Below, piece after piece: positions 1-64,000 of a stretch of 64,000 nucleotides of DNA; the first letter of the stretch is position 1, and every line of letters begins with the position of its first letter. Below the pieces are notes generated by a model. It saw only the letters and a program-made list of their open reading frames with translations. It ran no database searches and had not been told where the DNA came from. Source of the stretch: Citrifermentans bemidjiense Bem (GTDB lineage Bacteria > Desulfobacterota > Desulfuromonadia > Geobacterales > Geobacteraceae); contig NC_011146.1 in NCBI RefSeq assembly GCF_000020725.1, positions 3,347,501 to 3,411,500 on the forward strand. Direction: 5' to 3'. The position numbers and the translations under genes were made by a program.

Positions 1-175
<175 letters not shown>

Positions 176-260
176 CTAAAGTCGTTTTCAAGGGGCAACT
201 ATGCGGCTACGGTGTGCCCGATATGCTGTTTTATTCGCTTGCGGGAACCTGTCGGCCGTC

Positions 261-282
261 GGCCGTTCGGCCGCGAACGGCC
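261..282. repeat. GC-rich inverted repeat
   Basis: GGCCGTTC (261-268) and GAACGGCC (275-282) are perfect inverted arms around a 6-base loop. It lies in the icd leader and could fold in the mRNA. No T-run follows, so it is not an obvious terminator. Confidence 0.5.
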
Positions 283-350
283 TTCCTACAATGCGACTTA
301 CTATATACAAGGGATTATGGGATGTTAGCAGGATTGTTCTGGTTTACAAA

Positions 351-371
351 TTTTGTATACAGTATACAAAA
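351..371. promoter_or_regulatory. Operator-like perfect palindrome upstream of icd
   Basis: Two perfect 10-base arms, TTTTGTATAC and GTATACAAAA, flank a single central base. The site is about 205 bases upstream of the icd start. The size and symmetry fit a dimeric repressor or activator. Palindromes centred on GTATAC are common among GntR/FadR-type operators, but the cognate regulator cannot be named from this sequence. Confidence 0.55.
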
Positions 372-548
372 CGTTTTTCACTGTCAAGGGAAAATCGGGG
401 CGGGATACGGTGCATCTGCAATTAGTCGGAAGGGGTGCGGACGGAGTAGTTCAAGGGGTTAAAATCACTCGATCCGCGGTGGTGCAAAGGGGTGTGGAGT
501 CGGATTTGACGACGGCAAAATACTGTTTAAATATATCGTCAACAGCGG

Positions 549-1241
549 TCAGTGCAGCGGGTGTTCCTGGGCGTAGCGCCTGGCCTCGGAGATGTCGTCG
601 CGCCCCTGGTTGCGGGGGATGCGCAGCACCTGGCCGGGCCAGATGTGCCTTGGGTCCCGGATCTGGTCCCGGTTGGCGCGGTAGAGAAGCGGCCATAGGA
701 CGCGGTCGCCGTAGACCTCGGGACGCGAGGCAATGAGGGGGAGGGATTCGCCCCTTCTCACCGTGTAGGAGGCGACGAGTTGCGGCTCCTTTTGAGGCTT
801 GGGTTTTCTGCGCTCGACCTCAGCCGCCTCACGCTTCGCCCTCTCTTCGGCGGCGGCTTTCGCCCGGGCCCGCCGATCCGCTTCCTCCAGCGCCTTTTTC
901 TCACGTTCGGCGCGCCGCTTTTCCTCTTCGGCCCGCTCGCGCGCGGCCTGCTCACGCGCCTTTTCCTCGTTGAGGGTCTTTTCCAGCAGCTCGGCCTTCA
1001 AGAGGGTCAGCTCGAAGTAGCGATCCGCCTCCTCGCGCTCGTTGGCCAAAAGCAGCGAGTCCCCTTTGAAAAAGGCCTGCAGCGTGCCGGCGTACTCGTT
1101 CGGGTGCAGCCGCTCGCCCCCTTGGAGCCTCAGCTGTTCGAGCCTCGCGCTCGCCTCATCGCGAAAACGCGGCGGCTGCGTTGCGCAGGCCGCCGCTGAA
1201 ATGACGAGCAAAAGAGTTATGAACCGGACGGCGAGCTTCAA
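549..1241 (-). CDS. LysM-domain lipoprotein
   Basis: 230 residues. The N-terminus is a lipoprotein signal peptide with hydrophobic core and an SAAAC lipobox (Cys about 19). The middle (about 85-150) is a highly charged Lys/Glu/Arg/Ala helix, probably coiled coil. The C-terminus (about 155-212) is a LysM domain: YTVRRGESLPLIASRPEVYG, then WPLLYRAN, then IWPGQVLRIP. LysM binds peptidoglycan, so the protein probably links an envelope membrane to the wall. It starts 8 bases after the aspS stop and is probably cotranscribed with it. The exact role is unknown; the domain calls are confident. Confidence 0.85.
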   Translation of the reverse strand: MKLAVRFITLLLVISAAACATQPPRFRDEASARLEQLRLQGGERLHPNEYAGTLQAFFKGDSLLLANEREEADRYFELTLLKAELLEKTLNEEKAREQAARERAEEEKRRAEREKKALEEADRRARAKAAAEERAKREAAEVERRKPKPQKEPQLVASYTVRRGESLPLIASRPEVYGDRVLWPLLYRANRDQIRDPRHIWPGQVLRIPRNQGRDDISEARRYAQEHPLH

Positions 1242-1249
1242 CAGCCCCC

Positions 1250-3031
1250 CTACTTGGCGGCGAGACGAATGCCGAGCTCGCGCAGCTGCAGTGCATCGAC
1301 ACCGGAGGGGGCGTCCGACATGAGGCAGGCCCCCTTCTGGGTCTTCGGGAAAGCGATGACGTCGCGGATCGAGTCGCTACCGGTGATCAGCATCATCAGG
1401 CGGTCCAGGCCGAAGGCGATGCCGCCGTGCGGCGGGGTGCCGTACTCGAGCGCGTCGAGCAGGAAGCCGAACTTGGAGCGGGCGTTCTCCTCGGAGAGCC
1501 CCAGCATCTTGAACATGAGGGACTGCACTTCCTCCTGATGGATCCTGATGGAGCCGCCGCCGATCTCGTTGCCGTTAAGGACCAGGTCGTAGGCCTTGGC
1601 GCGGCAGCGGCCGGGATCGCTCTCGACGTACTGCAGGTCCTCGTCCATGGGCGCGGTGAAGGGGTGGTGCACCGCCGCCCAGCGTTTCGCTTCCTCGTCC
1701 CACTCGAGAAGCGGGAAGTCGGTGATCCAGACGAAGCGGAAGACGTTGGGATCGGTGAGCCCCATCTTGGCGGCGAGATGATTCCTGAGTTTGCCCAGCG
1801 AATCGTTGACCACCTTCGGCTTGTCGGCGACGAAGAGGAGCAGGTCCCCTTCTTTGGCGTCGAAGGCCTTATCCATGGTGGCGATCTCTTCGGGGGTGAA
1901 GAACTTGGCGATGGGGGATTGCCACCCTTCGGCGGTCATCTTCACGTAGGCGAGACCCTTGGCGCCGTAGATCTTGGCGAACTCGGTCAGGTCGTCGATT
2001 TCCTTGCGGCTCATGGCGCCGGCGCCCTTGACGTTCATACCCTTGACGATCCCGCCGCCGTTCACCACGTCGGCGAAGACCTTGAAACCGGAGTTCTTGA
2101 CGATGTCGGAGAGCTCTACCAGTTCGAGCCCAAAACGAAGGTCCGGGTTGTCCACGCCGAAGCGGCGGATCGCCTCCTGGTAGGTCATCCTCTCGATCGG
2201 GAGCTCAACCTTGACCCCTCTGGCCTCGGTGAAGATGCGGGCCATGAGCCCTTCCATCACGGTGATGATGTCCTCGCGGTCGATGAAGGACATCTCGCAG
2301 TCGATCTGGGTGAACTCGGGCTGGCGGTCGGCGCGCAGGTCCTCGTCGCGGAAGCAGCGCACGATCTGGAAGTAGCGGTCAAAGCCGGAGACCATGAGGA
2401 TCTGCTTGAAGAGCTGCGGGGACTGCGGCAGCGCGTAGAACTCGCCCTTGTTGATGCGGGAGGGAACCAGGAAGTCGCGCGCCCCTTCCGGGGTGGACTT
2501 GGTGAGGAAAGGGGTCTCCAGTTCGATGAAGCCGTTGTCGCTCAAGTAGGAGCGGGTCAACTGGGCCACCTTGGAGCGGAGCATCAGGTTCTGCTGCAGC
2601 GTCCCGGTGCGAAGGTCGAGATAGCGGTACTTGAGCCTGATGTTCTCGTTGACGTCCACGAAGCCGTCCAGCGTGAAAGGGAGCGCCTTGGAGGGGTTCA
2701 AAAGCTTGCACTCGGTCACCAGCACCTCGATCTCGCCGGTCTTCATCTTCGGGTTGACGGTCCCTTCCGGGCGGGCGGCAACCGTACCCCTGATGGCAAG
2801 GACGTACTCGTTCCTGGCGGACTCCGCCTTGGCGTGGGCCTCGGGACAGCGCTCCGGGTCGAAGACGATCTGGGAGATGCCGTCCCTGTCGCGCAGGTCG
2901 ACGAAGATGAGCCCGCCGTGGTCGCGCCTCTTGGAGACCCAACCCATGAGGGTGACTTCCTGCCCTATGTGGCCCCCCCTCAACTCGCCGCAGTAACTGC
3001 TTCTCTTCCAATCACCCAGAAAATCTATCAT
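1250..3031 (-). CDS. aspS: Aspartyl-tRNA synthetase, probably non-discriminating (Asp/Asn)
   Basis: 593 residues, the usual length of bacterial AspRS. Order: OB-fold anticodon-binding domain (about 15-110, with [22 protein letters not shown] split across strands), class II catalytic core with motif 2 [16 protein letters not shown], the GAD insertion (about 290-420) and motif 3 [12 protein letters not shown]. It charges tRNA-Asp in the cytoplasm. The anticodon loop region reads RRDHGG with His38 where E. coli has Leu (RRDLGS). In Pseudomonas aeruginosa a His at this place marks the enzyme that also charges tRNA-Asn for GatCAB amidation, so the same is inferred here. An AGGAG box precedes the ATG. 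First gene of a pair with the LysM lipoprotein. Confidence 0.96.
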
Positions 3032-3154
3032 CGAACTCCTCCTTGGAATTAATCTGCAAGAAATAACGGGTCACTATACCCAAAAAGAAAGTGAGCTTCA
3101 ACCAAAAACGGGGGATTTGGGCGCCGCGGGAGATTGTCGCCGGCCGTAAAACAC

Positions 3155-3186
3155 AAAGGCCCGGCAGGAATCGCTGCCGGGCCTTT
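3155..3186 (-). terminator. Rho-independent terminator after the lldR-like gene
   Basis: Perfect 13-base arms, AAAGGCCCGGCAG and CTGCCGGGCCTTT, with a 6-base loop, about 20 bases past the stop of the minus-strand GntR gene. The A/T-flanked arms would work in either direction. Confidence 0.8.
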
Positions 3187-3206
3187 ATCGGTAGTTTGGT
3201 GCCGCG

Positions 3207-3929
3207 TTATTCGGTGCCGCGCATGGAGACGTAGGCGGAGCATCTCTTCTGCGCGAAGTCCAGGTGCTCGAGCATGGCCACTCTCGCGCCGTCGGCGTCG
3301 CGGTCCCTGATCATCTCATAGATCTTCAGGTGGTGGCTGAAGAGCAGGCGCTGGTCCTCCTCCGTCATATAAACGGCGCGCCAGACGTCGCGCTGGAACT
3401 CCTGCATCGCCTCGAAAATGCTCTGCATCATGTGGCCCCAGACCACGTTGTGGGTGGCGCGGGCGACCAGCATGTGGAAGTGGGCGTCGAAATCCTCCGA
3501 AGCCTTCAGCTGCTCCAGGTTTTTGGCCATGCCGTCGACAACAACCTGCAGGCGCCGAACGTCCTCGGGGAGCGCCCGGGTAGCGGCGTACCAGGCGGTC
3601 CAGGACTCCATCCCCTTGCGCACTTCGATCACGTCGAGGGCACGGTCGCCGTCAATGCGGATCAGCTCGGAGAGCGGCATCCCGGCGGAGTTCTCCACCA
3701 GGGAACGGACCAGCGTGCCCCCCCCTTGATAGGTCTCGACGAGTCCGGAGGAGGTAAGGATGTTGAGCGCCTCGCGCACCGAAGGACGGGAGACGCCGAA
3801 AAGCTCGGCAAGCTCGCGCTCGGGGGGAAGCTTCTCCCCCGGGTTGAACTCGCCGGCCAGTATGGAACTGCGGATCTGCTCCGCGATCTGGGTCGATACT
3901 TTTTTCGGTTTTATCGGCGTAAATTTCAT
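3207..3929 (-). CDS. GntR/FadR-family transcriptional regulator, LldR-like
   Basis: 240 residues. Residues about 8-75 form the GntR winged helix (KLPPERELAELFGVSRPSVREAL, split here as KLPPERELAELFG and VSRPSVREAL); about 90-225 form the all-helical FCD ligand domain, in which conserved Asp and His residues usually bind metal and a carboxylate ligand. Family members such as LldR and PdhR repress transport and oxidation genes until lactate or pyruvate binds. It is the last gene of the lactate island, 118 bases downstream of the Fe-S subunit. An LldR-type palindrome lies in the divergent lldP-lutC control region (10084-10096), which supports this role. The effector itself is inferred. Confidence 0.85.
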   Translation of the reverse strand: MKFTPIKPKKVSTQIAEQIRSSILAGEFNPGEKLPPERELAELFGVSRPSVREALNILTSSGLVETYQGGGTLVRSLVENSAGMPLSELIRIDGDRALDVIEVRKGMESWTAWYAATRALPEDVRRLQVVVDGMAKNLEQLKASEDFDAHFHMLVARATHNVVWGHMMQSIFEAMQEFQRDVWRAVYMTEEDQRLLFSHHLKIYEMIRDRDADGARVAMLEHLDFAQKRCSAYVSMRGTE

Positions 3930-4047
3930 AAGGCACCGATACTACATATGTAAGAGGAAGGCAATAGGTTTTCTGGTAAATATTTTTGACCAATCTGGCA
4001 GCCGGGAAAATTCCGTATACGGCATGAAGAGGTAACCTCCCCTACCC

Positions 4048-5289
4048 TCACGCATTCATGCTCATCTGAAGCAGTTCGGTGAGATGAATCACCCTTACCT
4101 GCGGCTCGGCCTCCGAGAGCGCCTTCTTGAGCTGCAAGAGGCACCCGGGGTTGCTGGTCACGAGGTATTCGGCTCCCGTCTTCTGCACGTTTTGCACCTT
4201 GCGCGACAGCACCAGGTCCGCCATCTCCGGCTTCTCGATGTTGTAGGTACCCGCCGACCCGCAGCAGGCATCCGCCTCGGGGAGCTCGCGGAAGTCGATT
4301 CCGGGTATCAGCTTGATCAGCGCGCGCGGCTGGCTGCGGATGCCCTGGCAGTGGGCGATGTGGCAGGGGTCGTGGTAGGTGACCTTTAACGGCAGGGGTT
4401 TGAGTTTTGCGGCCAAAGCCTCCGACTCGGCGAAGAGGACTTCGGAGATGTCGCGCACGCTGGCGCTGAATTCCTCGGCTTTGCGCTCGCCGTCCAGGTG
4501 CTGGCCGTACTTCTTCAGCTCGGCCCCGCAGCCGCCGCAGTCGGTGACCACGAAATCGAGGTCGAAGGAGTCGAAGAGGTCGGTGTTGAAGCTAGCGGCC
4601 TCCTTGAGCCCGTCCAGATCGTGCCCCAGCATGTTGGGAGCGCCGCAGCACTTCTGAGCCTTGGGGGTCACCACCCGGTATCCCAAAGTCGAGAGCAGCT
4701 GCACCGTGGCAAGGCTCGCCTCGCTGAAGATGAGGCTCATGACGCAGCCAAGGAAAAAGCCCGCGGTCCCCTTCTCTTTTCCAGCCGCCGGCGTCACCTC
4801 GCTGATGGTCTGGCGCAGCGGCGCGTCGGGGAGCTTAGGCAGAAGCCCTTCCATGCGTCCCAGCGCCTCAGGGAACAGTTTCAAGAGCCCCAGCGAGCGG
4901 ACCACCTGCTGCAGGCCGGTTTTCTGGTAGAGCCGAAGCGGCGCCGTAGCGGCCTCCAGGCGGTCCGGGTGCGGCACCAGCTTTCTCAGGACCAGGTCCT
5001 CCATCATGGAGAGCCCCTTCTCCTTCTTGCTCTCGCAGCGGAACTCGGCCACCAGTTCGCCGGCGTTGACGCCGCAGGGGCAGGCGGAGGCGCAGGCCTG
5101 GCAGTCAAGGCAGAGAGAGACGTACTCCAGGAACTTCTCGCTTTCCACCAGCTCCCCTTCCTGGAGCTTGCGCACCAGCGCCACGCGTCCGCGCGGCGAG
5201 GCGGTTTCCAGGAAGGTCTCCTTATAGGTCGGGCAGTGCGGCAGGCACATGCCGCAGCGCATGCAGTTGATCAGCTTGACGTAATCCAT
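4048..5289 (-). CDS. Lactate/glycolate dehydrogenase iron-sulfur subunit (GlcF-like)
   Basis: 413 residues. The N-terminus holds two 4Fe-4S motifs, CMRCGMCLPHCP (about residues 9-20) and CLDCQACASACPCG (about 59-72). Two cysteine-rich CCG domains follow, with signatures KCCGAPNMLG and ACCGSAGTYN. This is the architecture of GlcF and of Fe-S partners of D-lactate dehydrogenases. It would pass electrons from the FAD subunit encoded just upstream (51-base gap) to the quinone pool at the inner membrane. Within a lactate operon, lactate is a better guess than glycolate as substrate of the pair. Confidence 0.87.
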   Translation of the reverse strand: MDYVKLINCMRCGMCLPHCPTYKETFLETASPRGRVALVRKLQEGELVESEKFLEYVSLCLDCQACASACPCGVNAGELVAEFRCESKKEKGLSMMEDLVLRKLVPHPDRLEAATAPLRLYQKTGLQQVVRSLGLLKLFPEALGRMEGLLPKLPDAPLRQTISEVTPAAGKEKGTAGFFLGCVMSLIFSEASLATVQLLSTLGYRVVTPKAQKCCGAPNMLGHDLDGLKEAASFNTDLFDSFDLDFVVTDCGGCGAELKKYGQHLDGERKAEEFSASVRDISEVLFAESEALAAKLKPLPLKVTYHDPCHIAHCQGIRSQPRALIKLIPGIDFRELPEADACCGSAGTYNIEKPEMADLVLSRKVQNVQKTGAEYLVTSNPGCLLQLKKALSEAEPQVRVIHLTELLQMSMNA

Positions 5290-5340
5290 GGTGCATCCTC
5301 TTGTTGAAGAAACGGCGTCGGACAGGTCAGACGGGTCGGA

Positions 5341-6729
5341 CTAGTCCGAAGTCAGACTAAAGATTTTCCCAGGGTTCAGTATCCCCTTGGGATCGAGCGC
5401 GCCCTTGATGCCGCGCATAACGCGCAGACCGGACTCTCCCACCAGCTTAGGTAGGTACTTCTTCTTGGCCACCCCTACCCCGTGCTCGCCGGTGATGGTC
5501 CCCCCCATGGCTATGGTGGCCTCGAAGATCTCGCCGAAGGCCTTGTGGGCGCGGGAGATCTCGTCGGGGTTCCTCTCGTCGGTGAGGCAGGTGGGGTGGA
5601 GGTTGCCGTCGCCGGCATGGCCGAAGGTGCCGATCAGGAGGTCGTACTTCCTGGCGGTGTCTTGGATCAGCTTCACCATGGGCGCTATGCAGCTTCTGGG
5701 GACTGTTGCGTCCTCCAAGATGGTGGTGGGCCTCATGCGGGCCAAGGCGGAAAGCGCCACCCGGCGCGCAGTGGCGAGCTTCAAGGCCTCTTCGGGCCCG
5801 GCTGCGGTCTGGAAGAAGGAGCAGTGGTGCCGCTCGCAGATCTCCCTGATGCCGGCGGCGTCCTCCTCCACCTGGGCGGGGTGGCCGTCCACCTCGATGA
5901 GGAGCACCGCGTCGACGTCGAGCGGCAGCCCCACGTGGGCGTAATCCTCGACGCACTTGATGGTGACCCGGTCCAGGAATTCCAAGGTGGCCGGGATGAT
6001 GCGCGCGGCGATGATGTGCGAGACGGTGAGGGCCGCCTGCTCCAACTGCGGGAAGTGCACCAGCATGGTCTTCTTGGCCACCGGCTTCGGGATCAGCTTC
6101 ACGGTGATCTCCGTGAAGATGCCTAGTGTCCCCTCGGAGGAGACGAGGAGCTGGTTCAGGTTGTAGCCCGCCACGTCCTTCACCACCTTGCCGCCGGTCT
6201 TCAACAGGTCGCCGTCGGCGAGGACCGTCTTAAGCCCCATCACGTAGTCGTCGGTCACGCCGTACTTGAGACCGCGCAACCCCCCGGAGTTCTCGGCCAC
6301 GTTCCCACCCATGGTGGAGATGTTCATGCTCCCCGGGTCGGGTGGGTAGAAAAGCCCCTTCGCCTCCACCTCGCGGTGCAGCGCCGAGGTGATCACGCCG
6401 GTCTCCACGGTAGCCGTCAGGTTCTCCTCATCGATCTCCAGGATCCGGTTCAGACGGCTGGTCTGCAGCACCACCCCGGCATCGAAGGAGATGGAGCCGC
6501 CGGAAAGGTTGGTGCCGGAGCCGCGGGGGGTGACCCGCACACCCGCCTCGTGGCAAAGCGCCATGACCTGCGAAATCTCTTCAGCGCTCCCCGGGAGCAG
6601 CACCGCGCCCGGCCTGCTCTGCAGTTCGGGGGTGGAATCGTATCCGTAGCAGGCGAGCGATTCGGGATCGGTCAGGGTGTTCGGTGCTCCGACGATTCCG
6701 GCCAGCGCCTTTATGAAACTGTTTTCCAT
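5341..6729 (-). CDS. FAD-linked 2-hydroxyacid (probably D-lactate) dehydrogenase, GlcD-like
   Basis: 462 residues. N-terminal PCMH-type FAD-binding domain (about 38-178; TPRGSGTNLSGG, PPDPGSMNISTMGGNVAENSGG split) and C-terminal FAD-oxidase domain (about 215-458; GTFGHAGDGNLHP, TGEHGVGVAKK). These are hallmarks of the GlcD/D-LDH family, which oxidises D-2-hydroxyacids to 2-oxoacids. It lies 59 bases after lrgB and is followed by its Fe-S subunit, so the pair forms one enzyme. The island also encodes the Lut L-lactate complex on the opposite strand, so D-lactate is the likely substrate. Glycolate cannot be excluded by sequence. Confidence 0.88.
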   Translation of the reverse strand: MENSFIKALAGIVGAPNTLTDPESLACYGYDSTPELQSRPGAVLLPGSAEEISQVMALCHEAGVRVTPRGSGTNLSGGSISFDAGVVLQTSRLNRILEIDEENLTATVETGVITSALHREVEAKGLFYPPDPGSMNISTMGGNVAENSGGLRGLKYGVTDDYVMGLKTVLADGDLLKTGGKVVKDVAGYNLNQLLVSSEGTLGIFTEITVKLIPKPVAKKTMLVHFPQLEQAALTVSHIIAARIIPATLEFLDRVTIKCVEDYAHVGLPLDVDAVLLIEVDGHPAQVEEDAAGIREICERHHCSFFQTAAGPEEALKLATARRVALSALARMRPTTILEDATVPRSCIAPMVKLIQDTARKYDLLIGTFGHAGDGNLHPTCLTDERNPDEISRAHKAFGEIFEATIAMGGTITGEHGVGVAKKKYLPKLVGESGLRVMRGIKGALDPKGILNPGKIFSLTSD

Positions 6730-6788
6730 GGCATCTGTTCCTTTTTTTGGCTTGTATGAAGTGTCGATGCTTTACGTCCCGTCCCCGG

Positions 6789-7478
6789 CTAGCGCAGGAA
6801 AAGCGGGAGGTAATATGGTGCTACCAATGCGGTAAATACGGCGGCAAGCGCCATGGCTACCCCGCTCATGGCGCCTGCGGTCTCGCTCTCCATTAGCGCC
6901 ACCGCGGTTCCCTGGCCATGGGAAACGGTGCCGAGCGCGAGCCCCCGGGCCATCGGGTGCTTCACCCTGAGTAGCGAGAGCGCTCCCGGCCCGAGGATGG
7001 AGCCGAGCATTCCCGTGGCCACTACGAAGGCAGCGGTAAGCGGGGCTTCCCCTCCGCATAGGCGCGAGATCTCCACGGCTATGGGGACGGTCACGGATTT
7101 CGGCCCCAGGGAGAGGAGCAGGGTGTCGCCCAAGGAGAAAAGCCTTCCAGCTACCAGGGCTGCGGCCATGGTAGTCAGCGACCCAGCGGCAACCCCTGCC
7201 AGAACTGTAGGAGCATGCCGGCGCAACAGCGACCGGTTGTGGTAGAGCGGCAGGGCGAGCGCCACCGTGGCTGGGCCGAGCAGGAAGGTCATCACCTCCT
7301 TGGCCGGCTGGTAGTCGTCCCAGGAGTACCCCGTGAGCTTCATGAGGGAGATGATGACGACGGTGCTCAGGAAGACCGGGTTCAGCAGCGGGTGCCGGTA
7401 GGCAAGGAAGATGCGGCGGGTCGCGAGATAAGCCCCAAGGGTCAGCAGGATAAGGGAGGCACTGAAGAGCAGGTTCAT
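6789..7478 (-). CDS. lrgB: LrgB/CidB-family membrane protein
   Basis: 229 residues, all hydrophobic with about six to eight membrane segments. Signatures include SLGPKSVTVPIA and GLALGTVSHGQGTA, which define LrgB. LrgAB pairs were first linked to murein hydrolase control. Homologues in Bacillus subtilis (PftAB) and Streptococcus mutans carry pyruvate. Here the gene is inside a lactate operon, which favours pyruvate or lactate transport. The start is taken as the ATG at 7478, which overlaps the lrgA stop as ATGA; the open frame runs further upstream but would overlap all of lrgA. Confidence 0.85.
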   Translation of the reverse strand: MNLLFSASLILLTLGAYLATRRIFLAYRHPLLNPVFLSTVVIISLMKLTGYSWDDYQPAKEVMTFLLGPATVALALPLYHNRSLLRRHAPTVLAGVAAGSLTTMAAALVAGRLFSLGDTLLLSLGPKSVTVPIAVEISRLCGGEAPLTAAFVVATGMLGSILGPGALSLLRVKHPMARGLALGTVSHGQGTAVALMESETAGAMSGVAMALAAVFTALVAPYYLPLFLR

Positions 7479-7840
7479 CGTGACGATCTCCCCTGCAGCA
7501 GTTCCACCGAGACCCCGGTAGCCGCCACCCCCACCAGGGCGCTCACGGTGAGGACGAGGAGGAGGACCGCGCCGCTTTGACGCATCAGATCCCCGAAGGT
7601 CATGAGTCCCACCGAGATCGGGATGAAGAAGAAGGCGAAGTGTTTGAGGAGGAAGCCGCCCCCCTCTTCGATGAGCGACGGCTTCACCGCGCCGCTCGCC
7701 AAAAGGAGGAACATGATCAGCATCCCTGCCACGTTGCCCGGCAGGGAGAGATGCAGCAAGGCGACCAGAAAGGTCCCCAGGCGAAATACCAGCCACAGGA
7801 GCAGTACCTGCCAGGATATGTTGAATGCGGTTTTTGTCAT
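7475..7840 (-). CDS. lrgA: LrgA/CidA-family membrane protein
   Basis: 121 residues from the ATG at 7840, with four predicted membrane helices. LPGNVAGMLIMFLLL and FFFIPISVGLM are typical of the LrgA (holin-like) family. It overlaps lrgB by 4 bases, so the two are translationally coupled and probably form one complex. An upstream ATG at 7924 would add a polar leader unlike the family, so the internal start is preferred, although its ribosome binding site is weak. It follows the lactate permease by about 140 bases. Confidence 0.82.
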   Translation of the reverse strand: MTKTAFNISWQVLLLWLVFRLGTFLVALLHLSLPGNVAGMLIMFLLLASGAVKPSLIEEGGGFLLKHFAFFFIPISVGLMTFGDLMRQSGAVLLLVLTVSALVGVAATGVSVELLQGRSSR

Positions 7841-7978
7841 GATCGCTACCAGCTTGCTGTTTTTTCCCTCTGGCGGCAGGAGGCCGTGTTTAGCGGTTGA
7901 CCCCAAACGATCGGAGCGTGGCAAACGGCGAAACGACCGTCTCCCCGGGAGGACGACCCTCCCGGGGCGCGGGTTTCA

Positions 7979-9928
7979 TCAGGGGATCATCCAGGGGAAG
8001 ACGTAGGCCTGCAGCGCCACGATGATGCCCATGACCGTAGTCAGGAAGAGCGCGTGCTTCAGGGTGAAGCGGAACAGGTTCCCCTCCTCCCCTACCAGGC
8101 CGGTGGCAGCGCAGGCGACCGCGATGGACTGCGGCGAGATCATCTTGCCCATGACGCCGCCGCTGGTGTTGGCTGCGCCGGTCAGAAGCGGGTTCATGCC
8201 GAGCTGCTCGGCGGTCACCTTCTGCAGCCCGCCGAAGAGGACGTTGCTGGAGGTATCGGAGCCGGTCAGGAAGACCCCGAGCATCCCCAGGAAGGGAGAG
8301 AGGAACGGGAAGAACGCGCCTGCCTTGGTGAAGGAGATCCCCATGCTGGTGGTCATGCCCGAGGCGTTCATGACGAAGGCAAGGCCGACCACGGAGGCGA
8401 CGGTCACAGCCGGCCAGCGCATGTCGAACAGGGTCTTGCCCAGCACCTGGAAGAATTCGCCGATGCCGACGCCGCAGATAAGTGCCGAGAGGATGGCGGC
8501 GATGAGTATGGCGGTACCGGCAGCGGACATGAAGTTGAAGGTGAACTTGGCGGCAATCTTGGCCGGGAGCTGGTCCGCGACCGCCTTGTCCAGCGCCTTG
8601 AACTGCGCCTTGTCCGCCGACTTCGCCTCGACCAGTTCCTTTTCTATCTTCTGCAGGTCCTTCTGCTTCTTGTCGACCGCGTCGTAGGCGGCCAGACGCT
8701 CGGCGGTGACCACGGCCTTTCCGGCGGGGAGGCTCTGCTCGACGACGAGGAGCTTGTCTTCCAGCCCCTGCAGTTCCGCAAGGCCAGCCGCAAGTGCTGC
8801 CTGCTTGGCGTCGGCCGGCGCGAGGAGCGCCGCCTGTTTGGCCGCTTCGGCCTTAACCGCGGCGACCTTCTTGACGCCGTCCTCCGGCTTGGAGACCTTT
8901 TTCACGATGGCGTTGTCGAGGCCTGTGACCGGGACCACCACCTTGCTCTTATCCAGGGAGGTCTTAACGGACGGGATGCCCCATACCAGCACCATGATGG
9001 TGAGGACAAGGTAGGGAGCCCAGGCGCGGAACACCTGACCGCCGGTGTATTCGTGACTTTCCTTGCCGGAGAACTCGGGTTCGTGATCGAAGGTCCAGAC
9101 GGTTTTGGGCTGCCAGAACTTGAGCAGGATGACGAGGGCGGCCAGGGTCAGAAGCGAGGCGGTAACGTCGGGGAGGTAGGGACCGAGATAGCTGGCGGTG
9201 CCCCACTGGGCAAAGGCGAAGGTGACGCCGCAGACGACGATGGCGGGGAGGACTTCGATGGTCTTCTTCCAGCCTACCATGATCATGATGACGTAGAACG
9301 GGATGAACACGGAGACGAAGGGAAGCTGCCTCCCCACCATGGTGGAGAGCTTCATCAGGCCGCCGTCGTCGTAACCCATGACGCCCGCCAGCGCGACCAC
9401 CGGAATGCCGATGGCACCGAAGGCGACCGGCGCGGTGTTGGCGATGAGACAGACCCCTGCGGCGTAGAAGGGACGGAAACCGAGGCCCACCAGGGTGGCG
9501 CCGGCGATGGCGACCGGGGTGCCGAAGCCCGCGGCCCCCTCGATGAAGGCGCCGAAGCAGAAGGCGATCAGAAGCGCCTGCAGTCGGCGGTCACCGGTGA
9601 GCCCCGCCAGGGAGGCGCGGATGATCTCGAACTGCCCCCCCTTGACGGTGATGTTGTAAAGGAGAATGGTGGTCACCACGATGTAGAAGACAGGGAACAG
9701 ACCGAAGGCCGCGCCGTGGATGGTGGCGAGCCCGGCAAGTTTCGCCGGCATCTGCCAGACGAAGATCGCGATGGCGACGGCGGAGGCGACCGCCAAGGGG
9801 CCCGCCTTGTGCGCCTTCATCTTGAAGACGGCCAGACAGATGAAGATGACGACGAGGGGGATGGCGGCGACCAAAGCCGACATCGCGAGACTACCCGCTA
9901 CAGGTGTGTAGCTCTGAATCCATGGCAT
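7979..9928 (-). CDS. lldP: L-lactate permease (LctP/LldP family) with a large internal insertion
   Basis: 649 residues; the family is usually about 550. Conserved LctP features are present: FGAFIEGAAGFGTPVAIAG, IANTAPVAFGAIGIPV, FLTGSDTSSNVLFGGLQ and SPQSIAVACAATGLVG. It imports lactate (and glycolate) with protons across the inner membrane through about a dozen helices. Between two membrane segments, residues about 345-455 form an Ala/Lys/Glu/Leu-rich stretch that looks like a helical hairpin or coiled coil and is absent from E. coli LldP. It is the first gene of the minus-strand lactate operon, divergent from lutC. Confidence 0.92.
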   Translation of the reverse strand: MPWIQSYTPVAGSLAMSALVAAIPLVVIFICLAVFKMKAHKAGPLAVASAVAIAIFVWQMPAKLAGLATIHGAAFGLFPVFYIVVTTILLYNITVKGGQFEIIRASLAGLTGDRRLQALLIAFCFGAFIEGAAGFGTPVAIAGATLVGLGFRPFYAAGVCLIANTAPVAFGAIGIPVVALAGVMGYDDGGLMKLSTMVGRQLPFVSVFIPFYVIMIMVGWKKTIEVLPAIVVCGVTFAFAQWGTASYLGPYLPDVTASLLTLAALVILLKFWQPKTVWTFDHEPEFSGKESHEYTGGQVFRAWAPYLVLTIMVLVWGIPSVKTSLDKSKVVVPVTGLDNAIVKKVSKPEDGVKKVAAVKAEAAKQAALLAPADAKQAALAAGLAELQGLEDKLLVVEQSLPAGKAVVTAERLAAYDAVDKKQKDLQKIEKELVEAKSADKAQFKALDKAVADQLPAKIAAKFTFNFMSAAGTAILIAAILSALICGVGIGEFFQVLGKTLFDMRWPAVTVASVVGLAFVMNASGMTTSMGISFTKAGAFFPFLSPFLGMLGVFLTGSDTSSNVLFGGLQKVTAEQLGMNPLLTGAANTSGGVMGKMISPQSIAVACAATGLVGEEGNLFRFTLKHALFLTTVMGIIVALQAYVFPWMIP

Positions 9929-10083
9929 GACTTGAGTTCTCCTTTGCTCTTGATGCAGTATGTGGGGCGTCGGTGCCTTTTAGGTGCAGCTAAACCGTAA
10001 AACGGATCAATCGTCGTCTTGGGCCTGAGCCACCCGGTGCCTGGCGGGCAGGAGAACAGGCCAATCAAACCGGGTTATACATT

Positions 10084-10123
10084 TTGGTCAGGCCAATTAA
10101 CCACCTTTTGAATACGGTGTCAA
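10084..10123 (-). promoter_or_regulatory. lldP promoter with LldR-type operator
   Basis: On the minus strand TTGACA (10123-10118) is followed after 17 bases by TTAATT (10100-10095), a possible sigma-70 promoter for lldP. The palindrome TTGGCCTGACCAA (10096-10084) overlaps the -10 and start. It resembles the TTGGTnnnACCAA sites of LldR and PdhR, so the GntR regulator at 3207-3929 probably binds here. The same region must also hold the divergent lutC promoter, which I could not place firmly. Confidence 0.55.
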
Positions 10124-10361
10124 GTTTTTTTGCCTGCGACCACTAAACGGCTTTACATACGTGTGTTTTTAAACTACGATGCCTTAGCGATTTGGTAATA
10201 TCTATTTTCCCGCATATGCGCCGAGTGACCCGAGAAGTGGGGCGCATGTATGTCGAAACAGCCGGAACGTCACCGTTTAAAACAGCTTTCCTGCAGCTTC
10301 GGCGGGACCGATCCTGCAGGCGGTGAAACCGGCGCGAGAGCCGGATGGAGGGAACCAGAGC

Positions 10362-10913
10362 ATGTACGAGCTATTCAAGACCAAGGCGTCCGCCGTCGGG
10401 GCGGAGGTGCATCGGGTCGGCGGCAAGATAGAGGCGGTTGAGCTGATCGTCTCCTTGCTGAAGGATGAAAACGTCGTCGATCTTCCCGGCTGCCGAGCGG
10501 TATGGGCGGAAGGGACCTTCCTGAATGGGATTGACCGGGGGGCACTAAAGGAGCTGCCGGGGCTTTCGTTCGAGGTGACCCGGGAGCGTGCGGCCCAGGC
10601 AAAGGTGGGGATCAGCGAAATGAGCTTCGCCGTCGCCGACACCGGTTCGCTGGTGCAGGATCAAAGCGCCGCCGCCGACCGGCTCGCCTCCTCGCTCACC
10701 GACATCCACATAGCCCTCGTCCCGAGCGCCAACATCGTCCCGGACAAGGTCTCCCTTTTCAGCAGGATCTCCCCCAGGACCAGCCGCTACATAGCATTCA
10801 TCACCGGTCCCAGCCGCACCGCCGACATCGAGCGGGTGCTCACCATCGGGGTGCACGGCCCCCAACGTCTGGTCATCATCTTCGTGGACGGGCTTGAGGG
10901 GGTTAGCCGATGA
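10362..10913 (+). CDS. lutC: LutC-like lactate utilization protein (LUD domain)
   Basis: 183 residues from the ATG at 10362, which has GGAGGGA 8 bases upstream; this start is preferred over an earlier one with no such site. The protein is a single LUD domain: a variable N-terminus, then ISEMSFAVADTGSLV, HIALVPSANIVPD and ITGPSRTADIE, the typical LutC C-terminal half. LutC acts with LutA and LutB to oxidise L-lactate to pyruvate. Its stop overlaps the start of the LutB-LutA fusion by 4 bases (ATGA), which indicates translational coupling. Confidence 0.88.
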   Translation: MYELFKTKASAVGAEVHRVGGKIEAVELIVSLLKDENVVDLPGCRAVWAEGTFLNGIDRGALKELPGLSFEVTRERAAQAKVGISEMSFAVADTGSLVQDQSAAADRLASSLTDIHIALVPSANIVPDKVSLFSRISPRTSRYIAFITGPSRTADIERVLTIGVHGPQRLVIIFVDGLEGVSR

Positions 10914-13045
10914 AAAAAGAGTTCAAGGCATCGATCAACCGGGCCCTCAACGACGCCAACCTGACTGGCGCGCTGGGGAAGTTTTCTGAAGCCTACAAGG
11001 TGAACCGCGCCAAGGCCTACGATGGGATGGACTTCGAGGCGCTCCGCTCCACCGTCGCCGAGGCGAAGTCGAAGGCCGCCTGCCACCTGGACGAGGTAGC
11101 CGATGTCTTCAAGGCGAACGCCGAAGCGCTCGGCGCCAAGGTGTTCCGCACCCGCGACCCACAGGAGGTGAAGCGCTACATCCTGCAACTGGCCAAGGAT
11201 AAAGGGGTCAGGAGCGTGGTGAAGTCGAAGTCCATGGCGACGGAGGAGATCCACCTGAACCGTGCCCTGCTGGACGAGGGAATCTCGGTCGCCGAAACCG
11301 ACCTGGGGGAATGGATCATCCAGCTCGCCGGCCAAACCCCGTCGCACATGGTCATGCCGGCCATCCACATGACCAAGGAGGAGGTGGCGGAGATCTTCAG
11401 CAAAGAGGTCGACGAGCGGCTCTCCACCGACATCCCGAGGCTGGTGAAGGTGGCCCGCAACGAACTCCGCCCTAAGTTCCTGGCCGCGGACATGGGTATC
11501 TCCGGCGGCAACATAGCCGTCGCCGAGACCGGAAGCATCGTGCTTGTGACCAACGAGGGGAACGCGAGGCTCGTAACTTCCCTTCCCAGGATCCACGTGG
11601 CGCTGATCGGCGTCGAGAAACTGGTGGAGAAGTTCGAGAGCGTCGCCCCCATCCTGGACGCGCTACCCAGGAGCGCCACGGCGCAGCTTCTCACCAGCTA
11701 CGTCTCCATCATCACCGGCCCCACACCTAACGACGACGGGAGCGAAAAGGAGCTGCACATCATCCTGATGGACAACCGGCGCACTGAGATGGCGCAGGAC
11801 CCCAAGTTCAAGCAGGCTCTGCAATGCATCCGCTGCGGCTCCTGCCTGAACGTCTGCCCGATCTTCCGGCTGGTGGGGGGGCACGTCTTCGGCAGCATCT
11901 ACACCGGGGGGATCGGCACCATCCTCACCGCCTGGTTCGACGAGCTGAAGAAGTCCGAGGATATACAGGGGCTTTGCATCCAGTGCGGCAACTGCAAGGA
12001 GGTCTGCCCGGGCAAGCTCGACATACCCGAGATGATCATGGAGATACGGCGCAGGCTGGTGCTGGAAAAGGGGCAGCCGCTGCTGCAGAAGGCGATATTC
12101 GGCGTGGTGAACAACAGAAGGCTTTTCCACGGCATGCTGCGCGCCGCCTCCGTCGCCGCAAAGCCCTTCAGCTCCGCAGGGTTCATCCGCCACCTGCCGC
12201 TGTTTCTGGCCGACCTAACCGACGGACGCAGCCTCCCGGCCATCGCGGAGAAGCCGTTCAGGGACATCTTCCCGGAGATCGTGCAGCCGCAGGCAAAGGA
12301 AAAGGCCGTCTTCTACGCCGGCTGCCTGATCGACTTCGCCTACCCCGAGACGGGGGTCGCGCTGGTGAAGCTGCTGAATAAGGCGGGGATCGAGGTGGTC
12401 TTCCCCGAGGAGCAGACCTGCTGCGGAGCCCCGGCGCTCTACAACGGGGCCTACGAGGTCGCGGCGCAAAACGCCGTGGACAACATACAAGCGCTCTTGC
12501 AGCAGGAGGCGCAGTACGTGGTCTCCGCCTGCCCCACCTGCACGGTGGCGCTGGCGCACGAGTTCGGCAAGACCCTGGAAAGCCTGGGACAGACCGAGTG
12601 GATGGAAAAAGCGCAGGAGCTGGCCGCTAAGACGGTGGATCTCTCCACCCTCGTGAAGCGGTTGACCGATGAAGGAAGGCTGAGCTTTGAGGAAGGGGAA
12701 GGGCTTTCGAAAATCACCTACCACGACTCCTGCCATCTCAAGCGGACGCTCAAGGTGTCGGAAGAGCCGCGCGAACTGCTGCAAAAGGCGGGTTACCAGC
12801 TGGAGGAGATGTTCGAGTGCGACATGTGCTGCGGCATGGGAGGTTCCTACTCCATGAAGCTTCCCGAGATCTCGGCGCCAATACTCAAGCGGAAACTGCA
12901 GAACATCAAGGAAACCGGGGCGCCGGTAGTGGCCATGGACTGCCCGGGGTGCGTGATGCAGATCCGCGGCGGATTCGATCAGCAAGAGGGCGGGGTGAAG
13001 GTGAAGCATACCGCCGAGCTTTTGGCCGAGCGATTGAAAGGCTAG
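10910..13045 (+). CDS. L-lactate dehydrogenase iron-sulfur protein, LutB-LutA fusion
   Basis: 711 residues. Order: LUD domain (about 65-300, with ISGGNIAVAETGSIVLVTNEG split), two 4Fe-4S motifs (CIRCGSCLNVCP about 307-318; CIQCGNCKEVCPG about 358-370), then two CCG domains with QTCCGAPALYN and CDMCCGMGGSYS. The first two parts equal LutB; the last equals LutA, normally a separate protein of about 240 residues. The product should oxidise L-lactate and feed electrons to the membrane pool. It is coupled to lutC by a 4-base overlap. I see no frameshift or linker disruption, so the fusion looks functional. Confidence 0.9.
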   Translation: MKKEFKASINRALNDANLTGALGKFSEAYKVNRAKAYDGMDFEALRSTVAEAKSKAACHLDEVADVFKANAEALGAKVFRTRDPQEVKRYILQLAKDKGVRSVVKSKSMATEEIHLNRALLDEGISVAETDLGEWIIQLAGQTPSHMVMPAIHMTKEEVAEIFSKEVDERLSTDIPRLVKVARNELRPKFLAADMGISGGNIAVAETGSIVLVTNEGNARLVTSLPRIHVALIGVEKLVEKFESVAPILDALPRSATAQLLTSYVSIITGPTPNDDGSEKELHIILMDNRRTEMAQDPKFKQALQCIRCGSCLNVCPIFRLVGGHVFGSIYTGGIGTILTAWFDELKKSEDIQGLCIQCGNCKEVCPGKLDIPEMIMEIRRRLVLEKGQPLLQKAIFGVVNNRRLFHGMLRAASVAAKPFSSAGFIRHLPLFLADLTDGRSLPAIAEKPFRDIFPEIVQPQAKEKAVFYAGCLIDFAYPETGVALVKLLNKAGIEVVFPEEQTCCGAPALYNGAYEVAAQNAVDNIQALLQQEAQYVVSACPTCTVALAHEFGKTLESLGQTEWMEKAQELAAKTVDLSTLVKRLTDEGRLSFEEGEGLSKITYHDSCHLKRTLKVSEEPRELLQKAGYQLEEMFECDMCCGMGGSYSMKLPEISAPILKRKLQNIKETGAPVVAMDCPGCVMQIRGGFDQQEGGVKVKHTAELLAERLKG

Positions 13046-13106
13046 CAGCCATAGGTGCCATCGATTCCATGAATGTTGATCACAGTTGATCTTCGTCCAC
13101 TACTCT

Positions 13107-13211
13107 CCCCCTCCCTCGACGGGAGGGGGTCGGGGGGTGGGTGAAGCTGCAACAGAGTCATAGCTTGGCGCCTTCCCCCCCACTCCAACCCTCCCCCGCA
13201 AGGGGGGAGGG
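13107..13211. repeat. Pair of C-run/G-run inverted repeats (dispersed family)
   Basis: Two hairpins, CCCCCTCCC/GGGAGGGGG (13107-13129) and CCTCCCCC/GGGGGGAGG (13190-13211), with further complementary G- and C-runs between them. The pair can fold into one larger structure. Close relatives occur at 20906, 23833, 27200 and 57144. It lies just after the lut operon. Confidence 0.65.
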
Positions 13212-13257
13212 AGTATGAGCCGGAATCGACGGCGGAAGATTACGCAATCCGGAAAAA

Positions 13258-13291
13258 GCAAAAGCCGCTCGAAAATTCGAGCGGCTTTTGC
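13258..13291 (-). terminator. Bidirectional terminator hairpin
   Basis: Perfect 16-base arms (GCAAAAGCCGCTCGAA and its complement) with a 2-base loop, 27 bases past the stop of the small membrane protein. The arms end in A/T runs, so it can stop transcription from either side. Confidence 0.85.
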
Positions 13292-13317
13292 CGTTTTGCA
13301 GCAGCCTCCCTGTCCCT

Positions 13318-13545
13318 TTACGCCTTCATCTTCGCTTCCTCGGGCTTGCCGAGGAGCGCCTTCAGCGCGCCGAATACCAGGAGCGCTGCGGGAACCATCT
13401 GCCCCGCTACGATGACGGCGGCAAATCCCATGAAGGCCCAGACAAGGATGCCAGGCTCGTCGACCTGCGCACCGTTTGCTGCAAAAGCCGTGGTCGCAGA
13501 AGCGGCCGTTGCAAGAATCGCGGTAATAGGTGCTCTCGCTCTCAT
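13318..13545 (-). CDS. Small membrane protein with signal peptide, function unknown
   Basis: 75 residues. The N-terminus looks like a cleavable signal peptide ending AFA-ANG (about residue 22). One further membrane segment follows (about 33-65, VWAFMGFAAVIVAGQMVPAA), then a short Lys/Glu-rich tail. AGGAGG precedes the ATG and a strong terminator follows, so it is a monocistronic gene. A plausible sigma-54 promoter lies 50 bases upstream (13595-13610). I do not recognise a named family. Confidence 0.75.
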   Translation of the reverse strand: MRARAPITAILATAASATTAFAANGAQVDEPGILVWAFMGFAAVIVAGQMVPAALLVFGALKALLGKPEEAKMKA

Positions 13546-13594
13546 GACATCCTCCTTTTTGGAATCAGTTCTTTAGTCTGCTTGATTCATGAAG

Positions 13595-13610
13595 AGCATC
13601 AAGCATGCCA
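13595..13610 (-). promoter_or_regulatory. Candidate sigma-54 promoter for the small membrane protein
   Basis: Minus strand reads TGGCATGCTTGATGCT: GG and GC are separated by exactly 10 bases, as sigma-54 requires, and only the -12 box deviates by one base from TTGCT. Predicted start is about 40 bases before the ATG at 13545. Confidence 0.5.
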
Positions 13611-13840
13611 GAGCTGCATGCGAAGCGATTTTATCCTCAAGTCATTGAAATCACAGCAATCACCCATTCGTAGCGCTCTTCCGGCCGCAGCCGATAGTAT
13701 CTTTTTTTCATACACCTGGGACAGTTAAAGAGTCGTCCCGCCCACTGATAAAACTTCCAAGTCACTGTATTCATTAAGACTACCCCCGCACGCGTGGGTG
13801 TATAACTGCGTCATGCGCCTAAGTATCGGATCCTGTGCAG

Positions 13841-13880
13841 AAAAAAGCAAGGCCATCAACCCGTTGAGAGTTGATGGCCC
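13841..13880 (-). terminator. Rho-independent terminator after yceI
   Basis: GGCCATCAAC and GTTGATGGCC arms followed on the minus strand by TTGCTTTTTT, about 30 bases past the yceI stop. Confidence 0.85.
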
Positions 13881-13908
13881 TGCCCTGCATTCAGCTTCTT
13901 CCTGCAAG

Positions 13909-14514
13909 TTACTTAGCCAAGATCATTTCCACCTCGATGCTGATATCGACGTCATCGCCGACCGCCACCCCACCAGCCTCAAGTGCCTTGTTCCAGACAA
14001 CTCCAAACTCCTTCCTGCTGATCTTGGTGGTAGCTGAGGCGCCGCGCCGGATATTTCCCATCGGATCCTTCACCTCCGCAGACGGTCCGTCGACCTCCAG
14101 AACGACCGGCCTGGTCATGCCATGCAGGGTCAGGTTGCCAGTCATCCTGAGCTTGCCGTCCCCTTTTTTATCGATCTTCGTCGAGGTAAAGGTCATGGTC
14201 GGGTACTTCTCGACGTCCAGGAAGTCGGCGCTCTTTAGATGCGCGTCCCTCTTGGCAACACCCGAATCGAGCGAGGCTGTGTCGATGCTGGCAGTAACGT
14301 GCGATTTAGCGACGTCCTTGTCGTCCACCGTAACCACACCGGAAACCTTCCCGAAGCCTCCCTTAACGTGCGAAACCATCAGGTGACGTACCTTGAACTG
14401 CGCGCTTGAGTGTTCCGGATCTATGTTCCAGGTCGATGCAATGGCAAACGCCGGGACCATTACGAGAAAAGCCGCCGCGAAGATGGCAGCAAAATGCTTG
14501 ATGCTTCTGTTCAT
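13909..14514 (-). CDS. yceI: YceI-family periplasmic protein
   Basis: 201 residues with a signal peptide (about 1-26, ends AIAS). The rest is the YceI lipocalin-like barrel: WNIDPEHSSAQFKVRHLMVS, DVEKYPTMTFTST and GNLTLHGMTRPV are hallmark stretches. Family members bind isoprenoid-type lipids in the periplasm and respond to stress or pH; the ligand here is unknown. It stands alone with its own terminator. ATG at 14514 is supported by GGAGG upstream. Confidence 0.9.
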   Translation of the reverse strand: MNRSIKHFAAIFAAAFLVMVPAFAIASTWNIDPEHSSAQFKVRHLMVSHVKGGFGKVSGVVTVDDKDVAKSHVTASIDTASLDSGVAKRDAHLKSADFLDVEKYPTMTFTSTKIDKKGDGKLRMTGNLTLHGMTRPVVLEVDGPSAEVKDPMGNIRRGASATTKISRKEFGVVWNKALEAGGVAVGDDVDISIEVEMILAK

Positions 14515-14785
14515 AGTATCCTCCCCTACTGCTTTATTGACTCACCGCCTTAGACATCAGTGCCGTACTGCTTGAGAGCAAGGACTTGCCCTAAACATAC
14601 CATTTTGGTCTTATTTGTCTACAAGCTTTTTAGCCATTGCATAGTCAAAAGAGGCTCCGGCACCCTTCTCTTGACAAAGAGAGGCACTACCATGAGAATC
14701 CTCACATAGCAACCCTTTGCTCCCCATACTCAGTAGAGAACGACTGCCACAGAACATCCACCGGTTAAGTGAATGGAGGAACGCC

Positions 14786-15265
14786 ATGAACGTTTTTGAC
14801 TTTGCTATGAAGATCGAGCTGCAAGGGAAGGCGTATTACGAAACACTGGCCGAGTCGGCCCGGATTCCGGAGCTGAAAGGAATCTTCACCGGTCTGGCAG
14901 CCGACGAACAAAAGCATTACGACCTGTTCAAAAGCCTAAAGGAGGGTAAGAACTGGGGAATGGCGGATTCGACCATGCTCATGCAGGCAAGGAGCGTCTT
15001 CACCGACCTGATCGAAAGGCCGGAGGCCCCGCGGGAGACGCAGGACGCGCTGGGCGCGTACCAGCTAGCGCTGAAGATGGAGGCTGAGAGCGTCATGCTC
15101 TACGAACAAATGGCCAAGAAAGAGGAAGATCCGGTGCTGGTGCGGCTTTACCTCACCCTTGCCAACGAAGAAAGAAGCCACTACAACATTCTGGACAACC
15201 TCTGCCAGCTCGCGAAGAGGCCCAAGGAGTGCGTGCAGTGGCGGGAGTCCGAGGGGAAGGAGTGA
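14786..15265 (+). CDS. Ferritin-like (rubrerythrin-type) diiron protein
   Basis: 159 residues from the ATG at 14786 (GGAGGA 5 bases upstream). The four-helix ferritin-like fold is complete, with diiron ligand motifs in both halves: IELQGKAYYE then DEQKHYDLF (ExxH), and MEAESVMLYEQ then NEERSHYNIL (ExxH). No rubredoxin domain follows. Such proteins usually reduce peroxide or handle iron in the cytoplasm of anaerobes. The gene is convergent with the next one and has no operon partner. Confidence 0.83.
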   Translation: MNVFDFAMKIELQGKAYYETLAESARIPELKGIFTGLAADEQKHYDLFKSLKEGKNWGMADSTMLMQARSVFTDLIERPEAPRETQDALGAYQLALKMEAESVMLYEQMAKKEEDPVLVRLYLTLANEERSHYNILDNLCQLAKRPKECVQWRESEGKE

Positions 15266-15287
15266 TCCTTATTGCGATCAATGGAGG

Positions 15288-15551
15288 TCAGGCGTTCACA
15301 GCCCTTCTCTCGATCCCGGTATAGGGCTCGCTTCTTTTCTCTACCTCGCCCCTCATCTCTGCCTCGCTCCCGCTTCCTTGTTCGACCGCCTTGCTCTGGG
15401 TGGTGCGCTTGCGGATGGGGTCAACGCCTACATGCACCCACCCGGAACTGCGCCTGAACTTGGAAATGGCGCCGGTGTCAATCAACTTCTCCAGCATGAA
15501 GTCCTTCACGTAGTCATATTTCTCGTCGTCGTAAGCCACTTGAATGAGCAT
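15288..15551 (-). CDS. Small conserved protein of unknown function
   Basis: 87 residues, soluble. Start region MLIQVAYDDEKYDYVKDFML suggests a short beta strand then a helix; a later stretch FRRSSGWVHVGVDPIR is basic and aromatic. The C-terminal third is polar and low in order. A GGTTACC-rich leader precedes the ATG. I recall similar short proteins in Geobacter genomes but no function. Real-gene status rests on composition and position. Confidence 0.6.
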   Translation of the reverse strand: MLIQVAYDDEKYDYVKDFMLEKLIDTGAISKFRRSSGWVHVGVDPIRKRTTQSKAVEQGSGSEAEMRGEVEKRSEPYTGIERRAVNA

Positions 15552-15727
15552 GGGTAACCTCCATAGTCAGTACCGAACGTTAAGTATCAGCATATTCAGT
15601 GCCAGTGCGGTAAGTGCTGTCAGTGACAATCTTACCTAAAAATTTTATTCTCTCTACTCTCCATCTTGTAAAATTTTCCAACATAAGAAGTGTAAGAAAT
15701 GCCGACACAGCCATATCCGGCAGACAT

Positions 15728-15762
15728 AAAAAAAGGAGAGGCTTGTAGCTGCCTCTCCTTGA
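15728..15762 (-). terminator. Terminator of the polyamine operon
   Basis: AAGGAGAGGC and GCCTCTCCTT arms with a run of T on the minus strand, about 30 bases past the speA stop. Confidence 0.88.
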
Positions 15763-15789
15763 TTCGCGTCTGTGTCAGTAACGGGGGAT

Positions 15790-17697
15790 CTACTCCCCCA
15801 GATATGTGTATGACTGCAGCGTCTTATCCAACAGCTCGAGGAAGTGGCTGCTCTCCTCGATGGAGACCTTCTGCAGCGAGACGTCCTTCTCCAGATTGTT
15901 GCGCACCCTCTTGAGAATCTCCTGGCTGTCGTACTGCACGTACTTGAGGCTTTCCCAGGTGGCGTCGCCGGATATGACCGTGTCGATCTTATAATTGGTC
16001 TTCTTGTTGAAGGTGATATGCACCGCGTTGGTGTCGCCGAAGAGGTTGTGCATGTCCCCCAGGATCTCCTGGTAGGCACCGATCAGGAAGAACCCGATGT
16101 AGTACTGCTCGTCCACCTTGATCTTGTGCAGCGGCAGCGCCTTGGTCCTGCCGTTCTCGCCGACGAAGCTGGTGATCTCGCCGTCTGAATCGCAGGTGAT
16201 GTCGGCGATGGAGGTCAGCACGTCCGGCTTCTCGTCCAGCCGCTGGATCGGGACGATCGGGAAGAGCTGGTCGATGGCCCAGGAGTCCGGGATGGACTGA
16301 AAGAGCGAGAAGTTGGCGAAATAGGTCTGCCTCAGGCTCAGCTGGAAATTCTGCAGCTCGTCCGGGATCGGCTTCATCTTTTCCACGATCGAGTTGATCT
16401 TCCTGATGATCTTGGAGCAGATCCATTCAGCGTTGGCGCGCTCTGCCATGTTCAGGTAGCCCAGGTTGAACAGGCTCACCGACTCCTGGATCAGCTGGAT
16501 GGTGTCGTGGTAGTCCTCGCGCAAGGAATGCTTGTCGATGCTCTTGTAGATGTCGACCAGCTTTTTAACGGTCGGCGAGAGCTTCTCCGGCTCGGTCAGG
16601 ATCGACTCGAAGTCCGGCATCAGCGTCTGGGTGTTGTTGTTCAAGACGTCGGTGACCAATACCGAGTAGTGGGCGACGGTGGCGCGCCCGGACTCGGAGA
16701 TGATGTTCGGGCAAGGGACACCTGCGTCGTCGCAGATGTTCTTCACCTGGTAGATGACGTCGTTGGCGTACTCTTCGAGCGAGTAGTTGACGCTGGAGAA
16801 GTAGCTCGACTTGGAACCGTCGTAGTCGACCCCAAGCCCGCCGCCGATATCGAGGAATTCCAGGTTGACACCTAGCTTCCTCATCTCCGCGTAGATCCTG
16901 GTCCCCTCGATGAGCGCGTTCTTGATCTTGTCGATCTTGGTGATCTGGCTCCCGACGTGGAAATGCAGGAGCTTCACGCTGTCGAGCATGTCGTTTTGCT
17001 TGAGCATGTCGATGGCGGCGATCAGTTCGGAGATGCGCAGGCCGAACTTGGCGTCGTCGCCGCCGGAGGTGGACCACTTGCCGATCCCTTTGGAGGAGAG
17101 CTTCACCCGGATGCCGAGTTTCGGCACGATTCCGGTGCGCTTGGAAACCTCGACGATCTTCTCCAGCTCGAAGAGTTTCTCCACGACGATGGTGATGTCG
17201 TAGCCGACGCGGGTCGCGAAGAGCACCGTCTCGATGAATTCGGTGTCCTTGTAGCCGTTGCAGAGGATGGGGAGGTTGTTCCCGGTCGACATGGAGATCG
17301 CCGCCACCAGCTCAGGCTTGGAGCCGACCTCGAGGCCGATGTTGTACTTCTTGCCGAAGTTCGCGATCGCCTCCACCACCTGGCGCTGCTGGTTCACCTT
17401 GATGGGGTAGAAGGTCTGGTACTTGGCCGGGTAGTTGTTGTCGCTGATCGCGTTTTTGAACACCCGGCTGATGGAGGCGATGCGCCCCTCCAGGATGTTC
17501 ATGAAGCGCAGGAGGATCGGAGGCTTGATCTTCCTCTTGATCAAGTCGTCAACCAGCACCTTGAGATCGATGGAGTACTTGGAGTTGGGGGACGGATGCA
17601 CGCAGACGTTCCCCTTCTTGTTGATGGAGAAGAGCTCCGCGCCCCAGTTGTCGATGTTGTAGATCTTCGAGGAATCGTTGATAGTCCATTTGGCCAT
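15790..17697 (-). CDS. speA: Biosynthetic arginine decarboxylase
   Basis: 635 residues, the usual SpeA length. A fold-III PLP barrel with the lysine in FYPIKVNQQ, LEVGSKPELVAA, LLHFHVGSQI, DIGGGLGVDYDGS and SESGRATVAHYSVL. The C-terminal dimer domain follows. It converts arginine to agmatine, the first step to putrescine. It is the last gene of the polyamine operon, 45 bases after the decarboxylase gene. No agmatinase or agmatine deiminase lies in the window, so that step must be encoded elsewhere. Confidence 0.96.
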   Translation of the reverse strand: MAKWTINDSSKIYNIDNWGAELFSINKKGNVCVHPSPNSKYSIDLKVLVDDLIKRKIKPPILLRFMNILEGRIASISRVFKNAISDNNYPAKYQTFYPIKVNQQRQVVEAIANFGKKYNIGLEVGSKPELVAAISMSTGNNLPILCNGYKDTEFIETVLFATRVGYDITIVVEKLFELEKIVEVSKRTGIVPKLGIRVKLSSKGIGKWSTSGGDDAKFGLRISELIAAIDMLKQNDMLDSVKLLHFHVGSQITKIDKIKNALIEGTRIYAEMRKLGVNLEFLDIGGGLGVDYDGSKSSYFSSVNYSLEEYANDVIYQVKNICDDAGVPCPNIISESGRATVAHYSVLVTDVLNNNTQTLMPDFESILTEPEKLSPTVKKLVDIYKSIDKHSLREDYHDTIQLIQESVSLFNLGYLNMAERANAEWICSKIIRKINSIVEKMKPIPDELQNFQLSLRQTYFANFSLFQSIPDSWAIDQLFPIVPIQRLDEKPDVLTSIADITCDSDGEITSFVGENGRTKALPLHKIKVDEQYYIGFFLIGAYQEILGDMHNLFGDTNAVHITFNKKTNYKIDTVISGDATWESLKYVQYDSQEILKRVRNNLEKDVSLQKVSIEESSHFLELLDKTLQSYTYLGE

Positions 17698-17741
17698 AAT
17701 TCAGTTCACCGTGTGCTTCATGAAATGGGGATGTTGCGTCA

Positions 17742-18872
17742 TCAGGACAGGCGGCTTTTGAAGTCCTGGTAGCCGAAGCTCCTTACGACTTTCAGCTCGC
17801 CGGTCTGCGGCTCAAAGGTACAGATATGGGGATGTTGTATCCCGTTAAAGGTTGTGGTCTTCACCATGGTGTAGTGCGACATGTCGAGAAAGGCGAGTTT
17901 CTCCCCCACGGCTAGCGGGTGATCGAAAGACCAGTCGCCGATCACGTCGCCCGCCAGGCAGGACGGTCCCCCCAGGCGGTAGTCGTGCGCCTTTTCCCCG
18001 GCATCGTACCCGCCCAGGATCTCGGGGCGGTAGGGCATCTCCAGGATATCCGGCATGTGGCAGGTGGCCGAGACGTCGAGTACGGCTATGTCCACCTCGT
18101 TATGCACCACGTCGAGCACCTCGGAAACCAGTATCCCGGTGCCGATGGCGATCGCCTCGCCGGGCTCCAGGTAGACCTCCAGGTCGTACTTCTCCCTGAA
18201 GTAGCGCACCAGCTTGATAAGCGCGTCGACGTCGTACCCTTCCCGGGTGATGTGGTGCCCGCCTCCCAGGTTCAGCCATTTCATCCGCGGCAGGAACTCC
18301 CCGAACTGCTCCTCGAAGACGCGCGCGGTCCGCTCCAGCGGCTCGAAGAGCTGCTCGCAGAGCGTGTGGAAGTGAAGCCCCTCCACCCCCTGCAGCGATT
18401 TATCGTCGAACTCGGAACGGAGGATTCCCAGGCGCGACTTGGGCGCGGCCGGGTCGTAGATCGGCGTGTGCCCCTCGGAGTGCCCCGGGTTTACCCTGAG
18501 CCCTACCGAGACTTTCCCGGCGTACTGCTCCCAAAGCGGCCGGAAGCGCTCCAACTGGTTGAAGGAGTTGAAGACCAGGTGATTGGAGGTGGTGAGGAGC
18601 TCGACCACGTCGCTTTCCTTGAAAGCAGCGGAAAAACTGTGCACCTCGCCGCCGAACTCCTCCATCCCCAGCCGCGCCTCCCAGGGGGAGCTGGCGCAGA
18701 CGCCATGGAGCGTATTCGCGATGATCGGGAAGACGCTCCACATGGAAAACGCCTTGAGCGCGAGGAGGATCTTCGCCCCGCTTTTTTTCTGTACCTCGTT
18801 CAAAATGGCCAGGTTATGGCGCAGCCGCCCCAGGTCCACCACGTAGGATGGAGATGGGGCAAGCCTCGTCAT
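17742..18872 (-). CDS. nspC: Carboxynorspermidine/carboxyspermidine decarboxylase
   Basis: 376 residues from the ATG at 18872, matching the family length. A fold-III PLP enzyme with the lysine in LLALKAFSMW, LNLGGGHHITREGYD, EPGEAIAIGTG and the catalytic-cysteine stretch GPSCLAGDVIGDW. It decarboxylates carboxyspermidine to spermidine. A GTG at 18896 that overlaps the upstream stop as GTGA is an alternative start adding eight residues; the ATG fits the family better, though neither has a strong ribosome binding site. Coupled to the dehydrogenase gene. Confidence 0.9.
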   Translation of the reverse strand: MTRLAPSPSYVVDLGRLRHNLAILNEVQKKSGAKILLALKAFSMWSVFPIIANTLHGVCASSPWEARLGMEEFGGEVHSFSAAFKESDVVELLTTSNHLVFNSFNQLERFRPLWEQYAGKVSVGLRVNPGHSEGHTPIYDPAAPKSRLGILRSEFDDKSLQGVEGLHFHTLCEQLFEPLERTARVFEEQFGEFLPRMKWLNLGGGHHITREGYDVDALIKLVRYFREKYDLEVYLEPGEAIAIGTGILVSEVLDVVHNEVDIAVLDVSATCHMPDILEMPYRPEILGGYDAGEKAHDYRLGGPSCLAGDVIGDWSFDHPLAVGEKLAFLDMSHYTMVKTTTFNGIQHPHICTFEPQTGELKVVRSFGYQDFKSRLS

Positions 18873-18892
18873 TTCTTCCACATGCAGTTTGG

Positions 18893-20089
18893 TCACGTAA
18901 GTTCCGCCCACTCGCCGCCGTCGACTACCACGGTCGGCAGCCCCATCGAGCCCAGTTTTTCCAGGAACGGTTCCGGATCGAATTGCTCCATGTTGAAGAC
19001 ACCTTCGCCGCGCCACTTGTCGGTCAGCATCATGATGGCGCCGACCACGGCGGGAACGCCGGTGGTGTAGCTGATCGCCTGCGATTTAACCTCGCGGTAG
19101 CACGCCTCGTGGTCGCAGATGTTGTAGATGTAGACCTGTTTCCTCTTGCCGTCCTTGATGCCGCGTGCGATGACGCCGATGCAGGTGCGCCCTTTGGTGA
19201 GCGGACCCAGGCTGCCGGGATCAGGAAGTACCGCCTTCAAAAACTGCAGCGGCACGATCTTCTGGCCGTTGAACTCGACCTCGTCGATGCGGGTCATGCC
19301 GACGTTCTGCAGCACCTCGAGGTGCTTCAGGTAGTTGTCCGAGAAGGTCATCCAGAACTGCGCCTTCTTGATGGTCGGGATGTGCTTGACCAGCGACTCC
19401 ATCTCCTCGTGGTACATGCGGTAGATGTTCATCGGGCCGATGCCGTCCGGGAAATCGAAGCTCTGCTTGGTGGCAAGCGGCGCGGTCTCCACCCACTGGC
19501 CGTTTTCCCAGTGGCGGCAGGGAGCGGTGACCTCGCGGATGTTGATCTCCGGGTTGAAGTTGGTGGCGAAGGGCTGGCCGTGGTTGCCGGCGTTCGCGTC
19601 GATGATGTCGATCTCATGCACCTCGTCCAGGTAGTTCTTGGCGGCGAGGGCGGTGTAGACGTTGGTGACGCCCGGGTCGAAGCCCGAGCCAAGAAGCGCC
19701 ATAAGCCCCTTCTCCTTGAAGCGCTCCTGATAGGCCCACTGCCAGCTGTACTCGAACTTCGCGGTATCCAGCGGCTCGTAGTTGGCGGTGTCGAGATAAT
19801 CGACGCCGGTCGCGAGGCAGGCGTCCATGATGGTCAGATCCTGGTAGGGAAGCGCCACGTTGATCACCAGCGTCGGCTTTTCGCGCTCGATCAGCTCTAT
19901 TAATTCCGGGACGTTGTCGGCGTTAACCTGCGCGGTGGCGACCGGGAACTCGATCTGCTCCGCGATGGCGCGGCATTTCGACTCCGTGCGCGATGCCAGC
20001 GTGATGGCCGTGATTGCAGTGGCCTGAGCGCACTTGTGCGCCACAACCCCGCCTACACCGCCTGCCCCGATAATCAGTACTTTGCTCAT
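18893..20089 (-). CDS. Carboxynorspermidine/carboxyspermidine dehydrogenase (saccharopine dehydrogenase family)
   Basis: 398 residues. N-terminal Rossmann fold (VLIIGAGGVGGVVAHKCAQ), then INVALPYQDLTIMDACL and GSGFDPGVTNVYTA, typical of Lys1/CASDH proteins. It joins putrescine (or diaminopropane) with aspartate semialdehyde using NADPH to give carboxyspermidine, the substrate of the next enzyme. This is the alternative spermidine route that needs no decarboxylated SAM. It follows the regulator gene by 19 bases. The role is secure from its pairing with nspC. Confidence 0.9.
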   Translation of the reverse strand: MSKVLIIGAGGVGGVVAHKCAQATAITAITLASRTESKCRAIAEQIEFPVATAQVNADNVPELIELIEREKPTLVINVALPYQDLTIMDACLATGVDYLDTANYEPLDTAKFEYSWQWAYQERFKEKGLMALLGSGFDPGVTNVYTALAAKNYLDEVHEIDIIDANAGNHGQPFATNFNPEINIREVTAPCRHWENGQWVETAPLATKQSFDFPDGIGPMNIYRMYHEEMESLVKHIPTIKKAQFWMTFSDNYLKHLEVLQNVGMTRIDEVEFNGQKIVPLQFLKAVLPDPGSLGPLTKGRTCIGVIARGIKDGKRKQVYIYNICDHEACYREVKSQAISYTTGVPAVVGAIMMLTDKWRGEGVFNMEQFDPEPFLEKLGSMGLPTVVVDGGEWAELT

Positions 20090-20108
20090 TTCACTTACTC
20101 TCCTCTTA

Positions 20109-20654
20109 TCAATAGTAAAACGTCGGCGGCGTCACAACCCAGAGAAGCTTCGCCGCGCTTTTTCCTACATTCTTCACCGCGTGCTTGCGGTCTGAAGCGA
20201 AATAAAAACACTCACCCTTGTCCACCGTGTACAGCTTGTCGTCCAGCCTGAGCTGCACCTTCCCGGAGATCACGTAGCCGAACTCCTCGCCTTCGTGGAT
20301 CGGCTGTTCGTCCATCTCACCACCGGGGTCCAGCGTCACCAGCACCGGGTCCATATCCCGATTCTGCGCGCCCGGCACCAGGAGCTCCACCTTCACGCTG
20401 TCGCCGTCATCGGTAGCCTGAACCCGGGCTTCCTTGCCGAAAACGATGTCCTGGTCGGTCTCCTCGCTGAAGAACTCCTGCATGCTGATGCCGAAGACGT
20501 CGACGATGTCCTTCAGCGTCGCAATCGACGGCGAAGTGGCGTCGTTCTCCAGCTGCGAGATGAAACCTTTGGTAAGATCGGCGCGGCTGGCCAGTTCCTC
20601 CTGGGTAAGCGAGTTGACCATCCTGAGCCTCTTCAACCTCTCACCGATTTTCAA
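20109..20654 (-). CDS. XRE-family regulator with C-terminal cupin domain
   Basis: 181 residues. Residues about 6-60 form an XRE helix-turn-helix (LTQEELASRADLTKGFISQL split, TSPSIATLKDI); about 105-178 form a cupin barrel (EPIHEGEEFGYV region, FYFASDRKHAVKNVG). This is the PuuR-like architecture often used to sense polyamines or related amines. As first gene of the operon it probably autoregulates, and two near-identical 18-base motifs flank its promoter (20668-20685 and 20735-20752). Confidence 0.88.
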   Translation of the reverse strand: MKIGERLKRLRMVNSLTQEELASRADLTKGFISQLENDATSPSIATLKDIVDVFGISMQEFFSEETDQDIVFGKEARVQATDDGDSVKVELLVPGAQNRDMDPVLVTLDPGGEMDEQPIHEGEEFGYVISGKVQLRLDDKLYTVDKGECFYFASDRKHAVKNVGKSAAKLLWVVTPPTFYY

Positions 20655-20667
20655 GAAATCCTCCCCG

Positions 20668-20752
20668 GTTTAGTATCAGTAAACCTTTTGTATTTCGGCA
20701 CTCTATTGTTTTCCCGAAATTTTGTCAACGAAAAGTTTAGTATTGGTATACC
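20668..20752 (-). promoter_or_regulatory. Polyamine operon promoter flanked by duplicated operators
   Basis: On the minus strand TTGACA (20728-20723), 17 bases, TAGAGT (20705-20700). On the plus strand GTTTAGTATCAGTAAACC (20668-20685) and GTTTAGTATTGGTATACC (20735-20752) match at 15 of 18 positions and are imperfect palindromes. One lies just downstream of the predicted start, the other just upstream of -35. That layout suggests repression by the XRE-cupin protein bound at both sites. Confidence 0.68.
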
Positions 20753-20905
20753 TCCTGTTTATCAATTAAATAGCGCTAATATTTTTAGCGGTTAAAACAG
20801 GCGCGACTTCAACACGTTACCACCCATACCCCTTTTAATTGCCTGCTATCAGGGAACCAGCTCCCGCTCCCAAGAGGGTCATCCCGGACTTTGCGGAGGA
20901 TGCTC

Positions 20906-20932
20906 TCCCCCCCTCCCGCAAGGGGAGGGGGG
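20906..20932. repeat. C-run/G-run dispersed inverted repeat
   Basis: CCCCTCCC-GCAA-GGGGAGGGG hairpin. About 27 bases are identical to the copy at 23833-23860, including the trailing GGACCAAG. Confidence 0.7.
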
Positions 20933-21159
20933 ACCAAGAGCGGCTCACCGCCCGAATTGCCATGTGAAGGTGAAAAAGCTGGCTCAACCGTTGCCGCCTG
21001 GACGCATCGGCTACCGGAGCCATGCTGCCGGCGGCACGGATGACGTATACCGCATCCAGCTAAGTAGCTGTTGAGGCGTTGCTTTTTTTGTGATACAAAT
21101 TTTTGAGCAGGCCCAAGAAGTCATCTACAGGGGATGCAACCCATAGCTAAGGAACCAGC

Positions 21160-22032
21160 ATGAATCTTTTAGACGGTAAGAAATGCGCCGACAGCCTGAT
21201 CGCAGGCATAGCGAAACAGGTCGCGCGCCACGTCGACTTCGGCCTCAGGAAACCGCACATGACGGTGGTCCTGGTCGGCAACCACGCACCCAGCGAATCG
21301 TACGTGAAATCCAAGGTCACCACCTGCACCCTTTCCGGCTTCGAGAGCAACCTGATCCGGCTTCCCGAGACCGTGACCGAGAAGGAGCTGCTCTGGCTGA
21401 TCCAACAGATCAACGCCGACGCCTCCACCGACGGGGTCATCGTCCAGCTCCCGCTCCCCAAGCAGATCAACGCCCAGCGGGTGATCAACGCGATAGCACC
21501 CGAGAAGGACATCGACGGCTTCCACCCCACCAACTTCGGGCGCATGGCGCTCGGGCAAAAGGCCTTCCGCCCGGCGACCGCCTACGGCATCTGCAAGCTG
21601 CTGCAGTTCTACCAGGTGCCGGTCGCGGGTAAGCACTGCGTGGTCATCGGACGCTCCAACATCGTCGGCAAGCCTATCTCCATAATGCTCTCCAACGACT
21701 TCGACATCGGCAACGCCACCGTCACGCTGACCCATATCGAGACGCCGCGTGAGCTGCTGCTCGACGAGACCCGCCGTGCCGACATCGTCATCGTTGCCGT
21801 CGGCATCCCCGGCTTCGTCACGCCCGACATGGTCAAGGACGGGGTAACGCTTATAGACGTCGGCATCAACCGGCTGGAGAACGGCAAGTTGGTTGGAGAC
21901 GTGGATTTTGCTGCCGTCGCGCCCAAGTGCGAGTGGATCACGCCGGTCCCTGGCGGCGTTGGGCGCATGACCGTCGCGGCGCTGATGATCAATACCCTGA
22001 TGGCCTACCAGAACAACTTCGAGCTCGCCTAA
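21160..22032 (+). CDS. folD: Methylenetetrahydrofolate dehydrogenase/cyclohydrolase
   Basis: 290 residues. FolD signatures: [10 protein letters not shown] with the catalytic Tyr and Lys, [46 protein letters not shown] and ITPVPGGVG. It interconverts methylene-, methenyl- and formyl-tetrahydrofolate in the cytoplasm. Two usually conserved stretches differ: PCTPxG is PATAYG and GVGPMT is GVGRMT, so substrate or cofactor handling may be altered. AAGGAA precedes the ATG. It is a single-gene unit ended by two hairpins. Confidence 0.93.
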
Positions 22033-22042
22033 CAGCCTCGTA

Positions 22043-22070
22043 CCCTCTCCCAGGGGGAGAGGGAGTTTTT
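22043..22070 (+). terminator. Terminator of folD
   Basis: CCCTCTCCC and GGGAGAGGG arms then AGTTTTTT, 10 bases past the folD stop. The sequence resembles the dispersed C/G-run hairpins. Confidence 0.8.
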
Positions 22071-22091
22071 TACGCAACGACAGGATTAAAA

Positions 22092-22125
22092 AAAGGGTCC
22101 CGGCATATTCCGCCAGGACCCTTTT
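22092..22125 (-). terminator. Bidirectional terminator between folD and the Dcu gene
   Basis: AAAGGGTCC and GGACCCTTT arms with A/T runs on both sides, about 65 bases past the stop of the minus-strand transporter gene. Confidence 0.85.
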
Positions 22126-22190
22126 TCCATTTCCGCTGTTTTTAGCTTTTTTTATATCCCTTCCATCCCCTTCATCCCTGCGAAGCGGGT

Positions 22191-23522
22191 TTAGAGAAGG
22201 ATCTGCGAGATGGCGTAGGCGACCACGGTTGAGACGCTGACTCCGATCAGCCCGGGAATCATGAAGCTGTGATTCAGTAGGTATTTCCCGATCCTGGTCG
22301 TGCCGGTGCGGTCCATGTTGATGGCGGCCAGGTCGCTGGGGTAGAAGGCGAAGAAGAAGTAGGCGTAGCTTGCCGGCATCAGGCCGAGTAGCAGCGGTAC
22401 CGGGAGCCCGAGGGCGAGCCCCAGGGGAAGGGTGATGGCCAAGGTCGCTGCCTGGCTTTTAACGAAGGCGGAGATGCAGAAGGTGGCAATGGCGAAGGTC
22501 CAGGGAGCCATCTTCACCATGACGCCGATGTTGTCTACCAGGAACTTCTTGTTGGCGGTGATGAAGGTATCGCTCATCCAGGCGATGCCGAAGATGGAGA
22601 CAACCGCGATCATACCGGCGGTGAAGACGCTGGAGTGGGCTATTTCCTTGGCCTTGACGTTGCCGCTGAACATGATGAAGGCGCCGAAGGCAAGCATGAC
22701 AAACTGGACCACGGTGGTCATGGCGATCGGTTTGCCTTCAGCGGTCAAAGGGAGAATCCAGGGACAGCTGGCGATCAGGATGATGCTGCCTACGCCGGCA
22801 AAGAACAGGGCCACGGAGACCTTGGCGGTGGTGGAGATCTTCATGCCGAGAGTAGTGACCTCACCGTCAAGCCCCTTGCGGAACTCCGGATCCTCGAGAC
22901 GGGCCTGAAATTCAGGGTCCTTGTCGAGGTCCTTGCCGCGGTTGAAGCTCCACGCGGCGGCGGCCAGCACGCCGATGATGCCGGCAGGCATGGTGACGGA
23001 GATGATGTCGATGAGGGTGACGGGGTGCCCCGCCTTGGCGGCGAAGCCGAGGAAGAATGTGACGGCGGCAGCCACCGGGCTGGCGGTGATACCCATCTGC
23101 GAGGCGACGCTCGAGATCGCCATGGGGCGCTCGGGGCGGATCTTCGTCTTCAGGGCCACGTCAGAGATGACCGGAAGCAGCGCGTACACGGCATGGCCGG
23201 TGCCGCAACATACGGTAAGGAAGAAGGTGGACAAAGGCGCGAGGATGGTGACGTACTTGGGATGAGCGCGCAAAAGCTTCTCAGTCAGTTGCACGAGGTA
23301 GTCCAGCCCCCCCGCCACCTGCAGGGTCGCCGACGCCGTCACCACCGCGAGGATGATAAGCATCACGGCTATCGGGGGCTCGGAAGGGACACTGCGGAAC
23401 CCGAGCACCAGCACCGTGACGCCTAGCCCGCCGATTAACCCCAGGGCCACTCCGCCTCTGCGGATACCTATCAACACCGCTCCCAGCACTAGCACGAACT
23501 GGATCCAAAACATCGCTGCCAT
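22191..23522 (-). CDS. Anaerobic C4-dicarboxylate transporter, DcuA/DcuB family
   Basis: 443 residues, the size of E. coli DcuB (446), with about ten membrane helices. Family stretches include CCGTGHAVYALLPVI, ASQMGITASPVAAA and YFFFAFYPSDLAAI. It exchanges fumarate or malate for succinate, or takes up aspartate, under anaerobic conditions. GAGGAGG lies 5 bases before the ATG. A sigma-54 promoter is predicted 72-87 bases upstream, and the upstream neighbour is a sigma-54 response regulator with its kinase, so expression is probably induced by external dicarboxylate. Confidence 0.92.
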   Translation of the reverse strand: MAAMFWIQFVLVLGAVLIGIRRGGVALGLIGGLGVTVLVLGFRSVPSEPPIAVMLIILAVVTASATLQVAGGLDYLVQLTEKLLRAHPKYVTILAPLSTFFLTVCCGTGHAVYALLPVISDVALKTKIRPERPMAISSVASQMGITASPVAAAVTFFLGFAAKAGHPVTLIDIISVTMPAGIIGVLAAAAWSFNRGKDLDKDPEFQARLEDPEFRKGLDGEVTTLGMKISTTAKVSVALFFAGVGSIILIASCPWILPLTAEGKPIAMTTVVQFVMLAFGAFIMFSGNVKAKEIAHSSVFTAGMIAVVSIFGIAWMSDTFITANKKFLVDNIGVMVKMAPWTFAIATFCISAFVKSQAATLAITLPLGLALGLPVPLLLGLMPASYAYFFFAFYPSDLAAINMDRTGTTRIGKYLLNHSFMIPGLIGVSVSTVVAYAISQILL

Positions 23523-23593
23523 GACGACCTCCTCTGTCGGGGTTAGCTTTAGCGAGCGCCGTTGCGCCTCGCTTCATTTTCTAACCTTCCTAG

Positions 23594-23609
23594 AGCAGGC
23601 ATGATGCCA
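23594..23609 (-). promoter_or_regulatory. Sigma-54 promoter of the Dcu gene
   Basis: Minus strand TGGCATCATGCCTGCT: GG-N10-GC spacing is exact and the -24 box is TGGCAT. The start should fall near 23583, about 60 bases before the ATG at 23522. Confidence 0.65.
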
Positions 23610-23683
23610 AAAACAGCGATTCAGCTAACTTACTGGTTTCATGAAGTTAATAGTCAATTCCCGCTTCCGTGGCACCAGGAACA

Positions 23684-23791
23684 GTTATAACCTTCAGTAA
23701 TAGAATAAGAGCGCACCGGAGACGAAAGGAAGTGATTCCAGCAAGTTAGCCTTACCTATAACCGCGTATTATCATTATAACCGTAGGTTAT
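23684..23791. promoter_or_regulatory. Possible upstream activator sites for the Dcu gene
   Basis: ATAACC occurs at 23687-23692, 23758-23763 and 23777-23782, the last as ATAACC-GTA-GGTTAT (23777-23791), and the first as part of the palindrome GTTATAAC. They lie 75-200 bases upstream of the sigma-54 promoter, where enhancer-binding activators usually bind. Confidence 0.45.
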
Positions 23792-23832
23792 GGCAGTTAA
23801 TTAGCTAGTAAAAGCGGCGAGGAACCCCCTAA

Positions 23833-23856
23833 CCCCCTCCCGCAAGGGGAGGGGGG
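23833..23856. repeat. C-run/G-run dispersed inverted repeat
   Basis: CCCCCTCCC-GCAA-GGGGAGGGGG hairpin, near-identical to that at 20906-20932. Confidence 0.7.
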
Positions 23857-23964
23857 ACCAAGCGATGAACCTCTTGTAATTCAGGTGACAGGAAAAGTGG
23901 GAGCTAGAGCAGAGATAACCGGCGGCAATCGAATGGGAGCCGAATAGGAGACTGTTACGAGGAG

Positions 23965-25380
23965 CTAGCCGTGCCGCATCTTCAGACGCTTGCTGAGAGC
24001 GGGTTGCGAGATCCCCAGAAGCCTCGCCGCCAGGGTCTGGTTGCCGTTGGCGCGGTCCAGCGCCTCATGGACCAGGAACGCGGCAGCGTCGCTGAAGGTC
24101 GGCAGTTCGTCGAACCCGGAGAAGGGATTTTGTTTGGGTGCTGCGGCTTGCGTGGGTCCAGCCTCGGCCTGAGCCGATTCCACTGCCTTGACGAAGCTGT
24201 CCATGGAGAGCATGCGATCCCGGTGCACGCTGACCGCATCGAATACCATGGCTTTGAGCTCGCGGACATTGCCGGGAAAGCTGTAGGTGCTAAGGAACTG
24301 GGCCAGCCCCTTGGGCGGCGTCGGCTTCTTTTTCCCCAGCGTCTCGGCGGCCTCCGCCAGGAAATGTTCCAGCAAAAGCGCGATATCCCCCCGGCGCTCC
24401 CTCAGGGGAGGGATCTGCACCCGGTGGGTGCGCAGCCGGTAGTAGAGATCCCGGCGGAAGGAGCCGGCGCTCTCCTTGGCGGAAAGGTTCTGATGGGTAG
24501 CGACGACAACCCTCGCCCTCAGGCGCTTGGGAAGATCGCACCCCAGAGGAAAATACTCGCGCTCCTGGAGCAGGCGCAAAAGCTTCACCTGGGACGGGAT
24601 GCTCAGGTCGCCGATCTCGTCCAGGAACAGGGTGCCGTCCGCCGCCTCCTCCACCATGCCGCGCCGGGCCTGGTCCGCGCCGGTGAAGGCGCCCCGTACG
24701 TGCCCGAAGAGGGTGTCGGCGAAAACGGTATCGTCCAGTCCCGCCACGTTCACCGTGATGAGCTTGCCTCGGCAGCCACTCAACCGGTGCGCAGCCTGGG
24801 CGATCAGTTCCTTCCCCACCCCGCTCTCGCCCGTGATCAAAAGAGGCTGGGGACTCTTGGCCACCGCCTCGACATAAGAGAAGATGTCCAGCATCGACCG
24901 GTCAGCGGTGACGATGGAGGAAAACGCCTCGGGGTGGGAGAGTTCACGCGAGATGAGGCGGCTGGAAACCTCCTGGAACTCGCTTCTCATCTCGACCATC
25001 CGTATGGCGCGCAGCACGCTCCCCACGATGCGGTCCGCCTCGTCAGTCTTCACACAGTAGTCGAAGGCTCCGAGTTTCATGCAACGCACAGCGGTCTCCA
25101 CCTGGTTCAGCCCGCTCACCACGATGACAGCGATCTCCGGGTGCTGCTCCGCTATCTGCTTCAGCACCTCCTCGCCGGAGAGGTACGGCATGGTCATATC
25201 GAGCAGCACCAGCCCGATCCCCCCCTCTTCCAGGAGGGAGAGCACCTCGCGGCTGTCGCTGCAGGTCTTGATGTTGTTGATCCCGCCGTAGGTCTCCAGG
25301 GTCAGCGCCAACGAACCGAGCCAGTCCGGCTCGTCGTCTACCAGCAGGATCCCAAAACCGGGATAGACGTTCTCGCTCAT
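23965..25380 (-). CDS. Sigma-54-dependent response regulator (DctD/NtrC type)
   Basis: 471 residues. Receiver domain (about 8-125, phospho-Asp in LVLLDMTMPYLSG), AAA+ activator domain (about 148-380, Walker A GESGVGKE, GAFTGA loop) and a C-terminal Fis-type helix-turn-helix (LAARLLGISQPALSKRL). The GAFTGA loop contacts sigma-54. Its start overlaps the kinase stop by 4 bases (ATGA). The Dcu gene follows 442 bases later behind a sigma-54 promoter and is the obvious target. The match to DctD is by architecture, not identity. Confidence 0.93.
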   Translation of the reverse strand: MSENVYPGFGILLVDDEPDWLGSLALTLETYGGINNIKTCSDSREVLSLLEEGGIGLVLLDMTMPYLSGEEVLKQIAEQHPEIAVIVVSGLNQVETAVRCMKLGAFDYCVKTDEADRIVGSVLRAIRMVEMRSEFQEVSSRLISRELSHPEAFSSIVTADRSMLDIFSYVEAVAKSPQPLLITGESGVGKELIAQAAHRLSGCRGKLITVNVAGLDDTVFADTLFGHVRGAFTGADQARRGMVEEAADGTLFLDEIGDLSIPSQVKLLRLLQEREYFPLGCDLPKRLRARVVVATHQNLSAKESAGSFRRDLYYRLRTHRVQIPPLRERRGDIALLLEHFLAEAAETLGKKKPTPPKGLAQFLSTYSFPGNVRELKAMVFDAVSVHRDRMLSMDSFVKAVESAQAEAGPTQAAAPKQNPFSGFDELPTFSDAAAFLVHEALDRANGNQTLAARLLGISQPALSKRLKMRHG

Positions 25381-27173
25381 CCGTTGTTCTCCTCGTGGTA
25401 CACCGGCAGGGTGAGGGTAACCGTGGTCCCCTCCCCGTTGGACTCGAATTGCAGGATCCCGCCATGCTCCTTGACTATCCCCGCCGAGACTGAAAGCCCA
25501 AGGCCGGTCCCCCCCTGGTCCTGCTTCGTGGTGAAAAACGGGTCAGTCAGGCGCGACAGGTGCTCTGGAGCGATGCCGGCCCCCTCGTCACGCAGCCGTA
25601 GAACCACTGCATCGCGGAAGGCGTCGTGCCAGGTCGTCAGCTCGATGGCCCGCTCCGGGTCGGGAAGTGCCTGGCAGGCGTTCAGGATCAGGTTGACCAG
25701 CACCTGCTCGATGCGCTGGCGGTTCCCGCGTATGCGCGGCAGCGACTTGCGGTATTCCGCGCTGAAGCGGGTGGTCGCCTTGTGTATGGTCGGCTCGACC
25801 AGGCGTACCGCGGCCTTAGCCGCCGCGTTCAGATCCAGGATCTCGTTGCAGTCGGTTTCGTCGCGGCGGGCAAAATCTTTCAGGTCCGCCACGATCCTTT
25901 TTATGCGCTTGCCGGCGTCCTGGATCTTCTCCAGGGACCGGGGGATCTCCTGGCGCATCCGTGAATAGGGAAGCCCGCCGCAGGTGAAGTCTCCGTTTTC
26001 CTCATAGAAGCGCTCCAAGATCTTGACGGCGTCGGCATGGAACCGCTTCAGGATCGGGACCTCCAGAAGGATGAGTCCGGTCGGGTTGTTTATCTCATGG
26101 GCAACGCCGGAAACCAGCACCCCCAAGGCCGCCATCTTGTCCGCCTGCACCAGTTGCTGCTGGTTCAGGCGCAGTTCCTCCTCCACCTGGCGCCTTTCGG
26201 CGATCTCCCGGGTGAGGTCCGCCGTGCGCAGGGCAACCTGCCGGTGCAAGGTGCGGGACCAAAGGGCGAAGCCTCCCAGAAGGAGCACCAGCGGCACCAC
26301 CACGACCGCCGCATATTTCGCGAAGGTCCACCAGTCTATCAACTGCGGTTCCACGACCCCCAGCCACCGGTTGTGAATGGCGTCGTACTGGCCGGTCTTC
26401 TTCAGTATCGCCAGCCCCTCGTTGAAGCGCGACAAAAGCTCGGCGTTCCCCTTCTTGACCGCATAGCAGTAGCGATGGGTGGCGACGTTGCGCAGCACCG
26501 GGACCAGGTTGGATAGCTTCAGCTCCCGGATCATGTACATCCCGGGAACGATGGCGACCACGGCGAACTCGGCCCGGCCGGAAGCGACCATCCTAAGGGC
26601 GTCGGCCGGGGTGTCGGTGAGGTTCAGCTTAGCCCCCACCCCTTGCCGGACCAGGTAGTCGTGCATGATCCCGCCGCCGTGCACCGCCACCGTCTTCCCC
26701 TTCAGATCGGTGAGGGAGGCGAGGTAAGGGGATTCCTTGCGGGCGAAGACGGCATGGTTGACGACGGTATGGGGGACGGAAAAGTCGACTTCCGAGGAGC
26801 GCTCCATCGAGTACGACATCCCCTGCAGCACGTCCACCTGCCCGCTTTGCAGGGCGCTGCGCATCCCGGCCCAGCCGCCGAGGCGGAACTCGACCTTCAT
26901 TCCCATGACTTCGGCTATGGCCCGGGTGAGGTCGACGTTGTAGCCGGCAGGATGGCCCGATTTGTCGATGAATTCGTAAGGGGGGTAGTCGCGGTCGCCG
27001 CCGACGATGACCGTCCTGGCGCCGGCCGCCGATTCGGCTGCGCCGCAGATGGGGACGGCGAGCAGGGCCCAAAGGAGCAGTTGGGCTATGACGAGCAGAG
27101 GTTGCCTCCGTCGGCAGCGCGGCAAGATATAGCAGGCAAAGAAAAGGGATACGGATTGGCGGAGTCTTCCCAT
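25377..27173 (-). CDS. Sensor histidine kinase with periplasmic solute-binding domain
   Basis: 598 residues from the ATG at 27173. Signal anchor (about 22-45), SBP_bac_3-type periplasmic domain (about 52-275; DYPPYEFIDKSGHPAGYNVD), membrane helix (about 285-308), then a coiled linker, HisKA with the phospho-His in VSGVAHEINNPTG, and HATPase_c with NLILNACQAL and GGTGLGLSVS. It should bind a small external ligand, probably a dicarboxylate or amino acid, and phosphorylate the overlapping response regulator. The frame is open further upstream across rbgA; those codons are not part of this gene. Confidence 0.9.
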   Translation of the reverse strand: MGRLRQSVSLFFACYILPRCRRRQPLLVIAQLLLWALLAVPICGAAESAAGARTVIVGGDRDYPPYEFIDKSGHPAGYNVDLTRAIAEVMGMKVEFRLGGWAGMRSALQSGQVDVLQGMSYSMERSSEVDFSVPHTVVNHAVFARKESPYLASLTDLKGKTVAVHGGGIMHDYLVRQGVGAKLNLTDTPADALRMVASGRAEFAVVAIVPGMYMIRELKLSNLVPVLRNVATHRYCYAVKKGNAELLSRFNEGLAILKKTGQYDAIHNRWLGVVEPQLIDWWTFAKYAAVVVVPLVLLLGGFALWSRTLHRQVALRTADLTREIAERRQVEEELRLNQQQLVQADKMAALGVLVSGVAHEINNPTGLILLEVPILKRFHADAVKILERFYEENGDFTCGGLPYSRMRQEIPRSLEKIQDAGKRIKRIVADLKDFARRDETDCNEILDLNAAAKAAVRLVEPTIHKATTRFSAEYRKSLPRIRGNRQRIEQVLVNLILNACQALPDPERAIELTTWHDAFRDAVVLRLRDEGAGIAPEHLSRLTDPFFTTKQDQGGTGLGLSVSAGIVKEHGGILQFESNGEGTTVTLTLPVYHEENNG

Positions 27174-27182
27174 AGTGGTGAT

Positions 27183-27222
27183 CTTCCCCCCTCCCGACCT
27201 CCCCCCTCCGGAGGGAGGAGAG
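27183..27222. repeat. C-run/G-run repeat between rbgA and the kinase gene
   Basis: Two C-rich runs and the hairpin CCCTCC/GGAGGG (around 27203-27214). A short, less perfect member of the dispersed family, just before the kinase start. Confidence 0.5.
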
Positions 27223-27247
27223 CTGGTGGATGGCGGCTGGCGGCTGA

Positions 27248-28147
27248 TCAGAAAATCTGCTCCTGTGGCCGCTCGTCGATCCCTGCCATCTTCAGCAGTT
27301 CGGCCTCGATGTCGGCCGCGGTTCCGGGCTCCTCGAAGCTGATCCGCCCGGCCTTGCCGGCCCTCAGCTCCCTCAAAAAGGTCTCCGCTGCCCGATGCAC
27401 GTCGACAACGCCGCCGGTCATGAGGCAACCGAGGCAGCGTCCTACGGCCTCCACCACCTCGTACGGCAACTCCGGCAATTCCGCCAGCTTGTAACGCTCC
27501 TTGAGCAGCTCCGGATAGCGGCGCATCATGTAGGCCGCGGCAAAGACGCCGACGTTGGTGTAGTCGAGCGCATTGGCGCCTATGGCGCCGCTTGCCGCGA
27601 GCCGATAAGCCCCCCCCTGGTCGTCCATCACCGGCCAAAGAAGCCCCGGAGTGTCGAAGAGCAGTATTCCGTTTCTCAGGTCGATCTGCTGCGGCTTGAG
27701 CGTCACCGCCGGCTTGTCCCCCACCTTGGCGAGGGATTTCCCCGCCAGGGTGTTGATCAGAGTCGACTTCCCCACGTTGGGGATGCCGACCACCATGGTC
27801 CGGATCGGGTAGCCGGGGTTGCCGCGGTTGGGGCAAACCTGCTTGATGAGCTTCACGAGGTTCTTCACCTCGGGGATGTTCTTCGCCACCAGCGGCAGGG
27901 CGCGCACACCGGACGCCTTCTGGAAATGCTGCACCCACGCCCTGGTGATGGCGGGGTCGGCGAGATCGTTCTTGTTCAAGACCTTGATACAGGGCTTGTT
28001 CCGGCGCACCTGCTCCAGCAGGTGGTTGGAACTCGAGAACGGAAGGCGAGCGTCGAGCACCTCTATGATCACGTCGATCTTGCGGACCAGCTCGGAGATC
28101 TGCTCGAGGGCCTTGCTCATGTGCCCCGGATACCATTTGATTGTCAT
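27248..28147 (-). CDS. rbgA: Ribosome biogenesis GTPase, YlqF/RbgA family
   Basis: 299 residues. Circularly permuted GTPase: G4 NKNDL (about 58-62) comes before G1 GIPNVGKSTLINTL (about 120-133) and G3 DTPGLLWP. N-terminus WYPGHMSKAL is diagnostic. The C-terminal helical domain binds rRNA. RbgA helps late 50S subunit maturation in the cytoplasm. AGGAACAGAG lies upstream of the ATG. It may share a transcript with the downstream two-component genes (75-base gap). Confidence 0.93.
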   Translation of the reverse strand: MTIKWYPGHMSKALEQISELVRKIDVIIEVLDARLPFSSSNHLLEQVRRNKPCIKVLNKNDLADPAITRAWVQHFQKASGVRALPLVAKNIPEVKNLVKLIKQVCPNRGNPGYPIRTMVVGIPNVGKSTLINTLAGKSLAKVGDKPAVTLKPQQIDLRNGILLFDTPGLLWPVMDDQGGAYRLAASGAIGANALDYTNVGVFAAAYMMRRYPELLKERYKLAELPELPYEVVEAVGRCLGCLMTGGVVDVHRAAETFLRELRAGKAGRISFEEPGTAADIEAELLKMAGIDERPQEQIF

Positions 28148-28425
28148 TTACTCTGTTCCTCTGTTACGTGAATTGCTGCAAGCGGGCCACCATACCACAC
28201 ACGACGCCGAAAGTGGGCATTTTGTCTGTCATTGAGAGGAGACGCAGCCTTTGCACATGAACGGCCAGGAGGGTGCGCCTCATGACCGCCCAGCCACGCC
28301 CCCTTTAATATTAACCAAGTTGACTCCCATTACCAGTGAAGCTACCATTGCGAATGTTAAAAAGTCGTAACCAAAACAGGTGCATGCGGCTGACCTTGAG
28401 GGGTACGACTTTAAAGGAACGTAAG

Positions 28426-28995
28426 ATGCGAGACTTCATTGCGGAGGCGGTGCGTTTTGCGGTGATCATCGAGAAAAAGAGCTACGACATCTATCGGCAG
28501 GCGGCTTTGGAGGGAGTGGACCTGGCGGGCAAACGGATCTTCGAAAAACTGGCGCGCGACGAATCCATGCACATAGACTCCCTTTTGTGGCAGCATCCTG
28601 GGACCTGGTGCAGCGATCTCAAGCAAAAACAAGAGCCCCAGCCGGTGGTCGAATGGGACCTGAGCGGGCCGTCGGGAAACAGGCTGTTCGACCAGTTGCG
28701 CCTTGCCCTCCTTAATAAGCGCTGGAGCATCGGTTTTTACACCACCCTCCTCAAGACCTTCAAAGAACCCCTAATCTGCCGCGTTTTCGAGGTGACTCTC
28801 GCGGTGGCACGCAATGAATTCAAGCTGATCACGGACGAGTACCTGCAGGCCGACGCTTCCTATGGCAAACCCCGCGATAATCGTCCTCCGCGCAGGGTCC
28901 ACGTGAGGGAAGGCATCCTCGCCTCCCCCCCTAACAAGCACTCGGAGCTGTACTTCTCCATGCTCGACGCAGGCCGCTCTTCCCGCCAGGAATAG
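28426..28995 (+). CDS. Ferritin-like domain protein, partly degenerate
   Basis: 189 residues from the ATG at 28426 (AAGGAAC upstream). The first half has ferritin-like ligands: IIEKKSYDIYRQA and DESMHIDSLLW (ExxH). In the second half the matching helix reads VARNEFKLITDEY, with no ExxH histidine, so a normal diiron site is unlikely. The C-terminal about 40 residues are basic and proline-rich. Possibly a divergent rubrerythrin relative. No operon partner. Confidence 0.65.
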   Translation: MRDFIAEAVRFAVIIEKKSYDIYRQAALEGVDLAGKRIFEKLARDESMHIDSLLWQHPGTWCSDLKQKQEPQPVVEWDLSGPSGNRLFDQLRLALLNKRWSIGFYTTLLKTFKEPLICRVFEVTLAVARNEFKLITDEYLQADASYGKPRDNRPPRRVHVREGILASPPNKHSELYFSMLDAGRSSRQE

Positions 28996-29315
28996 CAGCA
29001 CTGGCGCCACTTTCCTCCCCTTCCCGGCTATAAGGTTTCTTCCTCGCACCACGTCAAACCTGCTAAAGTAAGACCTCATATGAAATCCATCCCCGGCATC
29101 CTTGCCGCCGCAGGGGGACTGGCTCCGCAAGGTGCCTGTCCCCTTTACGATCTACACCACAGCCAGGGGACTGGCTCCGCAGGTGCCTGTCCCCTTTACG
29201 ATCTACACCGCAGCCAGGGGACTGGCTCCGCAGGTGCCTGTCCCCTTTACGATGTTCCCACTTGACGACGCGGCGCAATGCCGCCATACACTCCATCTTC
29301 ACCCGGAGGTCAACC
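28996..29315. other. Intergenic region with tandem GGGGAC repeats
   Basis: 320 bases. About half is the three-copy 51-base repeat at 29112-29259. Frames read through the repeats (29080-29353) are artefacts of repetition. Confidence 0.6.
29112..29259. repeat. Three tandem copies of a 51-base REP-like unit
   Basis: Units begin at about 29112, 29165 and 29216. Each holds GGGGACTGGCTCCGC then AGGTGCCTGTCCCC, an imperfect hairpin (arms GGGGACnGGCnC), followed by TTTACGATCTACACC. Units 2 and 3 are identical over the hairpin; unit 1 has one extra A. The same hairpin is at 59912-59942. Confidence 0.85.
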
Positions 29316-31556
29316 ATGAAAAACGAACATCTCTATACCCAGCTCCCTGGTAGCGACGAGGTTCCCCCTCCCCCCGACGAGCTGTTCGAACAGGCGCGCC
29401 GGCGCAGGGGGGAATCGTACCGTCCGCGCACGCGGCATCTGGAATCGGGAGGGGAGGCGAAGTACATGAACCGCCTCTTTCTGGAATCAAGTCCCTACCT
29501 CTTGCAACACGCCCACAACCCGGTGAACTGGTTCCCTTGGGGGGACGAGGCCTTCGAGCTGGCGCAGCGGCTGAACCGGCCGGTCCTGGTCAGCATAGGC
29601 TACGCTACCTGCCACTGGTGCCACGTAATGGAAGAGGAGTCCTTCGAGGACGAGGAGGTCGCGCGCTTTCTCAACTCCAACTTCATCGCCATCAAGGTGG
29701 ATCGCGAGGAGCGCCCAGACGTCGACACCATCTACATGACCGCAGTCCACGCCATGGGGATGCAGGGGGGATGGCCGCTTAACGTCTTCGCCACCCCGGA
29801 CCGAAAGCCCTTCTACGGCGGCACCTATTTCCCCCCCCGCGACTACGCCGGCGGCATCGGCTTTTTAAGCCTGTTGCAAAGGATTCGGGAAACCTACCGA
29901 CAGGCCCCGGACCGGGTGACCCACGCGGGTGTACAGCTCACCGAGGCAATCCGCGGCATGCTGGCGCCGATGGGGGGCGAGCCACCCCAGAATGAGATAT
30001 CCCTGGAGCGGGTGATCGAGGCGTACCAGGAACGCTTCGACGCCAAAAACGGCGGGGTCGTGGGCGCGCCCAAGTTCCCCAGCTCGCTCCCCTTGGGCCT
30101 TCTGCTGCGCGACCACCTGCGCCGGGGGGACAAAAACTCGCTCTTCATGGCGCAGTACACCCTGCGGCGCATGGCGGCGGGGGGGATCTACGATCAGGCG
30201 GGCGGGGGCTTCCACCGTTACGCTACCGACTCGGCTTGGCTCATCCCGCACTTCGAGAAGATGCTCTACGACAACGCAAGACTCGCGGCAGCCTACCTTG
30301 AGGGTTATCAGGCGACAGGCGATCCGCAGTTCGCAAAGGTCGCCCGGGAGATTCTGCGCTACCTGCAGCGCGACATGATGAGCCCGCAGGGAGCCTTCTA
30401 CTCCGCCACCGACGCGGACAGCCTCACCGAGAGCGGTCACCGGGAGGAAGGGATCTTCTTCACCTGGACGCCGGAGGAATTGGACGCGGTGCTAGGCACC
30501 GAGCGCGCCCGGGTCGTGGCCGCCTGCTACGGCGTCACAAGTGAGGGAAATTTCGAGGGGCGGAGCATCCTGCACCGGGAGAAGAGCATGCAGCACCTGG
30601 CTGAAGAACTGATGCTTCCCAAGGAGGAACTGGAGCGGTTGCTGGACGAGGCTAGAGAAGAACTCTACCGGGCGCGGCAGCGGCGCCCGCTTCCCCTCCG
30701 GGACGAAAAGATCCTCGCCTCCTGGAACGGCCTCGCCATATCCGCTTTCGCGCGCGGGGGGCTGGTGCTGAACGACCCGGCGCTCTTGGACACGGCGCGA
30801 AGGGCAGCGAACTTCATTTTGCAAAGCATGATGTCGCAGGAAAGGCTTTGCCACAGCTACCAGGAAGGAGAGGCGAAGGGAGAGGGATTCCTCGACGACT
30901 ACGCTTTCTTCATCGCAGGCCTCATCGACCTCTTCGAGGCGACCGGCGAACTGCCATGGCTCAAGCGCGCACTCGAAGTTGCGCAACAGGTGCAGGAGCA
31001 GTTCGAGGACAGCGAGACGGGGGGGTTCTTCATGACCGGGCCCCGCCACGAGGAGCTGATCTCCAGGGAGAAGCCCGCCTACGACGGCGTGATCCCCTCC
31101 GGCAACTCGGTGATGATCATGAACCTCCTGAGGCTCAACGCGCTCACCGGCGAGCAGTGGATGCTGGACCAGGCGCAGCGGGCGCTGGATGCCTTCTCGA
31201 TCCAGCTTGCCTCCGCCCCGACGGCACTCTCGGAGATGCTCCTGGCCCTCGATTACCTGCAGGATCTGCCGCGCGAGATCGTCATAGTGGCGCCGCAGGG
31301 CAAACGCGAGGCGGCCGGGCCGCTGCTGGAAAAGCTGCGCGGCGTCTTTCTTCCCAACCGTGCCCTGGTGGTCTTTTGCGAGGGGGATGAATTGGAGCAG
31401 GCGGGGGAATTGCTCCCGCTGGTAAGGGAGAAAAAGGCGGACGGCGGGCTCGCCATGGCTTATCTCTGCGAGAGCCGCAGCTGCCGCCGCCCCACCAGCG
31501 ACCCCGAGGAGTTCCATCGGCAGTTGCAGGAGACGCAGTCAAAGGTGAGGGGGTGA
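29316..31556 (+). CDS. DUF255 thioredoxin-fold protein (YyaL/spermatogenesis-associated 20 family)
   Basis: 746 residues from the ATG at 29316 (GGAGGT 5 bases upstream). Residues about 52-215 form the N-terminal thioredoxin-like domain with [16 protein letters not shown] (Cys99, Cys102) and [12 protein letters not shown]. The rest is an alpha/alpha-barrel similar to glycoside hydrolase or epimerase folds ([39 protein letters not shown]). The biochemical role of this widespread family is unsettled. It ends 8 bases from the convergent Fe-S gene. Confidence 0.9.
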
Positions 31557-31564
31557 CACCGTGT

Positions 31565-32803
31565 CTAGCGCCAGAGGGAGAGCCAGTGCATTCCGGCTGC
31601 AGCCGCGGCTATCCCGCAAATGATCTGCGTGAAAGGGATCTTCCACCTGCGTTTTTTCAGTGCCTGCTGCGCGACGAAGCTCCGCTCCCTCAGCACCGCA
31701 TTCCCCTTCTTCTTTTTGAACGACATCTTGAGACGCAGCCGGTTCAGGTAGGTGATGGGGGCTTTGGCCCCCTTCTTCTTGCCCGCCAGGGTCTGTGCCG
31801 GCGCGAAGAGCAGGTCCACCAGGTGGTTGGTCGGGGTGTGCTGCTCCAGCGCCTGGACGCATCCGGCGCAGTAGGTGATCACCCTCCTGCCGTCCGCCTC
31901 CTTCTTGCGCAGCTCCCCCCATTCCCCTGCCAGCGACGGGTTCAAAAGGTTCACCCCGCCCCCCTTGCCGCAGCAGACCGTCTTCTTCCCCGCATGCTTC
32001 ATCTCTTCGACCACCAGTCCCTGGCGCTCCAAAAGCGTGCGCACCGCCTGGTGCACCGGCTCTGAATTGCGGATCACGCAAGGGTCGTGCACCGTCACCG
32101 TCCCCGCCACCCGCTCCGGCTGCAGCCCCGACTCGGCCAAGGCTTCCCATACCGTGCGCACCCGCATCCCGTGCCCCAAGCGCTCGAACATCACCTGGCA
32201 GTTGGGGCAGGCAACCAGCACCTCCTGCACCCCGTGCTGCAGGAGCCAGTCGTTCATCTCCTCGAACATCGAATTCACGTACTGCTCGCGCCCCAGCGAA
32301 TAGGAGGGCTTGAGGCAGCAGTCGAACACCACGCCTACAGTCGGGTCAGCCTGGTGCATGAGCGCCAAGAGGTTGTGCACCGCGTCCGGGCGCGTCCCCG
32401 GCAGCGAGCAGCCGGGGAAGAAGATGGTCTTGCACCCCTCGGGGAGCCGGTAGAGGCTGAACCGCCGCGAGGTCCCCACCTTCTCGTAATTGAGCAGGGG
32501 TTTATGCTCCGGATAGGCGCCCAGGTCGCGGTCCACCGCCTCCCGCCGCATCTCCAGGAACATGCCGTCCACGTTGAGCTTCTCCGGGCAGACCGCGGAA
32601 CAGAGCCCGCAGAGGTTGCACTCGAAGGCGCGGTGCAGGGACATGGAATCGGCCGGGTCGAACTCTGCGGCTATCTTCTTGGGGGTGCCGTATTTGCGCA
32701 GGAAGGCGCACTCGCGGACGCATTTCCCGCAGTTGGTGCACCCCATGATGTTCGTTTGGCAAAGGCTCTGCAGTGGGGATCTGACCGGCGTGCTCTGTTT
32801 CAT
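31565..32803 (-). CDS. Membrane-anchored CCG-domain iron-sulfur oxidoreductase
   Basis: 412 residues. Two 4Fe-4S motifs at the N-terminus (CTNCGKCVRECAF and CNLCGLCSAVCP), then two CCG-like domains (GCSLPG..FDCCLKPSYSLG and KKTVCCGKGGGVNL). A basic stretch near 355-375 leads to a single C-terminal membrane helix (IICGIAAAAAGMHWLSLW). The pattern resembles HdrD/GlpC-type proteins that move electrons between a soluble flavoprotein and quinones. The partner is not in the window; neighbours give no clear hint. Confidence 0.82.
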   Translation of the reverse strand: MKQSTPVRSPLQSLCQTNIMGCTNCGKCVRECAFLRKYGTPKKIAAEFDPADSMSLHRAFECNLCGLCSAVCPEKLNVDGMFLEMRREAVDRDLGAYPEHKPLLNYEKVGTSRRFSLYRLPEGCKTIFFPGCSLPGTRPDAVHNLLALMHQADPTVGVVFDCCLKPSYSLGREQYVNSMFEEMNDWLLQHGVQEVLVACPNCQVMFERLGHGMRVRTVWEALAESGLQPERVAGTVTVHDPCVIRNSEPVHQAVRTLLERQGLVVEEMKHAGKKTVCCGKGGGVNLLNPSLAGEWGELRKKEADGRRVITYCAGCVQALEQHTPTNHLVDLLFAPAQTLAGKKKGAKAPITYLNRLRLKMSFKKKKGNAVLRERSFVAQQALKKRRWKIPFTQIICGIAAAAAGMHWLSLWR

Positions 32804-32919
32804 CTAGGTGGGGGACCTCTGGTTGATTAATGGGATTGTTGCTGACGAAGCAGGATAACAATTGCCGTCACAGTAAGGCAAGCGTCATTTGATGCCGACG
32901 GGCTAATCTCCCCTTCCCA

Positions 32920-33486
32920 TTAAAACCAATGCTTTGGATAGGAGCGATGATAGACGACGTTGTTGGTAAAGCAGGCGACGGCAAGGAGTATCAGCGCTCC
33001 CGCGAGAACCGGCAGCAGCACGAAGCCGGGTCCTGCCGCCGCCTGAACACCGATGAGCGCCGTGGCACCTCCCGGGGGATGGGTGGTGTGGGTGAGATTC
33101 ATCACGAAGATTGAGACACCCACGGCGATGGCCATGGTCACCGGCGTCGAGCCTGCCAAAGCCACCACGACCACGGCCACCACGGCGGATAGCAGGTGCC
33201 CGCCGACCAGGTTGCGCGGCTGAGCCAGCGGCGAGTCGGTGGCGCCGAAAAGGAGCACGGCCGAGGCTCCGAAAGAGCCGATCAACAGGGGATGCCCGAA
33301 GATGGCGGTGGTCTGGCAGATCGCCATGATGCCTGCAACGGCGCTCACGAGGCTCCAGAAGGCGTAACGGAAAGACATCGGAGGACGCACCCCCCGGATG
33401 GGCGCCCGGCACTTCCGCGGGAGGCGGGTAAGCCTTCTCTTGAGCGCGACCTTCCTGCGCATGACGATGCTGATGCGTCGCTTCAT
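32920..33486 (-). CDS. HPP-family integral membrane protein
   Basis: 188 residues. A basic N-terminus then four membrane helices with the family motif region NLTHTTHPPGGATALIG (the HPP signature) and LFGATDSPLAQPRNLVGGHL. HPP proteins in cyanobacteria and chloroplasts have been reported to transport nitrite. Here the gene follows nrfA by 100 bases on the same strand, so a nitrite-related role is inferred. A hairpin lies between the two genes. Confidence 0.85.
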   Translation of the reverse strand: MKRRISIVMRRKVALKRRLTRLPRKCRAPIRGVRPPMSFRYAFWSLVSAVAGIMAICQTTAIFGHPLLIGSFGASAVLLFGATDSPLAQPRNLVGGHLLSAVVAVVVVALAGSTPVTMAIAVGVSIFVMNLTHTTHPPGGATALIGVQAAAGPGFVLLPVLAGALILLAVACFTNNVVYHRSYPKHWF

Positions 33487-33531
33487 CTGTTGCTCCCTCC
33501 CTACTGCATGACAAAAAAAGCTGACAGGTGC

Positions 33532-33566
33532 GATCCGGGGAGCCGCTTGCCGCGGCTCCCCGGATC
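33532..33566 (-). terminator. Strong hairpin after nrfA
   Basis: Perfect 15-base arms (GATCCGGGGAGCCGC and complement) with a 5-base loop, about 20 bases past the nrfA stop. No T-run follows directly, so it may attenuate or stabilise rather than fully terminate before the HPP gene. Confidence 0.65.
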
Positions 33567-33586
33567 AATCGTGCTACAGGTTACGC

Positions 33587-35038
33587 CTACTTACCCGCCA
33601 GCGGGTCCTTGATCTCGTGCTGCGGCTTGAACATCAGCTTCTTCACGCCCCGGTTGTTGAGGTACTTGGCCAATTCAAGATCCACCTGGGCCGGCGCCTC
33701 TATCCCCGCCTTAGCAAGAAGCTGGCGCAGCAGTGCCTGAGCCTTCGCGGCATGGCCCGCCGCGTCGGTCATGATGCGGCTCGCCTCTGCCGGGTTATGG
33801 AAACCGGCGGAATTCTCCGCACCGATGAAGACGACCCGGTAGAACGCCTCCTCGTAGTGGTCTTTGGCCTGGGCGTAAAGAGCCGGCTCCAGCGTCCTTC
33901 CGGCAGCGCCGGCCTTGTGCGCTATCTCAAAGAGCTTCGCAGCCGACGCGGTCGCATACCCCGCGCGGATGTACTGGGACATGACCCGGTCCTGGATGGC
34001 GAATACCTTGTCGCGCAGCGCGTCGGGCGTCTCCTCGTGGCACTGCTTGCACGCCTTGAGATCGTTCTTCAAGGGGCTCATGACACGGTGGTCGGAAACC
34101 TTGCGTCCGGCAACCTCCGCCGAGGGCATATGGCAGTCGGCACAAGAGGCGCCGGCCTGCCAGTGCGGGCTGTTCCGGGAGAAGAGCTCGAACTCAGGGT
34201 GCCTGATGAAGGCGAGCTTGAAGCCGGTGACGCTCTGGGTCCATTCGCCGCTGGGCGGGTTGTTGCGCAGCTGCTTTATGATGTTCTCGATGCTGATATC
34301 CCCCCAGGCGCTACCCTGCCACGGGAAGAAGACGTCGGTGGACTTGACCGCCGCGTCCTTGGGGATGCTGTAGGTAACGTGGCATTGCGCGCAGACCAAG
34401 GTGCGCATGTCCTGGCGCGTCAGATGCGCCTGGTCCACACCCAGTGCCTTCAGACCCTTGCCCAGGGTGAAGCCGCGGGAGATCTTTAGCGACGACGCGT
34501 CGCGGTTGTCGTGGCAATCGATGCAGGAAACACCCAACTCCTGGTGCTCCTTGGGTATCTTCGCCCTGACTTCCTGGTACGGCTTGGCGAAATAATCCTT
34601 CCCCATCTGCCCCTGCAGGATCGGCGCATACGGGGTCTTGCAGGTCAGGCAGGAACCGCCCGCCTTGTACCTGCCGGGATCCACCTCGAGCTGATCCTGC
34701 ACCATGTAGCGGTGGCCGCGCGGCTCCCGGTATTCCGATCCGAAGGCCCAGCCGTTGTAGAGGAGCGCAAGGAACGGGTACTCGTCGAGCTTGTCCGGAA
34801 GTTCCTCGCCCACGTCCCACCCCTTCTTGTACCTGCTCTTCCCAGCCGGGGTCGGTTCAGCCGTCTGTTGCCAGAGCCGGTACTGTTCCGGGTAGACCTC
34901 GCCCCACTTCGCAGGATCGATGGTCCCGTCCGGAATCACCTGGGTCGACGCGGGTTCGATCTTCTTCGGGGTACAGCCGTAGCCTGCGACCACCAAGCCC
35001 GCCAGCGCCAGCACAACGCATCCTCGCAGCATCCTCAT
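33587..35038 (-). CDS. nrfA: Ammonia-forming cytochrome c nitrite reductase, calcium-independent type by sequence
   Basis: 483 residues. Five haem sites: active-site CLTCK (130-134) and CIDCH, CAQCH, CADCH, CKQCH at 172, 216, 299 and 330. The lysine-ligated first haem and the Arg in ISRGF fit NrfA. It reduces nitrite to ammonium with six electrons in the periplasm. The N-terminus ends in VAGYGC, a weak lipobox, so it may be lipid-anchored, which could replace NrfH (absent nearby). Calcium ligands are replaced: CHVTY has Thr where calcium-dependent enzymes have Glu, and FIRH replaces KxQH, as described for calcium-free Geobacter NrfA. It has a sigma-54 promoter and a sigma-54 activator gene directly upstream. 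Confidence 0.93.
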   Translation of the reverse strand: MRMLRGCVVLALAGLVVAGYGCTPKKIEPASTQVIPDGTIDPAKWGEVYPEQYRLWQQTAEPTPAGKSRYKKGWDVGEELPDKLDEYPFLALLYNGWAFGSEYREPRGHRYMVQDQLEVDPGRYKAGGSCLTCKTPYAPILQGQMGKDYFAKPYQEVRAKIPKEHQELGVSCIDCHDNRDASSLKISRGFTLGKGLKALGVDQAHLTRQDMRTLVCAQCHVTYSIPKDAAVKSTDVFFPWQGSAWGDISIENIIKQLRNNPPSGEWTQSVTGFKLAFIRHPEFELFSRNSPHWQAGASCADCHMPSAEVAGRKVSDHRVMSPLKNDLKACKQCHEETPDALRDKVFAIQDRVMSQYIRAGYATASAAKLFEIAHKAGAAGRTLEPALYAQAKDHYEEAFYRVVFIGAENSAGFHNPAEASRIMTDAAGHAAKAQALLRQLLAKAGIEAPAQVDLELAKYLNNRGVKKLMFKPQHEIKDPLAGK

Positions 35039-35087
35039 TCCATTCTCCTCTCGTTGTAGATTTCAGGGCTTTACACCCTATTCCTTG

Positions 35088-35103
35088 AGCAGGTAGCGTG
35101 CCA
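35088..35103 (-). promoter_or_regulatory. Sigma-54 promoter of nrfA
   Basis: Minus strand TGGCACGCTACCTGCT matches TGGCACG-N4-TTGCW except for one base in the -12 box, with exact GG-N10-GC spacing. The predicted start is about 40 bases before the nrfA ATG. Confidence 0.8.
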
Positions 35104-35171
35104 GGGGAAACGATGACCTAAGTGGTTGGAATTTGGGCGGTGATTTAAAGGACGTCGGGAACCGGCGTGGC

Positions 35172-35203
35172 CTGCCGGTAACGTGTTGTTACCGGCAGGT
35201 AAC
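35172..35203. promoter_or_regulatory. Palindromic activator site upstream of nrfA
   Basis: GTTACC-GGCA-GGTAAC (35188-35203) overlaps a second inverted pair GGTAAC-GTGTT-GTTACC (35177-35193), itself the core of a perfect 11-base-arm hairpin (35172-35198). It lies 70-115 bases upstream of the sigma-54 promoter, a normal enhancer distance. The same GTTACC-N4-GGTAAC motif is upstream of the activator gene. The hairpin could also end that gene's transcript. Confidence 0.7.
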
Positions 35204-35223
35204 AGGAAGGGAATTGGATGAGT

Positions 35224-36597
35224 CTAGCCGCTCAGACGCTTCATCTTCTTCCAGAGCGTCTTTCTGGAGATGCCGAGCAGGCGCGCGGCCTCGCCGCGTT
35301 GGTTGCCGCAAAGCGCCAGCGCCTCCTGGATCAGCTCGGCCTCCCGGTTGCCCAGGCCCGCCAACAGCATCGGCCCCGGCGCCGGCTGCAGGGGCGCCGC
35401 CGATGGGCGGAGTTGTGCCGCGTGCTGCGCGAACTCGGCGGGGAGGTCGTCGACGCCGAGCGTGTCTTCGGTGCAGAGCGCGGTGGCGCGTTCCATGGCG
35501 TTTTTAAGCTCCCTCACGTTTCCGGGATAGGGGTGCTTCAAGAGGGCCTGCTTCGCCTCCCGCGAGAGCTTTAGCTGGGGGCGGCTCATCTCCTCAGAGA
35601 ACCGGGAGAGAAATACGGCAGCCAGCGGGAGGATGTCCTCAAGCCGCTCGCGCAAGGGGGGGAGGTCGATCGGGATCACGTTGAGGCGGTAGAAGAGGTC
35701 TTCGCGGAAAAGCCCCGCCGCCACGTCCTGGCGCAGGTCGCGGTTGGTGGCGGCGATGATGCGGACGTCCACCTCGATCTCCCTGCTGCCGCCGATCCGT
35801 TCCACGGTCTTTTCCTGGAGCACGCGCAAAAGCTTGGCCTGGGCCGAAAGCGGCATCTCGCCGATCTCATCCAAAAAGAGCGTGCCGCGCACCGCCTGCT
35901 CGAACTTCCCTTTGCGCTCCCGCAGCGCACCGGTGAACGCCCCCTTCTCGAAACCGAAAAGCTCCGATTCCAGCAGGGTCTCCGGAAGCGCCGCGCAGTT
36001 AACCTTGACCAAGGGGCCTGCGCTGCGCCGGCTCCTTTGGTGCAGTTCGCGCGCCACCAGCTCCTTTCCGGTGCCGCTTTCGCCGGTGACCAGAATGGTC
36101 GACTCCAGCGGCGCGGTGGAGCGGATCACCTGGAACACCGGCTGCATGGCCCGGCTGCGGCCGATCATCCCGCCGCAGGCGTACTCGGTAAGGAGTTGCT
36201 CCCTAAGCACCGAGTTCTCCTCCTTCAGCCGCTCCCGTTCCGTAATGTCCCTGCTGATCATCAGGGTGCCGACAAAGCGCTCCCCCCGGTCGCGGATGGG
36301 ATAGTAGCAGTTTTCGAAGCTGCGCCCCTTGGTCTCCAGGGGGCGCGTGTGGGAGGCGACGCTTCCGTCGCGAAGCCTCGCAAGTATCGAGGCGATGCGC
36401 TCGCGGGCCGGCGGCGTATGGATGGAGATCAGGTCGCGCCCCAGAAACTTCTCCGCCTTGATGCCGCGCACCTGCTCCGCCGCCGCATTCACGAAGACGA
36501 TCCTGTTCTCGTGGTCCGCGAAGATGATCCCTTCGCCCATGCTGGTCAGTATCGCCTGGTAGACAGCCGCGTCAGGCCCGTTTTCCGCTTCAGACAT
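35224..36597 (-). CDS. Sigma-54-dependent activator with PAS sensor domain
   Basis: 457 residues. PAS domain (about 8-125; GIIFADHENRIVFVNAAAEQ), AAA+ domain (about 145-375; GESGTGKE Walker A, GAFTGA loop, FLDEIGEMP) and Fis-type helix-turn-helix at the C-terminus (EAARLLGISRKTLWKKM). There is no receiver, so the signal is probably sensed directly in the cytoplasm. It is upstream of nrfA on the same strand, and a shared palindrome marks both genes, so it probably activates nrfA and controls itself. The signal (nitrite, nitric oxide or redox state) is not evident. Confidence 0.92.
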   Translation of the reverse strand: MSEAENGPDAAVYQAILTSMGEGIIFADHENRIVFVNAAAEQVRGIKAEKFLGRDLISIHTPPARERIASILARLRDGSVASHTRPLETKGRSFENCYYPIRDRGERFVGTLMISRDITERERLKEENSVLREQLLTEYACGGMIGRSRAMQPVFQVIRSTAPLESTILVTGESGTGKELVARELHQRSRRSAGPLVKVNCAALPETLLESELFGFEKGAFTGALRERKGKFEQAVRGTLFLDEIGEMPLSAQAKLLRVLQEKTVERIGGSREIEVDVRIIAATNRDLRQDVAAGLFREDLFYRLNVIPIDLPPLRERLEDILPLAAVFLSRFSEEMSRPQLKLSREAKQALLKHPYPGNVRELKNAMERATALCTEDTLGVDDLPAEFAQHAAQLRPSAAPLQPAPGPMLLAGLGNREAELIQEALALCGNQRGEAARLLGISRKTLWKKMKRLSG

Positions 36598-36608
36598 TTT
36601 TGCCCCCC

Positions 36609-36624
36609 GTTACCATTTGGTAAC
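36609..36624. promoter_or_regulatory. GTTACC-N4-GGTAAC site upstream of the activator gene
   Basis: GTTACC-ATTT-GGTAAC, a perfect 6-base inverted repeat, ends 12 bases before the activator start codon. Sequence and spacing equal the nrfA upstream site. Position near the start suggests autorepression. Confidence 0.65.
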
Positions 36625-36707
36625 AGGATAGTAAAAGCCCGCTTGGCGATGGGAATTGACACAGGTCAATAAAGCCGCATTGCCCAGTGTCTGAGGCATA
36701 AAATAAC

Positions 36708-36741
36708 GAAGCCTGAGCGGTTACAACTCCGCTCAGGCTTC
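36708..36741 (-). terminator. Hairpin terminator after the diguanylate cyclase gene
   Basis: Perfect 13-base arms (GAAGCCTGAGCGG and complement) with an 8-base loop between the diguanylate cyclase stop and the activator gene. The plus-strand flank carries no T-run; the minus-strand flank reads GTTATTTTAT. Confidence 0.75.
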
Positions 36742-36786
36742 AGGGACAGGCTTATTTTTCGGTTCCAGCAGTTCCTTGGGAGATCC

Positions 36787-38085
36787 CTATGCGGCGGCGC
36801 TGTGGCAATCGCAGAGGCTCTCGACCCGGTTTCTGCCGGCGTGCTTCGCGCTGTACATCGCCTGGTCGGCCCTCTTCACCAGGCTCTCGGCGCTGTCGTC
36901 CGGGTAGAGCCGCGCCACGCCGAAGCTGGCGGTCACCTGCCCTACGTGGATGAAGCTGTGCTGGCTCACCCGGCTCCTGATCTTCTCGGCCAGCATGCGC
37001 GCAGTCCTGCCGTCGTTGTTGTGCACCACCAGCACGAATTCTTCCCCCCCGAAGCGGGAGAAGATGTCAGTCTTGCGGATCATTCCCGAGACCAGCCCCG
37101 CCAGTTCCCTGAGCACGCTGTCGCCTGCGTCATGGCCGTAGGTGTCGTTGATCGATTTGAAGCGGTCCACGTCGAAGAAGATAAGAGCCAGCGGCAAGCC
37201 GTAGCGCTTCGACTCCATTATGGCGCTCTCCAAAAGCTCACAGCACTTGCGGCGGTTCAAGATCCCAGTCACCGGATCGGTGGTCGCCTGGCTCTGCAGC
37301 AGGGCATTCGCCTGCTTCAACTCCTGCAGGGCCAAGTCGCGCTCCGCGGTACGGCGCCGCAGACCGAGGGAGCCGGCGAAGAGCCCGAGAAGACCCAACA
37401 GCCAGACCGCCGCATGGGCCAGCGCCAGGTGCTTCAACTGCTTGCCGAGTCCCGCCTCCAGTAGTCCCATCGGCATTCTGATGCTGATGCCGCCCCGGAT
37501 GTCCCCTTTTTTGTACCCCTGCTGCGCATGGCAGGCGAGGCAGCTTTCTTCCGTCACCAGGGGACGCATGAGACGCACATAGCGCTTCCCCCCCTCAGAG
37601 ACGACGCCGCGTGCCTCCCGGCCCCCGCGCTCGAACTCGCGCAACCCCTCCGCTTCCCAGGGAGACGGCGCGTTCTTCGGGTTGAGCGGCTTCAAGCTCG
37701 TGATGTGGGCGGTGATACCGTCCTCTTTGCGGGAGAGATCGTAGATCTGCCGCATCATGTACGACGGGTTCACGAAGGTTAAGTGCCGCCCCGACGGGGT
37801 CACGACGTCCCGGTCCGGCATGGAGGGGGGATAGAAGGCGTTCGGCGCGAGCCCTTGGTTAATAGGGACGTAGATGCCGCCGTGAAGCGCGTTCCAGTTA
37901 CGGTAGAGGACGTCCTTGTCGATGTAGGCGCCGGCGATGTTCCCAGCGATGGTGGTTATCTCGCGCCGCAGGCTCGTCAGGCTTCCCGCCAGCGAAAGCG
38001 CCATCACCGCGGTCCAGCAAAGGGCGAGCATGAGGGAATAGGTACCGGGATGGTGCGGGATGAATCTGTGGATCAATTTGTTCAT
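36787..38085 (-). CDS. Diguanylate cyclase with c-type haem sensor domain
   Basis: 432 residues. Membrane helix (about 17-35), periplasmic Tll0287-like (DUF3365) domain (about 40-210) with one haem site CLACH, second helix (about 218-242), then GGDEF domain (about 262-425) with intact GGEEF active site and no obvious RxxD inhibitory site upstream of it. It would make c-di-GMP in response to redox state or a haem ligand such as NO. It lies directly upstream of the nrfA activator on the same strand, separated by a terminator. Confidence 0.9.
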   Translation of the reverse strand: MNKLIHRFIPHHPGTYSLMLALCWTAVMALSLAGSLTSLRREITTIAGNIAGAYIDKDVLYRNWNALHGGIYVPINQGLAPNAFYPPSMPDRDVVTPSGRHLTFVNPSYMMRQIYDLSRKEDGITAHITSLKPLNPKNAPSPWEAEGLREFERGGREARGVVSEGGKRYVRLMRPLVTEESCLACHAQQGYKKGDIRGGISIRMPMGLLEAGLGKQLKHLALAHAAVWLLGLLGLFAGSLGLRRRTAERDLALQELKQANALLQSQATTDPVTGILNRRKCCELLESAIMESKRYGLPLALIFFDVDRFKSINDTYGHDAGDSVLRELAGLVSGMIRKTDIFSRFGGEEFVLVVHNNDGRTARMLAEKIRSRVSQHSFIHVGQVTASFGVARLYPDDSAESLVKRADQAMYSAKHAGRNRVESLCDCHSAAA

Positions 38086-38572
38086 ATGGAAAAAGCTACC
38101 TCTAGCTGCTGCCTGTTTTAAACGTGAAGGAAAAAGTCGCTACCTTGCCTGTTTCACCTGCGTAACCAACCCGGCCGCCATGCTGCCGCCTCGATATCCC
38201 TGGCCAGCGCGGTCAGGTCCACCGTGGTGGTCCTACCCTCGTTTCGGACGATTCGGGAAAAAATCAAGAGCTTAGCGCATAAATAAATCAGGATGGTGCC
38301 ATGGTACGGAAATGGGTTCCAGCCGCAATTGACGAGCGTCAAGAAAGAGGGGAAAAGGAGGCAGGGACAAAAGACTGAAAGGCGCACAAACTCCTCCCGT
38401 CAAGCACATTAGTCTTTTCTATAAGTTCAAGCATGACAGTAACTAACGCAACACTCTCTCAAGGCGCCTATAAAATGAATAATATCTAATTGAGCATATT
38501 CCGCAGAGCGGCTTGACACAGATGGCGCCAATGCTATGTTTTTAAAAGAAACTTCTATCTAAGGAGGGTACG
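38086..38572. other. Intergenic region before the AT-rich segment
   Basis: 487 bases. No convincing gene. The frame at 38154-38387 (minus) has no ribosome binding site; its last third looks protein-like and could be a decayed gene end. A promoter for the next gene is at 38513-38540. Confidence 0.5.
38513..38540 (+). promoter_or_regulatory. Sigma-70 promoter of the small secreted protein
   Basis: TTGACA (38513-38518), 16 bases, TATGTT (38535-38540), followed by AAGGAGG before the ATG at 38573. Confidence 0.65.
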
Positions 38573-38845
38573 ATGAAAAAAGCAGCTTTAGTAGTAATGG
38601 CAGCCTTCGTTATGACAAATTCCTCTTTGACTTTTGCAATGGAAGACATGAAAAAGAATGAGTGCCTGACCATTTCGAAAAATTGCAAAGACGAAGTGGA
38701 CAGCATTCAGCAAAAAATTACAAAGCTCAATGCGGAAATCAAGAAAGGTACCAAGGTCTATACACCTGAAGAGTTGAAGGCTCTCCACCAAAAACTGAAG
38801 GACATAAATGCAGCTCTCCAATCTCTGAACAAACCCGGCAAGTAG
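38573..38845 (+). CDS. Small secreted helical protein, function unknown
   Basis: 90 residues. Signal peptide (about 1-22, ends TFA). The mature part has two cysteines (ECLTISKNCKDE) and a long amphipathic helix rich in Lys, Glu and Leu (about 43-88), likely coiled coil in the periplasm. AAGGAGG is 5 bases before the ATG, a sigma-70 promoter precedes and a terminator follows, so it is a well-formed single gene. Codon use is AT-richer than most of the window. Confidence 0.75.
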   Translation: MKKAALVVMAAFVMTNSSLTFAMEDMKKNECLTISKNCKDEVDSIQQKITKLNAEIKKGTKVYTPEELKALHQKLKDINAALQSLNKPGK

Positions 38846-38935
38846 TGCGGCAGTAGTCGTGAGGGAGTGAACAAGCGGGATTCAGCAGAGATGCGTGACC
38901 ATAAGCACTCGTTGCTCCACTTGCCGCGCAGATGA

Positions 38936-38972
38936 AAAAAAGGGCCACAGTTTCCACTGTGGCCCTTTTTTA
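38936..38972 (+). terminator. Rho-independent terminator
   Basis: AGGGCCACAG and CTGTGGCCCT arms followed by TTTTTT, about 90 bases past the small secreted protein gene. A-rich on the other side, so it may serve both strands. Confidence 0.88.
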
Positions 38973-39050
38973 ACTGCGCAGTTTAGCGGTGTCAACTGTC
39001 TGGAAAACCAGTGGTGCTCAAACTCAGGAGGTGTTCTATTGGGTAATTTA

Positions 39051-40841
39051 TCAGGGCCTGTAAACACCGAGTCTGTTGTTGAGAACAGTTTCCAGATTAG
39101 TTTGCGCCTGAGAGAAATTTGCATTTATCGCAAGAGCTGTTTGATATTCTTTAACCGCTGCATCAATATTTCCTAGTCGAGCAAAAGCATTGCCTAGATA
39201 GAAATGTATTTCAGCTGAACCAGGATTTAAGGTAAGAGCAATCTGATATTCTCGAATCGCAGCATAAAGATTGCCTTGTTGTGCAAAAGTATCTCCCAAA
39301 TTTTTATGGAATACAACAGCTCGCGGATTTATCGTAATAGCCGTTTGAAATTCAGTAATGGCCTGGTCGTATTTACTTTGTTTAGCGTAAGCAGCTCCCA
39401 GATCGTTATGAGCGAGTACGTAATTCGGTTTGATGGAAATTGCTTTTTGAAATTCTTGGATTGCAATATCTGTGTTCCCCTGATTAAGTAAAGCAACTCC
39501 TACATGAGTATGCGCAAAATAATTTCGCTTTGTAACTTCAAGTGCATGTCTGAAAAGAGTAAGTTCGTCGCGCCAAAAAGAAAGTTGGTTTGAGGTCAAT
39601 ATGGCTGATGCAAATATCAGCTGACTAGCAGTAAGTGCAAGAATGACTGGCTGGCGTTGCAGATTCTTTGTTAAATCGGTGATCCCCCAGGTAACCATGA
39701 TGAAAAGGCCAATCAGAGGGATATAAGTATATCTGTCAGCCATCGACTGATCACCAACTTGAATTAAACCAATTACAGGCAAAAGAGTGATAAGGAACCA
39801 GAACCAACCCACCGCTAAATAAGGGTAGCGACGTCTGCCCCAAATAGTTAATGCAGACACAAGCAGTATAAAGAACAGCGAGCCGAAGACCTGCCAGAGT
39901 GAGAAAGAATCAGGAAATGGATAAAAGCAGGCGAGATCGGTGGGCCAGAAAGTATTTTTGACATATTTTACGTATGCTGTGATGACATTTTCAATACGGA
40001 GCCCAAATGGAATCTCACCAAAAGTTTTCAACTGTCCAGTGCCCTTACCCATGGCATATATTGTTGCAGTCATAGAAATAAGCACACAGACAAAAAATGG
40101 GATTTTTTCTTTTAAAAATGAAAATAACGCAAACACTCTCCCCATCAATTTATATTCTTCCAGTGCCTTCTCTCTGGGAGAGAAACGGTTGAGGGGCCAA
40201 AAATCCAATAAAATCATTGTAAGTGGAAGTGTTACAAGCATTGATTTAGACATTAACCCACAGACAAAAAATGTAAGCGAGAGAAAATATGTGTATGTTT
40301 TTGAACTCTTTACATAAGCAATATATGAAAGAACAGTTAGCATCCAAAAGAAACCACTCAAGACATCTTTGCGCTCTGAAATCCAGGCAACAGATTCTAC
40401 GTGAAGAGGGTGCAGAGCAAAAAGTACAGCGACAAAAGCACTTCTCCATAATGCTTTCGTCATGTAGTTAAGAGTAACAAACAACAGGACAGTGTTAAAT
40501 CCATGAATAACTATATTAGTTAGATGATAGCCCATCGGATCTAAACCGAAAAATTGATAATCCATCATAAGCGAAAGCCATGTAAGGGGGTGCCAATGTC
40601 CTGAAACATTTGACATGAAAGCCCATTTTATGGACTCAAACGATAGTCCCTCCATCACATGGGCATTGCTAGTTACATAGTCATTATCGTCTAAAAGTAT
40701 AAAGTTAAATCCTGTAGCTTGGTAGTATATTGCTATAGTAATGCACAAGAGTGCGAGGCTGAGTAAAATCACTCGCCGCATTTTTATTCCTTTCAGAGAT
40801 TTACCCTTCATTGCCTCATTTGTCATCATATTGCCATTCAT
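39051..40841 (-). CDS. Polytopic membrane glycosyltransferase-like protein with C-terminal TPR repeats
   Basis: 596 residues. About ten to eleven membrane helices fill residues 20-435, with an acidic first loop (LLDDNDYV) and WHPLTWLSLMMDYQFFG, as in GT-C type enzymes and TMTC proteins. Residues about 440-590 are four to five TPR units (AIQEFQKAISIKPNYVLAHN-like repeats). It may transfer a sugar from a lipid carrier to a periplasmic protein, with TPRs as the protein-binding arm; the donor is unknown. Base composition is clearly AT-rich against the neighbourhood, a sign of transfer. Confidence 0.78.
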   Translation of the reverse strand: MNGNMMTNEAMKGKSLKGIKMRRVILLSLALLCITIAIYYQATGFNFILLDDNDYVTSNAHVMEGLSFESIKWAFMSNVSGHWHPLTWLSLMMDYQFFGLDPMGYHLTNIVIHGFNTVLLFVTLNYMTKALWRSAFVAVLFALHPLHVESVAWISERKDVLSGFFWMLTVLSYIAYVKSSKTYTYFLSLTFFVCGLMSKSMLVTLPLTMILLDFWPLNRFSPREKALEEYKLMGRVFALFSFLKEKIPFFVCVLISMTATIYAMGKGTGQLKTFGEIPFGLRIENVITAYVKYVKNTFWPTDLACFYPFPDSFSLWQVFGSLFFILLVSALTIWGRRRYPYLAVGWFWFLITLLPVIGLIQVGDQSMADRYTYIPLIGLFIMVTWGITDLTKNLQRQPVILALTASQLIFASAILTSNQLSFWRDELTLFRHALEVTKRNYFAHTHVGVALLNQGNTDIAIQEFQKAISIKPNYVLAHNDLGAAYAKQSKYDQAITEFQTAITINPRAVVFHKNLGDTFAQQGNLYAAIREYQIALTLNPGSAEIHFYLGNAFARLGNIDAAVKEYQTALAINANFSQAQTNLETVLNNRLGVYRP

Positions 40842-40964
40842 TTTAAAATTGACCTCTTAAAAAGGAATATTTGCTATTCGCAACATCTGCAAAAAAACTA
40901 AGTTATTGCTGCCTTTCTGAATGTACCGATAGCAACCATAGCTGTTGGCATGAGATGATCGATA

Positions 40965-42581
40965 CTAACCTTTTGTCTCATGATATTCTTCTTCAGCATT
41001 AACCGACCAGATATTGTCCTTTGATTCAATGCCATTGATGATGTTTTCCACGGCGACCATTGATGTTAGCATTGAATGGTCGGCATTATTGTATCGATGC
41101 ATGCCGTTGCGGCCCACTAAGAACAAGTTGGTGAACCTATCGGTGAACGCTTGAATGGACCCAAAGCTATCGTAAGACCCAAAATAGGCTGGGTATGCTT
41201 TTGGTATGCGTATAACAGTAAAATCAATTACGTCAGAAGGATCAATGATGTCAATGCTAGCTAATTCGTTAATGGCGAAGCTTGCGAAATCAGCATCAGC
41301 CATCGTCCAAAGACTGTCCCCCTCAGTACAGAAATACTCCAACCCCATCCAGACTGCATTCGGGTCACGCACCATGTAGGGACTCCAGTTATTGAAAATC
41401 TGGAGCCTTCCAAGTTTCACCTCCCGTTCTTGAATGTATATCCAGTTATCCGGGACAATGTTGTTTATGGTCTTGTGAGAGGTGTCATTAGAGATTTGAA
41501 GCTTTTTCAAAAGTAGGCCAACGGTTATAAAATCCCGGTACATGAGGCCATTTGCAATTTCATTGACCGGTTGCGGAACTGCATTGCCCATAGCTGCAAT
41601 CAACTCCTGGACGGGCATGCTGGAAAAAAAGTAATCTCCTTCATGGCAAGTGACCTCTCCGGTCTGTTCGTTCCTAACAGTGACAGCAATTATCTTGTTG
41701 TCCTTTGTCTCTAGACCTGTCACCCGTGCATAGCGAATTACTTGTCCACCTGAGGCCTCAATCATTTCTGCTGACTTCTCCCAGATTTGGCCCGGTCCGA
41801 GTTTTGGATAAAGAAACTGTTCAATCAGGCTGGTCTCGACTTGTTTCTGGTCTATACCATTATCCTTTCGAAATATTCCAGATACCGCATGAATGATGGA
41901 TTTAGTAATTGAGAGGCCCTTAATACGTTGTGCGCCCCATTCTGGCTTTATAACATTACAGGGAACACCCCAGACCTTTTCCGTATAATCTTTAAAAAAG
42001 GTCAGGTACAATTCTTTGCCGAAACGATTGATAAAAAAATCCTCTAAAGATTTTTCCTTTTGTATCGGAGAGAGATTGACACAAATGTAACTAAACCCGA
42101 TTTTGATAATCCGGATTAAGCCAAGATTTGCCAGGGTATCAACAGTCAATTTGATGGGATAATTAAAGAACTTCCTCAAAAAGAATATCCGGGAGAGGCG
42201 ACGGCGGACCAGCATGACTTCATCTACATTCTCTGGATCAGGGGCTGAAACAACGGTTTCGGATAGCTCCCTCAAATGGCGTATCTGGCATTTATCCGCC
42301 AATGACACACTACGTCCCAATTGACGGTCGTCACGGGCAGGCGCCCCCTGGAGAGGGAAGATATTTTGCCACCATTTCATGACTCGGTCAGACTTGGAAA
42401 AGAACCTGTGACCGCCTATATCAATGCGATTACCTTTGTATTCGACTGTTTTCGAAATGCCACCTATTTCGTTAGTCATTTCAAAAACAATTGGAACTAT
42501 ATCCGTTTTATCCAACAATTCGTACGCGGCTGTAAGCCCTGCTGGACCTGCTCCAATAATAATGGCGATTTTCTGATCCAT
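40965..42581 (-). CDS. FAD-dependent oxidoreductase of the amine-oxidase/UDP-galactopyranose-mutase-like superfamily
   Basis: 538 residues from the ATG at 42581 (AGAAGG 6-10 bases upstream). Rossmann FAD motif [16 protein letters not shown], then [20 protein letters not shown] split around GG, and [10 protein letters not shown]-terminal FAD-contact [17 protein letters not shown]. Related proteins occur in polysaccharide clusters and act on nucleotide- or lipid-linked sugars. With the upstream membrane protein it forms a two-gene AT-rich island. The substrate cannot be told from sequence. Confidence 0.8.
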
Positions 42582-42880
42582 GTCCACCCTTCTATTAAAC
42601 TGTTTAAACAAAAAATACGAATTAACCGGGTAATGAAAACTGCTGTTCTGTATGCCTAAGTTTTGGGTCAAATCAGGACACCTTTATAGGCTAAAACGAC
42701 TAATTTGAGAAGCAAAAAACTTAGATTTATCCCCCAATATAGGCAGCTTGCTTTGGTTGGAATCTTTCTGACTCGTGCAGGTGTTGTGGAGGTGTTCCGT
42801 TTCGAAAAGGGGTCGGCGAGCAGGACGGACAGAACCGGTTGGTAAACCTGATGGGGCACACCGCGAGCAGATGGTGTACG

Positions 42881-42920
42881 GGAGGTACGTGGAGGTACGT
42901 GGAGGTACGTGGAGGGGTTG
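42881..42920. repeat. 10-base tandem repeat
   Basis: GGAGGTACGT three times in a row (42881-42910), then a partial fourth copy (GGAGGGG) and a related unit before it. Confidence 0.85.
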
Positions 42921-42984
42921 GAACAGGAGCGCTTGAAGACCCTCGCCTACGTCGGGAGGGACTTCAAAAAGGGCAGATAAGCGA

Positions 42985-43027
42985 AAGCCCCGGCTGCATG
43001 CGAAAGTTCATGCGAAAGCCGGGGCTT
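42985..43027 (-). terminator. Hairpin downstream of tRNA-Gly
   Basis: AAGCCCCGGC and GCCGGGGCTT arms with a 23-base loop holding direct repeats CATGCGAAAG. About 37 bases past the tRNA 3' end; probably its terminator. Confidence 0.65.
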
Positions 43028-43063
43028 AAAGGGAAGAACCCGCTGGGATTCTTTGTAGTTATT

Positions 43064-43138
<75 letters not shown>

Positions 43139-43221
43139 TCAACGAGTCCTGTCTTATAGCAAATCGATTTCCGACAGTCAACACAAAAGCTGCTCTCAAT
43201 GTAGAAAAAATTCCAGGACAA

Positions 43222-43254
43222 TAAAAAAGCCCGAATGCTTCGAGCCTTTTTTTC
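43222..43254 (-). terminator. Terminator after the orphan receiver gene
   Basis: Minus-strand GCTCGA pairs with TCGGGC (one G-T pair) and is followed by TTTTTT; an A-run precedes. About 35 bases past the receiver stop. Confidence 0.7.
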
Positions 43255-43289
43255 TGCACCGCTTTTCTCCTGCTACTTCCTCATACCAA

Positions 43290-43667
43290 CTACTTGCCGG
43301 TCAAAAGCTTCCTTATGGTCTCGTATACTTCCTTGGGAACGAACGGTTTCATAAGTATCGCCTTGGCGCCGGCATCCAGCGCGGCCTGGGTATCACTGTC
43401 GAAAGTGGAGGCGCTGGCAACCAGCACCCTCGCATTCTTGTCATGGGCCACCATGTCTCTCGTCGCATCTATCCCGTTCTTGTCAGGCATGTAGATGTCC
43501 ATGATGACGATGTGGGGGCGCAGGGCCTTGAACTTCTCTACCGCTTCTCCACCATCCGCAGCCTCGCCTACTACGGTGAAACCGATCTTCTCCAAAAGGT
43601 CACGTAAAACCTTCCGAAAAAATATCTCGTCATCGACGACCAAAATCTTTACATCTTTTAAAGCCAT
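43290..43667 (-). CDS. Orphan single-domain response regulator (CheY-like)
   Basis: 125 residues from the ATG at 43667 (GGAGG 5 bases upstream). One receiver domain: acidic pair VVDDE, phospho-Asp in HIVIMDIYMPDKNG, Ser/Ala switch VASAS and Lys in LMKPF. There is no output domain and no kinase nearby, so partners lie elsewhere. It may act in chemotaxis or a phosphorelay. Confidence 0.9.
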   Translation of the reverse strand: MALKDVKILVVDDEIFFRKVLRDLLEKIGFTVVGEAADGGEAVEKFKALRPHIVIMDIYMPDKNGIDATRDMVAHDKNARVLVASASTFDSDTQAALDAGAKAILMKPFVPKEVYETIRKLLTGK

Positions 43668-43756
43668 GCCTGCCTCCACACGGAAAACCGCAGTTCACCT
43701 GGACACGCCTTCTACCTTACCTGCTACACATTTACCAAGTTGACAGGTTTTATGTC

Positions 43757-44311
43757 TTAAAATTTCCTCTCTGTCAACCGATAAACTGCAGCTAATGCAT
43801 GCGTGCTGTAGTAATGACAGATGGGCTCGAATTTGTAAGGAACCAGGAAGCGGTCAAGATCGTCGTGGGTGTAACTGCGGGCTTTGTCGTCACAGCTCAG
43901 GTAATGATGCAAGGGGGATGCGCAACTTATGTCATCTGGCCTGCTGTTGACTTCGATGAGGAAGTATCCCCCCTCACGCAGGTTCGCCACCACGTTCTCA
44001 AGGTATTGCTTACGTTGCGCCCGGGTCTCGATTATGTTGAAGACATAGGTCGAAAGCACCAGATCTACACAGAGATCGCTCTGCGCAAGCTCCGAGACGT
44101 CAAGCAATCGCTCCAGGGCCTTCGCCTTTGGATGAGCCTTCAGGACCTTCACCTGCTCTAGGACGTCGGCAGCATAGACGGTGAATCCCTGTTCTGTCAG
44201 ATAGAGAGCGTTCCTGAGCGACCCGGTGCCGTAGTCGAGCACCCGGTTCGCCCGTATCAGCCGGAAAAATCTGGTATAGCGAATGATGCTGGTCGCAGGC
44301 TTGATGTTCAT
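43757..44311 (-). CDS. Class I SAM-dependent methyltransferase-like protein
   Basis: 184 residues from the ATG at 44311 (GGAGGAGGCGAGGG upstream). SAM motif I VLDYGTGSLRNALYL, acidic end of strand 2 YAADVL, motif IV DLVLSTYVFNII, then LREGGYFLIEVN. The fold is complete but short; the substrate is unknown. Earlier in-frame start codons lack a ribosome site. Single gene. Confidence 0.78.
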   Translation of the reverse strand: MNIKPATSIIRYTRFFRLIRANRVLDYGTGSLRNALYLTEQGFTVYAADVLEQVKVLKAHPKAKALERLLDVSELAQSDLCVDLVLSTYVFNIIETRAQRKQYLENVVANLREGGYFLIEVNSRPDDISCASPLHHYLSCDDKARSYTHDDLDRFLVPYKFEPICHYYSTHALAAVYRLTERKF

Positions 44312-44534
44312 CCCTCGCCTCCTCCGAGGCCTTCCCCGACAGCCACAGGCGTAGGCCTCTTCTGAATCTCGCGGACAATTGTATAGCATCGCCACAAATT
44401 GTTAAGAATATTTAACCATCTTATCCTTGAAGCGATCCTATCTTCCAAGCGAGGGAACAGTCACGGACCCGGCCCAGGTGGTTGAGCCCATTTTGCGCAA
44501 GCCGAAGTTCGTATACTTTTTTTGGAAGAAAGGG

Positions 44535-44563
44535 TTGACATAGCGTCAGACAGTTAATATTAT
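44535..44563 (+). promoter_or_regulatory. Sigma-70 promoter of the riboswitch transcript
   Basis: TTGACA (44535-44540), exactly 17 bases, TATTAT (44558-44563). The start would be near 44570, right at the aptamer 5' end. Confidence 0.82.
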
Positions 44564-44570
44564 GGCCACC

Positions 44571-44682
44571 TGTAAAGGGGAGTAGCTATCGGCCGGAGAA
44601 ATGGCCGACCCCTGGTTCGTCAAGACGGTGGCAACACCCGGACCAGGGGATACGGATTCATCTAACAGCAAGACCTTTACCC
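44571..44682 (+). promoter_or_regulatory. Manganese riboswitch aptamer (yybP-ykoY class)
   Basis: Closing stem GTAAAGG (44572-44578) pairs with CCTTTAC (44674-44680). The conserved GGGGAGTAGC follows the 5' strand, and the 3' side has ACGGATTCAT..CAGCAAGACCTTT, as in characterised yybP-ykoY aptamers that bind Mn2+. An internal arm CGTCAAGACGGTGGCAACACCCGG (written here only for position 44618-44641) matches the conserved second leg. The aptamer overlaps a terminator, so metal binding should turn expression on. Downstream genes are a ribbon-helix-helix protein and a Tim44-like protein, not a known Mn exporter. Confidence 0.9.
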
Positions 44683-44722
44683 AAGCGAAGACATTCGCCG
44701 TGGGTAAAGGTCTTTTTTTTTA
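44670..44722 (+). terminator. Riboswitch-controlled terminator
   Basis: AAGACCTTTACCCA (44670-44683) and TGGGTAAAGGTCTT (44701-44714) are perfect 14-base arms followed by a run of T. The left arm includes the 3' strand of the aptamer closing stem, so the two folds exclude each other: ligand-bound aptamer prevents termination. Confidence 0.92.
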
Positions 44723-44793
44723 CCCCGGCCTTTCCCAAGCGCCTCAACGCGCGCCCCGATGCGGGTATTGCATCCGCTGCAAAAGGAGGAGAA

Positions 44794-45069
44794 ATGCACG
44801 ACGAATCAAGCAAATACGCTGAAACAGCAGAAAGAAAAATGCCTGGCGCCAAAAGAAAATCGCCGCGCAAGAAAGTGAACCAGGTTCTGAAAAACGTGGT
44901 GTCGCTCCGGGTAAGCGACCAGGAGAAAGACCTCTTGGAGCGGCTCACCGAGTCCACCTCGCAGAACGTATCTGACCTGGTGCGGGAGGCTATCGGCTTT
45001 TGGCTCGCCAAGCGCCAGGGACAGCGCGCGGCCAAGACCTTCAGGCACACCCTGCAGACCAATCCCTAA
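44794..45069 (+). CDS. Ribbon-helix-helix DNA-binding protein (CopG-like)
   Basis: 91 residues. A polar, basic N-terminus (about 1-35) precedes a ribbon-helix-helix fold: strand NVVSLRVSDQ, then helices EKDLLERLTESTS and VSDLVREAIGFWLAKR. AAGGAGGAG is just before the ATG at 44794. It is the first gene after the manganese riboswitch and 31 bases before the Tim44-like gene. It may regulate manganese-related genes or bind another operator; no toxin partner is present. Confidence 0.8.
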   Translation: MHDESSKYAETAERKMPGAKRKSPRKKVNQVLKNVVSLRVSDQEKDLLERLTESTSQNVSDLVREAIGFWLAKRQGQRAAKTFRHTLQTNP

Positions 45070-45100
45070 TGCAACTAGACACACAAGGAGACAGAACAAC

Positions 45101-46057
45101 ATGAAACGACATCTAGCAAGAGCATTCACCTTAGCCGCAGCAGTCCTCTTTCTGAGCGTGACCGTGCTGGAGATGGGCGCCGAGGCACGGGTCGGCGGCG
45201 GCCGCTCCATGGGGAGCCGCGGCACGCGCAGCTATTCCGGGCAGGCGGCTCCGTCCTACGCGCAGCCACAGGGGAGCGCCTACCGGCAGCAGGTCCCCCC
45301 GACAGCAGGCCCGATGCAGCAGCAGGGCGGTTCTTTTCTCCGCTCCATGGCCGGCGGTGTCGCCGGCGGCCTTCTGGGCGGCATGCTCTTTCGCGGCATG
45401 GCAGGCGCGGGCGGGGTCGGCGGAGCGGGTGGCGGCATCGGCATCTTCGAGATCCTGCTCCTGGCCGGCATCGGCTACCTCATCTACCGCATGGTGAAAA
45501 AGCGCAGAAGCGAGGCGGCGCTGCAGGGCGCAGGCAGCTACTCCTATGGCGGTTACGAGCAGCAGGGCGCCACCATTTCAGCCCCTTACCGGGTGATTGA
45601 ACCGTCCTACAACGACGTCGCTACCGGCCTTTCGCACTTGCGTCAGATGGACCCCGGCTTCGACGAGGGGCGCTTCAACGACCTGGTCATGGACAACTTC
45701 TTCAAGATCCAGGGCGGATGGATGAACCGCGACCTTGCTGTCCTCGCCCCGTTGGTGACCGAGGAGATGAAGGGGATCTTCCGCGACGACATCGACCGGC
45801 TTTTGCGCGACAGGCAGGTGAACAGGCTGGAGAACATAGCAGTTAGGAACGTGGAGATCACTGAAGTGTGGCAGGAGGCGGGCCAGGATTACGTCACCGC
45901 CCGCATCTACGCCAACCTCCTCGACTACACCACCGATGAAAACGGGCAGGTGATAACCGGAAGCAAGACCGAGCCGGTCAAATTCGAAGAACTTTGGACC
46001 TTCGCAAGGCCGGTAGGGAACAACCCCTGGAGGCTGTCGGGGATAAATCAAGTCTGA
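45101..46057 (+). CDS. Tim44-like domain membrane protein
   Basis: 318 residues. Signal peptide or anchor (about 1-28), a Gly/Ser/Gln-rich low-complexity stretch (about 29-80), glycine-rich hydrophobic segments (about 80-105 and 112-135) ending in a basic stop, then a C-terminal Tim44-like domain (about 165-318; DPGFDEGRFNDLVMDNFFKI, PLVTEEMKGIF, EELWTFARP). AAGGAG precedes the ATG. In mitochondria the Tim44 fold links membrane to import motor; the bacterial role is unclear. Cotranscribed behind the manganese riboswitch. Confidence 0.85.
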   Translation: MKRHLARAFTLAAAVLFLSVTVLEMGAEARVGGGRSMGSRGTRSYSGQAAPSYAQPQGSAYRQQVPPTAGPMQQQGGSFLRSMAGGVAGGLLGGMLFRGMAGAGGVGGAGGGIGIFEILLLAGIGYLIYRMVKKRRSEAALQGAGSYSYGGYEQQGATISAPYRVIEPSYNDVATGLSHLRQMDPGFDEGRFNDLVMDNFFKIQGGWMNRDLAVLAPLVTEEMKGIFRDDIDRLLRDRQVNRLENIAVRNVEITEVWQEAGQDYVTARIYANLLDYTTDENGQVITGSKTEPVKFEELWTFARPVGNNPWRLSGINQV

Positions 46058-46063
46058 AACCCC

Positions 46064-46253
46064 AGATAAAGATAAAGATAAAGATAAAGATAGAGATAAA
46101 GACTAAGATTAAGATTGAGGTTTAGACTTAGAACCGCAAGTTAAGGCTGAATATCGCCAGTGGCAGGAACAGCAAAGGGGACAGGCAACTTTTTGAAATC
46201 AAAAAGTAGCCTGTCCCCCTTTTTTATCTTTATCTCTATCTTTATCTTTATCT
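46064..46253. repeat. Inverted pair of hexanucleotide microsatellites
   Basis: AGATAA units at 46064-46103 and their complement at 46227-46253. A 27-base perfect inverted match (46076-46102 with 46227-46253) includes the same AGATAG interruption, so the arms are true copies, not chance. A second hairpin sits between them. Confidence 0.85.
46174..46226. terminator. GGGGACAGGC hairpin terminator
   Basis: AAAGGGGACAGGC..CTTTTTG pairs across a short AAAT centre with CAAAAAG..GCCTGTCCCC, ending in a T-run. It serves the convergent Tim44-like and hybrid kinase genes and belongs to the same GGGGAC family as the repeats at 29112 and 59912. Confidence 0.82.
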
Positions 46254-46257
46254 CGCT

Positions 46258-49200
46258 TCACCGATCCAGCACCTCTCTCACCTTTTTCAATAGCGCCACC
46301 GGCTGGACCGGCTTCATGACCAGGTCGACGGACTCCTCGAACACGCCCCGGATCTTCATAAAGTCGGCGGTGTAACCGCTGGAGTAGAGCACCCTCGCCT
46401 TGGGGTCGATGGTACGAATCTCTTCGAACGCCTCGCGCCCGTTCTTGCCGGGCATGATCACGTCCATCAGGATCAGCGAGATCTCGTCCCGGTGATCGAA
46501 ATATTTCTGCACGCACTCGCTGCCATCCGCGGCCAGGATGACGCGATAGCCGTATTGCTCCAGGAGCGATTCGACCAGCCTCCTCACCCCTGAATCGTCC
46601 TCCGCCAGCAGGATGGTCTCGGACCCCATTTCCGGGATATCGCTCGCGTAGGGGCGCGCCTCCTGCTCCGCTTCCCTTTCGATCAGCGGCAGGTAGATCT
46701 TGAAGGCGGTCCCTTCCCCCGGCTCGCTGTAGACGTTGATGAACCCCTTGTGCTGCTTGACGATGCCGTAGACGATGGACATGCCGAGCCCGGTCCCCTT
46801 TCCGACCACTTTGGTGGAGAAGAAGGGCTCGAAAATCCGCTCCCGGGTCTTCTGGTCCATCCCCTCGCCGGTGTCGGACACCATCATGCAGGCGTAGCGT
46901 CCGGGGCTGCCGTACCCCTGGGAACGCGCGTACGCCTCGTCGATCTCCTGCACCCCCGTCTCGATGGAGAGTCCGCCGCCCTGGGGCATGGCGTCGCGGG
47001 CGTTGGTGGCAAGGTTCATCAGGATCTGCTCCAGTTGGCTGGCATCGGCCCAGACGTTGAGCGCGTCGGGATGCGGATTGAAACGGAGTCGGATGTCCTC
47101 GCCGATGATGCGCAACAGGAACTTCTGGATCTGGTTCACCAGCGCGTTCAGGTCGAGCACGCACGGGTTCATGATTTGCCTGCGGCTGAAGGTAAGGAGT
47201 CCGCGCGTAAGCTGCGCCCCCCTCTCCGAGGCCGCCACGATCTGTTCCACCTGCTCCTTCTGGTGCGGGGTCAGGCTCCCGTCCATCTCCAGGAGATTCC
47301 CGTAGCCGACGATAACGGTCAGGATGTTATTGAAGTCGTGGGCGATGCCGCCAGCCAGGTGGCCGACCGCCTCCATCTTCTGCGATTGCCTCAGCTGCTC
47401 GCCCAGATGTTTCTTCTCGGTCTGGTCGCTGATGACGCAAGCGACGCGGATGCTGCCGCTTTTGTCCTCGATGGGGTTGTAGGCCACCGCCAGTGAGCGC
47501 GCCCCCTGCTCCGCCGATTCGGTCTCGATCTCGAAGCTGACCGCGTTTCCTGCCAGACACTCATCCACCTGCGGCTTAACCTCCGCGAAAAGCTCTTCAC
47601 CCAGCACCTCCGCCACGGTCCGCCCCACCACCTCATCCAGGCTCATCCGCCGGTACTCCAAAAAGGAGCGGTTGGCTATCCGGTAGCGGTAGTCGCGGTC
47701 AATGACGCAGATCTGGTCCTGGGAGCACTCGATCACCTTGCGGTATTCCAGCAGCAGTTCCTCGCTGCGGACGCGGTCGGCGATATGCTGGGCCTGCTGC
47801 ACGTTCTGGATCGCCATCCGGGAGAGCTGCCCGGCGATCTGGAACAGGGAGCGGCATACCTTCTCGAACTGCTCCCTGGACATCCTCTGAACCCGGGAGA
47901 GCGCGTCGCGGTAACGCACCGGATCGGCCCCAATCTCGTCTGCGTACTGCACCATGCGCTCAAGGTCGCAGGACTCGTCCAGCACCTGCCCCACCAGCCA
48001 GTTGCCCACGTGGTAGCCGCCTACGTGTATCCCCGCGCCGCCGTCCCAGAGCCCGCCGCTCAGGCAGGGCTGCAGGCAGGGGCCGGACCGGTCCATCCCC
48101 ACCAGAGCGGCATCGGAGTGCCTGCAGTTGGCAAGCCCGGCCTCGGTGCCGCGTATCACCTCGCAGAGTTCGCAGAAATTGCTGGGGCGGGTGACGGGAC
48201 GCCCTTGAGCGTCGGTGATGAGGGAAGCTACCCCGTGGGACTCGGCGAAGCTGTCCTGGATCGCCTGCAGCTCTTCCAGGTCGAAGAGGTCCTCCACCGT
48301 AATCCGGGCCAGGTTCACCATCGGCTCGGTCAGAACCGCCAGCCGGTGCTCCAGCGCGAGTTCCATATGCTTGCGCTCGGCAATGTCCCTCACCGTGGCG
48401 CAGTTGAACTCGGTCCCGTTGTAGCTGCAGTAGTTGGAGGTGATCTCCACCGGGACCATCCGGCCGTCCTTCGCCCGGTGCGCCGTCTCCAGCTGCAGGG
48501 TCCCCTTCAGTTTCAGCTCTTGCCAGTACTCGTTCCAGACTTCCATCGGGTAGGCAGGGTTCAGCTCCGCTACCGCCATGCAGAGAAACTCCTCCCTGCT
48601 GTAGCCGAGCATGGCCGAGGCGGCATGGTTGGCGTACCAGATGCTTCCTTGCGGCGTCACCCAATAGACGGCGTCGTTGATGTTCTCTATGGTGAAGTCC
48701 TTGAGGTTCAGGTCTTCCAGGTGGCTCATCGCCTCCAGCTCCTGGGCCATCCGCGCGCCGGCGATCCGGAGCACTGTCCCGATGATGGGGAGGTTGGCCA
48801 GCGGCCGGCGGCTCAAGATGGCGAGGATCCCGATCGCGTTCCCCTGGCTGTCCCTGAGCGGTAAGCCGGCGTACCCCTCCGCCTCCAGATCTTGCAGCAT
48901 GCGCTGCAGCGGGTACAGCTCCCTGACCCCGCTTGGGTGGATGCGAAGCGCTTTCCCCACCACATCCTGGCAAGGCGCGCCCAGCAGGTCGTACTCCAGG
49001 TCCTCGATCCCGCCGCCTCGCCCTTGGAAGCTGCGGGTCCTGATGCGCCCCTTCTCCGCCAACAGCTCTCCGACGAAGGCGTAGTCGGTATCCAGGCAGG
49101 CGCAGAGGTACTGGCAGATCCCGGCAAGGAGCTCGTCCTCGCGCTGTCGGGCACCGCACTCGTTGATGAAGAAGAGGGTCTCCTCGATCCTCAGGCGATC

Positions 49201-50097
49201 CTCCGCCTGTCGCGCCATCTCCCGGGTCTTGCGGTTCACCTGCCTGCGCAAAAGTACGATGAACGCAGTCGCCGCCCCCCAGATAAGGACGCAGCCGATC
49301 AAGGCGGGAAAGAGCCATTGGGGGGTGACGTGGAGCGCGGCCGCGTTGCCGTAGGACCAGCGCTTGAGCGCAAGGTGGTAGGGGGAGCCCTCTGCGGCGC
49401 GCCAGGCGGCCAGGTACCGGTCCAAGGCGGCGAGCACCTGGACGTTTTCGCCCTTGCCGGCGGCGAGATAGATATCGAAGGGGTTGAAGATGATCCCGGA
49501 GGAGGCGAGACCGTACTGGTGCTGTTTGGCGGTGCCGAAGGTGTTGTTGACCACGCCGGCGTCCACCTTGCCCGAGGAGACGGCGTCGAAGATCTGCTCA
49601 AAGTTGCCGTACTCGACGAATCGGCAGCTGATGCCGAACTTGTCGATCATGTTGCGGAAGCTGGCGCCGTTGAAGTCGGCCTTCATCACGGCGACGCTCT
49701 TTCCCTGGATCTCTTTCAGGTTGCTCAGCTGGGACTGGCGGCGGACGTACAACTCCCCCCACACGGTCAGAAGAGGGGTCTTCGAGTAGTCGAGGAACTT
49801 GGAGCGCTCGGGGGTCCAGGCGACGGCGGTGAGGAGGTCGACCTCCCCGTTCTTGATGCGGGAGATGCCGTCGGCCCAGTCGCCGTAGAGGTACTCGACC
49901 TTCCATCCTTCGCGCCGGGCCACCTCGTCGATCAGGTCCACGAAGCCCCCCTGGACCTTCCCCTCCTGCTGAAAGATGCAGGGGTAGAAATTGAACGCGG
50001 CGACCCGGATCATGCGCGCCTTGGAGTCCGCACCCAAAGCCGCGGAGGCGGCTAAAAGAAAGCAAAACGCAGCGAGTAAAAGAGTGAGACGCCTCAC
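46258..50097 (-). CDS. Hybrid sensor histidine kinase (SBP, GAF, PAS, PocR, PAS, kinase, receiver)
   Basis: 1279 residues. Signal peptide (about 1-22), periplasmic SBP_bac_3 domain (about 30-250), membrane helix (about 264-288), GAF-like (about 310-465), PAS (about 472-590), PocR (about 600-780; [20 protein letters not shown] and cysteines after it), PAS (about 800-910), HisKA with [10 protein letters not shown], HATPase_c ([14 protein letters not shown]) and a C-terminal receiver ([13 protein letters not shown]). It should integrate an external ligand and internal cues and pass phosphate to its own receiver. It follows the CheA gene by 113 bases. Output protein unknown. Confidence 0.92.
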
Positions 50098-50210
50098 CAG
50101 TGGACTCCGGATTCCGTGTGCCGCGCCGGCGCAGATTCCGCCGCGGATTGTTTGCCTTTAGCTTCCCCGGTTGCCTGCTGCGGGCTCAGCGCAGGCACGC
50201 ATCGGACCAC

Positions 50211-52304
50211 TCATGGCGCATGCTCCGCCGCCTGCATGATGGTCGGTACGTCCAGGATGAGCGCGACCGAGCCGTCGCCTAGGATAGTGGCGCCGGACAT
50301 CCCCTCCACCTGCTGGTACATCCGCCCCAGCGACTTGATCACCGTCTGGTGCTCGCCTATGACCCAGTCGACCAAAAGGCCCACCCGCTTTCCCTCCAGC
50401 TGGCAGATCACCACCTGCTGGATGTCGGGTGCGTCCCCCGGGATACGGAACATCCTCCTGAGCGGGACGTAGGGGACCAGTTTCTCGCGCACCATCAGGA
50501 TCTCGCGCCCGTGGCTCTTGTCGATATCCCCTTTGGAGTGCAGGATGCACTCGTCCACCATGGAGAGCGGCAAGACGAACCTGTCCTTGCCGATCTGCAC
50601 CAGGAGACTTTCGATGATGGCCAGGGTGAGGGGGATCTTCAGCATGATGCTGGTCCCCTCAGCCGAGCTGTTCACGTCGATGGTGCCGCGCAGCCCCTCG
50701 ATCGCCTGCTTCACCACGTCCATGCCGACGCCGCGCCCGGAGACGCTGGTGACCTTGGCGGCCGTTGAGAAACCGGGGGCGAAGATGAGGTTCCAGATCT
50801 CCTTCTCGGTGAGTTCGGCGTTAGGCTGAATGATCTTGTGCTCCACCGCCTTGGCCCTTATGGCGTCGACGTTAAGCCCCGCGCCGTCGTCTTTTATGGT
50901 GATGAGCACGCTATCGCCGGAGTGGACCGCGGAGAGCCTGATGGTGCCGGCCCTTGGTTTCCCCTTGGCCGTCCGCTCCTCCGGGGTCTCTATGCCGTGG
51001 TCGATGCTGTTGCGTATCACGTGCACCAGCGGGTCGTTCAGCTTTTCGATGACGGTCTTGTCGAGCTCCGTCTCCGCCCCCGCGGTGGTAAGCTCGATCT
51101 CCTTGCCCAGTTCCGAGGAGAGATCCCGCACCAGCCGCTTGAATTTGGAGAAGGTGGCGCCGATCGGGAGCATCCTGATGTCGAGCGCGTTGTCCCTCAG
51201 GTCGTTGGTGAGCCGCTCCACCTCCTCGGCCACCGAAACCAGTTCGGTGTGCTTCTTGAGCTCCTGGGCCACCATGCTGAGCCTGGCCTGAACGGTGACC
51301 AGCTCACCCACCAGGTTGACCAGCACGTCCAGCTTCTCGGCTGCCACCCTGATGCTCGATGCGCCCTCAGGCCCCTGCGACTGGCGCTCTTGGCGCACCT
51401 CCTTGACATGGCGCTGTTCCAAAAGGGCCGAGGTCACCGTTTCGGCATCGACCACCCCCGCCTCCACGGCAAGCTCGCCGAACCTCTTCTGGCGCCCCAG
51501 GATCGCCTCCATCTGCTGCGCCGTCATGTCGCCGCGCTCGATGAGGATCTGCCCCAGCTTCTTGTACTCGTCCTGCCTGGAGCCGTCGTCGATCGCGGTA
51601 ATAGAGATTTCGCAGTCGTCGATGACGAAAATGAAGACATCTTTGATGGCGTCTTCCCCCGCGGAGGTAGTGAGGATGATGTCCCAGAAAAGGTGGCACT
51701 GCTCGGGCTCGAAGCTCTCCAGGGGCTCTATCGAGGAGGCATGCGCCACTACGGTGCAGGGGCCGAGTTCCTGCATCTCGGCGATCAGGGCGAGAGGATT
51801 GATGCCGGCGTTGAAGATTTCCGGGGATGGACGGAACCGGATCCGGTAGGTGACAGCCGCCTGCTCCTCCGGTTCCGGTGCCGTTGCTGCGGCGGAAGCG
51901 TGGGAGGAGCCTGCTCCGGTCGAGCCGCCGGGGACCAGCGCCCGGAAACGCTCGATGACACGGTCGTTCAGCCCCTGGTCCACCGCAAGTCCGCACTCGG
52001 CCGCCTCCAGCATGGCGAGGATGCGGTCCCGCGCCTCCAGGCTCAGGGTGACCAGCTCCTTGCTGACGGCCAACTCGCCGTTGCGCACCAGGTCGTACAC
52101 GGTCTCCACGTTGTGGGTGAAGGCCGCGATGTCGTCGAAGCCGAACATGGCCCCGGACCCCTTGATGGTGTGCATGGTGCGGAAGACGCGACCGACGATG
52201 CCAAGATCTCCCGGATTCTCCTCCATCTCCAGGAGCGCATCCTCCAGGTCCGCCAGCAGTTCCCTCGCCTCGTCCTTGAAGGCCTGGATAAAATTATCCT
52301 GCAT
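50211..52304 (-). CDS. cheA: CheA-type chemosensory kinase with internal MshEN-like motif pair
   Basis: 697 residues from the ATG at 52304, preceded by AAAGGGGGG. Hpt domain (about 3-105, His45 in MHTIKGSG), a middle domain (about 150-240), a duplicated 24-residue motif (about 249-297), dimerisation (about 315-375), HATPase (about 375-560; HVIRNSIDHGIE, GRGVGMDV) and CheW-like domain (about 562-695). The motif pair reads KLGQILIERG..Q and RFGELAVEAG..Q, resembling MshEN c-di-GMP-binding repeats. It phosphorylates CheY-type partners on receptor signals. A start at 52337 is possible. Follows the STAS gene closely. Confidence 0.92.
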   Translation of the reverse strand: MQDNFIQAFKDEARELLADLEDALLEMEENPGDLGIVGRVFRTMHTIKGSGAMFGFDDIAAFTHNVETVYDLVRNGELAVSKELVTLSLEARDRILAMLEAAECGLAVDQGLNDRVIERFRALVPGGSTGAGSSHASAAATAPEPEEQAAVTYRIRFRPSPEIFNAGINPLALIAEMQELGPCTVVAHASSIEPLESFEPEQCHLFWDIILTTSAGEDAIKDVFIFVIDDCEISITAIDDGSRQDEYKKLGQILIERGDMTAQQMEAILGRQKRFGELAVEAGVVDAETVTSALLEQRHVKEVRQERQSQGPEGASSIRVAAEKLDVLVNLVGELVTVQARLSMVAQELKKHTELVSVAEEVERLTNDLRDNALDIRMLPIGATFSKFKRLVRDLSSELGKEIELTTAGAETELDKTVIEKLNDPLVHVIRNSIDHGIETPEERTAKGKPRAGTIRLSAVHSGDSVLITIKDDGAGLNVDAIRAKAVEHKIIQPNAELTEKEIWNLIFAPGFSTAAKVTSVSGRGVGMDVVKQAIEGLRGTIDVNSSAEGTSIMLKIPLTLAIIESLLVQIGKDRFVLPLSMVDECILHSKGDIDKSHGREILMVREKLVPYVPLRRMFRIPGDAPDIQQVVICQLEGKRVGLLVDWVIGEHQTVIKSLGRMYQQVEGMSGATILGDGSVALILDVPTIMQAAEHAP

Positions 52305-52338
52305 GGTCCCCCCCTTTTGCCGCAGCTTGATGTTCATC

Positions 52339-52689
52339 TCAGTCGTCCGTTTTCCAAACGCAGGTATTGGTCACGTCGTGGGTGCACCCGACGTGGCGCA
52401 GCATGCCGGCTTGTCGGGCCACGCGGGATAAATCCTCGGCCTCGGCCCCGGAAACCGTCAGCGCACACCCTCGTTCCACCGAGCTTCTGTGCGCGCTGCA
52501 GATAAGCTGCAGCCCGGTCACGTCCACCTCCGTCACCCCGGCAAGCTGTATCTCCACCGGCTTTCCCGTCTCGAAAGCCTTCAAGAGACCCGCCTTAAGC
52601 TCCGACGCCTGACCGATGGTCATAGCCCCGTTGATCGCCACCAGGGTCACATCTTTCTTCTTGGTGATCTTCAGCAACTGGGTAGCCAT
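52339..52689 (-). CDS. STAS-domain protein
   Basis: 116 residues, a single STAS domain (about 5-100; VEIQLAGVTEVDVTGLQLI). The Thr in DVTGL occupies the place phosphorylated in anti-sigma antagonists. C-terminal tail has Cys and Asp residues and is unusual. It sits immediately before cheA, 35 bases from its start, and downstream of a chemoreceptor, so it probably belongs to the signalling pathway. The partner kinase or phosphatase is not evident. Confidence 0.82.
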   Translation of the reverse strand: MATQLLKITKKKDVTLVAINGAMTIGQASELKAGLLKAFETGKPVEIQLAGVTEVDVTGLQLICSAHRSSVERGCALTVSGAEAEDLSRVARQAGMLRHVGCTHDVTNTCVWKTDD

Positions 52690-52852
52690 ACTTCTCCCCC
52701 TCCTATAGCCTTGCCTCTCGCTTCAGGCGCCCCGGCGTTCCCTGCCTGCCGTCTGGATCCGGTGCTAAAGCTGGATAACCGGCACCCGCTGTCGCATGTC
52801 GAGATCGCGAAGAAAGTCCGGCGTCAGTGGAAATCTGTGCTGGCGATGCGCT

Positions 52853-52882
52853 GGCCGGGGGAGCGGCTGCGCTCCCCCGGCC
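52853..52882 (-). terminator. Hairpin after the large chemoreceptor gene
   Basis: GGCCGGGGGAGC and GCTCCCCCGGCC arms, 9 bases past the receptor stop. No T-run, so partial termination before the STAS gene is likely. Confidence 0.6.
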
Positions 52883-52890
52883 GGTCGGTT

Positions 52891-55800
52891 TTAAAACCTT
52901 TCGAACTCCGTGTCCTGCTCCGGATCTGACATGGACAGGTCGTGCCCCATAGCGCGCTTGGTCAAGGGCGTCTGCTTGACCTTAACGGCACCCTTCGAGA
53001 CGGACTTGGTAAGATGCTTCACCGCCTGATGCGCTCCGGCGGCGGAATTGTCGACCCTGAAGAAGGCTATGGTCGACTGCAGCTGCGCCGACTGGGAAGA
53101 GAGCTCCTCCGCGGTGGAGGCCATCTCCTCGCTGGCCGAGGCGTTTTGCTGGATCACCTGGTCCAGCTGCTGGATCGCCTTGTTGATCTGCTGCGCGCCG
53201 GTGTCCTGCTCCTTGCTGGAGGCGTTGATCTCCTGCACCAGCTCCGCCGTCTTCTGGATGTCGGGGAGGATACCGGAGAGCATCTCCCCTGCCGTCTCGG
53301 CCACCTCGACGCTGGAAACGGAGAGCTCCGAGATCTCTCCCGCCGCCACCTGGCTTCTCTCGGCGAGCTTTCTCACCTCGCTTGCCACCACGGCGAACCC
53401 TTTGCCGTGTTCGCCGGCGCGCGCCGCCTCGATGGCCGCGTTCAGGGCGAGCATGTTGGTCTGCCGCGCGATCTCCTCGATGATCGAGATCTTCCCTGCG
53501 ATGTCCTTCATCGCCTGCACCGTCTCGGCCACCGCTTTCCCCCCTTCCTTCGCGTCCTCGGAGGATTTCACCGCTATCTTCTCGGTCTGCTGGGCGTTGT
53601 CCGCGTTCTGCCTGATGTTGGCCGACATCTCCTCCATCGAGGAGGAGGCCTCCTCGGCCGCCGCAGCCTGCTGCGAGGCCCCTTCCGACATCGACTGGGC
53701 GTTCGCCGAGAGTTGCACGCTGCCGCTGGCGACGTTGTCCGCCGCCTGCTTCACCTCGGTCACCACCTCGGTGATCTTCCCGACCATGGCCGACAGCGCC
53801 TGGATCAGCTCGTCGTTCCCGGAGCGCTCCTGCAGGCTCACCATCAGGTTCCCGTGGGAGACCTCCTTGGCCGCGTCGGTTATCTTGTTGATCGCCTCGA
53901 TCAGCACGTTCAGGTTGTTCTTGATCAGGTTGTACTGCCCTTTGTATTCGGCAGTTATCATCGGGGGCATGTCACCCTTGGCGATGCGGTCCACGTGGTC
54001 GGCCGTCACCATGAGCGGGTTGACGATGTTGGTGACCGTGTCGTTCACCCCTGCCACCAGCTTGTTCCACCCACCCACGAAGAGGGAGGCGTCGGCCCGC
54101 CGGTCCAGCTCTCCATCCGCCGCGGCCTTGATGATGATGTCCGTCTGCTCCAGGAGCTCGTTCATCATCTTCACCACCGCGTTCAGGTTCTCCTTGATGA
54201 TGTTGTACTGCCCCTTGTACTCCGTCACGATCACCGGCGGTATCACGCCTTTTGCTACCTTATCGACATAATCGGCCGTTACCATTAGCGGATTTACGAT
54301 GTTCGCGACGATGTTGTTCACCCCTACGACAAGTTCCTTCCAGCCGCCGACAAACAGTTCCGGGTTGGCGCGCTCATCCAGCCTTCCCTCCGCCGCGGCA
54401 CGCACCACTTTGTCCGCTTCCAAAAGGAGGTTGTTCATGATGTCGATGCAGTTGTTGAGGTTCAGCTTGATCTCGTTGAAGTCGCCGTTGTAGCTGTCGG
54501 TGATCCTGGGTGGAATGTCCCCTTTGGAGATGCGGTCCACGTACTCCGCCGCCACGTTCAGCGGGCCGATCACCGCGTCCAGCGTCTCGTTCACCCCCTG
54601 CACGATTTTGCGGAAGTCCCCCTGGTGCTTCCCGGCGTCGGCGCGGGTGGCTAGCTTTCCGGCGACGGCCGCCTCCGAGAGCATGTTGGCGTCGGCTATC
54701 AGCGCCTTCAGGTTCACCCGCACCTGCTCGATGGTGTCGTTGATAAAGGCCTTCTTCCCCGGGAACTGCTCCAGCGGCGCCTCGAAGTTGCCGCGCCCGA
54801 ACTCGCCGATGCAGGCCATCGCCTTCTTCTTCACCGCGATGTGGCCGCTCACCATGTTGTTCACCCCGGTTGCCATCTCCCGGTAGACCCCCTGGTAGCT
54901 CTCGGCCTCTATCTGCACGTCGATGTCCCCCAGGTCGTGCTGGGCCGACATGTTGTTCATGTCCGAGATCAGCGCATTCAACGTCTCCACGCACTGGTTC
55001 ACGTTGTTCTTGATCTCGTTGAAGTCGCCGTTGTAGCTGTCGGTGATCCTGGGGGGGATGTCCCCTTTCGAGATCCGGTCCACGTACTCGGCGGCCACGT
55101 TCAGCGGCCCGATCACCGCGTCGAGGGTATCGTTCACCCCGCTGACGATCTTCCTGAAGTCCCCTTCGTGCTTCCCGGCGTCGGCGCGGGTGGCTAGCTT
55201 TCCGGCGACGGCCGCCTCGGAGAGCATGGCCGCGTCGGCGATGAGCGCCTTGATGGACTCCACCATGGTGTGCATGGCGGCCATCACGCTGTCCCCCTTC
55301 TTCCCGGCGAGATCTATGGCGACCGACATGTCACCCTTCGCGACCCGGCTCGCCACCTCGCTCACCTCTTTGGGGTCCGCTCCGAGTTGTCCCTGCACCA
55401 GCCTGGTGATGAAGTACCCCAGGGCGACCGCGAGGAGCACCCCGGCCGCGAGCAGGGCCAGCATGATGGTGGTGGCGCTCTTGGCAAGGGCGTTGTTGCC
55501 GTCGGCAGTCAGCTTCGCCTGGGCGAGCTTCGCTTCCACCAGGGAGTCGATAGCTGCCTGCTCCTCCTTGGCCGCCTTGGCGCCCTCCCCCAGCACGAGC
55601 GCGTGCGCCTCCTGGGTCCGATTCGACTGGGTCAGTTGAATCATCTGGTCCAGCAGCGGGCCGTACACGCCGCGGGCCCGCTTGAACTCGGCGAAGAGCT
55701 TGTGTCCCTCTTCAGTCATGATGGTCTTCTCGAACTCGCCGGAGGTCTTGTTGATGTCTTCGCGCAGCTGGATGATGCGGTCACCGAAGCCTTTGCGGTC

Positions 55801-56040
55801 GGCGGCAGCGGTCGCCGCGACCATGTCTCGGATATTGATGCGGATTCTTTGGAAGGAGGTGGAGATGTCCTGGAGCTGGGAAATAGGGATAGTGATCTTT
55901 TCGTACAGCTTTCTGTCAGCCTCGTCGATTGCCTTCAGCTTCCAGATGCCGACATAGCCGATCACCGCTGCTATGAGGGCGACGGAGATAAACCCCGTCA
56001 TCAGTTTTGCGCCCAGCTTCAAATTGTGAAACCACGTCAT
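52891..56040 (-). CDS. Methyl-accepting chemotaxis protein with tandem HAMP array
   Basis: 1049 residues. Membrane helix (about 12-30), four-helix-bundle ligand domain (about 35-188), second helix (about 190-212), then a long array of HAMP-type units (about 215-730) in which blocks of about 93 residues repeat (two copies with RADAGKH and [18 protein letters not shown]). The signalling hairpin is typical (about 760-1000; [20 protein letters not shown]). The tail ends EFERF, which fits the CheR/CheB tethering pentapeptide x-[FYWH]-x2-[FYWH]. A sigma-28 promoter lies upstream. It follows the cheR-like gene. Confidence 0.93.
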
Positions 56041-56119
56041 AAATCCCCCCTAGTGCCAGTTAGTACTGCTTCGAAATAGATACGCGCCGCTCCAACCCCT
56101 TTGGGCTGACATAGCTGAT

Positions 56120-56146
56120 CTATCGGCAGAAATCTTCCTGACTGTA
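56120..56146 (-). promoter_or_regulatory. Sigma-28 (flagellar) type promoter of the large receptor gene
   Basis: Minus strand TACA (56146-56143), 15 bases, GCCGATAG (56127-56120). Consensus is TAAA-N15-GCCGATAA. It is about 80 bases before the receptor ATG. Confidence 0.65.
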
Positions 56147-56221
56147 GGAGAAATGGTATATAGTGCTACGTTTTTTTCTATACGCAAAAACAGGCCCTCC
56201 CGATCCAGTGCGGGGAGCGAC

Positions 56222-56390
56222 TCATTCAGTAACCGCGCTCGCCAGCACGTGGCGAATGGTCTGCGCTATCATGGCGCCTCCCCCGGAAAGAAGCGGCTCG
56301 TCGTGCCCCGAATAGATCCGGTCGATCCTCTTTCGACTCAAGTTCTGCAGCGCTGGTCGAAGTGCTTATGTAGCGGGACGATCTTCACCG
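56222..56390 (-). pseudogene. Probable remnant of a metallo-beta-lactamase-fold protein (C-terminal end)
   Basis: Minus strand frame ending at TGA 56222-56224 encodes ALQNLSRKRIDRIYSGHDEP, then LLSGGGAMIAQ and TIRHVLASAVTE. LQxLxxxxxDRIYxGHxEP is the usual last metal-ligand region of metallo-beta-lactamase-fold hydrolases. There is no start codon; a stop lies just upstream, and the sense appears to continue in another frame (LTVKIVPLHKHFDQ). It looks like a frameshifted, truncated leftover. Identification is by motif only. Confidence 0.45.
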
Positions 56391-56999
56391 TCAGCCGCCG
56401 ACCTTCTTGTAAAGTTGGGCGTCCGGCACCACCTGCTCGAAGAGGTGGGCCACCTCCGGCGGCAACTTTTGCGTATTTTCGGTCGCCAGGTACCCGCCCT
56501 GAGCGAGGGCCTTGTGGAACATCCTGAAGACCTCGACTCGCTCCTTGTACTGGAAATGGAGCATGACGTTCTTGCATACCACCAGGCAATAGTCGTTTCC
56601 GACCGGTTGGAGGGAGAGGAGGTCGTGGTACTGGAAGAACACCCTGTCGCGCAAAAGCTGCACCACCCGGTGCTGGCCGGGCTTCTCCGCCGGTTCGAAG
56701 TACTTGGAGAAGAGCGGCACCGGGGTGCGCTGCAGTTCCTCGTAGGGGTAGGTGGCGGCCTTGACCACGTCGCCGAAGTTGTTGGCGCTGTCGTAGTCGG
56801 TGGCGTCGATGCGGAGGTTCTTGAACCCGAAGGAGTTCATCTTTTCCGCGAAGATCATCGCGATGGTGTAGGTTTCCTGTCCGAGCGCGGAGCCGGCGTC
56901 CCAGATCTTGATCCTGCTCCGCCCGGAGGCGTAGGCGATCATGTGGTCGGCGGCGTGTTCGAGCGTCGGTTGGTCCCGCATGAAAAAAGTGAAGGCCAT
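56391..56999 (-). CDS. CheR-like protein methyltransferase lacking the N-terminal domain
   Basis: 202 residues from the ATG at 56999 (AGGAG 7 bases upstream). It matches the SAM-binding part of CheR: IKIWDAGSALGQETYTIAM, IDATDYDSANN, then LRDRVFFQYHDLL and CLVVCKNVMLHF. The usual N-terminal helical domain of about 70 residues is missing and the motif I glycines are altered (DAGSALG for CAGCSTG). It may still methylate receptors or be a regulatory relative. It precedes the receptor gene, and receptors here carry a CheR-type C-terminal pentapeptide. Confidence 0.82.
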   Translation of the reverse strand: MAFTFFMRDQPTLEHAADHMIAYASGRSRIKIWDAGSALGQETYTIAMIFAEKMNSFGFKNLRIDATDYDSANNFGDVVKAATYPYEELQRTPVPLFSKYFEPAEKPGQHRVVQLLRDRVFFQYHDLLSLQPVGNDYCLVVCKNVMLHFQYKERVEVFRMFHKALAQGGYLATENTQKLPPEVAHLFEQVVPDAQLYKKVGG

Positions 57000-57095
57000 G
57001 TGATCTCCTGGTGTGGTTGATAATAATCGCATCGGTGCCGTTTAGATTTGCTGAAACTCTTTAATGCGGGTTGCGAATTAAATTAAGCTCACGCA

Positions 57096-57125
57096 AAAGC
57101 CCCGTCTCCATGGAAACGGGGCTTT
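57096..57125 (-). terminator. Terminator after the second receptor gene
   Basis: AAAGCCCCGT..TCC and GGA..ACGGGGCTTT arms with TTTTGCG on the minus strand, about 75 bases past the receptor stop. Sequence nearly equals the hairpins at 59802 and 62627. Confidence 0.8.
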
Positions 57126-57143
57126 CCTTTCAGCGGGTAAAGT

Positions 57144-57168
57144 CCCCCCTCCCCTTGCGGGAGGGGGT
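57144..57168. repeat. C-run/G-run dispersed inverted repeat
   Basis: CCCCCTCCCC-TTGC-GGGAGGGGG hairpin followed by TAGGGGGTGGGGG; the reverse orientation of the unit at 23833. Confidence 0.7.
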
Positions 57169-57198
57169 AGGGGGTGGGGGAAGGTGCCGGTTTTACCC

Positions 57199-59541
57199 TT
57201 AGAACCGCTCGAAGTCGCTGTCGCTGCTGGTGTCTCTCAGGTCGATGTCGTGTCCCACCGCCTTCTTGGTCTGCACCTTCGGCGACTGTTTGACCACCTT
57301 CGCCTCGCTCTTCGCCGCCGACTTGGTAAGCGGCTTCGGCGCCGTCGCATGCTGCGCCTGGGAGCCGTCGACCCTGAAGAAGGAGATGGTCGACTGCAGC
57401 TGCGTCGATTGGGAGGAGAGTTCCTCCGCGGTGGAGGCCATCTCCTCGCTGGCCGAGGCGTTTTGCTGAATCACCTGGTCCAGCTGCTGGATCGCCTTGT
57501 TGATCTGCTGCGCGCCGGTGTCCTGTTCCTTGCTGGAGGCATTGATCTCCTGCACCAGTTCGGCCGTCTTCTGGATGTCGGGGAGGATGCTGGAGAGCAT
57601 CTCCCCGGCCTTCTCGGCCACCTCCACGCTGGAAACGGAGAGTTCCGAAATCTCGCCCGCGGCGATCTGGCTCCTCTCCGCGAGCTTTCTCACCTCGCTT
57701 GCCACCACCGCGAACCCCTTGCCGTGCTCGCCTGCGCGCGCAGCCTCGATGGCCGCGTTCAAGGCCAGCATGTTGGTCTGGCGCGCGATCTCCTCGATGA
57801 TCGAGATCTTCCCGGCGATGTCCTTCATCGCCTGCACCGTCTCGGCCACCGCTTTGCCCCCTTCATGCGCGTCGTCGGCGGACTTCACCGCGATTTTCTC
57901 GGTCTGCATGGCGTTGTCCGCGTTCTGCCTGATGTTGGCCGACATCTCTTCCATGGAGGAGGAGGCCTCCTCGGCCGCCGCCGCCTGCTGCGAGGCACCT
58001 TCCGACATGGACTGGGCGCTGGCGGAGAGCTGAACGCTGCCGCTGGCGACGTTGTCCGCCGCCATCTTCACCTCGGTTACCACCTCGGTGATCTTCCCGA
58101 CCATGGCCGACAGCGCCTGGATCAGCTCGTCCTCCCCGGAGCGCTCCTTCAGGGTCACCATCAGGTTCCCGTTGGAGACCTCCTTGGCCGCGTCGGTTAT
58201 CTTGTTGATCGCCTCGATCAGCACGTTCAGATTGTTCTTGATCAGGTTGTACTGCCCCTTGGACTCGGCCGTTATCGCCGGGGGCATGTCACCCTTGGCG
58301 ATACGATCCACGTAGTCGGCCATCATCATCAGCGGGTTGACGATGTTGGTGACTATGTTGTTCACGCCGGTGACCACTTCCTTCCATTCGCCCACAAAGT
58401 GCTCCGCGTCGGCGCGCTCGTCCAGCCTCCCCTCCGCCGCCGCCAGGGTCACCTTGTTAATCTCGACGATCAGGTTGCTCATTATGTCGATGCAGTTGTT
58501 GAGGTTCAGCTTGATCTCGTTGAAGTCGCCGTTGTAGTTGTCGGTGATCCTGGGCGGGATGTCCCCCTTGGAGATACGGTCCACGTACTCCGCCGCCATG
58601 TTCAGGGGGCCTATAACCGCGTCGAGGGTGTCGTTGACCCCCGTGATGACCTTCTGGAAATCCCCTTTGTGCTTGCTCGCATCGGCGCGGCTGGCGAGCT
58701 TCCCGTCTATGGCGGCGTCGGCGAGCATGGAGGCGTCAGACACCAACGCCTTGATGGAATCGACCATCATCTGCATGGCGGCCATGACGCTGTCGTTGCG
58801 CTTGCCGGCCAGATCGATGGTGACCGTCATGTCGCCGGCCGCGACCCGGTTGGCCACATCGCCCACCTCCTTGGGATCGGCCCCTAGCTGCGCCTGCACA
58901 ATGCGTGTGATAAAAAGGCCGAGCCCCACGGCCAGAAGCACGCCGATTGCGATCAGGGTCAGCATGATCTTGGTGGCGCTTGCGGCGAGCGCCGTGTTCG
59001 ACGCGCTTGAGAGTTTCGCCTGCTTCAGCTTGGCATCCACCAGTTTCTCGATGGCGTTCTGCTCGTTTCTGGAGGCGACGGCCCCGTCGCCGCGCATATG
59101 GGCCAGCGCTTCATCGTGCTTCCCGGCTTTGGCAAGCCGTATCATGTTGTCGATCACAGGGGCGTAGGCATCTTTTGCCTGCTTGAACTCAGCGAACAGC
59201 TTGCGCCCCTCGTCGGTCAGGACCGTCTTCTCGAACTGCCCGGTTGACTTGTCGAGCTCAGTCCTTAGCTCCGTGATCCGCTTCACCTTGTCCTGGGCCT
59301 CCTCCGGGGTCGTGGCCAGAATCATGTCCCTGAGGTTCACCCTTATCCGCTGAAAGCTGGTCGAGATGTCCTGAAGCTCCGTTATCGGCACGGTGATCTT
59401 TTCGTACAAGGCCGTACCAGATTCCTCGACGGCGTGCATTTCCCTGATGCCGAAGTAACCGATGATCGCCGCAATGGCTGCGACCGATATGAATCCGCTG
59501 ATCAGCTTGGTGCCGAGCTTTAAATCATAAAACCACTTCAT
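57199..59541 (-). CDS. Methyl-accepting chemotaxis protein, tandem copy A
   Basis: 780 residues. Membrane helix (about 10-30), four-helix-bundle sensor (about 35-188), second helix (about 190-212), several HAMP units (about 215-480), signalling domain (about 490-740; [20 protein letters not shown]) and a linker ending DSDFERF, a tethering pentapeptide. From about residue 210 onward it is almost identical to the 780-residue receptor at 59962-62304, and the first 60 residues also match; the sensor domain differs most. No sigma-28 promoter was found in its 420-base upstream gap. Confidence 0.93.
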
Positions 59542-59801
59542 GACTACCTCCCTTACCGGTTAGCTGCATTGAATACACATCGAGTGTAGATGGTCAGTCA
59601 CTGCATTATCTCGGTCCTTGGCAGTTTCACCTGATTGGTATCTTGTCGGGATGGCCGTACGGTCACTCAATGGGAGTTTTAGACAATGGGTGGGAGAAAA
59701 ACGTAAGAGGGATAAATCGCTATGCCAGTAATCTTTCGGGCTAATTCAGAACGGGGAGCTCTTGCTGCCCGATCCGTCTTATACCAGGCCCAGGCGAAAG
59801 A

Positions 59802-59838
59802 GAGCCCCGTCTCTGTTGGAAACGGGGCTCCCTTTTTT
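59802..59838 (+). terminator. GCCCCGT hairpin between receptor genes
   Basis: GAGCCCCGT and ACGGGGCTC arms; the T-run (CCTTTTTTAG) is on the plus strand, but the only upstream gene that needs it is on the minus strand. Same family as 57096 and 62627. Confidence 0.6.
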
Positions 59839-59853
59839 AGCCGGTGTTCTCCT

Positions 59854-59879
59854 GGTTCCCAAGCTCCAGCTTGGGAACC
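59854..59879. repeat. Perfect 12-base palindrome with 2-base centre
   Basis: GGTTCCCAAGCT and AGCTTGGGAACC around CC. Resembles short dispersed palindromes seen in many bacterial genomes. Confidence 0.75.
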
Positions 59880-59911
59880 CAATGCGGCGCAAAGCTTAAG
59901 CCTAGCAGAGG

Positions 59912-59942
59912 GGGGGACTGGCTCCGCAGGTGCCTGTCCCCC
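59912..59942. repeat. GGGGACTGGCTCCGC REP-like unit
   Basis: GGGGACTGGCTCCGC then AGGTGCCTGTCCCC, identical over the hairpin to units 2 and 3 of the tandem array at 29165-29259. Confidence 0.85.
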
Positions 59943-59961
59943 TGGCTCCAACTGTTTCCGC

Positions 59962-62304
59962 TTAAAACCGCTCGAAGTCGGAGTCGCTGTCGACCTCGTT
60001 CAGGACGAGGTCGTGCCCCACCGCTTTCCTTGTCTGCACCTTGGCCGGTTGCTTGGCCACCTTCGCCTCGCTCTTCGCCGCCGACTTGGTAAGCGGCCTC
60101 GATGCCGGGGCGTGCTGCGCATTGGAACCGTCCACCCTGAAGAAGGAGATGGTCGACTGCAGCTGCGCCGATTGGGAGGAGAGTTCCTCCGCGGTGGAGG
60201 CCATCTCCTCGCTGGCCGATGCGTTTTGCTGGATCACCTGGTCCAGCTGCTGGATCGCCTTGTTGATCTGCTGCGCGCCGGTGTCCTGTTCCTTGCTGGA
60301 GGCGTTGATCTCCTGCACCAGTTCGGCCGTCTTCTGGATGTCGGGGAGGATGCCGGAGAGCATCTCCCCGGCCTTCTCGGCCACCTCGACGCTGGAAACG
60401 GAGAGTTCAGAGATCTCGCCTGCCGCCACCTGGCTTCTCTCGGCGAGCTTTCTCACTTCGCTTGCCACCACCGCGAACCCTTTGCCGTGCTCGCCCGCGC
60501 GCGCCGCCTCGATGGCCGCGTTCAGGGCCAGCATGTTGGTCTGCCGCGCGATCTCCTCGATGATGGAGATCTTCCCGGCGATGTCCTTCATCGCCTGCAC
60601 CGTCTCGGCCACCGCCTTGCCCCCTTCATGCGCGTCGGCAGCCGACTTCACCGCTATCTTCTCGGTCTGCATGGCGTTGTCCGCGTTCTGCCTGATGTTG
60701 GCCGACATCTCCTCCATGGAGGAGGAGGCCTCCTCGGCCGCCGCCGCCTGCTGCGAGGCACCTTCCGACATGGACTGGGCGTTGGCGGAGAGCTGCACGC
60801 TGCCGCTCGCTACGTTGTCCGCCGCCATCTTCACCTCGGTTACCACCTCGGTGACCTTCCCGACCATGGCCGAGAGCGCCTGGATCAGCTCGTCCTGCCC
60901 GGAGCGCTCCTTCAGGGTCACCATCAGGTTCCCGTTGGAGACCTCCTTGGCCGCGTCGGTGATTTTGTTGATGGCCTCGATCAGCACGTTCAGGTTGTTT
61001 TTGATCAGGTTGTACTGACCCTTGGACTCGGCCGTTATCGCCGGGGGCATGTCACCCTTGGCGATGCGGTCCACATAGTCGGCCATCATCATCAGCGGAT
61101 TCACGATGTTGGTGACGATGTTGTTCACGCCGGTCACCACTTCCTTCCACTCGCCGATGAAGTGCCCCGCGTCGGCGCGCTCGTCCAGCCTTCCCTCCGC
61201 CGCCGCCAGGGTTACCTTGTTAATCTCGACGATCAGGTTGCTCATTATGTCGATGCAGTTGTTGAGGTTCAGCTTGATCTCGTTGAAGTCGCCGTTGTAG
61301 TTGTCGGTGATCCTGGGCGGGATGTCCCCCTTGGAGATACGGTCCACGTACTCCGCCGCCATGTTCAGGGGGCCTATAACCGCGTCGAGGGTGTCGTTGA
61401 CCCCCGTGATGACCTTCTGGAAATCCCCTTTGTGCTTGCTCGCATCGGCGCGGCTGGCGAGCTTTCCGGCTATGGCCGCGTCGGCGAGCATGGAAGCGTC
61501 AGACACCAGCGCCTTGATGGAGTCGACCATCTTCTGCATGGCCGCCATGACGCTGTCGTCGCGCTTTCCGGCCAGATCGATGGTGACCGTCATGTCGCCC
61601 GCCGCGACCAGGTTGGCGACCTCAGCCACCTCCTTGGGATCGGCGCCAAGTTGCCCCTGCACCATGCGGGTGATGAAGAGCCCGAGTCCCACGGCCAGAA
61701 GCACGCCGACGGCGATGAGGACCAGCATTATCTTGGTGGCCTTGTCGGCAAGAGCGATGTTCGCGTCGCTGGAAAGTTTCGCCTGCTTCAACTTGGCATC
61801 TACCAGTTTCTCGATGGCGTTTTGCTCATTTCTGGAGGCAACGGCCCCGTCCCCTCGCATCAGAGCCAGGGCTTCCTTGCCCTGCCCGGCCTGTGCAAGC
61901 TGGACCATGCGATCAATGAGCGGACCGTAGACGCTGCGTGACTGCTTGAATTCCTCGAACAGCTTTCGCCCTTCGTCGGTCAGGATGGTCTTCTCGAACT
62001 GCCCGGACGCCTTTCTGATCTCCTCCCTGAGCTCCACGATACGCTTCACCTTGTCCTGGGCGTCCTGCGGGGTCGTGGCCAGCAAGAGGTCTCTCAGGTT
62101 CACCCTCACCCGCTGAAAGGCGGTCGAGATATCCTGCAGCTCCGTTATCGGCACGGTGATTTTTTCGTACAAGGCCGTACCAGATTCCTCGACGGCGTGC
62201 ATTTCCTTTATGCCGAAGTACCCGATGATCGCCGCGATGGCGGCGACTGATATGAAGCCGCTGATCAGCTTGGTGCCAAGCTTTAAGTCATAAAACCACT
62301 TCAT
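59962..62304 (-). CDS. Methyl-accepting chemotaxis protein, tandem copy B
   Basis: 780 residues with the same layout as copy A (membrane helix, four-helix-bundle sensor, second helix, HAMP units, signalling hairpin, tail ending DSDFERF). Differences cluster in residues about 55-185, the likely ligand-binding part, for example [14 protein letters not shown] against [14 protein letters not shown]. It may detect a different ligand with the same output. A sigma-28-like promoter lies about 190 bases upstream (62493-62519). Confidence 0.93.
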
Positions 62305-62492
62305 GATTATCTCCTTGTGTAAAGTGTTTGATAACAGTCACAGCTACCGTAAGAAGATCACTACCCGCCCCTACCATGGGCGTTGACGTAAAGCATCGAT
62401 GCTCTCCCCTTTCGTTCAACTATGAGTAAACATTTCCTTCAGGTCAGGAGTACGACACTCGGGAGTTATCGTTAAAGACGCAACGATTACTC

Positions 62493-62519
62493 CTATCGGA
62501 ACTATTTCCCGGTTTCTTA
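62493..62519 (-). promoter_or_regulatory. Sigma-28-like promoter of receptor copy B
   Basis: Minus strand TAAG (62519-62516), 15 bases, TCCGATAG (62500-62493), against TAAA-N15-GCCGATAA. Spacing is exact; each box deviates at one or two positions. Confidence 0.45.
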
Positions 62520-62621
62520 ATGGGCAATTCCGCAAACGTAAATTATTTTAGTTCAATGAGCTGCGTGAATTTGCGTTGTCAATTAACCACAACACTGAAG
62601 TTGTCATGACAGTCGCAGACG

Positions 62622-62655
62622 CAAAAAGCCCCGTTTCCTGAGGGAAACGGGGCTC
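62622..62655 (-). terminator. Terminator of the second NrfA gene
   Basis: AGCCCCGTTTCC and GGAAACGGGGCT arms with a 4-base loop, then TTTTTGCG on the minus strand, about 42 bases past the stop. Confidence 0.88.
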
Positions 62656-62696
62656 CTTGATGCTTGCCGCCGGCCTGGGCTGGCGTATTGATCCTG

Positions 62697-64000
62697 CTAC
62701 TTCTTAGCTTCGTCCTTTTTAGCCACCGACATGGCGTCGTTGAGGATCTTCACCCCCGCCTTGGAGGCTGCGATGGAGCCGGTCAGCGACTCGCGGGCAA
62801 GCTCGGGGTTGTGGAAGCCGTCGGAGTTCTCAGCGGTCCAGTATTCCCACAGGGCATGCGCCTCCTCGTGCTTGAGACGCGCCTCGTCCAGCACGGTGGG
62901 CGACACGCCGGCCCGCTGCGCCGCGGCGTAGGTGTCGATCAACTGCCCCAGCCAGTACTCGGACTTGCGCATCTTGCCCTTCACATAGTTCTGCACCGCG
63001 TCCAACTGGTAGAGCTTCTTGTCTTTGCCTTCCTTGGGATGGCAGCCGAGGCAGGCCTCCTTGATGTGGTTTTTGGGACGGATCACACCGTGGGTGGAGA
63101 ACATCTTGCCGTCTTTTCCCTTCTTCTTCGGCATGTGGCACTGGTGGCACTGGACCCCTGCCTTGTCGTGGACGCTTCCGGCATAGGTCTCGGCCTCCGG
63201 GTGCTGGAACTTGATCAGGCGCGCCCCGGTTACCGCATGCTTGAAGTCGAAGAAGTTGAGCTCCTGGTAATGCTTCAGAAGCTGCAGCGAGTTCTTGAGC
63301 GGGAAATGGTTGGTCCTCAGGTCATCGTACCCGACCTTCTTGCCGTCGCTCCACTGGGTCCCGGCGTTGCAGTTGTACTCGACGTGGCACTGCGCGCACA
63401 TCATGCGGGAGTCGGTCTTTTGCATCACGCCGATCTTCCTGAAGTCGCGGAAGTCGATCACCTTCAGGTCGGTGGCGCCGTTTTTGGCGAAGATGTTACC
63501 TTTGGGGTCCTTCTGGATCGCCTGGATCAGGGCGTCGCGCACCACGCGGGGCTGGGTCCCGTGCGGGTCGTGACAGTGTACGCAACCTACCGGGTTGTGG
63601 GTGTCCTTGGCGACGTCAACCACGTTGGAGGTGCGGTCCCACTTGGCCCTGGGGTCCTTATCCCCCAGGAACTTCCACTTGAGCAGATGGTCGGAGGTCT
63701 TGCACTGGATGCAGGTCGCGTTCCCCGCCATGGCCGTCTCCGGCAGCTTCTTCCCGGTATCGGTCAGCACGTCCCAGGTCTTTCCGGTGGAGGTTATCCC
63801 CTTCCACCCCTCCTTGAGCTGGAAGCGCCCCCCCTGGAAGCGGTCCACCGCGAACTGGTCGATCACCATGAAGGCGTGGCCGCGCGGCTCGTCATGCTCG
63901 AAGGTGAAACCGTGGCCGGCCAAAAGCTTGTCCTGAAGCGGAGAGCGGCCGGTGGGGGTTCCCTTCTCCTTCCTGGCCGCCGCCTCGTAGTTGTCCTCGT
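62697..64000 (-). CDS. Cytochrome c nitrite reductase family protein, calcium-site type (5' end outside window)
   Basis: At least 433 codons; the frame stays open to the window edge, so the start is missing. Five haem sites: CIQCK (lysine-ligated active-site type), CVHCH, CAQCH, CHQCH and CLGCH. CHVEY and KFQH keep the Glu, Lys and Gln of the calcium site of classical NrfA. It should be a periplasmic nitrite-to-ammonium reductase or close relative. This differs from the nrfA at 33587-35038, where those residues are Thr, Phe and Arg. NrfH, if present, lies beyond the window. The Lys/Ala-rich tail is long. Confidence 0.88.
   Translation of the reverse strand, partial: EDNYEAAARKEKGTPTGRSPLQDKLLAGHGFTFEHDEPRGHAFMVIDQFAVDRFQGGRFQLKEGWKGITSTGKTWDVLTDTGKKLPETAMAGNATCIQCKTSDHLLKWKFLGDKDPRAKWDRTSNVVDVAKDTHNPVGCVHCHDPHGTQPRVVRDALIQAIQKDPKGNIFAKNGATDLKVIDFRDFRKIGVMQKTDSRMMCAQCHVEYNCNAGTQWSDGKKVGYDDLRTNHFPLKNSLQLLKHYQELNFFDFKHAVTGARLIKFQHPEAETYAGSVHDKAGVQCHQCHMPKKKGKDGKMFSTHGVIRPKNHIKEACLGCHPKEGKDKKLYQLDAVQNYVKGKMRKSEYWLGQLIDTYAAAQRAGVSPTVLDEARLKHEEAHALWEYWTAENSDGFHNPELARESLTGSIAASKAGVKILNDAMSVAKKDEAKK

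Follow-up and report, generated by a model that had tools for sequence, protein, structure and literature searches.

Manganese riboswitches are usually taken as switches for manganese exporters. Geobacter-type bacteria are reducers of Fe(III) and Mn(IV), and the reduction of Mn(IV) by Geobacter would bring Mn2+ stress. The yybP-ykoY riboswitch class has been described with 232 members, a large share of whose genes seem to be transporters (PMC3766115), and the leaders of Escherichia coli alx and mntP are reported manganese riboswitches (PMC9603457). In the Lactococcus lactis aptamer, A41, which comes next after U39 and C40, is the N7 ligand of the metal; one base atom contacts Mn, and the other five contacts are phosphoryl oxygens (PMC9190785). 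In Bacillus subtilis, HtpX copurified with MeeF, a TerC protein, whereas the TerC protein under riboswitch control is MeeY (PMC10550928).

Here, we describe a leader of this kind in Citrifermentans bemidjiense Bem, upstream of a ribbon-helix-helix (RHH) gene and a tim44-like gene. We consider it likely that the leader is a transcriptional ON switch of the yybP-ykoY Mn2+ class and that the RHH and tim44-like genes belong, as one unit, to a Geobacterales regulon for manganese excess. The computations outlined below establish class homology, covariation, an exclusive terminator, recurrence, and operon company.

The leader and its switch helix

Within the window (the whole stretch of DNA that was analyzed, 64,000 nucleotides), the locus comprises the following features.

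44535 to 44563, + strand: sigma-70-type promoter, TTGACA-17-TATTAT, 11 of 12 consensus positions
44569 to 44682, + strand: yybP-ykoY-type aptamer, candidate Mn riboswitch (P1.1, L1, P1, P2, P3 with L3, P3.1, and a variable P4 region), from model R1 (see below), covariation, and homology to the E. coli mntP and alx leaders
44572 to 44578, + strand: 5' strand of switch helix P1.1, GTAAAGG, with its partner at 44674 to 44680; six pairs in the consensus structure
44577 to 44586, + strand: L1 motif GGGGAGTAGC; GGGGAGTAG in 69 of 71 parsed copies
44618 to 44626, + strand: L3 metal-site motif CGTCAAGAC; GTCANNAC in 71 of 71 parsed copies
44666 to 44678, + strand: 3' motif CAGCAAGACCTTT, read in the leader
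44674 to 44680, + strand: 3' strand of P1.1, CCTTTAC, common to the terminator
44670 to 44721, + strand: intrinsic terminator, 14-pair outer stem and T tract, exclusive with P1.1
44782 to 44789, + strand: Shine-Dalgarno-like AAAGGAGG of the RHH gene, read from the sequence
44794 to 45069, + strand: RHH (CopG-type) DNA-binding protein, 91 amino acids (aa), PF01402
45101 to 46057, + strand: Tim44-domain membrane protein, 318 aa, PF04280; it starts 31 bases past the RHH stop codon

The first-pass annotation of this DNA had read here a near-consensus promoter, a yybP-ykoY aptamer with the first two motifs, a mutually exclusive 14-base terminator, and RHH and Tim44-like genes, and all of these were recovered. 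The promoter and both motifs lie where they had been placed, the 14-pair stem takes up the 3' strand of P1.1, and the genes match RHH_1 (PF01402; E 1.9e-6, 28 bits versus a cut-off of 20.5) and Tim44 (PF04280; E 6.8e-44, 150 bits versus 29.6). The order of motifs in the leader, GGGGAGTAGC, CGTCAAGAC, CCCGG, and CAGCAAGACCTTT, is as expected for a yybP-ykoY aptamer, and the minimum free energy of the leader is -70.4 kcal/mol, whereas shuffled sequences average -44.97 (z -6.0; reached in 0 of 200 shuffles).

For comparison across genomes, we used a nonrandom sample of 86 elements, picked for their resemblance to the window element and from model hits. An upstream promoter (at least 9 of 12 positions, within 75 nt before the element) is found in 83 of the 86 loci versus 10% of shuffled upstream sequences, the shuffles being of single bases. 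Several same-genus RHH-Tim44 loci carry an A/T-rich partial inverted repeat, TTTAC-N8-GTAAA, immediately upstream of the -35 box, and window positions 44480 to 44535 hold a degenerate copy of it; this repeat is a possible UP element or RHH site.

The terminator in the window consists of the 14-pair stem and an inner 5-pair stem followed by a T run; it is absent from the output of a simple terminator scan, the sole match of which lies elsewhere. In all 78 parseable elements of the 86 (8 rows were unparsed), a hairpin captures the 3' strand of P1.1, with at least four T residues behind all 78 hairpins and five behind 75. The median energies in these 78 elements are -24.6 kcal/mol for the hairpin and -7.3 kcal/mol for the P1.1 duplex. 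In its anatomy, the switch is of the transcriptional ON type as worked out for L. lactis (PMC11087558), and it presumably functions as an ON switch. In the proposed mechanism, the 3' strand of P1.1 would fold into the terminator when Mn2+ is absent, and transcription would end; when Mn2+ is present, the aptamer with docked L1 and L3 would keep P1.1, and RNA polymerase would continue into the RHH and tim44-like genes.

Two further observations concern the surroundings of the locus. The divergent neighbor (window 43757 to 44326, - strand) encodes a protein of methyltransferase type with a further match to TehB (PF03848, 44.1 bits), a tellurite-resistance name like TerC. Behind the Tim44 gene, at 46064 to 46253, a near-perfect hairpin lies between an array of AGATAA hexamers and the complement of that array (TTTATC). 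The roughly 50-bp core of the hairpin (about 46174 to 46223) has 107 matches in the genome, itself and the array included, with palindromic copies often counted on both strands; this core belongs to a dispersed repeat family that may serve as a terminator.

Assignment to the yybP-ykoY class

As a check on the aptamer, the Rfam yybP-ykoY covariance model (RF00080) had been suggested in the first-pass annotation, and this check turned out to be uninformative. The window copy is absent from its matches even at an E value of 10, none of the 19 same-genus genomes has a copy above the gathering cut-off of 45 bits, and no match was found in the loci of 16 relatives; two other copies in the same genome score 24.6 and 16.9 bits, and the best score in the genus is 28.1. 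However, the E. coli controls fare little differently: mntP scores 41.6 bits, below the cut-off, and alx is absent from the matches. Because one of these leaders lies under the cut-off and the other is missed, that cut-off is an unfair test of the class, and the Rfam negative is weak. Given that no copy in 19 same-genus genomes exceeds it and that alx is missed, manganese regulons are probably underannotated.

In view of these failed controls, we built our own covariance model, R1, from 45 nonredundant Geobacterales copies. R1 scores the window copy, itself one of the 45 build sequences, at 110.6 bits (E 1.5e-27). When two E. coli loci (7 kb together) are searched with filters off, the best match is mntP at 32.1 bits (E 3e-7), followed by alx at 24.7 bits (E 3e-5) and a third match at 7.7 bits; with default filters, alx is found and mntP is missed. 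As another identity for the leader, SSRC10 (Streptococcus sRNA 10, RF02617) was rejected, its score at window 44573 to 44719 being 16.3 bits, far below the cut-off of 56. SSRC10 also weakly matches the E. coli alx leader (17.6 bits, L123:871-984), and it may be a related leader, itself an unrecognized manganese riboswitch leader.

In the alignment of the 45 copies, both sides change in 17 of 28 consensus pairs, and 97.5% of cells pair compared with 20 to 52% in slid-pairing controls. None of 500 shuffles reaches four of the five covariation measures and 15 of 500 reach the fifth (further pair types), with the caveat that kinship alone can raise some of these measures. Helices P1.1, P1, P2, P3, and P3.1 are supported by covariation; in the test of a four-way junction of P1 to P4, the alignment gives P4 no resolution. 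The L1 sequence GGGGAGUAG is kept in 69 of 71 parsed copies and the L3 sequence GUCA in all 71 (72 elements less L114, which is without the 3' motif; one locus is counted twice, as L025 and L095). The A at 44622 is likely the counterpart of L. lactis A41.

Is it possible for the leader to be a plain terminator or attenuator with no ligand-binding RNA? The Rfam negative would suit such a leader, but six covarying helices, invariant unpaired motifs, and homology to manganese riboswitches make this barely credible. Instead, the reading of the window leader as a putative yybP-ykoY-class switch is supported by its anatomy, by its covariation, and by the homology that links it to both E. coli manganese riboswitches. 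The earlier ON-switch reading of this locus thus stands in its class and in its ON anatomy; what changes is its breadth, as the locus would be one unit of a wider Geobacterales regulon.

Recurrence and company of the element

DNA matches to the element occur in 52 of 58 genomes searched, and model hits occur in 33 of 39 same-family genomes and, under stricter filters, in 28 of 297 genomes of the phylum (own genome included in each count). Because matches recur in 52 of 58 and 33 of 39 genomes, the window element is not a chance occurrence. The first-pass annotation had proposed a survey of the order riboswitch-RHH-Tim44, and the arrangement proved not to be unique: of 19 same-genus genomes (own included), 17 have RHH and Tim44 genes behind the element, directly in 15 and after TerC in 2, the two genomes without this linkage being G004 and G016. 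The same genome has two further elements, one before HtpX-TerC (C1:2236904) and one before HtpX-Alx (C1:3773291).

Downstream families were scored for 85 elements, 77 from the order and 8 from outside it (L154 to L158, L160, L162, and L163), over stretches of 0.9 to 7.3 kb; a second hit in L119, which is without a terminator, was dropped here and kept among the 86 of the promoter and terminator tests. Among 20 further stretches, the scripted search found no element motif in L159, L161, L164, L165, L168, and L169. The family hidden Markov models derive from these loci themselves; Pfam was used to check a single representative of each of HtpX, TerC, Alx, UPF0182, and GDT1, as well as the RHH and Tim44-like proteins of the window. 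The counts are HtpX 46, RHH 34, the Tim44 N-terminal part (Tim44N) 34, TerC 31, Alx 26, the Tim44 domain 26, UPF0182 13, and GDT1 8. At least one of TerC, Alx, and GDT1 is found with 51 of the 85 elements, and none of the scored families is found with 4; two of these four, the phylum elements L160 and L162, have genes directly behind them that are P-type cation ATPase-like by sequence. No exporter family was found downstream in the six direct same-genus RHH-Tim44 loci for which 4.4 to 7.3 kb were examined, the remaining loci having been seen only to 1.5 kb or left unscanned.

Does this company help to identify the ligand? A yybP-ykoY-like aptamer with a shifted ligand, such as Fe2+ or divalent metals in general, would suit an anaerobe that reduces Fe and Mn, and both the Fe(III)- and Mn(IV)-reducing habit of the hosts and the weak RF00080 scores of the copies lean this way. 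So does the single base-atom contact to Mn among five phosphoryl oxygens (PMC9190785). However, GUCA is invariant in the 71 parsed copies, the model finds both E. coli manganese riboswitches, and manganese exporter families lie downstream in 51 of 85 elements; we therefore regard a shifted ligand as improbable. Based on homology, covariation, metal-site conservation, and exporter company, Mn2+ is the most likely ligand.

Several side observations were made in these loci. In at least three Nitrospirae contigs (L176:3440-3544, L233, and L251), one of them labeled "Mn-Nitrospirae" (MnB_6), the element stands before HtpX, and in L176 and L233 a P-type ATPase-like gene follows HtpX. One genome with six model hits carries a pair of same-strand elements separated by about 1 kb (G066:C82:24744-25834, - strand). 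In L063, L069, L071, L074, and similar loci, a gene of about 440 aa, CorC/MpfA Mg efflux-like by eye, lies convergently behind HtpX-Alx; this cluster comprises 13 loci, with the gene on the opposite strand in 12. In B. subtilis, loss of a CorC/MpfA-type protein is reported to protect from excess Mn (PMC9334652).

The RHH gene follows the element closely. Among the 30 best RHH loci, 21 have the element inside the fetched stretch and 3 more have it in a wider stretch (L050, L051, and L052); L057 lies in an HtpX-GDT1-Alx-RHH cluster with the element just before HtpX, L047 and L058 are cut by contig ends, and L059, L060, and L061, all among the weakest, are unlinked. The RHH protein could be taken for a type II antitoxin; this was rejected, as the RelB_antitoxin model gives 24 bits versus 50 and the neighbor is Tim44-like. 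No toxin family appears among the Pfam matches of the five window proteins scanned, and a PDB sequence search with the RHH protein returned three weak matches only (E 0.07 to 0.49). We hypothesize that the RHH protein would be a regulator, possibly of the regulon itself.

The Tim44-like protein has a signal-like N terminus, an RSG-rich stretch, one transmembrane helix, and a C-terminal Tim44 domain (signal, transmembrane helix, and topology were assigned by eye). Its N-terminal part is conserved in the alignment (signal-like helix, RSG-rich stretch, and transmembrane helix with a basic end), and from charge the Tim44 domain is expected to be cytoplasmic. In 8 of 34 loci (L027, L082, L090, L091, L095, L109, L110, and L173), the N-terminal part occurs without the Tim44 domain under the same riboswitch, and in the seven of these that were inspected the frame stops at 138 to 168 aa. 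A PDB sequence search with the Tim44-like protein gave no match, and its score is 34.3 against the NCBIfam TimA equivalog cut-off of 200.

Within the same family, 22 of 49 Tim44 genes have a same-strand element no more than 4 kb upstream, and 27, including a second copy in the same genome (C1:1168118), lie away from any element; this tally was made by hand, excludes the two rows that a gene split at the start of a contig gave, and for five unlinked genes rests on the DNA-match search alone. Given these 27 element-free genes, Tim44 does not always accompany manganese control. RHH is bound more tightly to the element system than Tim44 is. In a FastTree tree of Tim44 domains (midpoint rooted, support values not shown, linkage labels assigned manually), which we treat as weak, the same-genus copies whose RHH gene comes immediately after the element form one group, and riboswitch-linked copies also stand in several other places.

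Could the riboswitch, then, be a spare promoter-leader left from a broken HtpX-RHH-TerC-Tim44 operon, with RHH-Tim44 having no manganese function of its own? Larger operons with the same genes exist (L082, L170, and L167), which makes splitting plausible; L082 holds a near-complete set, HtpX-RHH-TerC-Tim44N-UPF0182-GDT1. Unlinked Tim44 paralogs are also common (27 of 49). However, 17 of 19 same-genus genomes keep RHH-Tim44 behind the element, and RHH (17 of 85 loci) and Tim44N (16 of 85) turn up repeatedly alongside exporters or HtpX, in many gene orders. Among the matches listed, Desulfobacula L208 has a divergent Tim44-like gene flanked by Alx on one side and a divergent HtpX on the other. 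A leftover leader is thus distinctly unlikely in our judgment.

A proposed regulon and its relation to known systems

In this proposal, the other units of the regulon would be the HtpX protease, TerC, Alx, GDT1, and UPF0182. HtpX together with TerC under one manganese switch agrees with the B. subtilis work (PMC10550928), and on that ground the regulon would combine manganese export with envelope quality control; as part of a regulon with HtpX, TerC, Alx, GDT1, and UPF0182, RHH-Tim44 would be tied to both. Taken together, this hints that Geobacterales protect the cell envelope under manganese excess. The earlier suggestion of "membrane repair or remetallation" would fit the company of HtpX and exporters as well as the B. 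subtilis MeeF-HtpX association (PMC10550928).

We speculate that the Tim44-like protein would be a membrane-anchored adaptor that acts next to TerC and HtpX, possibly at the Sec translocon, and that this adaptor would keep exported proteins correctly metalated, or see them cleared, as manganese rises. The full form of this model, in which the Tim44-like and RHH proteins would be made only at high Mn2+, the Tim44-like adaptor would work with TerC exporters and HtpX at the Sec translocon, and Mn-reducing Geobacterales would in this way metalate or clear exported proteins, is unlikely but worth stating. If it is true, bacterial Tim44-like proteins would gain a physiological role, and the manganese riboswitch regulon would extend beyond export to the quality control of envelope proteins. 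In one clade, a membrane protease, a DNA-binding protein, and a Tim44-like protein share the switch of the exporters in many gene orders; this offers a testable role for two families without a known bacterial function, Tim44-like and UPF0182, and the TerC-HtpX link seen by copurification in B. subtilis gains support from the genomes of other bacteria.

The riboswitch class is known, and the content of the regulon looks new, with earlier notice possible in the founding papers of the class, Dambach 2015 and Price 2015. In our literature search, which did not take in the gene tables of those two papers, no work on yybP-ykoY with Tim44 was found, TerC with Tim44 gave only unrelated work, Tim44 with TimA and Caulobacter gave nothing, and for yybP-ykoY with htpX only the B. 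subtilis work (PMC10550928) names both.

How, then, does the locus compare with described systems? The window protein shares the C-terminal Tim44 domain with Tim44/TimA-type bacterial proteins (NCBIfam NF033779 and NF033778); unlike those families, it scores 69.2 bits versus a cut-off of 80 and 34.3 versus 200, respectively, and its gene lies under a manganese-type riboswitch. The B. subtilis MeeF/MeeY secretosome set likewise joins TerC with HtpX and has meeY under a manganese riboswitch, but the association there is physical, whereas in Geobacterales it is one of operon and regulon (PMC10550928); in the part of that account available to us, no Tim44-like or RHH protein was found. With the L. 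lactis yoaB yybP-ykoY switch (PDB 4Y1I; PMC11087558, PMC9190785), set beside the window leader by its available description, the locus shares a P1.1 3' strand common to the terminator and the transcriptional ON logic, the target being yoaB there and RHH-Tim44 here. Finally, the window leader has in common with E. coli alx and mntP (the RF00080 class) P1.1/L1 GGGGAGUA, P2, P3 with L3 UCA, and the AGACC 3' strand; its L3 equals that of alx in length (UCAUUAC versus UCAAGAC) and is shorter than that of mntP, and exporters lie downstream in its sister loci. Unlike the E. coli leaders, it has a terminator directly behind the aptamer and RHH and Tim44-like genes downstream.
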